DNA from: a virus
DNA length: 46,220 nt
Strand: one strand, 5' to 3'
Virus record (IMG/VR): IMGVR_UViG_3300009011_000021
Span: 1 to 46,220 of that record
A model generated the notes under the pieces. The model ran no database searches and had not been told where the DNA came from. It saw only the letters and a list, made by a program, of their open reading frames with translations. Position 1 is the stretch's first letter, and every line of letters begins with the position of its first letter. The translations under genes were made by a program, and so were the position numbers. Shown piece after piece: positions 1 to 46,220 of this stretch.

Positions 1-47
1 GATCTAACCTTTTGCCCCGTGGTTACGCTCGTAACCGGCCTCTTTGG

Positions 48-123
48 GCCGATATAGCTCAGTTGGTAGAGCAGCGCATTCGTAATGCGAAGGTCGTAGG
101 TTCGACTCCTATTATCGGCACCA
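48..123 (+). tRNA. thrW: tRNA-Thr (anticodon CGT)
   Basis: A 76-base cloverleaf with CCA encoded. The acceptor stem GCCGATA pairs with TATCGGC, the D stem is GCTC/GAGC, and the anticodon loop carries CGT at 81-83, reading ACG (Thr). The TTCGACT T-loop is present. The last 46 bases are the prophage attachment core, so integration rebuilds an intact tRNA. The 47 bases to its left are chromosomal leader, consistent with the proA-thrW junction of E. coli, although proA itself lies outside the window. Confidence 0.96.
78..123. repeat. attL core (46-bp direct repeat, left copy)
   Basis: The sequence from the anticodon loop of tRNA-Thr through CCA matches 43160-43205 base for base. The flanking bases differ (C vs A on the left, G vs T on the right), which fixes the ends. 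P22 is known to share a 46-bp core with thrW. Confidence 0.95.
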
Positions 124-137
124 GTATCCACGCGGCT

Positions 138-1301
138 TCACGCGATATTCACCAAATCTGCAAACGCACCTTGTGCCATATTTGTGCCATTTCCTGCAAG
201 AAATGAGTCAATTTGCATGGCGTGTTGCGTCAGATGATTCGGTGCCAGGTGCGCATATCGCTGCACCATCTCAATGCTCTCCCACCCTCCCATTTCCTGC
301 AATGCTGATAACGGAACCCCGGACTGAACAAGCCAGCTAGCCCAGGTGTGTCGTAAGTCGTGAAACCGGAAGTTCTCGATCCCAGCCCTCCTTAACGCAG
401 CTCTCCATGCTGTGTTAGCATCGCTCCTCATCTTCCTGACTTCTTTTGTCCTAGTTCCGTCAGGACGAACCGACGACTCAGTGTGAACGAATACCCACCG
501 GTTATGTTTTCCTACCTGATCGCGTAACACCTTGCATGCAGAATCATTAAGGGCGACCCCTATCGCCCTACCTGCCTTTGCGTCCTCAGGGTGAATCCAC
601 GCAACTTTCCTTTGCATGTCAATTTGCGACCATTCCAGATCCGTTATGTTGGAACGGCGCAACCCGGTCGCCAGAGCGAAAATAACCACCGGTTTAAAAT
701 GCGCTGGCATCTCACGGATAAGGCACTGAGCCTCTTCTCTGGTAAGCCACCTGATACGCTTATTCTTCGGCACAGGGCATTTGATGTTTGGCGCTTTGGC
801 TATCCATCGCCATTCGTTAGCGGCGCAACGGAGCAGAGCGCGAATGAAAGCAAGGTGAGTTGTCCTTGTAGCCTGAGCTGCCGGCTTATCCTTATACTCC
901 GGAACCGGCTTACCCATCCTGATGCAGCTATCCCGTCGAGCTTCCCAGTTCATCCTGTGCTTTCTGTTCACCATTCCGCTGGCTGCTGACAAAATCCGGT
1001 CTTCCGTAATTGCTGAAAGGTCCACGCCCCGGAAGTGCATGAGCCAGAATCCGATTCGGCTCTTGTCATCGTCGAGGCTTTTCTTGTGGCTCTTCTCGTT
1101 AATCCATCGCACGCACGCCTCATCAAACGTATGCGCTTTGTATTCCCCCATTTTATCGACTCGCCAGGCTTCAGCTTTTAACTGGTCATGAAGCTCTTGT
1201 GCTTGCCTTTTGTCCGTTGTGCCAAGAGACCGTCTAATTCGGCTCCCACCAGGCGTAACGAAGTCGCAGTGCCACGTACCGGCACGTTGCTTGATTGACA
1301 T
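138..1301 (-). CDS. int: Tyrosine recombinase, P22-type integrase
   Basis: A 387-residue site-specific recombinase that catalyses recombination between attP and the thrW attB. The length equals P22 Int and the sequence is recognisably of that type across the catalytic domain. Catalytic residues seen are R215 (ATGLRRSN), K242, H314-x-x-R317 (HDLRHTW), W340 in the GGWES motif and the nucleophile Y349 (RYAHLAP). The N-terminal ~50 residues form the arm-binding domain. The stop lies 15 bases from attL, so the gene is read from inside the prophage toward the end. Its start lies inside the excisionase gene (overlap 1178-1301), as in other lambdoid int/xis pairs. The gene looks intact. Confidence 0.97.
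171..190 (+). promoter_or_regulatory. Putative integrase arm-type sites (tandem TTGTGCCAT)
   Basis: Two tandem copies of TTGTGCCAT (171-179 and 182-190) lie about 50 bases inside attL, within the 3' end of int. Related TGTGCCA motifs lie just inside attR (43030-43096). Arm-type sites flanking the core are expected for lambda-family tyrosine recombinases. The assignment to this motif is inference from position and repetition. Confidence 0.45.
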
Positions 1302-1525
1302 GCTTTATCCTCCTGCACATCAACCGCATTCACCGGCTGATTGTGGATCGGGTTCTTCAGGGCTGCAATGCAATCTGTCTTGCAGATAAGATATGGGCTT
1401 TTCTTTTTAGCGGGGTTTTTGCGAGTGGCAGCCAGTCGGCCTGACTTAATCCACTCGGCGACAGTGCCTTCACTGACCCGCAGGAAGTCCGCCGCTTCAT
1501 CGCGGGTAAAGATCACTTCTTCCAT
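1178..1525 (-). CDS. xis: Excisionase, P22 Xis-like
   Basis: A 115-residue recombination directionality factor. The first 60 residues hold a winged-helix/MerR-like DNA-binding fold ([20 protein letters not shown], then [11 protein letters not shown]). The C-terminus [10 protein letters not shown] resembles P22 Xis, which is of nearly equal length. It would bind the attachment arms, bend DNA and drive excision with Int. The C-terminal third is read in a different frame over the start of int, coupling the two genes. A minus-strand terminator sits just upstream. Confidence 0.88.
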
Positions 1526-1539
1526 TATCTATCTCCAAT

Positions 1540-1561
1540 AAAAAACCGCCATTGCGGCGGT
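1540..1561 (-). terminator. Intrinsic terminator upstream of xis
   Basis: On the minus strand CCGCC-GCAAT-GGCGG is followed by six T. It separates the leftward early operon from xis/int, so int/xis expression probably needs N-type antitermination or a local promoter. Confidence 0.8.
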
Positions 1562-2131
1562 CTAGTCGATGCGAATGTGTGGAATCTTTCCGGCTGCTAT
1601 TTCATCGAATATCCACTTAGCTAATGGCTTTGCGGAGCATCCTTTACGATAATCAATAATCGAGGCGATACCTTCGATTGCCTCCTCTCGATTCTTATCT
1701 AATTCTGATCGGATAGGGCGGAATTCATCAGCCCAGAAATGGCGCGTTGTCTTGCAGTCAAATACGAGCGCTTCCTTCCATGCTGCTGCATCGCCATGCG
1801 TATCAGGTCGGTCAGTGTAAGCAACCGTAGCCTCTACCCATTCACCGCCGTAATTGGCCTCTACTCGACACCCAACCGGAGGCAATCCCTCACCATCCCA
1901 TTCTGGCTTGCTGGCTGCAAGTGCGGCTTCGTATTCCTGCTCGGTTAACTCTTGCCATCCGGTTGTCATACCGTTGTATGGATTGCGCTCACGATAGAGT
2001 GTCACCTTCTCCGCTTCGAGCGATGCCAGCGCGATACGCGCCAGCTCCTTACTTTCTCCGTGCTTCAGGAAGCCGTCCTCTGCAATTTCTTCAAGGCGTT
2101 CTTTGGTGAATTCGCTGGTAATAGTGCTCAT
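1562..2131 (-). CDS. Hypothetical phage early-left protein (189 aa)
   Basis: Acidic soluble protein of 189 residues. The N-terminus (MSTITSEFTKERLEEIAEDGF) resembles the start of the Ead/Ea22-type accessory proteins common between xis and ssb in lambdoid phages. The middle part (GLPPVGCRVEANYGGEWVEATV) looks like a small beta-rich domain found in many such mosaic proteins. No catalytic motif or membrane segment is visible. It is the last gene before the terminator at 1540-1561. The function is unknown; genes here are usually non-essential for growth and highly variable. Confidence 0.75.
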   Translation of the reverse strand: MSTITSEFTKERLEEIAEDGFLKHGESKELARIALASLEAEKVTLYRERNPYNGMTTGWQELTEQEYEAALAASKPEWDGEGLPPVGCRVEANYGGEWVEATVAYTDRPDTHGDAAAWKEALVFDCKTTRHFWADEFRPIRSELDKNREEAIEGIASIIDYRKGCSAKPLAKWIFDEIAAGKIPHIRID

Positions 2132-2134
2132 GGG

Positions 2135-2449
2135 TTAGTCCTCAACTATCGGCATAAACGAAAGGTCAGCGAAGAACTCGCCAAATCCAAAGCACACTGA
2201 GTAAGCAAGGCGACCGTGATGCTTGTAGCCAGGGTTAGTGATATCTGTAGTCGCATAGGTTGCAGTTATCTCGGCAACGACTTCCTCTGGTTGTGATGGC
2301 TTCTCAACCCATGGAATGCAAATCAGGTCAAAGTCACGCGCCATCGTCCCGTGAATTGCCATCGCATAACCGTGCTTGCGCGCAATCTCTGCCAGTGCAG
2401 GGTAAAGAGCGCAATAAACCGGTGCTAAGTTAGCTGGTTTCACGCTCAC
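2135..2449 (-). CDS. Hypothetical protein with nucleotidyltransferase-like motif
   Basis: 104 residues. The segment HGTMARDFDLICIPW resembles the substrate-binding GS/DxD strand of minimal nucleotidyltransferases, but no second acidic motif is clear, so catalysis cannot be claimed. The start overlaps the stop of the upstream 2446-2892 gene by four bases, indicating translational coupling. Such small proteins are common accessory genes in the leftward operon of enterobacterial lambdoid phages. The fold guess is weak; the gene itself is well supported by coupling. Confidence 0.72.
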   Translation of the reverse strand: MSVKPANLAPVYCALYPALAEIARKHGYAMAIHGTMARDFDLICIPWVEKPSQPEEVVAEITATYATTDITNPGYKHHGRLAYSVCFGFGEFFADLSFMPIVED

Positions 2450-2892
2450 TCTCCTTTAGCTGTGCCGGCGGCTGGCATATCGCACATGTTTGTCGGGTGC
2501 GGGTTTTCGCGAATAATTCGAGCCATTCTGGCTGCCGGCGTTTCTGTCTCTTCACTGAACTCACGAATAACAGCCGCCAGTTTTTCAGCGTCAGCAGGTG
2601 AAATATCACCATCGATAAACATCACTGGCTTACCCTGTAACGCCTCCAGTTCTGCTATGCGCTGGCGTAATGCTGCGTTCTCGTCGAATAGCTCGCAGAC
2701 ATGGCGATTTTGCCGACTAACTCGACTTTCGCTGTCGGCAATCTGCTTGTCTTTGGCTTCCAGCTCATCCAGCAGCGCCAGAAGTTCATGCCAGCGCATA
2801 ATCGGTGCGTAAGTATCGCCAGACCCATGTTTAAGCTTTAAGTCAGCAATGATTCGACTTACTGAATCAGCTTGTTTGTCGATGTTGCTCAT
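2446..2892 (-). CDS. Hypothetical coiled-coil protein (Ead/Ea22-like)
   Basis: 148 residues. Residues ~35-85 are a strongly heptad-like helical stretch (LLALLDELEAKDKQIADSES, then LRQRIAELEALQG), followed by a charged tail with PADAEKLAAVIREF. The protein is reminiscent of the modular Ead/Ea22 proteins, which shuffle short domains between phages. It overlaps the next gene upstream by ATGA-type coupling (2889-2892). Role unknown, probably accessory. Confidence 0.72.
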   Translation of the reverse strand: MSNIDKQADSVSRIIADLKLKHGSGDTYAPIMRWHELLALLDELEAKDKQIADSESRVSRQNRHVCELFDENAALRQRIAELEALQGKPVMFIDGDISPADAEKLAAVIREFSEETETPAARMARIIRENPHPTNMCDMPAAGTAKGE

Positions 2893-3173
2893 TTGGCGGC
2901 TCCTTCTGCTTTGTTTTTCATCGTGAGATAATTAGCTGTATAGAACGCATCTATCGGCGTGAATTCACGAAGGATTTTCTCTCCACTTTCACGGCATACC
3001 CATTCATCCATGAACCAGTCTTCTTTTTCTTTATCCCGTACATCACGATCAGGTTTAATGGTCCAGGTGGTTACCCTGCCGAAAAAACCTGTCTTCTTGA
3101 CTATGCTACCGACCCCTCTTTCGTCTCCCATCTGAATAATTTGATATTTAGTAGTGAAATTCGTAATGCTCAT
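2889..3173 (-). CDS. Hypothetical small protein (94 aa)
   Basis: 94 residues, mixed charge, no signal peptide or membrane segment. A central FGRVTTWTIKPDRDVRD and DWFMDEWVCRESGEK suggest a compact alpha/beta protein. It is coupled by four-base overlaps to both neighbours in the leftward operon. I do not recognise the family. Confidence 0.68.
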   Translation of the reverse strand: MSITNFTTKYQIIQMGDERGVGSIVKKTGFFGRVTTWTIKPDRDVRDKEKEDWFMDEWVCRESGEKILREFTPIDAFYTANYLTMKNKAEGAAK

Positions 3174-3547
3174 GACTGCACTCCTTTGCGAAGCTGGGCG
3201 GCGAACTTGTCACTCTCGTCATGAATCTTGTATGCGATAATGTCTCCCCGGTCGCCGAAGTAAAACCAACCAGGAAAAGCAGAAGCGCTATCGGTATCCG
3301 TATCTTTGTCGGCAAAAATAACAGTTACGGTAGTTTCGTCTGGTACCGGCTGATCTCCCCCTCTCCAAGTAATCCAACCATCCACCTTCAGCCCCGCATT
3401 CTCCGCAGCCAGCGCAGCGCATCTTGCTTCAAGTGCGGCATGGTCTTCGTGCATTACCATCAAATGAACCATGCTATTTTTTGGATTGAGAGCATGTTTC
3501 TCGTCAAACATCTCATCCTCCCAAACCGAATAACGTTTTACGCTCAT
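3170..3547 (-). CDS. Hypothetical protein, DUF551-like tail
   Basis: 125 residues from MSVKRYSVWEDEMFDE. This start is chosen over an upstream ATG at 3571 because AGAGG lies 8 bases before it. A short coiled region (HAALEARCAALAAENAGLK) is followed by DGWITWRGGDQPVPDETTVT and a GWFYFGDRGDIIAYKI segment. That layout resembles the DUF551-type module (W-x-x-GxxPxPxxTxV) in many lambdoid accessory proteins. The DUF call is from memory and moderate. It is coupled to its neighbours. Confidence 0.68.
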   Translation of the reverse strand: MSVKRYSVWEDEMFDEKHALNPKNSMVHLMVMHEDHAALEARCAALAAENAGLKVDGWITWRGGDQPVPDETTVTVIFADKDTDTDSASAFPGWFYFGDRGDIIAYKIHDESDKFAAQLRKGVQS

Positions 3548-3714
3548 TTCTTTGCCCTCTGGTTTAACCACGCTGTCAGGAATTTGTTCTCGTTCACGCT
3601 CTGGAAGCTATTACGCTTCAGCATTTCTTCGCGTGGGATATCGTTGATGGGTTTGAAGCGGTGGCCGGCGATGAGTTCTTGTGGCTGGATAAATGGGTCG
3701 TAGGAATTAAACAT
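3544..3714 (-). CDS. Hypothetical small protein (56 aa)
   Basis: 56 residues starting MFNSYDPFIQPQELIAGHRF. The start at 3714 is preceded by GGAG six bases upstream. A longer in-frame extension to 3807 would run inside the HNH gene and lacks a ribosome site. The gene overlaps the end of the HNH endonuclease by eight bases. Function unknown. Confidence 0.6.
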   Translation of the reverse strand: MFNSYDPFIQPQELIAGHRFKPINDIPREEMLKRNSFQSVNENKFLTAWLNQRAKK

Positions 3715-4198
3715 AGGATTCTCCGAAGTTATGGAAATCTCCGTGAAACATGTATGCAGCGAGACAGTAGGCTGAAAATGCCTGTTTTGGGGTTTGGTAA
3801 TAACCAAGGTTCATTGTCTTACCATTGAGAGCTATGCTGGACATCCATTTCTTTGTTGGATAATAGAAAGACACCCCTTTGTATCCAGAGGTGTTATCCT
3901 TTCTTAATCCAACATTTTTAACGTTTTGCGCCCTTGTGCACTCTCGAAGGTTGCAGAGTCTGTTGTCATCTTTATCTCCATTTATGTGATCAACCTCCTC
4001 AGGTTCGTATCCATACACCATTAACCATGCCAATCTATGGGCAGCATAAGACCTTCCACCAACAAATATTTTTCTGTAGCCAAAGCTGTTTATATTTCCT
4101 GCCTTTTGCCCTTTTATGGCATTGGGGCTTCGGTAGCATTTCCATATAAAATCACCGGTCTCCTCGTTATAAATGAGATAGTCAGAAGGAGAGCTCAT
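3707..4198 (-). CDS. HNH homing endonuclease with AP2-type domain
   Basis: 163 residues. The N-terminal part has the HNH_3 pattern: H54 RLAW, then EEVDHINGDKDDNRLCNLR with H71, N79 and N83. The second part (GYKGVSFYYPTKKWMSSI, then LGYYQTPKQAFSAY) is an AP2-like DNA-binding module. This architecture is typical of free-standing phage homing endonucleases. The start overlaps the stop of the previous gene, so it is inserted neatly in the operon. It is one of three such nucleases in this prophage. Likely role: spreading itself into related phages by cutting near its site. Confidence 0.9.
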   Translation of the reverse strand: MSSPSDYLIYNEETGDFIWKCYRSPNAIKGQKAGNINSFGYRKIFVGGRSYAAHRLAWLMVYGYEPEEVDHINGDKDDNRLCNLRECTRAQNVKNVGLRKDNTSGYKGVSFYYPTKKWMSSIALNGKTMNLGYYQTPKQAFSAYCLAAYMFHGDFHNFGESYV

Positions 4199-4482
4199 TG
4201 TGCACGCTCCAGAAAGTCGTTAACGCCTTCTGCCAGCTCGATAGACAGGTCGTCGATGTGAGTTTTCAGCTCTGCCAGTGACTGCGCTTCAGATTCCAGA
4301 ATCTCTTTGTGGCAAAGCTCTTTAACCAACTTGTCGAAGGTGCTGAAGTAGCCGAACCGTGAGATGATTTCGTTGCCAAAGTTCTTACTCTTCTCGTCTG
4401 TTACTTTTTTCTTTTCGCTGAGAACAAGGTCAAATTTGGTGCCGGTGATGATGTATTTACCGACGACAATATTTAGTTTCAT
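4195..4482 (-). CDS. Hypothetical protein, DUF5405-like
   Basis: 95 residues. The N-terminus VGKYIITGTKFDLVLSEKKK and the GYFSTFDKLVKELCHKEI segment match what I recall of the DUF5405 family, widespread in temperate phages next to recombination genes. No enzyme motif. It is coupled on both sides (4479-4482 and 4195-4198 overlaps). Function unknown. Confidence 0.72.
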   Translation of the reverse strand: MKLNIVVGKYIITGTKFDLVLSEKKKVTDEKSKNFGNEIISRFGYFSTFDKLVKELCHKEILESEAQSLAELKTHIDDLSIELAEGVNDFLERAQ

Positions 4483-4781
4483 GCTGCTTTCCTCAATTCA
4501 GATTTCAGCCGGTACTCAATCCCACCAAGAACATTCCCTCCCCACGGCTCCGCTTCGCATACATCCTTTACGCTTTCCAGTTCTGCGGCGCTGATATACC
4601 AGTTATCCCAAGAGCAGAGACCTTCGGTTGTCCAGTATGGGTTTCGGCAATTAATCGTTATCCCACCGGTATGGCTTCCTTCCTTTCCTGGCATCTTCCC
4701 TGCCCAGTATTCGGATATGTAGTTGCGCTCATCCTGCGCGAGCATTCTGATAATTTCTGCTGCTGTTCGTTTCTGATGCAT
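4479..4781 (-). CDS. Hypothetical protein (100 aa)
   Basis: 100 residues, rich in aromatic residues and W (EYWAGKMPGKEGSHTGG, then PYWTTEGLCSWDNWYI). No recognised domain. It lies 70 bases downstream of the SSB gene in the leftward operon, with its stop overlapping the next start. Confidence 0.65.
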   Translation of the reverse strand: MHQKRTAAEIIRMLAQDERNYISEYWAGKMPGKEGSHTGGITINCRNPYWTTEGLCSWDNWYISAAELESVKDVCEAEPWGGNVLGGIEYRLKSELRKAA

Positions 4782-4851
4782 GGTGAATTGCGGGTGTGGT
4801 TAACCCGCCTCCGTGAGGTGAAATAGAATGTTCAGGGGTGGTTAAATCAGG

Positions 4852-5274
4852 TCAGAAAGGCGCGTCGTCATCGAAGCTCAAAGGCGGCTCATTGGATGGG
4901 GTTGACTGCTGCTTCTGTTGCTTTTGCTGGTTGTTTTGCCGCGGCTGGTCGTTACCTGGAGTTCCGCGAGGTGGCAAATCTATATCCCTCACAAGAATGG
5001 TTGGGGATTGCGCCTGAGAGCCGTCCTGCTTCGTCCATTCCTCAATTACGAACTCACCTGTTACCGTAATTTTTGCGCCCTTCACGATCGCTACAGAGAG
5101 CTTTTCAGCCATCGCGCCGAACATCTTACAGTTCAGCCATGATGTCTTTTCGTTTTCACCGAATCCTGACTTTGCAGGGAGAGAAAATGACGCGATGTGT
5201 TTACCATTTGGCGTGACGCGTAAAACGGCATCCTTGCCAACGTTACCGGAAATTGTGATCGTATTAATTGCCAT
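4852..5274 (-). CDS. ssb: Single-stranded DNA-binding protein
   Basis: 140 residues. OB-fold features seen are the start MAINTITISGNVGKDAVLR, the SFSLPAKSG strand and SWLNCKMFGAMAEKL. A Q/N-rich linker leads to the acidic tip DDDAPF, which differs by one residue from the DDDIPF tip of bacterial SSB that recruits partner proteins. It covers ssDNA during replication and recombination and probably works with the adjacent Erf-family annealase. The start ATG immediately precedes (on the minus strand, follows) the erf stop. Confidence 0.94.
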   Translation of the reverse strand: MAINTITISGNVGKDAVLRVTPNGKHIASFSLPAKSGFGENEKTSWLNCKMFGAMAEKLSVAIVKGAKITVTGEFVIEEWTKQDGSQAQSPTILVRDIDLPPRGTPGNDQPRQNNQQKQQKQQSTPSNEPPLSFDDDAPF

Positions 5275-5904
5275 TTATGCCGCCTGTTTATGAAGTTCAC
5301 GACCGCGCGTCTTGTAAGTCTCTGCCGCGCGTTCTTCGTATGATTTAACTCCGCCTAATTTAGTCCACACCTCTTTGTATGCCGCCTGCAATTCCTCAAT
5401 CGACTGAGCAAGAGTTGCTTTGTCGCCAAACTCTTTCAGGGCGGCTTCTGCATCCTGCGGTGCTACCTGATGCACTTCCGCATCGGCATCGATTGCGGTC
5501 TCTTCTGTCGGAATGCAGAACGCCTGAAACGCTGCGTATTTGTATGCGATAGACATGGCCTTATTGGTTGCCTTGTCTCCGCTATCCATTGCCTCACCAT
5601 AGGTGGTGACAGTGTGAACGCTACCGTCCTCGGTACTGACGAAATCGAAATCACCACGCACCGTGATGTAAAACAGTGCGCCGCCGTTTTTGCTGACCCT
5701 CTCAACGCTCGTTCTTTCGGTGTATCGAGGAAGAATGAGGAGTTTGTTCTTTACCAGCTCCGGGGCCAGAGCGTTATAGATGTCATCGATGCCACGGAAT
5801 GCGTAACTAACCTGGCTTCCTTGCTTTTTCTCTTTGCGAATACCCTGCTCAGCAAGAGCTGAAGCAACGCCACTTATTGCTGCATAAACTTTTTTCTGTT
5901 CCAT
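5275..5904 (-). CDS. erf: ERF-superfamily ssDNA-annealing recombinase
   Basis: 209 residues, similar in size to P22 Erf (204). The N-terminal domain carries the ERF pattern: QVSYAFRGIDDIYNALAPEL, a beta-rich centre (GGALFYITVRGDFDF) and MDSGDKATNKAMSIAYKYA, where the conserved alternation toward helical KATxxAxxYxxK is visible. The C-terminal part is a variable helix-rich tail. It would anneal complementary single strands for phage circularisation and recombination, paired with the SSB directly downstream. Confidence 0.9.
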   Translation of the reverse strand: MEQKKVYAAISGVASALAEQGIRKEKKQGSQVSYAFRGIDDIYNALAPELVKNKLLILPRYTERTSVERVSKNGGALFYITVRGDFDFVSTEDGSVHTVTTYGEAMDSGDKATNKAMSIAYKYAAFQAFCIPTEETAIDADAEVHQVAPQDAEAALKEFGDKATLAQSIEELQAAYKEVWTKLGGVKSYEERAAETYKTRGRELHKQAA

Positions 5905-5911
5905 ATCTTCC

Positions 5912-6082
5912 TCAGAACGGGCATCCGCCCAAGAAATAACGTTGATTAAGCACTTCCAAGCGAGACAGGTTGAGATACATACGCATCCTCTCCCGGTCTC
6001 CTCTGTGACGCCACCAGAGAGCCTGAAGCGTTGTTACGCGGCGATATAACTGACTGTCTTTCATCGTTGTTGTCGGCTGCAT
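5912..6082 (-). CDS. Small basic phage protein (56 aa)
   Basis: Starts MQPTTTMKDSQLYRRVTTLQ. AAGGAGGT lies five bases before the ATG at 6082, the strongest ribosome site in this operon. Rich in R, W and Y (ALWWRHRGDRERMRMYLNLS), it ends in a CPF tail. It overlaps a second ORF (5946-6161) in another frame. Position, between a CIII-like gene and erf, is where lambda keeps Kil/Gam-type host-takeover genes, but I cannot assign it to either. Confidence 0.6.
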   Translation of the reverse strand: MQPTTTMKDSQLYRRVTTLQALWWRHRGDRERMRMYLNLSRLEVLNQRYFLGGCPF

Positions 6083-6161
6083 GTAGACCTCCTTCGCTGC
6101 CAATTAAATCTTGCATGAGACGCACAAAGGCATCTTCTGACCAGGTATCTGCAATGCTCAT
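5946..6161 (-). CDS. Possible overlapping small ORF (71 aa)
   Basis: MSIADTWSEDAFVRLMQDLI begins at an ATG that overlaps the stop of the preceding gene (TCATGA), which suggests coupled translation. From 6082 onward it overlaps the 56-residue gene in a different frame. Its second half (PRNNASGSLVASQRRPGEDA) is of low complexity and looks like out-of-frame reading. Either both frames are used, or an old frameshift separated a front half from the downstream gene. Confidence 0.4.
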   Translation of the reverse strand: MSIADTWSEDAFVRLMQDLIGSEGGLHAADNNDERQSVISPRNNASGSLVASQRRPGEDAYVSQPVSLGSA

Positions 6162-6304
6162 GATTTGCGGTACCACGGCATCCCAACGGCTGACTTCATC
6201 TGCTCATTGGCCTGAAGCCACATCTGCGCGTTACCGAGATAGCGAGCGATAACTGCTTTGCTCTGCGCCGCTTTGAGCAGGCTGTGATTTATAACTGGTG
6301 ACAT
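6158..6304 (-). CDS. Small early-left phage protein (48 aa)
   Basis: Begins MSPVINHSLLKAAQSKAVIA and ends PWYRKS. The start lies inside the end of the CIII-like gene and is preceded by GGAGGGG. It is a compact helical peptide with a WLQANEQM segment. Four-base overlap with the next ORF. Function unknown. Confidence 0.6.
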   Translation of the reverse strand: MSPVINHSLLKAAQSKAVIARYLGNAQMWLQANEQMKSAVGMPWYRKS

Positions 6305-6423
6305 AACCCCTCCAGGTGCTTACGGGCAGCACGAATAAGACGGCGAACACGTTTGGATAATTCAGATTCAGCGGGGAAATAAGCGGACATGACGCCGCTA
6401 CCCGCGAGGCTTAGTTGCATCAT
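6289..6423 (-). CDS. cIII: CIII-like lysogeny regulator
   Basis: A 43-44 residue peptide, MQLSLAGSG then PAESELSKRVRRLIRAARKH. It aligns by eye with lambda CIII: the same MQxxxAG start, the PSES/PAES turn and the basic amphipathic helix ERITRKLRDGWK/SKRVRRLIRAARK. In lambda this helix inhibits the FtsH protease and so stabilises CII. A CII gene is present here, so the pair makes sense. Two in-frame ATGs (6423, 6420); AAGGA lies upstream of both. Confidence 0.72.
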   Translation of the reverse strand: MMQLSLAGSGVMSAYFPAESELSKRVRRLIRAARKHLEGLCHQL

Positions 6424-6469
6424 GGGCTGGTTCCTTATGTTGTGTGTGATTGCATAGCAGGGAGCTATG

Positions 6470-7120
6470 TTAGATATTCTGTGTCTTAGCGAATTCGCCG
6501 TGATATTTTTCTCTTGCCTGCTCTGAAACTAATCCAGCAAGCTCAAGGTCTTTGTAAGTACCAAAATATTGGTTTTTGCCACCAATATTGATGCGGACAA
6601 CCCAGTTGCCTTTTTGCAAGGTCACGCCCTTAAACCCGCTAATGTTTCTTTTTTGCAGGATGGCGTTTTGTCCGTTTTGTGATGGGGTAGCTAACCTAAG
6701 GTTGCTTAACCTGTTATCGGTCTTATTCCCGTTGATATGGTCGATCAACCCTTTAGGCTCAATCCCGTAGTAGTACGCCCATACAACTCTATGCTTTTTA
6801 TATGAGAAGCCGGAAATCCGCACCTCAGAGTATCCTGACGCTCTGTTATGGCCTATTTCCTTTCCCTGGAACCGGCCGTAGCGCCAAACAAGCTTTCCTG
6901 ACTCAGGGCATTCGCAAATTACCGTATCCAAGATTTCTCGCGTTAGGACGGGGCTTATACGGGAACCTTGATTAGCTTTTCTTTTTTTCGATATGCGAAA
7001 AGAAAGGTTATCGTTTATGAACTGCTGACCAACAACTCCAACTGATAAACAATAAGCATCCCATTCGTTTTTGCGACCCTCAATAAAACCAAGTAACAGT
7101 TTTTTACTGATGATTTTCAT
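6470..7120 (-). CDS. HNH homing endonuclease with AP2-type domain (second copy type)
   Basis: 216 residues. Core GLIDHINGNKTDNRLSNLR with H128, preceded by KKHRVVWAYYYG, then the AP2-like GFKGVTLQKGNWVVRINIGG and YFGTYKDLELAGL. Residues 1-60 are an extra N-terminal extension (ISKKLLLGFIEGRKNEWDAY) not found in the 163-residue homologue at 3707-4198. It sits between the tL-like terminator and cIII. Probably a free-standing homing endonuclease. The extension may be a DNA-recognition addition or the front of a disrupted gene. Confidence 0.88.
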   Translation of the reverse strand: MKIISKKLLLGFIEGRKNEWDAYCLSVGVVGQQFINDNLSFRISKKRKANQGSRISPVLTREILDTVICECPESGKLVWRYGRFQGKEIGHNRASGYSEVRISGFSYKKHRVVWAYYYGIEPKGLIDHINGNKTDNRLSNLRLATPSQNGQNAILQKRNISGFKGVTLQKGNWVVRINIGGKNQYFGTYKDLELAGLVSEQAREKYHGEFAKTQNI

Positions 7121-7128
7121 CTTATCTC

Positions 7129-7159
7129 CAAGAAAAAAGAAGTCCCGACTAGCGGGACT
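7129..7159 (-). terminator. tL-like intrinsic terminator downstream of N
   Basis: On the minus strand AGTCCCG-CTAGT-CGGGACT is followed by TCTTTTTTC. It lies after N and the two tiny genes and before the HNH/cIII/erf genes, the position of lambda tL1. N antitermination through nutL would allow read-through. Confidence 0.8.
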
Positions 7160-7189
7160 AAGATGACAACAAGGGGGATTTAATCAGAC

Positions 7190-7257
7190 ACTATCGAATC
7201 GTCTCCGATAGTACGGTGCGGTATTACACCCAATAGCTAACTCAGAGAATTAGCTAT
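7190..7257 (-). other. Two hairpins in the leftward early transcript
   Basis: ACTATCG(7190-7196)/CGATAGT(7206-7212) and ATAGCTAA(7233-7240)/TTAGCTAT(7250-7257) form two clean stems in the gap 7160-7263. Neither is followed by a T run in the minus direction, so they are not obvious terminators. They could be RNA processing sites or mRNA stabilisers. No gene is seen in this gap. Confidence 0.35.
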
Positions 7258-7263
7258 CAGCTG

Positions 7264-7398
7264 CTATTCAGCATCATTATCAATATCGTAAATTTCGTGA
7301 TAGCACTCGAAGCAAAGCTCTTCATTACCATCACCGCTGTGAATGGATACGGGTGATAACTCTTTACCGCACACGTCACATTCAAATTTTTCTTCCAT
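7264..7398 (-). CDS. Small zinc-finger-like protein (44 aa)
   Basis: MEEKFECDVCGKELSPVSIH then ELCFECYHE. Four cysteines in two CxxC knuckles (C7/C10 and C29/C32) indicate a zinc-binding microprotein. AGAGGTGAAT precedes the ATG. It lies in the N-proximal part of the leftward operon. Function unknown; small CxxC proteins in this position may bind nucleic acid or RNA polymerase. Confidence 0.65.
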   Translation of the reverse strand: MEEKFECDVCGKELSPVSIHSGDGNEELCFECYHEIYDIDNDAE

Positions 7399-7434
7399 AT
7401 TCACCTCTGTGGCTTGCTGCCAAAAGAAGGCCGA

Positions 7435-7551
7435 CTATGCGGCTGCCCTGTAATCCACGTTTTGCCATTTACGGGCGTAAAAAATAGCAGCTAGAGCTGA
7501 ATACCCTTCGCTTCTTAACTCCTGATAAACCGCAATGCTGTAGGACTTCAT
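7435..7551 (-). CDS. Small protein (38 aa)
   Basis: MKSYSIAVYQELRSEGYSAL ending DYRAAA. GAGGTGAGAT precedes the ATG with good spacing, and the gene follows N directly (the N stop overlaps the ribosome site). Too short for a family call. Confidence 0.55.
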   Translation of the reverse strand: MKSYSIAVYQELRSEGYSALAAIFYARKWQNVDYRAAA

Positions 7552-7554
7552 ATC

Positions 7555-7818
7555 TCACCTCGCTGTTACGTTATTAGACTTACGATGACCAGCTGCGAAC
7601 ATCGCCACATCTGGCAGACACACAGCGCCACCTTCAACTTCCTTCTGACGCGTTCCGGCAAGCGAAATGGCTTTGGTTACGCGTGTACTACATGTGCTGT
7701 TTGCTACCCGGCGTGCAAGAGAAGCGTCCTGCATTGCCTGTTCACGCTTCGCAGCTCGGCGAGCGCGGTAACGATTCTTTGAGTTATCACTCGCGAGTAT
7801 TGTGATTATTACCGTCAT
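7555..7818 (-). CDS. N: Transcription antiterminator N (P22 gp24/phi21 N-like)
   Basis: 87 residues. Residues 13-30 form the arginine-rich boxB-binding helix (SKNRYRARRAAKREQAMQ), close to phi21 N in style. The C-terminal 40 residues (RVTKAISLAGTRQKEVEGG, then AAGHRKS) match the tail I recall for P22 gp24. GGAGGT precedes the ATG. It would bind nut RNA with NusA/B/E/G and let RNA polymerase pass early terminators. Two matching nut-like sites are seen, at 7966-8009 (nutL) and 9338-9382 (nutR). Confidence 0.85.
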   Translation of the reverse strand: MTVIITILASDNSKNRYRARRAAKREQAMQDASLARRVANSTCSTRVTKAISLAGTRQKEVEGGAVCLPDVAMFAAGHRKSNNVTAR

Positions 7819-7965
7819 GATTACCTCCGATGATTAGCTTTGGTGGTGTGTGGCAATCACGCTGCTGATAGAACGAACCCCATCGACGAGCACATTGGCA
7901 GCTTTCGCACTTCCGGCTTCGACTTTGTTTCTATTCACACACCCCAAAGCCAACTACTCTTTGGT

Positions 7966-8009
7966 TTCCTCCTGCTAGAGAGGAACAATCCCATCAATGT
8001 TAAAGAGCG
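7966..8009 (-). promoter_or_regulatory. nutL: boxA and boxB
   Basis: In the minus-strand transcript, boxA CGCTCTTTAACA (8009-7998) is followed 12 bases later by boxB, TTCCTC-TCTAGCAG-GAGGAA (7985-7966), a six-base stem with an eight-base loop. The loop differs from the nutR loop by one base. It lies between PL and N, as expected. The stretch 7819-7965 between nutL and N holds no gene I can support. Confidence 0.72.
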
Positions 8010-8050
8010 ATTCACCGTCCTGGTGAGTGGTGCGTCCTGCTGATGGAGTA

Positions 8051-8114
8051 AAATTAGCACCATGCTAAATTGATAGCAAGTGCTAGATGCTAAAAAATTA
8101 GCGTGATTTGCTAA
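8051..8114 (-). promoter_or_regulatory. OL operators and promoter PL
   Basis: PL on the minus strand: TTGCTA (8079-8074), 17-base spacer, TAATTT (8056-8051). Overlapping it are operator-like palindromes: TTAGC-ACCAT-GCTAA (8054-8068), TAGCAAGTGCTA (8074-8085) and TTAGC...GCTAA with a 7-base gap (8098-8114). The 15-base form matches OR (9010-9024). CI and Cro binding here would shut PL. Confidence 0.75.
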
Positions 8115-8175
8115 AGAGATGTTTTTGAAGGGAAAATAATTTAGCGCAAAGCTGATGAGGTATTTACATTGGGCA

Positions 8176-8200
8176 ACAAAAAACCCGCACTAGGCGGGTT
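8176..8200 (-). terminator. Terminator downstream of cI
   Basis: Minus-strand AACCCGCCTAGTGCGGGTT followed by TTTT. It ends cI transcription before OL; there is no room or ORF for rexAB-type genes. The interval 8010-8220 contains only the operator/promoter region and this terminator. Confidence 0.82.
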
Positions 8201-8220
8201 GGATGTATTGCTGTGGGGTA

Positions 8221-8940
8221 TTAGTAGGTTACAGATGACCAGAAGACGCGGCCAATCACTCGAATATCTGATGATGGTCTTATTTCTTCAGGGTGCTCTT
8301 CGCTGTTGTAACTTCTGATCCGAATCATTCCACCCGGCATTGCATACAACAGTTTTACACGTAGTAAATCGCCGTAGTCGATAGCATACATCTTGCCGTC
8401 TTTAACTTCCTTGCAGCCAGTATCAACTCCGACCGTAGAACCGTTAGGCAGCACCGGTTCCATACTATTACCGATAACCTCAACACATACAGCATTAGTG
8501 AACTGTATGTTCAGTTTCCGAAGTGTAGATTTTGCGAATCTCAACTTATATCCATTATGGTCTTCACGAAAGGTGCTTCCAGCTCCTGCAGCCAACTGAA
8601 TTTCCTTCAGGAACGGGATCTCAACTTCATCATCATCCAGTGATGTCTGGTTATCCCAAGGCTCAATCCCACCGATAATCTTAGCCTCACCTCGATTCTC
8701 GGCTTCCTCTAAATCTGGATGTATTTGATCTAACCAGCCATGTGGAAGGTTTAGGTTTAGTTCAATTTTGCGAGCGAGGTCATCACCTAAATTTCGTACT
8801 GCCTTTTCACCCAGTATTTGACTAAGGGTAGAGGGTGACGTGCCGACACTTTCTGCAAAGTCAGCCTTCGATATACCACTGCGGATTGCAATGTTTTGCT
8901 GGTAACGGAGGTTAGTCCGCCTGATGTCTTTTATGTCCAT
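8221..8940 (-). CDS. cI: Prophage repressor CI (XRE HTH + S24 peptidase)
   Basis: 239 residues from MDIKDIRRTNLRYQQNIAIR. The HTH (SKADFAESVGTSPSTLSQIL) is at ~24-43. The C-terminal LexA/CI-type domain has a likely self-cleavage site at LAAGAG (~118), the catalytic Ser159 in GNSMEPVLP and Lys196 in LLRVKLLY. It maintains lysogeny by binding TTAGC-N5-GCTAA operators and is expected to be inactivated by RecA-stimulated cleavage. A longer start at 8982 is possible, but it would translate across an operator-like site (8960-8974) and lacks a good ribosome site, so I prefer 8940. Confidence 0.93.
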   Translation of the reverse strand: MDIKDIRRTNLRYQQNIAIRSGISKADFAESVGTSPSTLSQILGEKAVRNLGDDLARKIELNLNLPHGWLDQIHPDLEEAENRGEAKIIGGIEPWDNQTSLDDDEVEIPFLKEIQLAAGAGSTFREDHNGYKLRFAKSTLRKLNIQFTNAVCVEVIGNSMEPVLPNGSTVGVDTGCKEVKDGKMYAIDYGDLLRVKLLYAMPGGMIRIRSYNSEEHPEEIRPSSDIRVIGRVFWSSVTY

Positions 8941-8959
8941 GCTCAAATCATCCCATCTT

Positions 8960-9027
8960 TTAGCACGGCGATAAATATGCATAAAGCTAAACTCTCTCTT
9001 GATTTAATTTTAGCATCCCGCTAATAT
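8960..9027 (+). promoter_or_regulatory. OR operators and promoter PR
   Basis: PR: TTGATT (8999-9004), 17-base spacer, TAATAT (9022-9027). The perfect operator TTAGC-ATCCC-GCTAA (9010-9024) sits in the spacer and -10. A one-mismatch copy TTAGC-ACGGC-GATAA is at 8960-8974 and a weaker half-site GCTAA is at 8986-8990. A further TTAGC half-site lies at 9040-9044 near cro. This layout matches a three-site lambda-type OR. I could not place PRM with confidence. Confidence 0.78.
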
Positions 9028-9057
9028 TTAGGTTGTGCATTAGCAGATGGAGCACCT

Positions 9058-9330
9058 ATGGAAACCAACGTTAAGCAGTTTGAACAAATGAATGATCTGC
9101 TTCGCTGGAAAAAACAGGGTTCAAAGGAAGATTGGGCAAAGCTGGCAAAGCTAGCTAACACCACTCCTGGAAACCTAGACCAGCTGGCATACGGATGGCG
9201 TGGAGCATCAGCGCAGAAGGCGAGTGATATTGCAAACGCATCCTTGAACTTCCGCTTCCCTAAGCCTGTAACCAAAGAAGCAATTGCCTTCCCTCCGGTA
9301 CGGAAAGCAACAAGCAGTAAAGCAGCATAA
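9058..9330 (+). CDS. cro: Cro-like repressor
   Basis: 90 residues, first gene of the PR transcript. GGAG lies just before the ATG. The N-terminal half contains a plausible HTH: SKEDWAKLAKLANTTPGNLD followed by the AYGWRGASAQKASDIA helix, as in Cro/XRE and YdaS-like regulators. It is expected to bind the same operators as CI with the opposite preference and turn down PL and PR. Sequence is not close to lambda Cro; the call rests on position and HTH. Confidence 0.78.
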   Translation: METNVKQFEQMNDLLRWKKQGSKEDWAKLAKLANTTPGNLDQLAYGWRGASAQKASDIANASLNFRFPKPVTKEAIAFPPVRKATSSKAA

Positions 9331-9337
9331 GCAGTAC

Positions 9338-9382
9338 CGCTCTTTAAAATCTCTGGCCTCGCTCATCTCTAACAGGATGAGC
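9338..9382 (+). promoter_or_regulatory. nutR: boxA and boxB
   Basis: boxA CGCTCTTTAAAA (9338-9349) is followed by boxB GCTCATC-TCTAACAG-GATGAGC (9361-9382): a perfect seven-base stem and eight-base loop. It lies between cro and cII, like lambda nutR. The loop is shared with nutL apart from one base. Confidence 0.8.
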
Positions 9383-9424
9383 ACACAACGCATCAACCGA
9401 TGCGTATTTACTTATTAACTAAGG

Positions 9425-9459
9425 AAATCATACGAAATGGAACACGCAAAGAAACGCAA
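9425..9459 (-). promoter_or_regulatory. PRE, CII-activated promoter for cI
   Basis: The minus strand carries the exact CII recognition pattern TTGC-N6-TTGC (9459-9446) at the 5' end of cII. A -10-like GTATGAT follows near 9433-9427. This is the same placement as lambda PRE, where CII drives repressor synthesis antisense through cro. Confidence 0.75.
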
Positions 9460-9715
9460 CGAGGCAATGCGCATTGAAAGCGCCTTGCTTAACAAGATCG
9501 CCCTGATTGGCACAGAGAAAACGGCTGCAGCTGTAGGTGTCGATAAAGCACAGATTAGCCGGTGGAAACGAGACTGGATTCCTAAGTTCTCGATGCTTCT
9601 GGCGGTGCTTGAATGGGGAATTGTTGATGACGAGATGGCGAGACTTGCACAGCAGGTCGCTTCGATTCTCACAAAAGAAAAACCCCAAACGAGCGGTAAC
9701 TCGTTTAGGGCTTAG
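9437..9715 (+). CDS. cII: Transcriptional activator CII
   Basis: 92 residues, nearly identical in the core to lambda CII: KKRNEAMRIESALLNKIALI, then DKAQISRWKRDWIPKFSMLL, the HTH at ~26-45. It activates PRE and thereby lysogeny; stability is set by FtsH and CIII (see 6289-6423). The C-terminal tail (LTKEKPQTSGNSFRA) diverges from lambda. The end of the gene is overlapped by an oop-like antisense RNA terminator. Confidence 0.96.
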   Translation: MEHAKKRNEAMRIESALLNKIALIGTEKTAAAVGVDKAQISRWKRDWIPKFSMLLAVLEWGIVDDEMARLAQQVASILTKEKPQTSGNSFRA

Positions 9716-9740
9716 GACACTGTGTTACGCCAACACATCT
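9673..9740 (-). ncRNA. oop: oop-like antisense RNA over the 3' end of cII
   Basis: On the minus strand there is a strong terminator: CCTAAACGAG-TTACCG-CTCGTTTGGG and then GTTTTTCTTTT (9710-9673). One stem pair is G-U on the minus strand but A-C on the plus strand, so the hairpin only closes in a minus transcript. A small hairpin GTGTT-GGCGT-AACAC (9736-9722) lies just upstream. Lambda oop has this place and direction and pairs with cII mRNA. I could not pin the promoter, so the 5' end is approximate. Confidence 0.6.
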
Positions 9741-9756
9741 AACAGGAGAAATCTTA

Positions 9757-9915
9757 ATGCAGAAACGCAAAAAGTACCAGGAAAAAGAAGAGATTCGACA
9801 CCCTGATTCACCTGAAGGATTAGTGAATACAGCTGCCAATAATCGGGCGTTCGCAGAGCGTCTTATTGGCGTTTACAGACTAGCCAAAGCAGGAGTGAAG
9901 AATGGGCGTCGTTAA
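9757..9915 (+). CDS. Small phage protein between cII and O (52 aa)
   Basis: MQKRKKYQEKEEIRHPDSPE then NTAANNRAFAERLIGVYRLA. AGGAG precedes the ATG. The stop lies 13 bases inside the replication gene. Small charged helical proteins are common here in lambdoid phages; function unknown to me. Confidence 0.7.
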   Translation: MQKRKKYQEKEEIRHPDSPEGLVNTAANNRAFAERLIGVYRLAKAGVKNGRR

Positions 9916-10801
9916 GTTTTCAGACTACCAACCTCAACGTGAGGTAGTGGAGCGCAAAGTGGCGAGTCTTGATGATGGTTACATGCGTGTAGCTACCAGC
10001 ATCGGGAAGCTTAAGCCAAAACTGAAACTTGCAGGTCGTGAACATCAGGTTCTGGACGCCGTTATCTACTGCACCTTTGGCTGGAATAAGTCGGAGGACA
10101 AGGTAACGAATACATACCTGGCTGAAGTGACAGATCTGGATGATTCAGATGTAGCGGCAGCCCTGAATGTTCTGGCAGAACGCAAGATTATAAACCTCAG
10201 GAAAGTGGGTGGATTCAAGCTGGTCAGTGTTAACGTCAGCATTGATAAATGGGTGCTGAAAAAGACTCCAAAAACACCACCCAAGAAGTTGGGCGAAACC
10301 GCCCAAAATGTTGGGCGAAAAAAGGTTTCAAGTTGGGCGAAATCACCCGACACCCTAAACAGTCTTACCAAAGACAATTTAAAAGATACCCAAACCCACG
10401 AAGTGGGATTGTCTGGTGATGAAAAATTAACACCCCGTCAGAAAGGTATCAACCCCCGGGCAAGACAAACAAATCCACGCTCTGCTGTTCCATCATTCGA
10501 TCGCGAACGCTTCAAGGATACATGGAACTGCAAAGCAAAGCGTCTTGGTATGCCAACCATCAGAAGCATCACCACCTCAACGGAGGCTGGAATTAAGCGC
10601 CTATGGTCATCCTACCTGAAGCAGTGCAAAGAACTTGGCAAGGAGCCGCGTGATATCGACAGCATCCTCAACGGATACATCGAGCACGGCTATCAGCCGA
10701 CTCAGTGGGCGCTTGGTGGCAACCCTGAAGGCAAGGTATACGGGATTGATACAGCCCTGACGCAGAAGAAGATTGACGAGATTTTAGGAGCGGGAAGCTG
10801 A
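9902..10801 (+). CDS. O: Replication initiator, O / P22 gp18-like
   Basis: 299 residues. The N-terminal ~110 residues form a winged-helix replication domain (DDGYMRVATSIGKLKPKLKL, FGWNKSEDKVTN, LAERKIINLRKVGGFKL). A low-complexity linker encoded by the iteron region follows (residues ~125-145). The C-terminal domain (FDRERFKDTWNCKAKR to LGGNPEGKVYGID) should load the helicase encoded next. It would bind the iterons inside its own gene (10284-10350) to open the origin. Confidence 0.9.
   Translation: MGVVKFSDYQPQREVVERKVASLDDGYMRVATSIGKLKPKLKLAGREHQVLDAVIYCTFGWNKSEDKVTNTYLAEVTDLDDSDVAAALNVLAERKIINLRKVGGFKLVSVNVSIDKWVLKKTPKTPPKKLGETAQNVGRKKVSSWAKSPDTLNSLTKDNLKDTQTHEVGLSGDEKLTPRQKGINPRARQTNPRSAVPSFDRERFKDTWNCKAKRLGMPTIRSITTSTEAGIKRLWSSYLKQCKELGKEPRDIDSILNGYIEHGYQPTQWALGGNPEGKVYGIDTALTQKKIDEILGAGS
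10284..10350 (+). other. ori: Replication origin iterons inside O
   Basis: Three direct copies of GTTGGGCGAAA at 10288-10298, 10310-10320 and 10332-10342, spaced exactly 22 bases, with inverted CGCCCAA (10300-10306) between the first two. An A+T-rich stretch follows (10365-10400). Lambda and P22 origins have the same arrangement inside the initiator gene. Confidence 0.85.
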
Positions 10802-12138
10802 TGGAAAGTTATGACTTTGAGCACCAACTGGTTGGCTCGATGATGGTCAAGGGTGATCACATCGACTGCCGAGAAATTTCTGGAAAGCTTCCTGCTGAAG
10901 CATTCGAGAACTTCCACCTGAAAAGTATGTACCTGGCGATTGTAACATTGCTCAACAAGGCCGAGCCGGTAGACATGTTCACTGTGAAGGATGCAGTACC
11001 AGCAGCCACTAAGGACTTTGTGGTTGAGGTGGCATGCAAATGTTCGTCGGCGGCAAACATCCGAGGCTGGGCTAAGCGTGTTCGTCAGTGCTGGATGTTA
11101 CGCCGGGGAGAGGCCGAGCTAAAACGAGCGGCTGAACTTCTGGCAGCCGCGGGAACTCACGATCTGAATGACCGCATTGCCGAAGTAAGCGGAATCCTGT
11201 CAAAGCTTCAGTTCGAAACCAACGACAAGCTACCGCGCCGCATCGGTGACCTGCTGGACGACTACATGGTTGTGCTGGAGAGCAGGATGCAAGGCGAACA
11301 GTCGGGCTTGTACCTCAAGACTGGCATTCAGCCTATGGACGATGCATACGGAGGCCTAGACAGAACGGATCTGATTGTAATCGCTGGTCGCCCTGGCATG
11401 GGTAAAACGGAACTTGCCATCAATATCGGCAACTCGGTTGGGAGACAGAAAGGGAAGGGGTTGCTTATCTCGATGGAAATGTCGGATATGCAGGTGGTAG
11501 AGCGTCACGTTGCTGATCGCGCAGGATTATCGGTAGGCACGCTGCGCAACCCACTCAACATGATACAGGAGCAATACACACGCCTTACTGCTGCAACTGG
11601 AACTCTTCTGGATGAAGATAACCACGTTATAGACGGTTCCTTCACCGTCGATGAGTGCATAGCTCACGCAGAGCGTATGAACATGGACGGCGGCCTGAGC
11701 TTCCTCGCTATCGACTACCTCGGGTTAATCGAGAAGCCATCAAACATTCCAGAGCATCAGGCCATCGCTGACATAACCAGAAAGCTTAAGCAGTTCTGCC
11801 TTCGTAACAAGGTTCCTGTGATTCTTCTGGCACAGCTTAACCGTGGTCCAGAAGGTCGTCAGGAAAAACGCCCGGGTTTGGGGGATTTGGCTAAATCTGG
11901 TGCCATTGAGCAGGATGCAGACGTAATCATCTTCCCCTATCGCGATGAGGTTTACGACGAGAACAGCAACATGAAGGGGATCGCGGAAATCATCATTGGT
12001 AAATATCGCTCTGGCCAGCCGCAGACGTTCTACATGGGATGGAAGAATGGTCATTTCGTGAATATTGACCAGCAAGAAGCCGCCAAACAGTACGCGAAAA
12101 ATACTGCGGAAACGCCTAAATCAGATTGGAGAGGATGA
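10801..12138 (+). CDS. DnaB-type replicative helicase (P22 gp12-like)
   Basis: 445 residues. The N-terminal DnaB domain starts ESYDFEHQLVGSMM. The RecA-like domain has Walker A GRPGMGKTE (~196-204), the SMEMS motif, Walker B FLAIDYLG and the LNRGPEGRQEKRPGLGDL segment with the arginine finger region. Starts on the last base of the O stop region (overlap), so the two are made together. As in P22, the phage brings its own helicase instead of lambda P recruiting the host's. Confidence 0.95.
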   Translation: MESYDFEHQLVGSMMVKGDHIDCREISGKLPAEAFENFHLKSMYLAIVTLLNKAEPVDMFTVKDAVPAATKDFVVEVACKCSSAANIRGWAKRVRQCWMLRRGEAELKRAAELLAAAGTHDLNDRIAEVSGILSKLQFETNDKLPRRIGDLLDDYMVVLESRMQGEQSGLYLKTGIQPMDDAYGGLDRTDLIVIAGRPGMGKTELAINIGNSVGRQKGKGLLISMEMSDMQVVERHVADRAGLSVGTLRNPLNMIQEQYTRLTAATGTLLDEDNHVIDGSFTVDECIAHAERMNMDGGLSFLAIDYLGLIEKPSNIPEHQAIADITRKLKQFCLRNKVPVILLAQLNRGPEGRQEKRPGLGDLAKSGAIEQDADVIIFPYRDEVYDENSNMKGIAEIIIGKYRSGQPQTFYMGWKNGHFVNIDQQEAAKQYAKNTAETPKSDWRG

Positions 12139-12407
12139 TGAACAAAAAGCAAATATCCATCTTGGAAAAAGCATGGGATGCAGAAATTTCCTGTGCTCTT
12201 AAAGAAATTCCATTACCAATCATACAGACGAAATCGAAAGTCGCACGGCAACTGTGTGATGACGGATTTCTCGACGAGGTTACTTTGAATTATCAGATGT
12301 CAACTTTCAAGGGATACCAAATTAACCACTTTGGTATTTTTGCTTACTGCCAGAGCCTCCCTGATGATATCGATATCGAAGCTATGGAGGAGAAGATGAG
12401 AAAATGA
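12138..12407 (+). CDS. Hypothetical protein (89 aa)
   Basis: Starts MNKKQISILEKAWDAEISCA. GGAGAGG lies upstream; the ATG at 12138 is chosen over 12135 for spacing. It contains KSKVARQLCDDGFLDEVTL, which looks like a winged-helix-type segment, and IDIEAMEEKMRK at the end. Located right after the helicase and coupled to the next gene. Function unknown. Confidence 0.7.
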   Translation: MNKKQISILEKAWDAEISCALKEIPLPIIQTKSKVARQLCDDGFLDEVTLNYQMSTFKGYQINHFGIFAYCQSLPDDIDIEAMEEKMRK

Positions 12408-12856
12408 ACACACGAGACAAAATACTCAACCACCTTGAAACAAACATTCCCACCTCCGCACCACAATTTGCAAAACTCCTCGGATGCCAGAAATCACATA
12501 TCAACCTGCTACTGCGTGATCTTATCGCAGACGGTCAGATTGAGATTGAGCGCATCAGTAAGAGCGTTAAGTATTACCGGTTGGCATCTCTGCATCACGA
12601 GCGCACAGAAGCCGTCATGCGCTATCTGGATGAGCATGAAAGGGGAATGGCAGTTGAGATATCCACCGCAACAGGAATCGACAAGAGACTCGTTACGAAG
12701 ATGCTCAAGCACCTTCATGAAAATGGTGAGCTGCATCGTGACTGGTGCCACAAGAACGCATGGGTATACAGCAAGAAGCCGGTAGGTAACTTTGGCGGAG
12801 CTAACCCACTGACTGCATTTATCAACCAGAGACTGAGAGAGGTGAGGGCATCATGA
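12404..12856 (+). CDS. Tandem winged-helix DNA-binding protein
   Basis: 150 residues with two winged-helix repeats: NTRDKILNHLETNIPTSAPQ to YYRLAS (~1-65) and TEAVMRYLDEHERGMAVEIS to WVYSKK (~68-125). The second has the ATGIDKRLVTKMLKHLHENG recognition helix. A short basic tail follows. Probably a regulator or replication accessory factor. Coupled to both neighbours by four-base overlaps. Confidence 0.75.
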   Translation: MNTRDKILNHLETNIPTSAPQFAKLLGCQKSHINLLLRDLIADGQIEIERISKSVKYYRLASLHHERTEAVMRYLDEHERGMAVEISTATGIDKRLVTKMLKHLHENGELHRDWCHKNAWVYSKKPVGNFGGANPLTAFINQRLREVRAS

Positions 12857-13341
12857 ATATTGCGCTCGAAGCAATGAAGTTTGCAGCAGAAGTTCACAAA
12901 GACCAGAAACGTAAGTTCACGGGAAATCCGTACTTCAACCACCTGTCAGAAGTGGCTGGTATCGTCAGAACTGTACAATCAAAAAGCGATATCGTTCAGG
13001 CCGTTGCGTGGCTTCATGATTCCATTGAAGACCAAGGCGTCAGCGGTGAGGAAATAGAAAAGCGATTCGGAGGTCTTGTTCGTATTGCTGTAGAGGCATT
13101 ATCCGATCTCGAAACCGGGACGCGTGAAGAGCGTAAGCGCTTAAGTCGAGAAAGATTGGCAGCTAAGCCCGGATGGATTCAGGACATCAAAGTAGCCGAC
13201 ATCATAAGCAACTGCTCAAGTGTAGCGATACATGATCCAGAATTCGCGGTTAAGTATCTTGCTGAAAAGCGGCTGATGCTCGATGTCTTCAAAAATGCCA
13301 ACCCAGAGCTGGTCAAATTTGCGCGTCAAATCGTGGGTTAA
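12853..13341 (+). CDS. HD-domain phosphohydrolase, RelA/SpoT (ppGpp hydrolase)-like
   Basis: 162 residues. The order of motifs fits the SpoT/MESH1 hydrolase fold: A-x-x-VHKDQKRKFTGNPYFNHLSEV (H30), then AWLHDSIED (H55, D56, E59, D60), FGGLV, and IKVADIISN (D116). These are the four metal ligands of that family. No synthetase domain is present, so it is a stand-alone small hydrolase. A phage copy could clear (p)ppGpp or a related nucleotide during infection. Substrate is inference; the HD fold is well supported. Confidence 0.82.
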   Translation: MNIALEAMKFAAEVHKDQKRKFTGNPYFNHLSEVAGIVRTVQSKSDIVQAVAWLHDSIEDQGVSGEEIEKRFGGLVRIAVEALSDLETGTREERKRLSRERLAAKPGWIQDIKVADIISNCSSVAIHDPEFAVKYLAEKRLMLDVFKNANPELVKFARQIVG

Positions 13342-13369
13342 CACCCCAGCACGCTGATGGAGAGGAATG

Positions 13370-13576
13370 ATGACAACGATTGGCATTCTTTACGATGATT
13401 GGACTAAAGAGCGGTTCAGGCGTCATTACAAGATGGCAAAGGTCATCCGCAACAAGCCCTATCGCAATGACTACCGCAAGGTCATGGCGAAGAACATGCA
13501 GAAGAATATCGACAAGATATTCCCGCGCGGCAAAGCGGTGTGGCGCTTACTCAAAACAAGCAGAACTATTTGGTGA
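13370..13576 (+). CDS. Small basic nin-region protein (68 aa)
   Basis: MTTIGILYDDWTKERFRRHY, then MAKVIRNKPYRNDYRKVMAK. Strongly basic. AGAGGA precedes the second of two adjacent ATGs. No family recognised; basic small proteins are typical of nin regions. Confidence 0.65.
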   Translation: MTTIGILYDDWTKERFRRHYKMAKVIRNKPYRNDYRKVMAKNMQKNIDKIFPRGKAVWRLLKTSRTIW

Positions 13577-13587
13577 TGGAGATGAAT

Positions 13588-13866
13588 ATGGACGAATCAA
13601 AGCAGAAGTTCGAAAAATGGTTCGATGAGCATATGTACATCGGCAGCAAGTGCATAGCTGACCCTGCAACAAAGCGCCGAATGTTTTGCGCATGGATTGC
13701 TGCATGGCAGGCATCTCGCGCAGCTATCGAGATTGAGTTGCCATCTGGCGCAACCAAAGATGACGAAAGGCTTAGCTGTGAAACATCACATGAAGGCAGT
13801 TTTAACCTTTGCCTGCATCACGCAAGCAATGCCATCCGCTCCGCTGGAATCAAAGTGAAGGAGTGA
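13588..13866 (+). CDS. Hypothetical nin-region protein (92 aa)
   Basis: MDESKQKFEKWFDEHMYIGS, then MFCAWIAAWQASRAAIEIEL. The F/W-rich helix pair resembles a widespread lambdoid accessory family with FExW...AWxAWQAS. GGAG lies six bases before the chosen ATG; in-frame ATGs at 13576 and 13582 are alternatives. Function unknown. Confidence 0.65.
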   Translation: MDESKQKFEKWFDEHMYIGSKCIADPATKRRMFCAWIAAWQASRAAIEIELPSGATKDDERLSCETSHEGSFNLCLHHASNAIRSAGIKVKE

Positions 13867-13881
13867 GTATGAGGCCAACCT

Positions 13882-14331
13882 ATGCAAATCGAGATGATCA
13901 AGACCGCAGGGGGAGTATTCGCTCCGGCGTTTGAGCATGACCTTCCCCGCCTTACCAAGTTTCAGAACGGCGAGATGTACACAGCCGAATTCAAGTTAAC
14001 CCGCAATCCTGCATTCCATCGAAAAATGTTCGCGTTCTTCAACTTCTGTTTTGCTCACTGGTGCGCTAATCGTGCTGGACTTGAGCATATGGATGAGTCC
14101 ACGCAATTCGACAGGTTCCGAAAAGACCTGACAATACTCGCTGGATTCTACGAGCAGACGGTGAGGTTAAACGGTGATGTGAGGACAGAAGCAAGGAGCC
14201 TGGCATACGCAAGCATGGAGCCTGATGAATTCGAGCGTTGCTACAGCGCAATGATTAACGCAGCTATCAAGCATGTGTTTGGCAAGACGAAAGACCAGAA
14301 CGTGCTGAATCAGCTCTACAACTTCTTCTGA
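13882..14331 (+). CDS. DUF1367 family phage protein
   Basis: 149 residues, MQIEMIKTAGGVFAPAFEHD, then MYTAEFKLTRNPAFHRKMFA and FFNFCFAHW. This matches the DUF1367 family I know from nin regions of many enterobacterial phages, where the RNPxFHRKxFALLN motif is characteristic. Role unknown; often next to recombination nucleases. GAGG lies seven bases before the ATG. Confidence 0.82.
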   Translation: MQIEMIKTAGGVFAPAFEHDLPRLTKFQNGEMYTAEFKLTRNPAFHRKMFAFFNFCFAHWCANRAGLEHMDESTQFDRFRKDLTILAGFYEQTVRLNGDVRTEARSLAYASMEPDEFERCYSAMINAAIKHVFGKTKDQNVLNQLYNFF

Positions 14332-14339
14332 GGTAATAA

Positions 14340-14951
14340 ATGCCAATAAAAGATTTATCCGGACAGCGGTTCGGAAGGCTTCTTGTTGTCTCTCACCATG
14401 GATTAGATAGGCAAGGCGGTGCAACGTGGTTATGTAAGTGTGACTGTGGAAAAGATTTCATCACCAGAGCAAGAACACTTTCAAGCGGAGAGGCTCTTTC
14501 GTGTGGATGCCTTCATAAGGAAAGAAGCACCAAACATGGGATGCTTAATTCGCCCACATACAAGTCGTGGCGAGCAATGATGGAACGATGCAATAACCCA
14601 AAATCAAGTGGCTACCACCGATACGGAGGGAGAGGAATAAGTTACTGCGAATCATGGGGGGACTTCAGGAATTTCCTGGCAGACATGGGGGTAAGACCAA
14701 AAGGTTGTACGCTTGATCGAATTGACAACAACGGCGATTACTTCAAAGAAAACTGCAAGTGGTCTTCACCAAGGCAGCAGTCAAGAAACAGGTGCACGAA
14801 TAAGTTTGTTGATACTGAATTTGGCCGACTCTGCCTTAGGGATGCTGCGGATAAATATGGAATTAAATATAACGCTTTCCATGAGCGACTTAAGCGTGGG
14901 TGGAGCATAGAAAAGGCTTTAAAAACTCCAACACAAAAGAGGTCCAAATGA
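14340..14951 (+). CDS. Zinc-finger HNH-type homing endonuclease (third nuclease)
   Basis: 203 residues. N-terminal zinc module with C32, C34, C36 (LCKCDCGKDF) and C55, C57 (LSCGCLH). The core YKSWRAMMERCNNPKSSGYH, RYGGRGI, GCTLDRIDNNGDYFKENCKW and SPRQQSRN is typical of a common phage HNH-related family. The C-terminus (LCLRDAADKYGIKYNAFHER) is a helix-turn-helix recognition module. It differs from the two HNH/AP2 proteins on the minus strand. It is inserted between DUF1367 and a small gene, with ATGA coupling to the latter. Confidence 0.82.
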   Translation: MPIKDLSGQRFGRLLVVSHHGLDRQGGATWLCKCDCGKDFITRARTLSSGEALSCGCLHKERSTKHGMLNSPTYKSWRAMMERCNNPKSSGYHRYGGRGISYCESWGDFRNFLADMGVRPKGCTLDRIDNNGDYFKENCKWSSPRQQSRNRCTNKFVDTEFGRLCLRDAADKYGIKYNAFHERLKRGWSIEKALKTPTQKRSK

Positions 14952-15148
14952 AAATGACCTGGTTTATGCACGATGAAATGAGTTACCAGGAGGCCAATGA
15001 ATTAATTGAGCGGTATCAAAAGTCTGGAGTGCAGACTAGAAAATCAATTTCATTGGATATGAAGCACTTTTTGGTTTCCGCATTGTTACCAGAGTATTCC
15101 AGCGAGCCAAAGGGTAGGAGTCAGTATCAAAACAGAATGTGGAGTTAG
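14948..15148 (+). CDS. Hypothetical protein (66 aa)
   Basis: MKMTWFMHDEMSYQEANELI, then KSISLDMKHFLVSALLP. The ATG is coupled to the stop of the HNH gene and preceded by GAGGT. No family recognised. Helical and mildly basic. Confidence 0.6.
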   Translation: MKMTWFMHDEMSYQEANELIERYQKSGVQTRKSISLDMKHFLVSALLPEYSSEPKGRSQYQNRMWS

Positions 15149-15150
15149 CT

Positions 15151-15351
15151 ATGAGCAGAGAGGCAGAATTTGCAGCTGCAAGGATGCGCCACTCAGCATG
15201 GAGCGAAAGTTATTCGGCAATCATGTCATGCCAGGCAAAGAGCAAGCGTGTGAAGCTGAAAAGAAAAGCTGTCGCATTGATATGCGCAGACCGCGCAGAA
15301 ATGGCGATGCATCGATTTATCGCAGGATGCATAGAGGAGTATCCGTTATGA
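15151..15351 (+). CDS. Hypothetical small basic protein (66 aa)
   Basis: MSREAEFAAARMRHSAWSES, then KSKRVKLKRKAVALICADRA. The GGAG before the ATG at 15151 decides this start. A basic helical protein of the nin region; its stop overlaps the next start. Confidence 0.62.
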   Translation: MSREAEFAAARMRHSAWSESYSAIMSCQAKSKRVKLKRKAVALICADRAEMAMHRFIAGCIEEYPL

Positions 15352-15575
15352 GCCTTATCGAAGATTATCAGGGCAGACTTGATGACTTGCTCACCGAGGC
15401 ATCAGAGGACGACATCGACCCCATTGACCTGTTGGTCAACTCAATCGCCGATTACCTGGAAGGTGAACTTGAGGATGAAGAAGACAAAACGCTTTGCGTC
15501 GATTTCGGCGGAAAGAGCCTGATTATCAGCATCGTCAGCAATGACGAACAGCCAGTAAGTGAGAGGGTGCATTGA
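15348..15575 (+). CDS. Hypothetical acidic protein (75 aa)
   Basis: MSLIEDYQGRLDDLLTEASE, then DPIDLLVNSIADYLEGELED. Highly acidic, with a C-terminal beta segment (LCVDFGGKSLIISIV). It directly follows a basic protein gene with coupling, and acidic/basic pairs sometimes interact, but that is inference. Family not recognised. Confidence 0.65.
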   Translation: MSLIEDYQGRLDDLLTEASEDDIDPIDLLVNSIADYLEGELEDEEDKTLCVDFGGKSLIISIVSNDEQPVSERVH

Positions 15576-15576
15576 T

Positions 15577-15927
15577 ATGGACTATTCACAGTTATCAGAC
15601 CAAGAAATAAACATGCTGGTAGCAAAAATCCAGCATCCAGACAAAACCTTCATTGAAAGCAAAACTCGACCTCCATCTGTTGTCTTGTTGAATCACATAA
15701 ATATGTGGATTGACTACTGCAACAACCCGGCAGACGCATGGCCGATTATCGTTGAACATAAAATTTCAGTCATTAAGGATTCAGGGCTTTATCTTTGGGT
15801 GGCAACTTCTGATGCTTACTGGGTTGATGGGTACGAGTGGCAAATTTCTCAGGAGGTAATGGACGCAAACCCTCTTCGCGCCGCGATGATTGCCTTCCTC
15901 ATGATGCAGGACGCCAACCATGCTTAG
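15577..15927 (+). CDS. ninX: NinX-like protein (DUF2591)
   Basis: 116 residues, MDYSQLSDQEINMLVAKIQH, then DYCNNPADAWPIIVEHKISV and a C-terminal NPLRAAMIAFLMMQD. The DYCNNPxDAWPII motif is the signature I associate with DUF2591/NinX of P22-like phages. GAGAGGG precedes the ATG. Function unknown; a conserved nin-region gene. Confidence 0.85.
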   Translation: MDYSQLSDQEINMLVAKIQHPDKTFIESKTRPPSVVLLNHINMWIDYCNNPADAWPIIVEHKISVIKDSGLYLWVATSDAYWVDGYEWQISQEVMDANPLRAAMIAFLMMQDANHA

Positions 15928-16102
15928 CCAATCCGAAGCCCAATCCTACGAGCAGCAGAGCATACGTCGAACGTTGTGCGCAGGCTGCACGAAAGAACTA
16001 GCGCCAGAGGAAACATACGCATGTTCTGAATGTGTGGATGAATGGCTGATTTATCGTGATCCGAACGGAGATATCTCAGATGGCAATATACCGGAGCAAT
16101 AA
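15920..16102 (+). CDS. ninF: NinF-like zinc-finger protein
   Basis: 60 residues, MLSQSEAQSYEQQSIRRTLC, with two CxxC knuckles (C20/C23 and C35/C38) as in P22/lambda NinF. Starts inside the end of the ninX-like gene. A probable zinc-binding protein of unknown role. Confidence 0.78.
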   Translation: MLSQSEAQSYEQQSIRRTLCAGCTKELAPEETYACSECVDEWLIYRDPNGDISDGNIPEQ

Positions 16103-16361
16103 ATGGCTTCAGGCAGTCAGGGAGATAGATTGCTGCGTTCTGTGTGGTCGTTATGGAGTTCAGGCAGCACACCGTAACGAAGGGAAGGGAATAGGGATGA
16201 AGGTAGATGACTGTTTAACAGCAGCCCTATGTGAGCAATGCCATGCACGCATAGACAACGGAAAGGATATGACCCGGGAGGAGCGAAGGGCGGAAATGGA
16301 CAGAGCCATTGTTCTGACGCTTAAGCAACTGGCTAACGGAGGGAGGTTATCGGTCAGATGA
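16080..16361 (+). CDS. Zinc/HNH-like nuclease-family protein (DUF1364-like)
   Basis: 93 residues from MAIYRSNKWLQAVREIDCCV. It has CxxCG (C19/C22), AAHRNEGKGIGMK (H31), then LCEQCHARID (C51, C54, H55) and a helical MTREERRAEMDRAIVLTLKQ. This fits the small DUF1364-type nin-region family annotated as nuclease-domain proteins. GGAG lies before the chosen ATG. Likely a DNA-structure nuclease acting with RusA, but catalysis is not shown. Confidence 0.75.
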   Translation: MAIYRSNKWLQAVREIDCCVLCGRYGVQAAHRNEGKGIGMKVDDCLTAALCEQCHARIDNGKDMTREERRAEMDRAIVLTLKQLANGGRLSVR

Positions 16362-16753
16362 ATAGATACCTGTTACAGCTACCATGGCCGCCATCCAATA
16401 ATCGGTACTGGCGACACTCACGAGGTATCCACTACATCAGCGACTGGGGAAAGAGATACCGAAAAGAAGTAATCGAAATAATCCAGCAACAACAGTTAGA
16501 CATCAAAATTACACCTCGCATCAAAATCACCATCCACGCAGCACCTCCCGATAACCGCAAACGAGATTTGGACAATCTGCCCAAAGCCGTTTTTGACGCA
16601 CTCACCAGTGCGGGCTTCTGGCTGGATGACGGTCAGATAGACGATATGCGCATCAAGCGCTGTCAGGCGATTAAAGGCGGAATGCTTGTGCTGGTAGTTA
16701 CTGAGACGTGTGGAAGCTTGCCAATGATTACAGAACTACTGGAGGCCGCATGA
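16358..16753 (+). CDS. rusA: RusA-type Holliday junction resolvase
   Basis: 131 residues. LPWPPSNNRYWRH at the start, then PPDNRKRDLDNLPKAVFDAL and GFWLDDGQIDD. The catalytic aspartates D70, D72 and D91 fall at the same positions as in E. coli RusA. It resolves branched DNA made during recombination and replication before packaging. Coupled to both neighbours. Confidence 0.95.
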   Translation: MNRYLLQLPWPPSNNRYWRHSRGIHYISDWGKRYRKEVIEIIQQQQLDIKITPRIKITIHAAPPDNRKRDLDNLPKAVFDALTSAGFWLDDGQIDDMRIKRCQAIKGGMLVLVVTETCGSLPMITELLEAA

Positions 16754-16968
16754 AAAAGGCGCTGTATGGAGCTGGCGGCCCAATAACTGATGGAAATTTT
16801 AACCCAATCATAGTTACCCGAAAGCAGGCCCAAAGAGAGGCAAGCATTGCAGCATCGAAGACAGTCAAAAGAGGATTGAGCGATTACGCAGAAGGGCATG
16901 TATTCGAAACAGATTCTTACTACCGAATCAACGTTAGCGTAAGCAAGCCAAGAGGGAAAATGCAATGA
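16750..16968 (+). CDS. Hypothetical protein before Q (72 aa)
   Basis: MKKALYGAGGPITDGNFNPI, then TRKQAQREASIAASKTVKRG. Overlaps the rusA stop and the Q start. Small conserved-looking protein of unknown function in the rusA-Q interval. Confidence 0.65.
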   Translation: MKKALYGAGGPITDGNFNPIIVTRKQAQREASIAASKTVKRGLSDYAEGHVFETDSYYRINVSVSKPRGKMQ

Positions 16969-17729
16969 ACCTGGAAAACGCAGTCAAATTTCACTTCGCG
17001 AAGTCCACACAGATAAACGATACGCCGCGTGCAACATCCTCAGAGACGTTAACCGGTACTGATGTGATGGCTGCCATGGGGATGACACAAAGTCGCGCCA
17101 CGTTGGGTTACAGCGCGTTTTTAGGGAAGATGGATATCAGCAGCAATGACCGTGAGAAAGCTATTGAACTGCTGACCCAATATGCACTTGAGCACTGCGA
17201 TAAGGTTGCCGCCTTACGTAAGCTCGAAAATGATATTAAGTCAAAGGTAATGCAAGTGCTCGCAACATTCGCATTCGCTGACTATTCCAGAAGCGCTGCC
17301 AGTACACGAACCTGTGATTGCTGCGGCGGGAATAAGTTTGTCGATGCAGAAGTCATGACGATGAAAAGCATCGGGCAGCCGTACCTGGAAGAGCGCAAGG
17401 AAACGGTGAAGGTGCTGTGCCACAAGTGCAAAGGGAAGGGAGTGCTGACCAATGCCTGCCAGTGCAACGGCAAAGGTGTGGTGGTAGACAAAGAGAAAAC
17501 TTTTCTACAGGGCGGCGTTCCTGCATATAAAACATGCGGACGCTGCAATGGGCGTGGATATGCTCGATTGCTGCCTGATAGTGTTCGCCAGTATATCTGC
17601 GCTACGGTGATTGATGTGCCTGAAACCACATGGCGCAGGTCATACAAGGATTTCTTTGAAAGCCTGGTTAGTGAGTGCATTAAGCAGGAGGAGTATGCAA
17701 ATCAGATGTTGAGCAAAGTCACTCGCTAG
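16965..17729 (+). CDS. Q: Late antiterminator Q (phage 82 type)
   Basis: 254 residues. The phage-82 Q family is recognised by its zinc-binding module in the second half: CDCCGGNKF (~116), CHKCKGKG (~152), CQCNGKG and CGRCNGRG, a DnaJ-like CxxCxGxG series. The rest is helical. It would load on RNA polymerase paused at the late promoter just downstream (17772-17800) and carry it through the terminator at 17834-17862 into rha, lysis and virion genes. Confidence 0.9.
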   Translation: MNLENAVKFHFAKSTQINDTPRATSSETLTGTDVMAAMGMTQSRATLGYSAFLGKMDISSNDREKAIELLTQYALEHCDKVAALRKLENDIKSKVMQVLATFAFADYSRSAASTRTCDCCGGNKFVDAEVMTMKSIGQPYLEERKETVKVLCHKCKGKGVLTNACQCNGKGVVVDKEKTFLQGGVPAYKTCGRCNGRGYARLLPDSVRQYICATVIDVPETTWRRSYKDFFESLVSECIKQEEYANQMLSKVTR

Positions 17730-17771
17730 TAAATATTTTCTACGAAATAGGATTTATCTAGAAATTCACAC

Positions 17772-17800
17772 TTTACAAAGTGGCGATATTTGTTTAATCT
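17772..17800 (+). promoter_or_regulatory. Candidate late promoter PR'
   Basis: TTTACA (17772-17777), 17-base spacer, TAATCT (17795-17800), about 40 bases after the Q stop and about 35 before a terminator. This is the standard site of a Q-dependent promoter. The qut sequence cannot be defined by eye. Confidence 0.6.
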
Positions 17801-17833
17801 GAAACCAATGATGGAGTAGTGCAGTCATTCGAT

Positions 17834-17862
17834 AGCCCTGAGTTAATAGCTCGGGGCTTTTT
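17834..17862 (+). terminator. tR'-like terminator
   Basis: AGCCCTGAG-TTAATAG-CTCGGGGCT (one T-G pair) followed by TTTTT. It lies right after PR' and would block late transcription unless Q is present. The interval 17863-18098 is an untranslated leader to rha, in which I see no supported gene. Confidence 0.8.
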
Positions 17863-18098
17863 GCGTTTTAAGCACGACCTTTCTGAAAGCGCATCCCGCC
17901 AAATACCAGACAGACAAAACCCTCACCTTATCCGCTGTGGCTACGGTGGTGGTGCGCTTTCACCCCCTCTGCGCATCTCACGCGCATATCAACGAGAGCC
18001 TTTCAGTAAGCGAGCCTGAGAAATGCCGTTATAGGTGGCGACCTCTCTCGGGCGGCTTTTCTGTGAGACAGGCTCACTTTCTAAAAGGTAAAGACGCT

Positions 18099-18617
18099 AT
18101 GAATAATCCGTCAGTTATTCCGGCCTTCGACTTCCGCGAAATGGTCACGACTCTCGATAACAAGATAATCACCACATCACTCAAGGTGGCGGACTACTTT
18201 GGCAAGCGACACAAAGACGTTTTGCGCGCCATTCGTAACCTGAAATGCTCCGACGACTTCACCCAGCGCAATTTTGCGCCCATTGATTTCATTGATAAAA
18301 ATGGCGATGTACAGCCTATGTATAACATCACCCGCGACGGATGCATGATGCTCGTGATGGGATTCACTGGAAAAACGGCTGCCGCGGTAAAGGAGTGCTA
18401 CATCAATGCCTTTAACTGGATGGCCGAGCAACTAAGCCGACGGATGGCGATGGGCGAAGAGATGCAGCACCGCTACGCCATCAAAGAAACGCGGTCAAAG
18501 CTGAAAGGCACGATCGGCAGCCGGTTGATGAACGAGCGTAAGAAAGAGAAGCGCGTTCTGGCGGTAGAACATGAGCACATCATGCAGGTTACGCAGCCAG
18601 AATTGCTGATTAATTGA
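18099..18617 (+). CDS. rha: Rha family phage regulatory protein
   Basis: 172 residues from MNNPSVIPAFDFREMVTTLD. The Rha domain is clear: TTSLKVADYFGKRHKDVLRA, then FIDKNGDVQPMYNITRDGCM and VMGFTGKTAAAVKECYINAF followed by FNWMAEQL. The C-terminal basic region (GSRLMNERKKEKR) is phage-specific. Rha proteins are known from phi80 and P22-like phages, where they affect growth in hosts lacking IHF. It is the first gene of the late transcript after the terminator. AAGG lies upstream; upstream in-frame extension has no ribosome site. Confidence 0.88.
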   Translation: MNNPSVIPAFDFREMVTTLDNKIITTSLKVADYFGKRHKDVLRAIRNLKCSDDFTQRNFAPIDFIDKNGDVQPMYNITRDGCMMLVMGFTGKTAAAVKECYINAFNWMAEQLSRRMAMGEEMQHRYAIKETRSKLKGTIGSRLMNERKKEKRVLAVEHEHIMQVTQPELLIN

Positions 18618-18621
18618 AGAT

Positions 18622-18661
18622 GTCATTACAAAGCGTCTATATCTGGGCGCTTGGTAATGAC
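18622..18661. repeat. Inverted repeat after rha
   Basis: GTCATTAC-A-AAGCG (18622-18635) and CGCTT-G-GTAATGAC (18648-18661) form a 13-pair stem with one mismatch and a 12-base loop. It sits between the rha stop and the terminator of the minus-strand RNA. No T run follows on the plus strand. It could be an mRNA end-protecting hairpin. The rest of 18774-18922 holds one GC-rich mini-hairpin (CCCC/GGGG near 18836-18852) and the holin leader. Confidence 0.4.
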
Positions 18662-18662
18662 C

Positions 18663-18773
18663 AAAAAGAAAACCCGCTCAATGGCGGGCTTCGTGAAGAT
18701 GGGTGGCAAGAGACTGCGCTAACAGCCTCTTGCCTGATTTGCTCATGCCTTTAGTCACGAACAAACCACGTTA
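18663..18773 (-). ncRNA. Candidate minus-strand small RNA (or tiny mRNA) in the rha-lysis gap
   Basis: Read on the minus strand: a promoter-like TTGTTG (18808-18803), 17-base spacer, TACATT (18785-18780). Then comes a 12-pair hairpin GGCAAGAGGCTG-TTAGCG-CAGTCTCTTGCC (18734-18705) and an intrinsic terminator CCCGC-CATTGA-GCGGG with TTTTCTTTTT (18688-18663). One stem pair is G-U in the minus RNA but mismatched in the plus RNA. Predicted length is about 110 bases. Inside it is a 26-codon frame (GTG 18758, ATG 18746, stop 18678, MSKSGKRLLAQSLATHLHEA) whose stop lies in the terminator. It opposes late transcription. Confidence 0.5.
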
Positions 18774-18870
18774 CCGCAAAATGTATCCTGGATTTGTTCA
18801 CTCAACAACCACGTTAATTCCTAATTAGAACAAATCCCCCAATTATTTGGGGTCGCTTATATGCGCCCTG

Positions 18871-18919
18871 GTAGTCTCATGCCAGACGCTTCAACAGGCC
18901 ACCGCATGGTGGAGACTAC
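18871..18919 (+). promoter_or_regulatory. Hairpin over the holin ribosome site
   Basis: GTAGTCTC (18871-18878) is perfectly complementary to GAGACTAC (18912-18919), which overlaps the GGAG ribosome site (18911-18914) of the holin start at 18923. Closing the stem would hide the site and delay holin translation, comparable in principle to the structure at the lambda S start. Confidence 0.5.
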
Positions 18920-18922
18920 GCA

Positions 18923-19225
18923 ATGGCAAACGGAATGGAAATCATTCTGGCATTGCTGCTCGCGCTCATCATGACTTTGGCTGGTTCGTTGGCTAAGTAC
19001 GCTAACAGGCCTGTTGCTGAACGCACAGGTTTATACAGTCATATGATCGTATCGCTCTTTGCCGGAATGATGATGGCCCTGTGGGGGCTTCACGAACAAT
19101 GGTCACTCTATTTGCTGGGCATCGGATGCGGTGCTGCTGGTTGGCAAGGTGCGGCGATAATCAGGCGCATCAACCCACCTGGCTTTGGTCAGAGTGACAA
19201 CGGTGACGAGAATGGCAAGAACTGA
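18923..19225 (+). CDS. Holin (three-helix, LydA-like)
   Basis: 100 residues with three hydrophobic helices: IILALLLALIMTLAGSLAKY, HMIVSLFAGMMMALWGL and WSLYLLGIGCGAAGWQGAA, then a charged tail. This is the layout of the phage holin family that includes P1 LydA. It would permeabilise the inner membrane to release the lysozyme at 19514. First gene of the lysis cassette. The next gene starts 14 bases before its stop. Confidence 0.78.
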   Translation: MANGMEIILALLLALIMTLAGSLAKYANRPVAERTGLYSHMIVSLFAGMMMALWGLHEQWSLYLLGIGCGAAGWQGAAIIRRINPPGFGQSDNGDENGKN

Positions 19226-19517
19226 AATCCGATTTGGCAAGTACGTCCTCGACGTTCTTCCGGTGGTGTTCATCGTCCTTACTGCGATGCTTTGTGGGCA
19301 GTTCCAGCGAAGCATAGACACAAACGACGACGCAATGAAGCTCGTAAAAGACCTCAACAGGCAGCGAACAGCTGCAGAAATGAGAGCGCTTAGGGCAGAG
19401 AAGAAAGCAGCCAAGCAAGAGCCAGGGGCGATGAACGTCATAGTTATCCAGCCAGAGAAGCGGCATCCACAACAATACCCGGAGCGCATCTTCGCTGATG
19501 TGTCAGAGAAGCTATGA
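19212..19517 (+). CDS. Membrane-anchored lysis accessory protein (possible antiholin)
   Basis: 101 residues from MARTEIRFGKYVLDVLPVVF. One transmembrane segment (YVLDVLPVVFIVLTAMLCGQ) is followed by a long coiled charged domain (DAMKLVKDLNRQRTAAEMRA). Translation starts within the holin end and stops within the lysozyme start. The topology and place fit a holin regulator such as LydB, but no sequence match is claimed. Confidence 0.65.
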   Translation: MARTEIRFGKYVLDVLPVVFIVLTAMLCGQFQRSIDTNDDAMKLVKDLNRQRTAAEMRALRAEKKAAKQEPGAMNVIVIQPEKRHPQQYPERIFADVSEKL

Positions 19518-19981
19518 GTCAGATAATTCCCTTACTGAATTACGAAGAAGGCTATCGTGAAAAGCCATACATCGATACTGAAGGTTATCCAACAGTGGCA
19601 TGCGGTATCAAGATTGGCCCTAAGGGCGCTACGTTGAGTAACTACACCTTCACAGTGCAAAAAGAAGTTGGTGATGTCTGGTTGGAATCTTTCGTCAGCA
19701 AGACAATCGGCAATATGAATTCTAACCCATCCATTGTTGCTGCTCTTAAAGCATGCAATGAACAGCGCCGGGACATCCTTATCAGCATGGCCTATCAGAT
19801 GGGTGTTAACGGGCTAGCAGGGTTTAAAAACACGTTAGCCATGGTTGCATCCGGTAATTTCTCTGGCGCGGCAAATGGCATGCTCTCCAGCGCATGGGCA
19901 AGGCAAACGCCTAACCGTGCTAAGCGTCATGCAGAGGTTATGAAGACAGGTGAAATGACTGTCTATGCGGGGTTGCTGTAA
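19514..19981 (+). CDS. Endolysin, T4-type lysozyme (GH24)
   Basis: 155 residues. The GH24 catalytic triad is E12 (LNYEEGYREKPY), D21 and T27 (IDTEGYPT), matching T4 lysozyme E11/D20/T26. The C-terminal SSAWARQTPNRAKRHAEVMK matches the T4 WYNQTPNRAKRVI motif. The central GGTT-like hinge is replaced by VNGLAGFKNTLAMV. No N-terminal signal-anchor, so it depends on the holin for release. It cleaves the glycan strands of peptidoglycan. Confidence 0.95.
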   Translation: MSQIIPLLNYEEGYREKPYIDTEGYPTVACGIKIGPKGATLSNYTFTVQKEVGDVWLESFVSKTIGNMNSNPSIVAALKACNEQRRDILISMAYQMGVNGLAGFKNTLAMVASGNFSGAANGMLSSAWARQTPNRAKRHAEVMKTGEMTVYAGLL

Positions 19982-20187
19982 TGAAACTCGTTGATGACTG
20001 GAATAAGGCCTGGAAGTGGTTCAGCGTGCATGCGCTGGTTATAGCGGGGATCCTCCCGACAGTCTGGCTAGAACTGCCTCCAGATCTGAAATCATCCATC
20101 CCACCTGGAGCCATGAGTACCATAACCGCTGTAATCGCGGCATGTGGCGTCATAGGGCGACTGGTAAGCCAGGAGAAAAAGCAATGA
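19981..20187 (+). CDS. Small two-helix membrane protein, probable second holin/pinholin
   Basis: 68 residues, MKLVDDWNKAWKWFSVHALV, with hydrophobic segments FSVHALVIAGILPTVWL and MSTITAVIAACGVIGRLV. The amphipathic W-rich N-terminus followed by two helices resembles small holin-like proteins adjacent to spanins in podophages. It overlaps the lysozyme and i-spanin genes. Confidence 0.7.
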   Translation: MKLVDDWNKAWKWFSVHALVIAGILPTVWLELPPDLKSSIPPGAMSTITAVIAACGVIGRLVSQEKKQ

Positions 20188-20471
20188 GCTCAATTCTCGC
20201 TGTGGGTTGGGAGTGGCTGGCTGGGGCCCTGGCTATTGCCGTGGCAGTTATCGCTGCCTGGCATGGAGGCAAGTCAAAAGGAACTACCGAGACACAAGCC
20301 AAGGCTGATGTGAAAGAGGCTAAGACCGAAACACAGCAAGCGCAGGCAATCACCGAGAAGCAATCAGAAACCATCAAGGCGGTTAAGAATGTGGAGCAAA
20401 CCAACCAGTCTCTTTCTGATGACGCTGCTCGTGACCGCATGCAGCAGTCAAAATACCACTCCGCCGATTAA
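20184..20471 (+). CDS. Rz: i-spanin (Rz-like)
   Basis: 95 residues from MSSILAVGWEWLAGALAIAV: one N-terminal membrane helix, then a charged periplasmic coiled coil (TTETQAKADVKEAKTETQQA). The ATG overlaps the stop of the previous gene. It pairs with the o-spanin nested at 20389 to fuse inner and outer membranes at the end of lysis. Confidence 0.85.
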   Translation: MSSILAVGWEWLAGALAIAVAVIAAWHGGKSKGTTETQAKADVKEAKTETQQAQAITEKQSETIKAVKNVEQTNQSLSDDAARDRMQQSKYHSAD

Positions 20472-20637
20472 ATACGTGTACGTGGATAATGCCTGTACAG
20501 CATTCAAGCCAATCATCACTCATGGGAGCGACCCGGATGTGATGGATGCACGAACAGTGAAGGCAATCAACGTGCATAACGACACATGGGATAGTCTGTG
20601 CGCTAAACAAATATCCCCACAAACGGATAAGCAATGA
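20389..20637 (+). CDS. Rz1: o-spanin lipoprotein (Rz1-like), nested in Rz
   Basis: 82 residues. Signal peptide MWSKPTSLFLMTLLVTACSS with a lipobox ending LVTAC, so Cys18 would be lipidated and kept in the outer membrane. It starts in a +1 frame inside the i-spanin gene and extends beyond it, the usual overlapping spanin arrangement. The periplasmic part has three further cysteines/prolines that may link with Rz. Confidence 0.85.
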   Translation: MWSKPTSLFLMTLLVTACSSQNTTPPIKYVYVDNACTAFKPIITHGSDPDVMDARTVKAINVHNDTWDSLCAKQISPQTDKQ

Positions 20638-20676
20638 ATTATCCCATCCAAGGGATATCAACCTGGAGAAAGCGGA

Positions 20677-21357
20677 ATGGCCATTACAGCGTGTCAGATT
20701 CTTCAGTCCAGTGACTACGGCGCAATAAACCAAATGATGACCTCCGCTATGAGTGGCGGCTGGAAACCAATGGGACGCCTTGTAGTGACTGACTCACCCC
20801 GTGATTTTTATCAAATGATGTATCAAGGGACGGATGTAGAAATTGAGTCCTATCAGGCGATCGTAAGTAATGGTGATTCCGTCCCAGTTAAAACCAGCGG
20901 CGGTACAATAAGCGACACTGGCACACTAACCATCTCGCAAGGTTCAATCACTGCAGCAACTCTGCCAGCCACATCGACAATCGTTAAGAACGCAGATGCC
21001 AACATAAACATTCTGGCAGCGACAGGCTCAACGCAGCTCGCCACAAACCAAACGGCGGAAGTATCAGCTGGCCAGCTAGCGTCAGTGCGCATGACCGCCA
21101 CTATGACTGTGGTGAAGAATAACGATTCAACCCCTGTAACTAACTCTGCTGCCGCTGCAATAGCGAGTGGTACTGCAACAGTTGCAGCTAACGCGGTAAC
21201 CCGGGTAGCTCTACCAGCCACCGTAGGTGCGCTACAAAATAATCAGGCCGTATCGATTTCAGTGAATGCCGGGATTCTGATTTCTATCGGTACAGCAACA
21301 CGAACAGTTACGCCAACAGTAACTAATGGCGTGGTAACAGCTATCGCAATTACATAA
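20677..21357 (+). CDS. DUF1737-like protein with beta-rich repeats
   Basis: 226 residues. Residues ~1-50 (SAMSGGWKPMGRLVVTDSPR, then FYQMMYQGTD) look like DUF1737: W-x-P-x-G...YQxM. Residues 55-226 are low in charge and rich in T, A, V and S, with repeating ATLPATSTIVKN/RVALPATVGALQNN and TITxGxxT patterns, suggesting a surface beta-solenoid or decoration. No lipid or membrane segment. It lies between spanins and small terminase, a place for cargo or decoration genes. GGAG precedes the ATG. Confidence 0.7.
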   Translation: MAITACQILQSSDYGAINQMMTSAMSGGWKPMGRLVVTDSPRDFYQMMYQGTDVEIESYQAIVSNGDSVPVKTSGGTISDTGTLTISQGSITAATLPATSTIVKNADANINILAATGSTQLATNQTAEVSAGQLASVRMTATMTVVKNNDSTPVTNSAAAAIASGTATVAANAVTRVALPATVGALQNNQAVSISVNAGILISIGTATRTVTPTVTNGVVTAIAIT

Positions 21358-21410
21358 GCATTACAGAAGCTCTTCAATGAGGGGCTTCGATAATGACAAA
21401 GGAGAGAAAC

Positions 21411-21851
21411 ATGGCCAGGCCGACTAAGTATCAGGAGGCGTATGCCGAGCAGGCGCGCAAGCTGTGCTTACTCGGCTACACCGATGTGGAATTAGCTGAC
21501 TTCTTTGAGGTTAGTGAGGCAACAATAAACAACTGGAAACATGAGTTCCCTGAATTTCTGGAGTCCATAAAAAAGGGGAAAGCAGTCGCCGATGGTGAAG
21601 TAGTTGCAAAGCTCTTTCATCGAGCAACTGGTTATGAGCATCCAGAGGATGATATCAGGACTGTTGATGGCTCAATCGTGATCACTCCAACAGTTAAGCA
21701 CTACGCTCCCGATACTACAGCGGCTATATTCTGGCTTAAGAATCGCCAGCCTAAAACATGGCGCGATAAGCAAGAAGTGGAGCAGTCAGGTGATTTGGGT
21801 CTGACAGTCAACATTAAGAGGTTCACACCAGATGGAGATAAATCTTCCTAA
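21411..21851 (+). CDS. terS: Terminase small subunit
   Basis: 146 residues from MARPTKYQEAYAEQARKLCL. AAAGGAGAG lies five bases upstream; the ATG at 21393 is less likely. An HTH (YTDVELADFFEVSEATINNW) is followed by oligomerisation helices and the tail PTVKHYAPDTTAAIFWLKNR QPKTWRDK, common to small terminases of this kind. It selects phage DNA for packaging with the large subunit that overlaps its end. Confidence 0.92.
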   Translation: MARPTKYQEAYAEQARKLCLLGYTDVELADFFEVSEATINNWKHEFPEFLESIKKGKAVADGEVVAKLFHRATGYEHPEDDIRTVDGSIVITPTVKHYAPDTTAAIFWLKNRQPKTWRDKQEVEQSGDLGLTVNIKRFTPDGDKSS

Positions 21852-23157
21852 CAACTGGTCACCTCGCCACTACCAGATGCCTCTATGGGGCGCTCTCGAG
21901 TCAGGGATTAAACGTGCAGTAGTTTGCTGGCCACGTCGCGCTGGTAAGGACGATCTCTGCCTGCACTGGTCTGCTATTCAATGCATGACAAAGGTTGGCA
22001 ACTACATCCACTGCCTACCGCAAGCCAACCAAGCACGCCGAGCTATATGGGATGCAGTAAACCCACACTCTGGGCGTCGACGTATCGATGAAGCTTTTCC
22101 TGAAGCTATACGCGCATCAGTTCGCACAGATGAGATGAAGATCACCTTCGTCAATGGCTCAACATGGCAGGTTGTCGGCTCTGACAACTACTCGGCGCTT
22201 ATCGGTTCTGCATACCTTGGTGTTGTGTTCTCTGAATACGCGCTTAGCAACCCAAACGCTTACGCATTCCTTCGACCTATTCTGGCAGAAAACGGTGGGT
22301 GGGCTTTATTCATTTCAACCCCCCGCGGCAGAAATCACTTCCACAAACTATTCCTTGGCGCAGAGAAGAGTGATGGCTGGTTTGCAGAGCATCTATCTGC
22401 AGAGACTACTGGGCACATTAAATCAGAAGTCCTGGCTAATGAGCTGGCAGAGATGATTGATGAACGCGGAGAGGAAGAGGGGAAAGCGCTATACGAGCAG
22501 GAATATCTTTGCTCATGGGATGCGGCGATACCAGGCGCTTACTACTCGCGACTTCTCGCTACAGCAACCAAAGAAGAGCGCGTTACGAACGTGCCATATG
22601 ACCCAGCGTTTCCTGTCTACACAGCGTGGGACTTGGGTATAGGCGACTCTACTGCCATCTGGTTTGCACAGATGATTGGCAGGGAAATGCGCGTTATCGA
22701 CTTCTACGAGGCTTCAGGTGTTGGCCTAGACCATTACGCCAAGGTTATCAAAGACAAGCCATACAGCTACGAGAGGCACATTCTGCCTCACGATGTAATG
22801 GCATCAGAACTTGGAACTGGGACAACGCGATTCGAAACGCTAAGAAAGCTGGGGATTAGATCAGAGGTATTACCAGCATCTCGTGTTGATGACGGTATCA
22901 GCGCGGTTCGCATGCTTCTTCCTCGTTGCTGGTTCGACAAGACCAAGTGCGAGAAGGGGCTCAACGCCCTAGCACAGTATCAGCGTGAATGGGACGAGAA
23001 GGCTAAATCCTATAAGCCACGTCCGCTTCATGACTGGACGTCACACGCATCTGATGCTTTCCGCTATCTCGCAGTCGGCACAGAGCGCTTCAGGCCAGAG
23101 AAGCGAGACCGCAATCGGCCTCAAATGGCTAACACAGAATACAACCTCTTCGGGTGA
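21832..23157 (+). CDS. terL: Terminase large subunit
   Basis: 441 residues. ATPase: Walker A CWPRRAGKD (32-40), Walker B LGVVFSEYA (~129-137). Nuclease: TAWDLGIGDSTAIW (D267 region), HDVMASELG (~320) and HDWTSHASDAFRY (~400). It pumps DNA into the prohead and cuts it; headful packaging is usual for this group, but the cutting mode cannot be read from sequence. Confidence 0.96.
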   Translation: MEINLPNNWSPRHYQMPLWGALESGIKRAVVCWPRRAGKDDLCLHWSAIQCMTKVGNYIHCLPQANQARRAIWDAVNPHSGRRRIDEAFPEAIRASVRTDEMKITFVNGSTWQVVGSDNYSALIGSAYLGVVFSEYALSNPNAYAFLRPILAENGGWALFISTPRGRNHFHKLFLGAEKSDGWFAEHLSAETTGHIKSEVLANELAEMIDERGEEEGKALYEQEYLCSWDAAIPGAYYSRLLATATKEERVTNVPYDPAFPVYTAWDLGIGDSTAIWFAQMIGREMRVIDFYEASGVGLDHYAKVIKDKPYSYERHILPHDVMASELGTGTTRFETLRKLGIRSEVLPASRVDDGISAVRMLLPRCWFDKTKCEKGLNALAQYQREWDEKAKSYKPRPLHDWTSHASDAFRYLAVGTERFRPEKRDRNRPQMANTEYNLFG

Positions 23158-23160
23158 ATC

Positions 23161-23406
23161 ATGAGCGAAGCATTAAAACCAGTCACTGCAATTATCGGTG
23201 GGGTTGGTAGTGCGCTTGGTTTAGGTAGCACAGCGACTCCAACCATTAAGACAGCAGATCCAATTCAACAGGATGCGTCAATCAGTCAGGCAGATGATGT
23301 GCTACGTCGCCGGCAGAGGCAAGGCGTAAACGCGAACATGTTGTCAGGGCCAGGCGGCGATAGCTCTTCAAGCTCCACAGGGCAGAAAACTCTTTTAGGT
23401 GGTTAA
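23161..23406 (+). CDS. Small virion-associated protein (81 aa)
   Basis: Starts MSEALKPVTAIIGGVGSALG. A glycine-rich hydrophobic N-terminus, then QDASISQADDVLRRRQRQGV and a serine-rich tail. Similar small proteins with an R-rich repeat sit between terL and portal in epsilon15-like and other podophages. Role unknown; perhaps a neck or head completion factor. Confidence 0.75.
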   Translation: MSEALKPVTAIIGGVGSALGLGSTATPTIKTADPIQQDASISQADDVLRRRQRQGVNANMLSGPGGDSSSSSTGQKTLLGG

Positions 23407-23407
23407 G

Positions 23408-25063
23408 ATGGATAAAAGCCAGGAAGAAATGCTGAACCAGATTATGCGTGACCAGTCCTCTATGGAGGTATCGCGTAAGACATGGGAGCAGCATTGGGAG
23501 GAAGTCGCGGAACGCTGCCTGCCTCGCGCTTCTGGCTTCACCCGGAAGAAGCAAGATGGCTCGAAGCGTAACGAGAAAGCGATAGATTCAACTCCAATCC
23601 TTGCCCTTGAGCGATTTGCGGCAGCAATGGAGTCAGTCATCACCCCGCGCACACAAACGTGGCATGGGCTGCAGAACGAACGATTCGCTGATGACAGTGA
23701 GGTTCAGGAGTATTACGAAGAATGTACCAAGGTGCTGTTCAGGGTGCGCTATGCACCTCATGCGAACTTCGCCAACCAACAGAGCGAGAACTACGTATCT
23801 GTAGGAGCATTTGGCAATGGCTGCATCTTCGTAGATGAAGTTCCGGGAAAGGGTACGCGGTATATCTGCTACCCGCTGCAGGAAATTTACTTCGAAGAAA
23901 ACTATCAGGGCATTATTGACCTGGTGCATCGCAAGTTCTGTCTCACCGCTCGCCAGGCTGTCCAGCAGTTTGGTAAAGGCAATCTTCCTGACTTCATTCA
24001 ACGAGCTTCTGAAAACTCACCGCTTACTAAGTATGAGTTCGTACATCGGGTGTGGCCTAACGATAACGTTCGCTACGGTGCTGACGGAGAGCCTGTTCCT
24101 GGTCCTGATGGCATGCCATGGAAGTCGGTATATATAAGCCTGTCGGGCAAGAAGTTAGTCCGCGAAAGTGGCTATCACACGATGCCTTATTGCATCGCAC
24201 GCTACTACAAATCGCCCGGTGAAACATACGGTCGTGGGCCAGGCATGACGGCGTTGCCTGATATCAAAGTCCTGAATGAGATGAACAAAGAGACGCTCAT
24301 AGGCGCTCAACTGGCTAACCGTCCTCCTGTTCTGGTTGCTGATGATGGTGTTCTTGATGCCTTCTCACTTGTGCCTGGTAGCATCAACGCGGGGGCAGTC
24401 AGCCCGACAGGGTCGCCTCTTGCGTTGCCATTCAATACTGGCTCTCAACCGCAACTTGGTCTTGAGATGATGGACCAGAAACGCCAGCTGATTAACGATA
24501 TCTTCCTGGTGACTCTCTTCCAGATCCTGGTTCAGAACCCAAACATGACCGCTACAGAGGCCATGCTAAGGGCGCAGGAGAAGGGGCAGCTATTAGCCCC
24601 TACTGCTGGGCGCATCATGTCCGAGCAGCTTGGCCCTATGATTGAGCGTGAGGTTGACATCTGCGCTCGCATGGGCCTGTTCCCTGACCCACCTCGACAG
24701 CTTCTTGAAGCAGGCATGGAATTCGACATTGACTATAAGTCTCCGTTGATTCGCATGCAGAAGAGCGATGAGGGTTCAGGTATTGCGCAGACGCTTCAGA
24801 TTGCAACATCCGTAGCTCAATTCCAGCCTGACGTTATGCAGATGTTTAAATACGGAGACATCATGCGTGAGTTTGCTGATATCAACGGCATGCCTCGCTC
24901 GCTGCTTCTTGATCCGGAAGAGGAAGCAGTAGCCAAAGCTGCAGCACAGCAACAACAGCAACTGGCAAATCTCCTTCAGGCAGCGCCAAACATCGCAAGC
25001 ACAGCAGACAAACTGGCATCAGCAGAACAGAAATTTAACACCCCGCTTCCCGCACCACAGTAA
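23408..25063 (+). CDS. Portal (head-tail connector) protein
   Basis: 551 residues from MDKSQEEMLNQIMRDQSSME; AGGTGG lies upstream of this ATG and a GTG at 23399 is an alternative. The sequence matches T7-gp8-like head-tail connectors: ITPRTQTWHGL, FGNGCIFVDE, PGETYGRGPGM, and a C-terminal QQQQQLANLLQAAPNIAS barrel helix. Twelve copies form the vertex for DNA entry and exit. Confidence 0.93.
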   Translation: MDKSQEEMLNQIMRDQSSMEVSRKTWEQHWEEVAERCLPRASGFTRKKQDGSKRNEKAIDSTPILALERFAAAMESVITPRTQTWHGLQNERFADDSEVQEYYEECTKVLFRVRYAPHANFANQQSENYVSVGAFGNGCIFVDEVPGKGTRYICYPLQEIYFEENYQGIIDLVHRKFCLTARQAVQQFGKGNLPDFIQRASENSPLTKYEFVHRVWPNDNVRYGADGEPVPGPDGMPWKSVYISLSGKKLVRESGYHTMPYCIARYYKSPGETYGRGPGMTALPDIKVLNEMNKETLIGAQLANRPPVLVADDGVLDAFSLVPGSINAGAVSPTGSPLALPFNTGSQPQLGLEMMDQKRQLINDIFLVTLFQILVQNPNMTATEAMLRAQEKGQLLAPTAGRIMSEQLGPMIEREVDICARMGLFPDPPRQLLEAGMEFDIDYKSPLIRMQKSDEGSGIAQTLQIATSVAQFQPDVMQMFKYGDIMREFADINGMPRSLLLDPEEEAVAKAAAQQQQQLANLLQAAPNIASTADKLASAEQKFNTPLPAPQ

Positions 25064-25072
25064 GAGAAACCC

Positions 25073-25396
25073 ATGACCAAAGAGCTTATTACCGAGCGCT
25101 ACCAACGCGCACGGGAGTTAGCCCTGTCCCGCGCATACCGACGCGTATTTGGTGAGCCTGGTTCACGAACGAAAGAGCAGCAGATGGTGATAGGAGACCT
25201 GATGAACTTCAGCAAGCTCCTCGCCAGCTCTGTGGCTATGTCGAAAGTGACAGGCTCTATCGATACGCACGCAACGATGCTCGCAGAAGGTCGCCGGGAA
25301 GTGGCTCACCGAATCATCAACTACACGACGCTGGATGAGACGCAAATCCTCCTGGCGATTTCGAAAATCAATGAGGCACTAAACAATGAGTCTTGA
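25073..25396 (+). CDS. Hypothetical structural-region protein (107 aa)
   Basis: MTKELITERYQRARELALSR, then LMNFSKLLASSVAMSKVTGS and REVAHRIINYTTLDETQILL. An all-helical protein conserved in position between portal and scaffold in BPP-1/epsilon15-type phages. Function unknown. The next gene starts inside its end. Confidence 0.78.
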   Translation: MTKELITERYQRARELALSRAYRRVFGEPGSRTKEQQMVIGDLMNFSKLLASSVAMSKVTGSIDTHATMLAEGRREVAHRIINYTTLDETQILLAISKINEALNNES

Positions 25397-26066
25397 TTCA
25401 ACTGCTACTGATTCAACTGCGGACACAACGTCGGCAGACACGACGCAGCAGGCAACGACAACGCAGCAAGCGTCAATACTCGGAACCACTCAAACACAAA
25501 CCCAGCAAACGGATTCGACCACCACTGCACAAGAGCAACCAGAGCCATTCCTTAAGGTGCTTCCAGGCGCAGACGATAAGGATGGCTGGTCTGCTCTTTA
25601 CACCAAGATGGGACGCCCTGAAAGCGCTGAAGGCTATGAACTCCCAGTGCTAGAAGGTGATGCGGGTGAGTTTGCAAAAACCACTTCTCAATGGATGCAT
25701 GAAGCTGGGTTGAGCAAGCAGCAAGCACAAGCTCTGGCCACTCACTGGAACTCTCATCAGGCGGCACAGGCTGAAGCTCAACAGGCAGCAATCGCTCAAC
25801 AGGTAGAAAAGGACATGACCTCCATGAAGCAATCGTGGGGTGCTGACTTCGAAGCCAACAGCGCAATCGTACGCTCCGCAGTTAACACCTTCGCACCGCC
25901 TGAATTTATCGAAATGCTCGACAAGTCCGGACTGATTAACAGCCCGGTCATCGCAAACATGTTTCTGAAAATAGGCGCAGCTATCGGCGAGGACAAAGCC
26001 GCTGGAGCGTCTAAAGACCCTTCTCTCTCTGGAGAGAAAACAATCGCACAACGCCTCTGGGGCTGA
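25386..26066 (+). CDS. Capsid scaffolding protein
   Basis: 226 residues. A T/Q/S/D-rich disordered N-terminus (~1-50), then PFLKVLPGADDKDGWSALYT and GRPESAEGYELP, a helical SKQQAQALATHWNSHQAAQA region and a C-terminal KTIAQRLWG tail. The GRPxSAxGY motif is common in scaffold proteins just before major capsid genes. It directs prohead assembly and is lost or cleaved later. Confidence 0.87.
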   Translation: MSLDSTATDSTADTTSADTTQQATTTQQASILGTTQTQTQQTDSTTTAQEQPEPFLKVLPGADDKDGWSALYTKMGRPESAEGYELPVLEGDAGEFAKTTSQWMHEAGLSKQQAQALATHWNSHQAAQAEAQQAAIAQQVEKDMTSMKQSWGADFEANSAIVRSAVNTFAPPEFIEMLDKSGLINSPVIANMFLKIGAAIGEDKAAGASKDPSLSGEKTIAQRLWG

Positions 26067-26094
26067 GTAAAACACAATCTTTTGGAGAATTTAG

Positions 26095-27096
26095 ATGGCT
26101 ACATTAGGTGGAAAGGTCACTTTGCTCGACGTGGCAAAAACCTTAGATCCAGATGGCAAGGCAGCAGCAATTGCTGAACTGCTGTCGCAAGAAAACGAAA
26201 TGCTTATCGATATGCCGTGGTATGAAGGGAACCTCCCTACCGGCCACCGCATTACAACTCGAACCGGTTTGCCGGATGTAATCTTCCGCAAACTAAACGG
26301 AGGTGTTCCACCAAGTAAAGCCACTACTGCGCAGTTAGACGAGGCGTGCGGCATTCTTGAGGGGCGTTCTGAGATTGACGTCGACCTGGCAGACCTGAAT
26401 GGGAATACCGGGTCATTCCGCTTGTCACAAGCTAATGCCTTCATTGAAGCGATGAACCAGACAATGCAAAACACTGTATTGAATGGTGATACCGACATTA
26501 CGCCAGAAGGGTTCCTTGGTCTCTCAAAGCGCTTTAGCTTTGCACCGACCAACGCTACTGGCGCTGCAACGAAGGTGAACGTAATTGATGCTGGCGGCAC
26601 AACCAACCTGACATCTGTTTGGCTGATCGGCTGGGGTGAAAACTCTGTTCATGGCATCTATCCGAAAGGTTCAATGGCCGGACTTACCCATGAAGACCTC
26701 GGAAAAATTGACGCGTTCGACTCCAGCAACAACCGTTTCCGTGCGTATGGCGATCTGTACAAATGGAAATGCGGTATTGCGATGAAGGATTGGCGTTATG
26801 TTGTCCGCATCGCGAATATCGATACGGTAGCGCTTACCAAAAACGCCTCTGCCGGTGCTGACCTTATCGACCTCCTGACGCAAGCTCTGGAAAAAATCCA
26901 CAGCCTGTCGGGTGTGTCTCCTGCGTTCTATGCTAACCGTACCATTCGCGGATTCCTGCGCCGCCAGAACGTGAACAAAGTCGCAAACGGCACCTTGCAA
27001 TATGAAATGGTCGGCGGTAAGCCAGTGACCATGTTTGCAGAGGTTCCATTCCGCCGCGTTGATGCGCTGACCAACAACGAAACTCGCGTGGTTTAA
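26095..27096 (+). CDS. Major capsid protein (epsilon15 gp7-like, HK97 fold)
   Basis: 333 residues, close to the 335 of epsilon15 gp7. MATLGGKVTLLDVAKTLDPD, then NLPTGHRITTRTGLPDVIFR, FLGLSKRFSFAPTN and HSLSGVSPAFYANRTIRGFL. This is the BPP-1/epsilon15 lineage of HK97-fold capsid proteins, in which there is no covalent crosslinking and a cement protein stabilises the shell. That cement gene follows. GGAG precedes the ATG. Confidence 0.95.
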   Translation: MATLGGKVTLLDVAKTLDPDGKAAAIAELLSQENEMLIDMPWYEGNLPTGHRITTRTGLPDVIFRKLNGGVPPSKATTAQLDEACGILEGRSEIDVDLADLNGNTGSFRLSQANAFIEAMNQTMQNTVLNGDTDITPEGFLGLSKRFSFAPTNATGAATKVNVIDAGGTTNLTSVWLIGWGENSVHGIYPKGSMAGLTHEDLGKIDAFDSSNNRFRAYGDLYKWKCGIAMKDWRYVVRIANIDTVALTKNASAGADLIDLLTQALEKIHSLSGVSPAFYANRTIRGFLRRQNVNKVANGTLQYEMVGGKPVTMFAEVPFRRVDALTNNETRVV

Positions 27097-27105
27097 GGAG
27101 CCCAT

Positions 27106-27555
27106 ATGTACGTCGATAAGTTTGCCGAGTTTTCTGATATCCAGGCGGTGACGGCCACCGCCATTTCAACAAACGTCATGGACTTAAATCCAGCTTTCAA
27201 GCTAAACACCAATGGCGTGGATATTGGTACTGGTCAGGATGTTTATCTCATCGTGCAAGTTGACGTTGCGGCTGCAGCAGCAGGTGCTGCAACGGTAGTT
27301 GTCACTCTGGAGTCATCTTCGGCTGCGGGCCTGACATCTTCCAATGTCCATCTAACAAGCAAGACGTTAGCTCTGACGGACATGACTGCAGGTAAAACTC
27401 TGATGGCTGTTAAGCTGCCTACTGATACGTATCTCCGCTTCCTGGGTGTGCGATACACAGTGGCGACCGGCCCTCTCACTGGTGGCTCATTCTCTGCATT
27501 CCTGACAACGGACGTTCAGGCGTACCGCGCTTACGCCAGGAACTACGTAGCATAA
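27106..27555 (+). CDS. Capsid cement protein, Bbp16 family
   Basis: 149 residues, MYVDKFAEFSDIQAVTATAI, then AAAAGAATVVVTLESSSAAG and FSAFLTTDVQAYRAYARNYV. Matches the Bbp16-type jellyroll cement proteins that trimerise on the capsid surface of BPP-1-like phages. It is immediately followed by a small terminator-like hairpin. Confidence 0.9.
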   Translation: MYVDKFAEFSDIQAVTATAISTNVMDLNPAFKLNTNGVDIGTGQDVYLIVQVDVAAAAAGAATVVVTLESSSAAGLTSSNVHLTSKTLALTDMTAGKTLMAVKLPTDTYLRFLGVRYTVATGPLTGGSFSAFLTTDVQAYRAYARNYVA

Positions 27556-27559
27556 TTAT

Positions 27560-27582
27560 AGGGGCTTCGGCCCCTTCTTCAT
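27560..27582 (+). terminator. Terminator-like hairpin after the cement gene
   Basis: AGGGGC-TTCG-GCCCCT with a very stable UUCG loop, then TCTTC rather than a T run. Probably a partial terminator or 3' stabiliser that keeps head protein mRNA in excess over tail mRNA. Confidence 0.6.
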
Positions 27583-27592
27583 TTGGTGAGAT

Positions 27593-28198
27593 ATGGCTAC
27601 CAGAATCGAGATCATCAACAGAGCATTAACGAAACTAGGAAGTGATCGACTGATGAGCGAGGCTGACGACAATGCCGCATCTCGCGCAGTTGAAGCCATC
27701 TATGACGGAACACTGGAAACTCTTCTGCGTACGTACAGATGGTCATTTGCTATTAAGCGAGCACAGTTAGCGCAACTTACTGAAGAGCCAGCATTCGGTT
27801 ATCAGTTTATGTATCAACTCCCTTCCGACTGCATTCGCATTGATGCTGTCACAGATGATGTGCATCTGGACTGGTTCAATCACGAATGGTCAAGCTATCG
27901 CCTTCCGATACCTCGCTATCAGGTTGAAGGCAGAACAATCGTCACAGATATGAGCGCCGTCTTTATGCGCTATGGCGCACGCATGCCAGACCCAACAACA
28001 TATGACGAGGCGTTCACAGAAGCGTTTTCCTGCAAACTTGCAGTTGAGCTATGCGAAACCATTACACAGTCTTCTACTAAGAAGCAGGCTGCACTACAGG
28101 ACTTCTCATCGGCTATCTCCGCAGCTCGAAGCGCTAGCGCTATTGAACGGCCACCCATTAATCAGCAAGACACTTCCTGGTTCACATCGAGGTTATAA
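27593..28198 (+). CDS. Tail tubular protein A-like (T7 gp11-type adaptor)
   Basis: 201 residues. IEIINRALTKLGSDRLMSEA, then LRTYRWSFAIKRAQLA and QFMYQLPSDCIRIDAVTDD, the classic adaptor pattern. It forms the ring between portal and nozzle. The gene ends one base before the next begins. Confidence 0.9.
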   Translation: MATRIEIINRALTKLGSDRLMSEADDNAASRAVEAIYDGTLETLLRTYRWSFAIKRAQLAQLTEEPAFGYQFMYQLPSDCIRIDAVTDDVHLDWFNHEWSSYRLPIPRYQVEGRTIVTDMSAVFMRYGARMPDPTTYDEAFTEAFSCKLAVELCETITQSSTKKQAALQDFSSAISAARSASAIERPPINQQDTSWFTSRL

Positions 28199-30505
28199 AT
28201 GCCATCTACATCACCCGCCATCAATAGCTTTAATGCCGGTGAGTTTTCCCCGTTGATGATGGGGCAGACTGATTTCCAGAAATGGAAAAGCGGCTGCAAG
28301 AAGATGCTTAATTTCATTCCTCGCTCGCAAGGGCCAGCAGAGCGCCGAGGTGGCACGTACTTTGTCAGTGAAGTGAAAGGCTCCCCCAATAAAGTGTGGT
28401 TGGCTAAGTTCGAGTACAACACGACCCAGGCATTCATTCTTGAGTTCGGTCCAGGGTATGTTCGCTTCTTCCAGAATCATGGCGTCGCAATGAGCGGGTC
28501 TTCTCCGCTAGAAATTTCATCGCCATTCACTGCAGCAGACCTGACTAACGATGATGGTGGCTTTGGCCTTTCTATGGTGCAAAGCGCAGATGTTATTTAT
28601 ATCTGCACGCATGCTGGTAACAAGCCTCCGTACAAGCTATCTCGAATTAGTAATACTAACTGGACGCTTTTGCCTTTTGACTATGCCAATGCTGGCGGCC
28701 CATTTGAAACCATTAACTCTGATCGCACAGTAACGGTCTATACAAATCAGTTTCGCGTATGGTCATCTGATGGTGCTACGCGGCCAGATGGGACGCCGAC
28801 AACAACCAGCCTCTGCACGATCACGTCAAACTCTCCAATCTTTTCTAGTGGAGATGTTGGTGGTCTTTTTTACATTGGTTCAGTAACAGATAACACAGAT
28901 AACGGCACGGTTGGATTTGATGGTCGAATTCTCTCATGGGAGCCGCAGATCAATTATCGTCCCGGTCAGTTCACTCGCAGTGATGGCAAATATTATGAAG
29001 CCATAATGACCGCCGACGCGTTAACTGGCAGCGTGCAGCCTACATGGACTGCTGGCACTCACAATGACGGCTCACCGGGCGTCCCATGGCGGTACTCCAA
29101 TGGAGGGTGGGGTGTCATTCAGATAACGTCTGTGACTAGCTCTACCGTTGCTGTTGGTAAGGTCTTACAGGAATTACCACCTCCAGTATCAAGCTCTGTT
29201 GGTAAGACATATTCGTGGGCGTTTGGCGAGTGGTCGAATACTAAAGGTTTTCCCACTAAAGTCGCATTTTATAAGGGGAGGCTGGTCTTTGCAGGGCGGA
29301 ACAGGCTCTGGTTCTCCGTTGCATCAGACTACGAAAACTTCACACCAATGACTGATGGCTATCAGGTGCAAACAGATGACGGGATTAATGTCCAGGTAGA
29401 GGCCGATGCAACGAACACAATCCAGTGGCTTGCATCAAGTTCATCTCTATTAGTTGGCACAGCAAACAGTGAATTATCCTGTTCGCCGTCAACAACTACC
29501 GCGGCGTTTGGGCCCGACAACATTCAGATAACTCAAGAGTCTAAATATGGCTCAAAGGGCGTCAACTCGATCATCGTTGGCGATACGGTGCTGTTTATCC
29601 AGCGAGCAGGTAGAAAGGTAAGAGCGGTAACAGCCGACTATCAGAGCGCATCTTATAGCTCGGTAGACCTGTCTGTGATTGCAGAGCACATCACATCTAC
29701 TGGTATATCTGATTTCGCATGGCAGCAGGAGCCTGATTGTGTTGTTTGGGTAGTATTGAAAAGCGGAGAGCTCGTTGGTCTGACATACAACGCAGAGCAA
29801 GAGGTGATCGCCTGGCATCGTCATGACGTCAGTGGCTTTGTTGAGTCTGTGGCCTCAATACCAGATCCGAATGGCAACCGTGATGATTTGTGGATTGTTG
29901 TTCGCAGAACCATTAATGGCGCTACAAAGCGATATGTTGAGTACATGCACTCAACATGGGATGCATACACAGAATCTCTAGGAGAGGCGTTCTACGTAGA
30001 TTGCGGGCTGTTATATAACGGGAGCGCTACAACAACCCTATCTGGACTTGGTCATCTCGAAGGCGAGACGGTATCAATATTGACTGATGGAGCAGTACAT
30101 CCAGACCGCGTTGTCACTTCAGGGGCTATTAGCCTCGACTGGGAAACATCCAGAGCTAGTGTAGGACTTCCTTTCACTTCAGAACTGGTGACCCTTCCTA
30201 TTGAGGCTGGCGGGACTGCAGGAACTGCGCAGAGCAAAACTAAGCGTGTCAATGAGATGGCGATTCGTTTTGTAAATACCCTTGGCGGCAAGTCTGGAAT
30301 AGAAGGCAACCAGTATCTGGATACCATTCCATCACGAGATTATCACGACCTAATGGACCAGGGGCCTGGTGCATTCACTGACGACAGAAAGCTCGTCATG
30401 CCTAGCCAGTACGACACAAATGCATGTGTTCGTGTTGTTCAGGCGCAGCCTTTGCCGATGACTGTGTGTGCAATGTATCCACGAATCTGGACGACAGGCG
30501 AATGA
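28199..30505 (+). CDS. Tail tubular protein B-like (nozzle)
   Basis: 768 residues, a T7 gp12-type nozzle: INSFNAGEFSPLMMGQTDFQ, then NFIPRSQGPAERRGGTYFVS, SWAFGEWSNTKGFPTKVAFY KGRLVFAGR and IIVGDTVLFIQRAGRKVRAV. Beta-propeller-rich. Forms the tail tip to which tailspikes attach. Confidence 0.92.
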   Translation: MPSTSPAINSFNAGEFSPLMMGQTDFQKWKSGCKKMLNFIPRSQGPAERRGGTYFVSEVKGSPNKVWLAKFEYNTTQAFILEFGPGYVRFFQNHGVAMSGSSPLEISSPFTAADLTNDDGGFGLSMVQSADVIYICTHAGNKPPYKLSRISNTNWTLLPFDYANAGGPFETINSDRTVTVYTNQFRVWSSDGATRPDGTPTTTSLCTITSNSPIFSSGDVGGLFYIGSVTDNTDNGTVGFDGRILSWEPQINYRPGQFTRSDGKYYEAIMTADALTGSVQPTWTAGTHNDGSPGVPWRYSNGGWGVIQITSVTSSTVAVGKVLQELPPPVSSSVGKTYSWAFGEWSNTKGFPTKVAFYKGRLVFAGRNRLWFSVASDYENFTPMTDGYQVQTDDGINVQVEADATNTIQWLASSSSLLVGTANSELSCSPSTTTAAFGPDNIQITQESKYGSKGVNSIIVGDTVLFIQRAGRKVRAVTADYQSASYSSVDLSVIAEHITSTGISDFAWQQEPDCVVWVVLKSGELVGLTYNAEQEVIAWHRHDVSGFVESVASIPDPNGNRDDLWIVVRRTINGATKRYVEYMHSTWDAYTESLGEAFYVDCGLLYNGSATTTLSGLGHLEGETVSILTDGAVHPDRVVTSGAISLDWETSRASVGLPFTSELVTLPIEAGGTAGTAQSKTKRVNEMAIRFVNTLGGKSGIEGNQYLDTIPSRDYHDLMDQGPGAFTDDRKLVMPSQYDTNACVRVVQAQPLPMTVCAMYPRIWTTGE

Positions 30506-30915
30506 AGATAATTGATTTTGAACCAGAACACGTTCTGCAACTTACCCCTCAAAAACGTCAATCATATCTAAACCTCTCACTTGAGTACGGGCAATACCTT
30601 GCAACAGGCACGTGCTTTACTGGAATTCATGATGGGAGAGTGGTCGCTATAGGCGGTATTTTGCCAATCTTTGAGGGCCGCGGATTCCTTCATTTGATAG
30701 TAGCGGATGGAATTCCACACCAGTGGGTAAAGCTCTACCGTGCAGCCAGGAGATTGATTAAAGCTGTCGAAGGTGAATACGTGAGGCTTGAGGCATTGAG
30801 TACATTCCCAGAGGCTGACAGGTGGCATGAATTGCTTGGCTTTGAGTTTGAGGGAGTCCTCCGAAAGGTAATGCCTGACGGATCTGACGCTAAGTCATAC
30901 AGCATTGTGAGGTAG
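30502..30915 (+). CDS. GNAT-like internal virion protein
   Basis: 137 residues from MKIIDFEPEHVLQLTPQKRQ, overlapping the previous stop. The GRVVAIGGILPIFEGRGFLH segment and ALSTFPEADRWHELLGFEFE look like an acetyltransferase (GNAT) fold, as for T7 gp13-like proteins in the same position. Enzyme activity is uncertain; probably structural or needed for assembly. Confidence 0.8.
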   Translation: MKIIDFEPEHVLQLTPQKRQSYLNLSLEYGQYLATGTCFTGIHDGRVVAIGGILPIFEGRGFLHLIVADGIPHQWVKLYRAARRLIKAVEGEYVRLEALSTFPEADRWHELLGFEFEGVLRKVMPDGSDAKSYSIVR

Positions 30916-30917
30916 AT

Positions 30918-31376
30918 ATGGTTGCTGCATTACCATGGATTGCGGGAGGTGCTGCTGGCCTTAGTGCTGTGAGCGGCATTACAAACGCACAGGCTCAATC
31001 TAAGCAGAGCAAAGTAAATGCCGGACTTCTGGATAAGCAGGCAAACAACGTCGCTTTGCAAACAGGCTCACAGGTCGGACAGATTCGGCGGCAAGGTGCG
31101 AATGTGCTTGCTGACCAGTCGGCGGGATTTGCAGATAACGGAACAGGTACTGGAGGGTCGAATGCATTAATTCAACGCTCAACAGCTATCGATACAGAGA
31201 TGGATGCAGCTAATGCTGATTATAACGGAAGGCTGCAAATGACTGACCTGCAGAACCAGGCCAGCGGTATGAGGGCTACAGCTAAAAACCAGAGGCCAGG
31301 CCTGCTTAGCATTGTAGGTGGAGCTGCAAATACAGCCGGTAGCTATTACGGAACCAAATCACTACTCAAGGGTTAA
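30918..31376 (+). CDS. Internal virion protein B-like (T7 gp14-type)
   Basis: 152 residues. A hydrophobic glycine/alanine N-terminus (MVAALPWIAGGAAGLSAVSG), a coiled helical middle (NVALQTGSQVGQIRRQGANV) and a C-terminal GLLSIVGGAANTAGSYYG. This fits the small outer-membrane-inserting ejection protein of podoviruses. Confidence 0.83.
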   Translation: MVAALPWIAGGAAGLSAVSGITNAQAQSKQSKVNAGLLDKQANNVALQTGSQVGQIRRQGANVLADQSAGFADNGTGTGGSNALIQRSTAIDTEMDAANADYNGRLQMTDLQNQASGMRATAKNQRPGLLSIVGGAANTAGSYYGTKSLLKG

Positions 31377-31377
31377 T

Positions 31378-33999
31378 ATGGCCAGAATCCCTGTTTACCA
31401 GAGCCAGGTTGGAATCAGGGCTGCTGGCCCATCACCTGTGCAATATCAGACCCAATCAACTGACCAGCAGATTTTCAGCCAGGGTGTTAATAGCTTCGTA
31501 GATGCTGCTGTGCGCCTTGGTCGTCAGGAGCAGTCAGTTAATGACACCAGGAATTTGACGGACTTTGCCAACGCGCAGAATGATCTTAATCAGGCGCTGT
31601 CAGATGCACGCAATCAGTCTAAAACCGGCATCGACTACATTCCTGCGGCATCGTCACTTGCACAGCAGCACGAAAACGAATTCTACGCCAATCATCCTGA
31701 TATGTCGGAACAGCAGAAAGGCGAATATGCTTTGCGCTGGGCTCAGCTTCGAGGTGGCATTGAAAGCAATGCTATAAACTGGGGTCAAGGTCAGGCTAAG
31801 GCTATCTCGGTATCCAACTTTGAAGATAGTGCAGCAGCTGTTGGTAATACCATTCTACAAGACCCAAACCAAGCTAAAGCCCTGGCCGATGCTCACCTTC
31901 AGGCTATTGACCAGAGCGATCTAGACCCAGCCACCAAGAATCAACTGGCAAGCAAATCTCGCAACATGTGGGCTTTAGCTGCGGCGCAGAACGGAATCAA
32001 TACCAATCCTCAACAGGTAATTGACCAGGAATCTACCTTCCGCACTGTTCAGCAGGTGGGTGGCTCGGATGCAGGTGACAACCCGGCTGGTTCTAGTGGA
32101 ACGCTAGCCACGAGAAACAATAATCCTCTCAACATCCGTTACTCTTCCAGTAACAACTGGAATGGAAAAGGTTCGGATAATGGTAGCGGATTTGAAAACT
32201 TCGAAAGTGCAGACCACGGATTGCGTGCTGGCTTAAAGCTTATGCGTAACCATATTTCAAATGGCAATGACACTTTAAGCTCTCTCATTCGCACCTGGGC
32301 TCCAGCGAAGGACAAGAATGACCCTGTCCAGTATGCACAGTTTGTAAGCTCTAAAACTGGCATACCTGTTGATGAAAAACTTGATCCTAACAATCCACAG
32401 CAAATGCAAACCATAGCTAAAGCAATGGCGCAGCAGGAAGGTTACAAAGCCAATATCAGTGATGGTCAGCTTAACAGAGCCTGGAATTCGCTCAACGACC
32501 CTTCACAGCTAGCTCCAGGCGTGCCGTGGGGCCAACTAACGCCGCAGCAGACAAACACAGTAATCAATCAGGCCCAAGCCAAAGTAGACCAGCAGAATAC
32601 CCAGACTCGCATGCTGATGCAGAACCAATTACAGGATGATGTCGCTAAGGTTCAGCAGGGAATTCCTGTATCAGACCCTGTTTCGCGAGAATCATGGATG
32701 GCTACTGCACCAGTAGACGCAACGCCCCAGCAGATAGAATTGCTGAATAAGCAATATAACCAGTACGCACTCAACCTTAGCCTTCAGGGTGTGTATTCAG
32801 ATATCAACACAAAATCAGCCGCAGAAGGACTCGCAGCAGTACAGAGCACAAAGCCAGCGGGTATTGATACTGACTTCGCAGTTCGGCAGCAGCGTTACGA
32901 GCAGGCAGCGCAGAAATATCAGCAGGTGATTAACGCACGCGAGAAAGACCCAGGCGGATGGCTGGCGCAAAACTCACCAGAGGTGAGAGAGGCGTATGCA
33001 GCTTATTCGCAGGACCCATCACAGGGAGAGAGATTTGCGCAGGCTGTAATGGTCGACAAGAGTCGCCTTGGTATTAAGAGTAAGGACATCATTCCTGACT
33101 CTATGTCAGATGCCATTCTTCAAACAATCGATACCAGCAAAGAGCAAAGCGTTTCAGCTATTCAGCAAATAGGTGCACAGTTCGGCCAATATTCACAGCA
33201 GGTTATGCAGCAAGTGCAGAAGAAAGCAGGCCCTGCATTGCAGGTTGTGATGGCCACGGAAAACTCTCGGGCGGCAAATGCGTTGTGGCAAAACCGCAAC
33301 GTTAAAACCTCCGACCTGAGAGACTCTATCAACACTGCAGCCGCGGGTTCAGCAGATAGCGCAGATACGGAGTGGGCTTCACAGTCGAAAGACTTCGCGG
33401 CCACGATGGTTGTACAGCCTGGAGGGGTAGGGGTCTGGAATAACTTCAATGACCAGGGGCGTCGGCTTACGTATCTGAATATGCAGAAAGGAATGAGCGC
33501 TAGCGATGCTTCAAAGCAGGCTTTTCAGGATGTGCTTGGTTCGCAATATCAGACTAAAGGAACGTGGCGTCTTCCAGTTAAAAACAACCTTGATGTCGAT
33601 GATGTGAGTGATGGTGTGAATGCTTTCATGGATAAGTTGAAGCCTGAAGACATTATTCCATTACTTGGTGATTCACGAGTGAGCGAAGACGTTAACAGGT
33701 CGCAAAGTCTTAGCCGCATCAAAGACAATGCAGAGTGGGTGACAAACTCTGACGAAACTGGATTGATGATGACGCTGAATGGACTTGTTGTTAATGGCTC
33801 AAATGGAGTGCCAATAACCGTTCCATTCTCTGACCTGGCTAAGCTTGGGCAGCAGAATCGCAGCACCACTAACAAGCTCACCAAGTTCGTCACAAGCCCC
33901 GTTACGTACACCCCTGGACAAACCAAAGGTCGCACGTTGGCAGACCAGAGGGAGCAGCTAATTAACACCTTTAATCAGGGCCAGCAGATAAGCAGGTAA
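31378..33999 (+). CDS. Ejection protein with peptidoglycan-hydrolase-like domain
   Basis: 873 residues from MARIPVYQSQVGIRAAGPSP. At ~245-350 there is a P5-type lytic domain: TRNNNPLNIR, FESADHGLRAGLKLMRNHIS, IRTWAPAKDKNDPVQYAQFV. This domain occurs in other phage structural proteins that open the murein at entry. The rest is helical and Q-rich. It should be ejected to form a trans-envelope channel and locally digest peptidoglycan. Confidence 0.88.
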   Translation: MARIPVYQSQVGIRAAGPSPVQYQTQSTDQQIFSQGVNSFVDAAVRLGRQEQSVNDTRNLTDFANAQNDLNQALSDARNQSKTGIDYIPAASSLAQQHENEFYANHPDMSEQQKGEYALRWAQLRGGIESNAINWGQGQAKAISVSNFEDSAAAVGNTILQDPNQAKALADAHLQAIDQSDLDPATKNQLASKSRNMWALAAAQNGINTNPQQVIDQESTFRTVQQVGGSDAGDNPAGSSGTLATRNNNPLNIRYSSSNNWNGKGSDNGSGFENFESADHGLRAGLKLMRNHISNGNDTLSSLIRTWAPAKDKNDPVQYAQFVSSKTGIPVDEKLDPNNPQQMQTIAKAMAQQEGYKANISDGQLNRAWNSLNDPSQLAPGVPWGQLTPQQTNTVINQAQAKVDQQNTQTRMLMQNQLQDDVAKVQQGIPVSDPVSRESWMATAPVDATPQQIELLNKQYNQYALNLSLQGVYSDINTKSAAEGLAAVQSTKPAGIDTDFAVRQQRYEQAAQKYQQVINAREKDPGGWLAQNSPEVREAYAAYSQDPSQGERFAQAVMVDKSRLGIKSKDIIPDSMSDAILQTIDTSKEQSVSAIQQIGAQFGQYSQQVMQQVQKKAGPALQVVMATENSRAANALWQNRNVKTSDLRDSINTAAAGSADSADTEWASQSKDFAATMVVQPGGVGVWNNFNDQGRRLTYLNMQKGMSASDASKQAFQDVLGSQYQTKGTWRLPVKNNLDVDDVSDGVNAFMDKLKPEDIIPLLGDSRVSEDVNRSQSLSRIKDNAEWVTNSDETGLMMTLNGLVVNGSNGVPITVPFSDLAKLGQQNRSTTNKLTKFVTSPVTYTPGQTKGRTLADQREQLINTFNQGQQISR

Positions 34000-34001
34000 C
34001 C

Positions 34002-35663
34002 ATGCCGATTTATACAGACGATCCGGGTTCTGGTATCAACCAGCCATTAAGCAATGTTGAATCGGGGCTCGGTGAGTCTCTGTCGGCATCATTTGCACAA
34101 GGGTTCAGGGAAGGGCCCTTGATGTCGGGCATCAGGTTTGCACAAGCAGACCAATATGCCAATGACCCTAATTCACCTGTAATCAGCAAAACAGAAGCAG
34201 ATGCAAAGCTTAAAGAGCTTGGCGTTAAGAGCATTAACATACCTGAATCTGGCGTGACGCAGGCCTTCATGGACCATGTCACACAAGAGCGAAAGGAGGC
34301 TCTTGCACGCAATCAGATTGCTTCATCTGCACCATCTGGATTTATCAATACGCCGCTTAACTTCATGGCCGGACTTGCCGGTTCCATGGCTGACCCTGCT
34401 AACCTTGCTATCGGTCTTGTTCCATTTGCCGGAGAAGCAAAAGCGGCAACGGTGCTAGGTCGTTTTGGTGAGCGTTTCATTCAAGGCGCTGGATATGGCG
34501 CTGCGCAAACAGCTGTCGCCATTCCATTCACAGCACTAGCTGCGGCATCAGATGGAGAAGATTACACGCTTGGAAATGCCATGGAAAACATCTTCATGGG
34601 CATGGTAGGTGGTGGTCTTATTCATGCAGGTGGTGGAGTCATAGCTGATATTGTCAGAGGGCCAAGGAAATCACCACCCTCTCCAGTTGAAGAAACCACT
34701 ATAGAAGCGGCTCCTTTACAGGAATCACCAACAAGAACAAACGTTAATATTGAAGATGATAACCCTTCTTCTGTTCTATCAAGGCAGATAGATCAGTATG
34801 CAGATGATTATTCATATAATAGAGCTTACGATGAAGTAATAACATCAAGACGCGAAGAGCTTCAGTACCTTCAAGAAGGGTTTAGCAACAATGTCGCCGA
34901 CCTTAGGTCTGAAATTTCGGCTAATAATCACAGCGCATCATTGCTGGATGGGTCATTAAGCGACAGAACAAAGGCCTACCAGCAGCAGAGAATGTCTTTC
35001 AAGCAGGCCAAGTCACAGGCAATGAAAGATATCCAGCGTGAAAAAGAATCTATTTCATCCAGAAATGAAGAGCTTCAATCAACCATAGAGCGAAACTCGG
35101 CGGCAGAAAGAGCAAGATCTGAGGAGGCTGCAATTGGTCGTGGAGAGATAACTGACGAGATTAAAAATCGTATAGAGTCTCGCGCCCAAGAGGTCAGGTC
35201 TGCTTTCAATATCACAAACCCTAGCCAATGGGTAAAAACAGCATCACAACGTATTGATTCAGCCAACTGGACGCAGCGTGAGAATGCATTTCGTGCAGGA
35301 ATCTCTCACATGTTGCAGGGTCGGACGCCAGACATTGAGCCATTCTTTGATCTTCATCGCACTGACCTGCGAGCAACTGCGTTCGACCAGATTAAGCAGG
35401 GGCCGCGCCCTGACATTGATGAGCCAACAGTGCGGTCAAGTGCCGACGCAGACATGCAATATCAACGTGCGCAGAAGAATGATGACCTTATCAATGCCCA
35501 GGAAGATTTCGATGCTGAACTTCAAATGGCGAGAAATATGGTTGATGACCTTGATTCTCCCGAACTCAAATCAGCGTTAGAAAATATCCAGAAAGAAGCC
35601 AATGACGACAGCTTTATTAAAGGCATTCAGGCCTATGCTACCTGTATGCTCAGGAGAATTTAA
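34002..35663 (+). CDS. Internal virion (ejection) protein
   Basis: 553 residues. Residues ~110-215 contain glycine-rich hydrophobic segments (FMAGLAGSMADPANLAIGLV and FMGMVGGGLIHAGGG). Residues ~280-400 are a long charged coiled coil (RRKEELQYLQEG-like, QREKESISSRNEELQ). Length and topology fit the middle ejection protein of T7-type podoviruses. The stop overlaps the next start. Confidence 0.8.
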   Translation: MPIYTDDPGSGINQPLSNVESGLGESLSASFAQGFREGPLMSGIRFAQADQYANDPNSPVISKTEADAKLKELGVKSINIPESGVTQAFMDHVTQERKEALARNQIASSAPSGFINTPLNFMAGLAGSMADPANLAIGLVPFAGEAKAATVLGRFGERFIQGAGYGAAQTAVAIPFTALAAASDGEDYTLGNAMENIFMGMVGGGLIHAGGGVIADIVRGPRKSPPSPVEETTIEAAPLQESPTRTNVNIEDDNPSSVLSRQIDQYADDYSYNRAYDEVITSRREELQYLQEGFSNNVADLRSEISANNHSASLLDGSLSDRTKAYQQQRMSFKQAKSQAMKDIQREKESISSRNEELQSTIERNSAAERARSEEAAIGRGEITDEIKNRIESRAQEVRSAFNITNPSQWVKTASQRIDSANWTQRENAFRAGISHMLQGRTPDIEPFFDLHRTDLRATAFDQIKQGPRPDIDEPTVRSSADADMQYQRAQKNDDLINAQEDFDAELQMARNMVDDLDSPELKSALENIQKEANDDSFIKGIQAYATCMLRRI

Positions 35664-38203
35664 TGGCTAACCAGTTCCTGACTCAATGCGAGCAGACAGT
35701 CAATAAAGCTGCAGGGCGAGACCTTTCAGAGGAAGAGATGGGTCGCCTTGTGTCAGCAATGGAAAACACAGTAAAGCGCATCAGAGCAGAGAACGAAGGC
35801 ATCTCGCTTGAGGCCGCAGCATTACGTGCAGCTGAAGATATCAGTAACGCGGAAAAGCTGTCTAACGTCATTGAAGCTCGCAATAAGGCGCTTAATACTC
35901 GCATTGCGGCACAGCGCCTTGCTTTCATCCGTGACTCGTTCCCTGACCGTCCGGACATTGGCCTTTCTGCCATTCTTGTTGGGCGCAACGAAGCGCGTAC
36001 AGGAAGTCGCTCTTCTGCATCCGCAGAACAGTTTCAGTTGCGCTCAAAGTATCTTTCAGGGCTTAACCATGACCTGGAACAGGCGGGAGTGCTGAAGTAT
36101 CTTGCCAGCGGCTCTAATGATGCCGAAGTGGCAGATGCGATGTGGCGGTTGGGAAAAGGGCAGCCCACTGATGGAATGATGAAAGAGTCAGTGAAGATTG
36201 CTGAAATCATCACAAAGTGGCAGGAAGCTGCACGTCTGGACGCTAACAAGTCTGGTGCGTGGATTCGTAAGATGCCAGGTTATATAGCTCGACAAAGCCA
36301 TGACATGATGAAACTCCGAAATGCAGGCTATGCCGCATGGCGTGATTCGATTCTGCCTAAGCTCGACCCTGCCACTTTCGAAGGGGTATCTGATAAAGAT
36401 GCATTCTTGAGAAATGTGTATGACGGACTGGCATCTGGAGTTCACCTGGCGTCTGAAAAACCAGACTGGATGAAAGGTTTCAAGGGCTCACAGAACGTGG
36501 CTCGTCGTGCAAGCCAAGAGCGCGTGCTGCACTTCATTGATGGACGGTCATGGTTTGAGTACAACCGTGAGTTTGGAATGGGTTCAGTTCGTGAGTCTAT
36601 TTATGGAGGCCTGGAGGCATCAGCTCGCAATACCGGTCTTATGCGTATTCTCGGCACCAACCCGGAGAATATGGTCAACTATCTGGCCGACACCATATCA
36701 GCAGACCTGAAAGGAAACGAGAAAGCTCTGGCTGCGTTTAACGACGCGAGACGTTCAAGCATTAAAAACCAGATGGCGGAGATTACCGGGCAAACAAACA
36801 TACCTGGTTCATCCGCATTAGCTCGGTTCGGTTCCACCACTCGCGCCGTGGACTCTATGCTGAAACTTGGCGGTGCCATGATTTCATCATTCAACGACCT
36901 TGCCAGCAATGCACTGGAACTTAGGTATCAGGGAAAGAACTTCATGTCAGCTCTTACAGAGTCGATTCAAGGACGACTGAAGCGCTACTCAACTGACGAG
37001 CAGAAAGAGATTTTAAGCTCTCTTGGTGTGTACGCTGATTCGATGCGTGATGAGATACTGCAGCGCTTCTCCGGTGATGTAACTCTTCCTGGTAAGGTTG
37101 CAAGGCTTCAGCGTCAGTTCTTCCGTCTTAACGGTCTGAACTGGTGGACTGATGCCTCTCGTAACACTACAGCTACGATGACATCTCACTGGCTGGCAGG
37201 AAACGCAAAGTCACCGCACGCCTCACTCAATTCAGACCTGAAAAGAGCATTAGACCTGCATGGCATCGGTGAAGCTGAGTGGAATATCTATCGCACGATG
37301 GATATGAAAGGATCAGAGGGCCGAACATTTATGACGCCTGATGGAATAGAGTCCGTTCCTGATGATGTGATCGCAAAATATGTATCAGACAGGAATGTCA
37401 CTGTGAATGAGCGCAGCATTGCTAATGCTCGCTCTGACTTGGGTGACAAGCTGCGTGGCTACATTCTCGATCGCGTAATGGTGGCGATGACCGAACCAAC
37501 AGCGCGCACTCGTGCGCTTATGAAGCAGGGGACGCAACCAGGTACAGTTCAGGGCGAACTTGTTCGATTTATTGGTCAGTACAAATCGTTCACTGCATCT
37601 TTCATGCAGCAGGCGTTAGGGCGAGAGGTATTTGGTAGAGGTTATACTCCAGCACCATTAGGTGAAAGCCGTTGGGGTAGTGTGACTAATGCTCTGTTCA
37701 AAAGCGGTAAAGGTGAGATGGTTGGCCTTGCTCAGGTTGCTTTATGGATGACGTTCTTTGGCTACCTGTCGATGCAAACAAAGCTGATGCTGAAAGGTCA
37801 AACTCCTCGACCGGCAGATGCAAAGACATTCCTGGCAGCGGCGGCACAAGGTGGTGGGTTAGGAATTTTTGGCGACTTCCTGTTTGGTGAGGCTAACCGT
37901 TTTGGTAATGGCCCTATAACTTCCTTAGCTGGCCCGGTGGCAGGTTCTGCTGACCAGTTGGTAACTCTGTTCCAGAAGGCTCGCTCTGGCGATGCAAAAG
38001 CTGGAGATTTCTTCAGGTTCACTGTAGATCATACGCCATTCATTAACTTGTTCTGGTCGCGCCCCATTCTTAACTACCTATTCCTTAACCAGTTGCAAGA
38101 GTCCTTATCTCCTGGCTCACTCCATCGCTATGAGCAGAATATCAGGAAGAATCAGGGGAATGATTTCCTTATCCCTCCTTCTCAGTTCATGCTTGGGCGT
38201 TAA
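35663..38203 (+). CDS. Large internal virion (ejection) protein
   Basis: 846 residues. Helical throughout, with a C-terminal part TARTRALMKQGTQPGTVQGE, FIGQYKSFTASFMQQALGRE and RSGDAKAGDFFRFTVDHTPF INLFW that resembles the C-terminal domain of T7 gp16-like proteins. Hydrophobic stretches near 690-720 (MVGLAQVALWMTFFGYLSMQ) suggest membrane insertion after ejection. Its stop codon overlaps the stop of a convergent minus-strand gene. Confidence 0.85.
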   Translation: MANQFLTQCEQTVNKAAGRDLSEEEMGRLVSAMENTVKRIRAENEGISLEAAALRAAEDISNAEKLSNVIEARNKALNTRIAAQRLAFIRDSFPDRPDIGLSAILVGRNEARTGSRSSASAEQFQLRSKYLSGLNHDLEQAGVLKYLASGSNDAEVADAMWRLGKGQPTDGMMKESVKIAEIITKWQEAARLDANKSGAWIRKMPGYIARQSHDMMKLRNAGYAAWRDSILPKLDPATFEGVSDKDAFLRNVYDGLASGVHLASEKPDWMKGFKGSQNVARRASQERVLHFIDGRSWFEYNREFGMGSVRESIYGGLEASARNTGLMRILGTNPENMVNYLADTISADLKGNEKALAAFNDARRSSIKNQMAEITGQTNIPGSSALARFGSTTRAVDSMLKLGGAMISSFNDLASNALELRYQGKNFMSALTESIQGRLKRYSTDEQKEILSSLGVYADSMRDEILQRFSGDVTLPGKVARLQRQFFRLNGLNWWTDASRNTTATMTSHWLAGNAKSPHASLNSDLKRALDLHGIGEAEWNIYRTMDMKGSEGRTFMTPDGIESVPDDVIAKYVSDRNVTVNERSIANARSDLGDKLRGYILDRVMVAMTEPTARTRALMKQGTQPGTVQGELVRFIGQYKSFTASFMQQALGREVFGRGYTPAPLGESRWGSVTNALFKSGKGEMVGLAQVALWMTFFGYLSMQTKLMLKGQTPRPADAKTFLAAAAQGGGLGIFGDFLFGEANRFGNGPITSLAGPVAGSADQLVTLFQKARSGDAKAGDFFRFTVDHTPFINLFWSRPILNYLFLNQLQESLSPGSLHRYEQNIRKNQGNDFLIPPSQFMLGR

Positions 38204-38352
38204 AGGATTTTATATACCCCCCAAATAGCCAATGGCAATCCGGTACAGATTAAAAAAAACTGGAATGTTTCCATGTTGAAGCGTCCGTATTTTTTAAAAA
38301 TCATGTAGTACCAAAACGCCAGAACAGCGCCGATTACAATACCTGTAAACAT
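38200..38352 (-). CDS. Small two-helix membrane protein, convergent to the ejection genes
   Basis: 50 residues, MFTGIVIGAVLAFWYYMIFK, then a KKYGRFNMETF turn and FFLICTGLPLAIWGVYKIL. Two transmembrane helices with a short positive loop. TGAGGT lies 7 bases before the ATG. It reads against all neighbours, so it is probably expressed from the lysogen. The place suggests a moron. One option is an inhibitor of a host O-antigen polymerase, as in serotype-converting phages, but a simple superinfection or virion role is equally open. Confidence 0.62.
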   Translation of the reverse strand: MFTGIVIGAVLAFWYYMIFKKYGRFNMETFQFFLICTGLPLAIWGVYKIL

Positions 38353-38366
38353 ATCGACCTCACAGC

Positions 38367-38388
38367 ACCCGCTTCGGCGGGTTTTTTA
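38367..38388 (+). terminator. Terminator at the end of the ejection operon
   Basis: ACCCGC-TTCG-GCGGGT followed by TTTTT: a perfect stem with UUCG loop. A second hairpin CCGCAG-CTGAATGA-CTGCGG (38401-38420) follows before the tailspike gene. The tailspike may thus be transcribed separately or by read-through. Confidence 0.85.
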
Positions 38389-38445
38389 TTGCCAAAGTTA
38401 CCGCAGCTGAATGACTGCGGGGATTACGCACGCCTGGAGACATAG

Positions 38446-40560
38446 ATGACTGTATCATCCGCTCAAAGCTACATTGAATATAATGGAGACGGAGTAACCA
38501 AAACATTCCCGATCCCATTTTATTTCATTCTTAGTACAGATATTTCTATAACCACTACTGATGCAAACGGTACAGTAACGACGCTGATTAACGGAACAGA
38601 CTACGCAGTCATAGGTGAAGGCAGCCAGTCTGGTGGTGCAGCAACTCTGAATGTGGCTCCAGCTTCAGGGGTTTTGGTGACAATCTACCGAGACCCGCCG
38701 GTAACTCAAGAGACTGCTTATTACGAAAACGGCAAATTCCCGGCGAAGTCTCATGAGAAAGCTTTGGATAAGCTGACCATGATCATCCAGTCCCTTCTCG
38801 TAAAATTAAAAAATTATAACAGCAGGTCAGTAAAGGTACCGGAAGCAGGTAATTGGGTAGCGCCTAAAATTGCGGACAGAAAGAACAAAGTTTTCACTTG
38901 GGATGACTCTGGTTATCCTGTTGCTACATTGCCGCCATCCGGGTCAGCAACTGATGTTCTGATCGAGCTAGCAAAGCCTACTGGCGCAACGAAAGTTAAT
39001 ACATCTAGCGGACAAACCACCCAGGCATTGTTTGACCAATTAACTGATGGAACATTTAATCTTAAGTATCGTAATTACACTGTATACGACCGCTTGGATG
39101 AAGAGATAAGCGTAGGTGCTATTGCCGGAGTTGACGTAACAGGCACCACTGACAGTACCACCGCTTTGCAGAATTTCTTTGATTTAATCAATTCAAATAA
39201 TATGCGAACCGTTGTGCGATTACCGCCCGGAACTTATCTTACATCAGGTATTACTCTCAGTAATACAAGCCTGGTTATCAAAGGTTCGGGTATGTACGCT
39301 TACGGGCAATCCACGACAAAATTCAAAGCATCTGCCGCAAATACGACAATTCTAACCCTTACAGGTAATGGTTGCCGTGTAGAAAATTTGATGTTTGAGG
39401 GGTATGAGGCTGTTGCTAATTTCGGAGCCACCGAAACTTGTACAGGAATAAGACTTCAAAGGCCTAGCGGTGCTGATATTGATAGCTACATTATTAATAA
39501 TGATTTCTTTGGACTTAAAAATGGTGTGATGGCCTATGGGCGAAATGTAACGCAGCGCGATAATTTATATTCTCACGTAGCATTCCCTATAACACTTAGT
39601 TATGTGTCCGGGCAGCAATTTCGTGGGCATATCGTTGAAAGTAATCGATTCCATTCTTGTGGTGGACTCGGAGCCGGTACTGACGCAACTTTAACGAATT
39701 CAGTATGTATCACTATTCTCACCAACACCACCGCTGGCACACTGGCAGATAACTATGCTGGCAACATCAGCATCACAAATAACAAATGCGATGGGGGATG
39801 TTATCAATTTTTCAAAGGCGCGTTTCATCGGTCTAGCATTATGTCCAATAACGATATCTTTCGTTGTGGGGGCGCTAACGCTATCGTTATAGATATTGAT
39901 AACAGTGCCACCGTTGCAAACACGGATTATGACACCTTTATTCTTTCTAATAACGTACTCGCGTCTGATTTACCTATAGCAACCCCCCAGCAGTTTCCTG
40001 ATTACGCGCTGCGTTTGACAGGAGTGCGTGGTGCCGTATTGACTGGAAACGCATGGTCTAAACTCGGTAAGCACGCAATCATATTCAACAACACTGCTGA
40101 CATCATCATGTCGGGAACGCAGATTAAAAACCCGAACATGAATGTCGCAACGAATGGAGTTGTGTTTAATGCAATAGAGATAGCAAACGGTGGTAATAAT
40201 ATCCAAATCCTGGGTCTTGATGTGCGCTGTACTCAGGCCGCATCGCAAATCCAGTTTGTGATTAACAATGCTAGTGCAACCAACGTAATGGTTGACGATG
40301 TGGCTGCTAACGGTGCTTCAGCCTATTATAATGAGGGATCAACCGCAAGGACGCACGGAATATTAAACTTCGGCAATGGACGAAGAAAGGAGGTTTACGC
40401 AACAGCAACCAGTACCCTAACCACTGGTAACTTTGCCGTCGGGGATATCTGTTGGTTTACGACCCCGGCTGCATCTGGTACTGCATATATTGGAGCAGTA
40501 TGCGTTACCGCTGGAACAGGGGCTGCGGCGGTTTGGCGTAACTTTGGAGCTTTAGTTTAA
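38446..40560 (+). CDS. Tailspike with T7-type adaptor N-terminus and beta-helix
   Basis: 704 residues. The N-terminal ~140 residues are a T7 gp17-like adaptor (YIEYNGDGVTKTFPIPFYFI, FPAKSHEKALDKLTMIIQSL). A pectate-lyase-type beta-helix follows from ~220 (TGTTDSTTALQNFFDLINSN, RLPPGTYLTSGITLSNTSLV, ITNNKCDGG and similar coils). It ends with a common receptor-binding C-terminal piece (GTAYIGAVCVTAGTGAAAVW). It probably binds and cleaves O-antigen. GGAG precedes the ATG. Confidence 0.9.
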   Translation: MTVSSAQSYIEYNGDGVTKTFPIPFYFILSTDISITTTDANGTVTTLINGTDYAVIGEGSQSGGAATLNVAPASGVLVTIYRDPPVTQETAYYENGKFPAKSHEKALDKLTMIIQSLLVKLKNYNSRSVKVPEAGNWVAPKIADRKNKVFTWDDSGYPVATLPPSGSATDVLIELAKPTGATKVNTSSGQTTQALFDQLTDGTFNLKYRNYTVYDRLDEEISVGAIAGVDVTGTTDSTTALQNFFDLINSNNMRTVVRLPPGTYLTSGITLSNTSLVIKGSGMYAYGQSTTKFKASAANTTILTLTGNGCRVENLMFEGYEAVANFGATETCTGIRLQRPSGADIDSYIINNDFFGLKNGVMAYGRNVTQRDNLYSHVAFPITLSYVSGQQFRGHIVESNRFHSCGGLGAGTDATLTNSVCITILTNTTAGTLADNYAGNISITNNKCDGGCYQFFKGAFHRSSIMSNNDIFRCGGANAIVIDIDNSATVANTDYDTFILSNNVLASDLPIATPQQFPDYALRLTGVRGAVLTGNAWSKLGKHAIIFNNTADIIMSGTQIKNPNMNVATNGVVFNAIEIANGGNNIQILGLDVRCTQAASQIQFVINNASATNVMVDDVAANGASAYYNEGSTARTHGILNFGNGRRKEVYATATSTLTTGNFAVGDICWFTTPAASGTAYIGAVCVTAGTGAAAVWRNFGALV

Positions 40561-40561
40561 C

Positions 40562-40586
40562 TAAAGGGCGGCTCACGCCGCCTTTT
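40562..40586. terminator. Bidirectional terminator between tailspike and wzy
   Basis: AAAGGGCGGC-TCAC-GCCGCCTTTT: GC stem with an A run on the left and a T run on the right, so it can end transcripts from both sides. It overlaps the stop codon of the minus-strand membrane gene. Confidence 0.75.
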
Positions 40587-41913
40587 CTCCTTGATGCCGA
40601 GCGGACCATGATGCCAGTATATAAAACACGAATGCGAATAGACCGACAAGAAACTTTAGTGAGAACAAATAGAAAATCTCACCCATTGTAACCGCTCTGA
40701 ATATCGAATCCATTATCTTGACACCGAAGAATATTAGGATCACATCAGATATCAAAATAGCCCTATAAAAAATGTGATATCCAATTCCTACAATGATACC
40801 CAGGATCATTGCTGGTATCACAGACAATGGGTATCCAAAGAAATATATTAGATTAACAGGGCTTCCCATCGTCATTGTGATGCCTTTGTCAGCAAACCAT
40901 TGGAAGATAGACGGAGGGCTAATGACTGACATTAGATAGAATATTCCAGTTGAATATTCATCACCATTACCTATGCCAATGAAGTTTCTTAATATCTCTC
41001 CAGTTCCTTTGCTGCTCATATCTGATGAGTTATCAAGGGCCCACCACATCTGGCCTTGCAATACAATCCTGTCAACCAGTCGGTCAATGCCGCTTCCAGC
41101 TCCGCTAATCGCAATGTAACTTAGGTATGATGCAGTCATCATCGCACCAAGAAACATAACTGCTATAAATAAAAATCTTGTACTAAAGATCAACTTTCCA
41201 ATGTTAACTCTTAAAAGAATCACGACAGGGATGATGAATGTCATTGTCGCATAGAGCATACCGGAAAATTTATCTCCAACGGAGAATTGCGCAAGCAATG
41301 AAATCACAAAAAGAAAAATATAGCGTCTCTTGCGAGATAGCCCATACGCGAGACCAATGAACACAGTGAATTGTGAGAGTAGGAATTTTACATACTCCGC
41401 CCATTTTGGCGCAATGTTTGCCCAGTAATAATACCTGTCTACGCCATAGTCATTTGGGTGGCCATACCTCATGTGAACGAAGAACAGGATTGCTGTGAAC
41501 ACAGTGAATGCTATGACTACGCAGTGAAGAAGTATTTTGTTCAGGCCTACTGACAAGCCAAACCTAACGGTGTTTACTCTACTAAGATACTTGAACGTAA
41601 AGAATGAAAAGAAGAATATCACAAAGCAAAGTGACATTATCCTTGAGGTGGCCCCACTAAGGCTTGAGTAATACTTTACCTCGCTCAACCATTGCCCTGA
41701 CTCGGCAATGGCGCAGCAAATTCCAGCAGTAGTGAAGGCAAGCATAACCTGTGCTGACAGCACCCCGTAAGAGGAATTCCTTCTGATAAAGTAAATGCAA
41801 CTAGAAAGCCACAGAGCTATCGAGGTATAATTTAAAAGAGAAACGCCATCAGAAAATGCAACGTTAGCCAGTATCAGGCAAAGCCATAAGCTAACAATTA
41901 AAGAAATGCCCAT
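40573..41913 (-). CDS. Putative O-antigen polymerase (Wzy-like) membrane protein
   Basis: 446 residues with about 11-12 hydrophobic helices, beginning MGISLIVSLWLCLILANVAF. A larger hydrophilic loop lies at ~255-315 (DRLVDRIVLQGQMWWALDNS to DEYSTGIFY), as in Wzy polymerases. No glycosyltransferase motif is visible. Codon and base use is A+T-rich relative to the virion genes. It shares an operon with a GT52-like protein. Converting phages such as epsilon15 and D3 are known to carry a replacement polymerase, so the best inference is alteration of the O-antigen linkage. A flippase or unrelated transporter is less likely. Confidence 0.7.
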   Translation of the reverse strand: MGISLIVSLWLCLILANVAFSDGVSLLNYTSIALWLSSCIYFIRRNSSYGVLSAQVMLAFTTAGICCAIAESGQWLSEVKYYSSLSGATSRIMSLCFVIFFFSFFTFKYLSRVNTVRFGLSVGLNKILLHCVVIAFTVFTAILFFVHMRYGHPNDYGVDRYYYWANIAPKWAEYVKFLLSQFTVFIGLAYGLSRKRRYIFLFVISLLAQFSVGDKFSGMLYATMTFIIPVVILLRVNIGKLIFSTRFLFIAVMFLGAMMTASYLSYIAISGAGSGIDRLVDRIVLQGQMWWALDNSSDMSSKGTGEILRNFIGIGNGDEYSTGIFYLMSVISPPSIFQWFADKGITMTMGSPVNLIYFFGYPLSVIPAMILGIIVGIGYHIFYRAILISDVILIFFGVKIMDSIFRAVTMGEIFYLFSLKFLVGLFAFVFYILASWSARHQGEKAA

Positions 41914-41940
41914 TATGTTAATCTCTTATTTTTATTTTAA

Positions 41941-42891
41941 TCACAGGCTTATGGCACTCACGCCGCACCGTGATGATAAAACATCAGAACATGAGTTAAC
42001 CTCATCAAGCAGTAGGCTTGAAATAACTGGACGCACTACAACCCCATCAACATCTATTGATATGTTTTGCAGGTAATCAGCGAATCCATATATGTTGACA
42101 ACAGCATATCTACCGCGAAGAGACTCAAGATATTCAACGTCGATTAGATCATTTTTTACGATGAAATCACTAAACAAGCTGTCATCTTTACAATCTGGTG
42201 AAGTGTAAATTGTGTCACCGTTAGCGGATTTCAAAAAATCCAAAACTCTCATTTTGAGTGCAGTTGCATCATTTTTATTATTGCAATAATCAACGTAATT
42301 AACACCATTGAATAAATGGCATTCATCTTTCTTTTTTTGTTCTTCGTTGAAAATTTTTATGTGTGCAACATTGCTCATCGCATTTTCATATTTTGTATAA
42401 ATTGAATAATGAACTTGCGACTCATTCTTTACCTTTTGCATGTCATATCTATTGCCATTTAACCTATGGAGGATATTCAACACCAGAGCCCGAGCACTCC
42501 CTTTTTTCTTGTCATTAAAGTAAGAGCTTCCAGGCAAAATGTTGGCCGTACCATCATCAAAAGTCTTCAGTGTAGCACCATTGGTAAAGCTGATTGCGTA
42601 ATGAGCAAGGCTGTCATCAATGCATGCCACAAAAATTTCGTCTACAGGGCCAATCATGGAGATGAATTTACGCATTCCCCGCACGCCAGAAATGGAGCGC
42701 GCCTTCTCGATGAGGGTCGCATACTTCACCAGAGATGAAACCTTAACTAAGGCGGAGTTTGCTTTCGCATTGAAACTGTCGCATACGTAGAGCACAGCGC
42801 AGTCGTGCAGTTGGATAGATTCAGTGGCAATGATTCTTGAGGCTATGAGCACCTGTAAAGGCGTGTTACACAAAAAAAGTTTCACGGGCAT
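41941..42891 (-). CDS. Glycosyltransferase family 52-like protein
   Basis: 316 residues. The N-terminus LFLCNTPLQVLIASRIIATE is the TPLQ start typical of GT52 (sialyl- and related lipooligosaccharide transferases). LKTFDDGTANI near residue 115 matches the conserved FDDG segment of that family, and TSPDCKDDSLFSDFIVK near 225 could be the nucleotide side. No membrane helix, so probably cytoplasmic at the inner membrane. It is first in the operon, 27 bases from the polymerase gene. Base content is low-GC, pointing to transfer. Donor sugar cannot be read off. Confidence 0.72.
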   Translation of the reverse strand: MPVKLFLCNTPLQVLIASRIIATESIQLHDCAVLYVCDSFNAKANSALVKVSSLVKYATLIEKARSISGVRGMRKFISMIGPVDEIFVACIDDSLAHYAISFTNGATLKTFDDGTANILPGSSYFNDKKKGSARALVLNILHRLNGNRYDMQKVKNESQVHYSIYTKYENAMSNVAHIKIFNEEQKKKDECHLFNGVNYVDYCNNKNDATALKMRVLDFLKSANGDTIYTSPDCKDDSLFSDFIVKNDLIDVEYLESLRGRYAVVNIYGFADYLQNISIDVDGVVVRPVISSLLLDEVNSCSDVLSSRCGVSAISL

Positions 42892-43029
42892 ACCCAGGCT
42901 AATCTGTTACTTAAGTTGGCAGGATTCTAGCACCACCGATTGAAATGATCGACAAATGCACAAACTCATAAACGACGCACGTTCTGGTGAGTTTGATGAT
43001 TGCCCGGTGATGTGATGGGGAATGGTGAT

Positions 43030-43096
43030 TTAGCATGTGCCACGTTTGTGTCACACATGGTGAATTGCCATCCTTCAACTTTGTGCCTGTGCCATT
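43030..43096 (+). promoter_or_regulatory. Putative arm-type sites near attR
   Basis: ATGTGCCAC (43034 region), TTTGTGTCAC (43045-43054), TTGTGCC (43081-43087) and TGTGCCAT (43088-43095) repeat the motif seen inside attL. The gap 42892-43159 contains no supported gene; it is the P' arm of the attachment region and presumably the promoter of the glycosyltransferase operon. Confidence 0.45.
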
Positions 43097-43159
43097 AACT
43101 TGTTATGTGCGAATGCGGTTATGGCTATATAAAACAGTTAGTTAAATGTGGTTCTACTA

Positions 43160-43205
43160 ATTCGTAATGCGAAGGTCGTAGGTTCGACTCCTATTATCGG
43201 CACCA
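43160..43205. repeat. attR core (46-bp direct repeat, right copy)
   Basis: Identical to 78-123. It carries the 3' part of tRNA-Thr, from the anticodon loop to CCA, without the 5' half, so it is not a functional tRNA. Confidence 0.95.
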
Positions 43206-44249
43206 TTTCAAGCACCTCACTTGATCACCTGAAGTTCACCAAAACCTCAATATTTTAAATGGTTACATCATTTTAGTATTTCTACGCCTGCTTCAGTTCC
43301 TTGAAATCTACAGTTACAAGGGGACTTACGGGAGAAATTGTTGTTCTGCCTAAGAGAGTTATTCACAAATTAAACCCAACGGCAGCTCAAATATCATGTA
43401 TGTGAACCTGTTGTCGCGAGGCTTAAATCAGCCGCCGCTAGGCTATAGGCGGTAACAAGCGGGTGCTTTACGTTTTCTCCGTTCAGAGCTGGCCTACGTT
43501 GCCACAATGCACCCCGATGCGCCGGATGACTGGAACAAAACTGGTTTAATGTCACTCTGCCTGCTGGACGGCGAAAAACTGTAAACCCCCCAGCCCTTCA
43601 AACTTGACACTTTTTCGCGAGAAACTGGGAAAAGTGTCAACCCAACCTAACGGATCCTGACGCCTGCGAACAGCAGCTACAGCAGAAGTGTAAAGGGCTG
43701 GCGTTGAGATTTGTTGAGCCTTGGCTGTTAACTTTTGTTAATCCTGATGCGAAGCAGGGCAGGTGTCAGCCTGTTATGGTTTGTTATGCCTTACTAGGGA
43801 AAACTAGGGGTAAAGCGTCAACCGCCACCGCTTTAGAAAACTTCAGGTGCACGAACTCGTGAAGGGGAGGTGTTAAGCACTCCCCTTTGCAACCATCCTC
43901 GAGCCTCTTTCAGATCGCTGTTCTGGTTTGCCCGGACGCTGGCGTTCAGATTGAGTTGTCAAAAGTTGTCACCCACCGGCAGCGCCAGTGGGGATTTTTG
44001 GCAGAACGCGCTCTAAGTTACAGTTGCTTCAGTCAGTAATTTAGATATATTTAGAATAACTTTTAACCATTCTAAAGCTTGTTCAAAGCGACCAAGTTGA
44101 TTGTCTCTGATGATGTAGAGCACTAGAAGTGTCTCTTAGTGCTCGAATCGTTTATCGTGCATCATAGCTATGAAACTCTCATCATAATGTCTTGTTAATA
44201 ATTAACAGCCTTATGATAACGTCATTTTAAAATAACGGGATTTGATTAA
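43206..44249. other. Intergenic remnant between attR and the defence gene
   Basis: About 1 kb without an intact gene. It holds the ORF fragment at 43456-43584 and a hairpin TTGACACTTTT/AAAAGTGTCAA (43604-43640). There is also a terminator-like AAGGGGAG/CTCCCCTT (43862-43887) and a hairpin GAGCACTA/TAGTGCTC (44118-44144). A minus-strand frame of 36 codons (44013-44123, LYIIRDNQLGRFEQALEWLK) is too short to call. The last 200 bases are A+T-rich and should contain the promoter of the next gene. Confidence 0.6.
43456..43584 (+). pseudogene. C-terminal gene fragment
   Basis: An open frame of 42 codons without a start: LRFLRSELAYVATMHPDAPD, then WNKTGLMSLCLLDGEKL and a stop. The composition is that of a real protein end, and the GC content is higher than the flanks. 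It looks like the 3' end of a gene of a decayed integrative element. I do not recognise the family. Confidence 0.45.
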
Positions 44250-45932
44250 ATGGCAAAGCAATTTATGTTGATGGAACCAAAAAATGAGAATTTTAATGAA
44301 TTAATCGGTGGGCCTAACAAATATATTGTGCCTAGATTCCAGCGAGACTATGCATGGGATGTAGGACAATGGGAGGATTTATGGGGAGATATAAATTCTC
44401 TTGATGATGAAGGTTTTCATTATATGGGCTATATTGTCCTTCAACAAAAAGAACAGTATCAGCATGAAATTATAGATGGGCAACAACGCTTAGTTACGTT
44501 ATCGATTATAGTTCTGGCTGCAATGAAAGCGATCAAAACTTTAATTGATAATGGGGAGGATGTTCAGGGCAATACTGAGCGACTCGATGGTATAACTCAG
44601 AATTTTGTAGGAAGTAAGAACTTCGTTACGCTTAAAGTAATTAATAAATTAGAACTAAATAGAAATAATAAAAGTTATTTTCAAAGAATGTCATCTCATT
44701 TAGAGGCTCAAAACTCTCGCGGTATAACATCAACTAATAAATTGATACGCAAGTGTTTTGACTTTTTCTGTAAGAAAGATTACGGCAAAACAGGTGCGGA
44801 GATTGCTCAGTTTATTGCAGATTTTTCTTCAAGTATGATTTTTACAAAGATAATTGTACAAGACGATCTTAATGCCTATAAAGTTTTTGAAACTTTGAAT
44901 GCGAGAGGGGTCCAATTGTCAACTCCGGACCTACTAAAAAACTATTTGTTTTCAATTGTGACGAAAGATGATCAAATCGGAGAAGAAGAGCTCAACGATT
45001 TGGACGAGCAATGGTCAGAAATGATTGTCCAACTTGGAGAGATCAATGTTTCTGATTACATTAGATATCACTATAATTCACAGAGAAGAATGGTTACTAA
45101 GAACAACCTTTTTTCCTCAATGAGAAAAATATTAACGAAACCGGAAGAAGCGTATCAGTATTTGAAGTCATTAATTTACTACTCACCTATCTATGCATCA
45201 TTGATCAATCCCAATGATGCATGGTGGGGGGATCAAGATGTGAAATACAGAAATGTATTGCACTATCTTAATGGTATTAGATTATTTAATATCAAGCAAC
45301 CCCTAACAATATTCCTAGCTGCCTTTGGTAATTTTTCTCCAGAAGAGTTTGTTAAGCTCGTAAAATATATATATGTATTATCTATTCGATATAATATTAT
45401 CTGCCATTTATCACCTAGTGAACAAGAGAATATTTATAATCAAATCGCGAACAAGGTTTATAATCGAGAGTTCTTAAGAGCTAGTCATGTGAAAAATAGC
45501 GAAGAATTCAAACGTTTGTATCCTGATGATAATGCTTTCTTTAATGCTTTTGAATTTCATAGAATGCCAAGTAGACAAACAGAGAAAAAAATACGTTTTT
45601 TTCTTTCTGAAATTGAAGGCTATTTAGGTAATCCATGTGATTATGAAAAAACGACATTAGAGCATATTTGCCCTTATCATCCAGAAAAAGATTGGAGCGA
45701 ATCTTTTGGTGAAGGAATTAATGATGTAAAAGATAGGCTTGGAAACATGATTTTAATGGATAAAGATAATTTAAAACGCTCATCCTTTGAAGAGAAGAAA
45801 AAAGAATATACAAAATCCGGATATAAGTTGGCCTTAAAAGTGACAGAATATGCAGAGTGGAATTTAGATTCTGTCAATGATTTTCAAAAGTGGATGTCAC
45901 AACAAGCAGTTAACGTTTGGAAGGTTGATTAG
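44250..45932 (+). CDS. Fused GmrSD-type defence nuclease (DUF262 + DUF1524/HNH)
   Basis: 560 residues. N-terminal DUF262 (GmrS-like): VPRFQRDYAWDVGQWEDLW, GYIVLQQ, the nucleotide-binding/DNase IDGQQRLVTL (75-84) and FETLNARGVQL (~213). C-terminal DUF1524 (GmrD-like) HNH: TLEHICPYHPEKDW (H~472), then DRLGNMILMDKDNLKRSS (N~500). Type IV enzymes of this class cut modified phage DNA and use NTP hydrolysis. GmrS and GmrD are separate in the founder system and fused here, as in many later-described members. Base content is markedly A+T-rich. It is a single gene with its own terminator. Confidence 0.9.
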   Translation: MAKQFMLMEPKNENFNELIGGPNKYIVPRFQRDYAWDVGQWEDLWGDINSLDDEGFHYMGYIVLQQKEQYQHEIIDGQQRLVTLSIIVLAAMKAIKTLIDNGEDVQGNTERLDGITQNFVGSKNFVTLKVINKLELNRNNKSYFQRMSSHLEAQNSRGITSTNKLIRKCFDFFCKKDYGKTGAEIAQFIADFSSSMIFTKIIVQDDLNAYKVFETLNARGVQLSTPDLLKNYLFSIVTKDDQIGEEELNDLDEQWSEMIVQLGEINVSDYIRYHYNSQRRMVTKNNLFSSMRKILTKPEEAYQYLKSLIYYSPIYASLINPNDAWWGDQDVKYRNVLHYLNGIRLFNIKQPLTIFLAAFGNFSPEEFVKLVKYIYVLSIRYNIICHLSPSEQENIYNQIANKVYNREFLRASHVKNSEEFKRLYPDDNAFFNAFEFHRMPSRQTEKKIRFFLSEIEGYLGNPCDYEKTTLEHICPYHPEKDWSESFGEGINDVKDRLGNMILMDKDNLKRSSFEEKKKEYTKSGYKLALKVTEYAEWNLDSVNDFQKWMSQQAVNVWKVD

Positions 45933-45958
45933 TCTCTGTAAAAACATCAACCGTGCTG

Positions 45959-45994
45959 GCGGGCTGTCTATTAGGCAGCCCGCAACATTTTTTA
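45959..45994 (+). terminator. Terminator after the defence gene
   Basis: GCGGGCTG-(9 bases)-CAGCCCGC (45959-45983) and then AACATTTTTT. An eight-pair GC stem directly after the stop at 45932. Confidence 0.85.
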
Positions 45995-46017
45995 CTGTCA
46001 GAGTTCAGACGGGATCT

Positions 46018-46118
46018 GATTGGGGGTACTTTTGGGGGTACCTTAGAAAACTCAATGAATATAACTAACTGAAAATAAACTGGATTTTTAGCGATGCTAT
46101 GTTCCTATTATCGCACCA
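46018..46118. other. Degenerate att site with paired GGGGGTAC motifs
   Basis: TTGGGGGTAC and TTGGGGGTACC (46019-46042) are direct repeats of the kind found next to attachment cores of P4-family integrases. Seventy bases on, TCCTATTATCG-CACCA (46103-46118) matches the tRNA-Thr 3' end with one base lost. The rest of the window (46119-46220) shows no gene I can support. Confidence 0.5.
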
Positions 46119-46220
46119 TCTCAACTTCCCCAGACGTCCGTATTTATCCATAAGTATTCTGATTTATAACGAACTTACTCCATTTTGATCTACCGTTGTC
46201 CGCCTGCATCCAGTAGAACC

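Follow-up and report, generated by a model that had tools for sequence, protein, structure and literature searches.

The window, i.e., the whole 46,220-base stretch of the virus record analyzed here, contains a complete prophage, and beyond the prophage only flank sequence is present. The attL core is the 3' part of a tRNA-Thr gene of the thrW type (78-123, plus strand; tRNA-Thr predicted by ARAGORN at 48-123), and a perfect 46-nt repeat of this thrW 3' end forms the attR core at 43160-43205 on the same strand. A prophage integrase with matches to PHROG 10426 and 1 is encoded at 138-1301 on the minus strand. The left half of the window is similar to P22/lambda-like phages of Enterobacter, Salmonella, and Citrobacter. 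Several genes of the window encode virion proteins that match PHROG 332, 376, and 684, and family names together with gene sizes indicate virion proteins of the epsilon15 type. Just outside attR lies a GmrSD/DUF262 gene (PADLOC HEC-06; 44250-45932) of 33-34% G+C, and a gene with 76% identity to it is found in a Rac-like prophage of E. coli. The thrW end recurs as an incomplete 16-nt copy at 46103-46118, so thrW may harbour a small defence element in tandem with the prophage.

Between the tailspike gene and attR, the prophage carries a cassette of two minus-strand genes for proteins of 446 aa (40573-41913) and 316 aa (41941-42891), spaced by 27 nt. Sequence matches assign to the tailspike (38446-40560, plus strand) an epsilon15-type head-binding N-terminus, with residues 1-180 matching epsilon15-like phages, and, starting at about residue 175, a receptor-binding beta-helix; over residues 174-704, identity to the tailspikes of four other phages is 45-67%. 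The cassette is directly beside the tailspike gene and convergent to it, as are the conversion genes in epsilon15. A previous sequence-only reading had described a minus-strand, A+T-rich operon between tailspike and attR. Location, strand, the G+C content of the cassette stretch (40-44% vs. about 49% for the virion genes), and the 46-nt attR repeat bear out this description; as for the operon, it is solely the 27-nt spacing that suggests co-transcription of the two genes. Both open reading frames are uninterrupted (446 and 316 codons). No strong promoter match was found in a search of the cassette, and a terminator-like GC hairpin at 40567-40582 (minus strand), where the tailspike and wzy genes converge, comes from a hit count not above chance. 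Phase variation via paired GATC sites was considered and rejected, as GATC is rarer than chance in the cassette region.

In epsilon15, the plus-strand tailspike gene is followed by convergent wzy-beta and iap, the latter encoding a 66-aa inhibitor, and in relatives of epsilon15 this slot is occupied by oac (phiV10), an acyltransferase gene (Tyrion), or gtrABC (BUCT554). The gtrABC genes of BUCT554 and of contigs L057 and L060 share the slot with the cassette of the window, and L057 and L060 also share its tailspike family. GtrABC systems, which are found in P22 and Shigella phages as well, modify side branches of the O-antigen in the periplasm via an undecaprenyl-linked donor and leave the polymerase unchanged. 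The cassette of the window differs from these systems in gene content: as claimed before, gtrA, gtrB, and a type-specific gtr are absent from its slot, and neither of the two genes there is a gtr gene. In place and orientation it equals wzy-beta and iap of the Salmonella phage epsilon15, and a phage polymerase is paired with a second gene in epsilon15 and in Pseudomonas phage D3, as in the window. D3 brings a new linkage between O-antigen units, together with an inhibitor, and epsilon15 likely acts by a similar mechanism (PMC4815439). However, the epsilon15 polymerase is unrelated in sequence to the 446-aa protein, the partner gene encodes a 316-aa homologue of glycosyltransferase family 52 (GT52) instead of a 66-aa membrane inhibitor, and the cassette is without an O-acetylase, unlike the epsilon15/D3 system. 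The suspicion that a GT52-type partner does not belong to the epsilon15 scheme was correct; the epsilon15 slot holds wzy-beta and iap. No iap-like small membrane protein was recognised by eye among the open reading frames listed in the window's slot; the cassette would therefore work like the epsilon15 module without being a copy of it.

The 446-aa protein matches the Pfam family DUF6418 (PF19982; E 1.6e-22, 80 bits at a cut-off of 25). DUF6418 is the sole family matched by this protein and by its seven aligned relatives, and it carries no functional name in any library. The 446-aa protein did not match any named polymerase family or solved structure, similarity to epsilon15 Wzy-beta was undetectable with the two sequences not alignable, and the RX10G motif of Pseudomonas Wzy is represented by one chance-like instance. 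Wzy proteins are very divergent in sequence. In a simple hydropathy scan, about nine segments were hydrophobic and two loops were large (70 and 103 residues), which is consistent with the polytopic architecture with two large loops of a putative Wzy. The same scan found no hydrophobic segment in the 316-aa protein, in agreement with the earlier description of one polytopic and one cytosolic product. Profile search and structure prediction, proposed in the sequence-only reading as checks on both proteins, succeeded in part. The GT52 profile was matched by the smaller protein, whose N-domain is also predicted to adopt the fold of a known family member (see below). For the larger protein, the profile search returned DUF6418 and no named Wzy family, and its AlphaFold model (three sequences) had a pLDDT of 39, too poor for a fold comparison.

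Genomic context of DUF6418 homologues was more informative. A search profile built from three phage DUF6418 proteins recovered five full-length homologues from 392 Enterobacteriaceae genomes, and a sixth came from an order-level search. All five enterobacterial homologues are encoded within or beside O-antigen clusters, the majority of which carry pse (pseudaminic acid) genes; the homologues in pse clusters are 35-40% identical to the 446-aa protein. In genome G268 the gene order is galF, pseB, C, F, G, H, I, wzx, GT52, DUF6418, GT2, DUF4422, glf, wbaP, gnd, with pseBCFGHI confirmed by TIGRFAM equivalogs above their cut-offs. In G261 and G045, where pse genes were identified by inspection, DUF6418 follows wzx. 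The pse cluster of G273, also identified by inspection, has no wzy of its own, and DUF6418 is located outside of it, just after gnd-wzz (L035 7984-9318, L049). G053 encodes DUF6418 in a neuB/A/C-type cluster. Apart from WbaP, Wzx and the DUF6418 protein are the only polytopic proteins of the G268, G261, G045, and G053 clusters. As Wzx is already accounted for, the DUF6418 protein is left as the sole candidate Wzy of these Wzx/Wzy clusters, and the phage-encoded 446-aa protein is by context predicted to be a Wzy, too. A transporter or flippase, named beforehand as the identity that would overturn the polymerase assignment, is suggested by the lack of a match to any polymerase family, yet we consider it very unlikely: the host clusters already encode Wzx separately and would have no Wzy if DUF6418 were not one, the two large loops are as in Wzy, and the slot is one used for O-antigen conversion. 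A complete-looking pseudaminic-acid O-antigen cluster, annotated with pseB-C-F-G-I, DUF6418, glf, and wbaP, was additionally noted on two Klebsiella plasmids (L068 884-14677, L069 3884-17677), one of which is typed as conjugative and indicates a mobile O-antigen locus.

The DUF6418 gene was without a match in annotated phages at the DNA or protein level, as were both cassette genes in E. coli genomes. A scan with the tailspike's receptor-binding part located it in five viral contigs, four of which include sequence beyond the tailspike gene. Two of these phages, one with a siphovirus-type tail (L001/L058) and one with a myovirus-type tail (L002/L061), have DUF6418 in the slot; these copies are 85% and 62% identical to the 446-aa protein and adjoin homologous tailspikes. 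By inspection, the slot of L057 (67% identical tailspike) and L060 contains gtrA-gtrB-gtr. One tailspike family is thus coupled to either DUF6418 or gtrABC among phages. The myovirus-type proviruses L060 (6149-11612) and L002/L061 are 83-90% identical in DNA and their tailspikes are 85% identical, but their cassettes differ, which points to conversion modules having been swapped in nature while the receptor specificity stayed the same. Such swapping behind one tailspike family suggests that the cassette is coupled to the polysaccharide read by the tailspike. In the tree, the phage DUF6418 proteins form a single clade (support 100/100), which is close to the pse-cluster proteins of G273 and G268.

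The 316-aa protein matches Glyco_transf_52 (PF07922; E 3.2e-14, 53.3 bits at a cut-off of 26.1). Its best PDB match by sequence and by fold is the lipooligosaccharide sialyltransferase NST of Neisseria meningitidis (2YK4-7), the fold search resting on the N-domain, where the structure model is reliable over about 110 residues only. The closest homologue found is the GT52 protein encoded beside DUF6418 in the G268 pse cluster (30-32% identical), and the pair in G268 (L036:8757-11073) has the same order as in the phage, with both families represented and the DUF6418 proteins 35% identical. Unlike the phage pair, it is chromosomal, located between galF and gnd with a full pse pathway, and its GT52 has an intact HPR. 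In the GT52 tree, the 316-aa protein is on a long branch (1.85) and its placement is not firm. A GT52 gene was also seen in the LPS core (waa) locus of Salmonella, in subspecies houtenae and likewise in diarizonae and arizonae (L006 12013-12936; L007, L008 7995-8936), with a record note calling it alpha-2,3-sialyltransferase-like.

Signatures of GT52 are a D/E-D/E-G motif and an HP motif, the latter in the CMP-binding domain; HP takes part in binding CMP-sialic acid in a bacterial polysialyltransferase, and His280 of HP in NST is the proposed general acid (review PMC4202792). The GT52 landmarks that had been recognised from the letters, a TPLQ start and FDDG, are indeed present in the 316-aa protein, FDDG (residues 111-114; 42550-42561, minus strand) agreeing with the D/E-D/E-G signature and being invariant in alignment A3. 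The HP motif, which had gone unmentioned, is absent: Ser231-Pro232-Asp233 (42193-42201, minus strand; codons TCA CCA GAT) replaces His-Pro-Arg at the site of NST His280, where HP is present in all 22 other GT52 family sequences checked. In the sequence alignment, Val252 (42136-42138, minus strand) is found at the family Glu position (NST Glu300), and the Ser that follows this Glu in most members is replaced as well. In an alignment of 14 GT52 sequences, two of them of the same gene, the phage protein deviates at none of nine conserved N-domain columns and at three of four conserved C-domain columns; from these column counts, the probability that random loss would confine the three changes to the C-domain is 4/286 = 0.014. 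A frameshift or single sequencing error was rejected as the cause of the HP loss, since His to Ser and Arg to Asp each require at least two base changes relative to the observed codons and the alignment runs to the C-terminus; with the frame intact as well, an error of this kind is unlikely. Owing to the missing HP motif, we refer to the protein as a GT52 homologue and not as a GT52 sialyl- or pseudaminyltransferase, and with three of the four conserved donor-domain positions substituted, CMP-nonulosonate transfer cannot be assumed. The earlier proposal that the lysogen adds a new sugar through this GT52 activity is consequently not supported.

What the GT52 homologue does was weighed among several readings. 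An active CMP-nonulosonate transferase that adds a pseudaminic or sialic acid residue to the host unit would agree with the full-length GT52 alignment, the retained FDDG, and the nearest homologue being located beside DUF6418 in a pse cluster; the replacement of an HP motif kept by all 22 other members by SPD and of the family Glu, together with the Ser following in most members, makes this reading distinctly unlikely. Our first choice, held tentatively, is that the protein transfers a sugar from another donor. That it blocks the host's transferase is also possible, though we hold this with less confidence. In a specific form of blocking, which we regard as rather unlikely, the protein would be a pseudo-glycosyltransferase in place of Iap that acts by occupying the acceptor or by pairing with the host GT52, such that the host unit remains incomplete and the altered unit is polymerised by the phage Wzy. 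The intact open reading frame, its location in the iap position upstream of wzy, and the replacement of His, Arg, and Glu in the donor domain with all nine conserved N-domain columns retained, beyond what the above chance calculation would predict, are compatible with such a pseudo-enzyme. However, retention of the N-domain could simply reflect folding requirements, the use of another sugar donor would alter the same residues too, and the argument is based on one sequence. We know of no precedent for a glycosyltransferase acting as such a decoy, and a nonulosonate transferase made catalytically dead that blocks the host's own enzyme, replaces Iap, and is paired with a matched polymerase appears improbable.

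Alternatively, only the polymerase might matter, with the GT52 gene a decaying passenger acquired together with wzy from an O-antigen cluster. The long branch in the GT52 tree fits this possibility, as does the restriction of the gene to one known phage, with none detected in scans of other viral contigs. The contigs of both other DUF6418 phages end at the start of wzy, i.e., before the GT52 position, so that the region upstream of wzy is absent from them; the start of L001 agrees with the 27-nt spacer of the window at 16 of 27 bases, a mere hint that L001 may begin just after a GT52 stop codon. Nevertheless, 316 intact codons and substitutions of conserved positions that are clustered in the donor site and not spread over the protein argue against decay, which we deem unlikely.

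Taken together, the cassette is probably a serotype-conversion module of an epsilon15-like temperate phage with the DUF6418 protein as replacement Wzy, as the sequence-only reading had anticipated, in the slot that wzy-beta and iap occupy in epsilon15. After integration, the lysogen would make the phage Wzy, which would compete with or replace the host Wzy and join the host O units, probably containing a nonulosonate (pseudaminic acid), by a different linkage. The GT52 homologue would work in the cytosol on the lipid-linked O unit that Wzy joins, so that unit and linkage fit. The changed polymer would be neither recognised nor cut by the tailspike, whereby sister phages would be excluded and progeny kept off debris. 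Polymerase activity, linkage change, and exclusion are what we infer from sequence and context. Replacement of the O-antigen polymerase by the phage protein is a well-supported prediction. In Acinetobacter baumannii, a prophage wzy is sufficient by itself to alter the linkage (PMC9241936, PMC13228068). According to these sources, wzyPh genes of A. baumannii prophages (K127/KL127, KL58) change the linkage, KL58 combines pseudaminic acid units and a tailspike with the prophage wzy, and wzyPh, like DUF6418, is related to a host-locus wzy and present in several unrelated phages. The A. baumannii system concerns the capsule and that of the window the O-antigen, and the available text of the two sources describes no glycosyltransferase homologue beside the prophage wzy.

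Conversion by a prophage wzy and the conversion slot itself are already known. DUF6418 was not mentioned in the literature searched; as far as this literature shows, its predicted function as a nonulosonate O-antigen polymerase is new, and so is a putative conversion cassette of a phage that includes a GT52 homologue with lost donor-site residues. DUF6418 gains a testable role, namely that of a polymerase of pseudaminic-acid O-antigens, and the loss of donor-site residues in the GT52 homologue poses the question of a new donor vs. a decoy enzyme. Behind a single tailspike family, phages appear to exchange entire conversion modules (gtrABC or a new polymerase), and this makes it possible to ask directly whether conversion hides the cell from the phage's own tailspike. 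Prophage genes of this kind would go unnoticed if serotypes were predicted from O-antigen loci alone.
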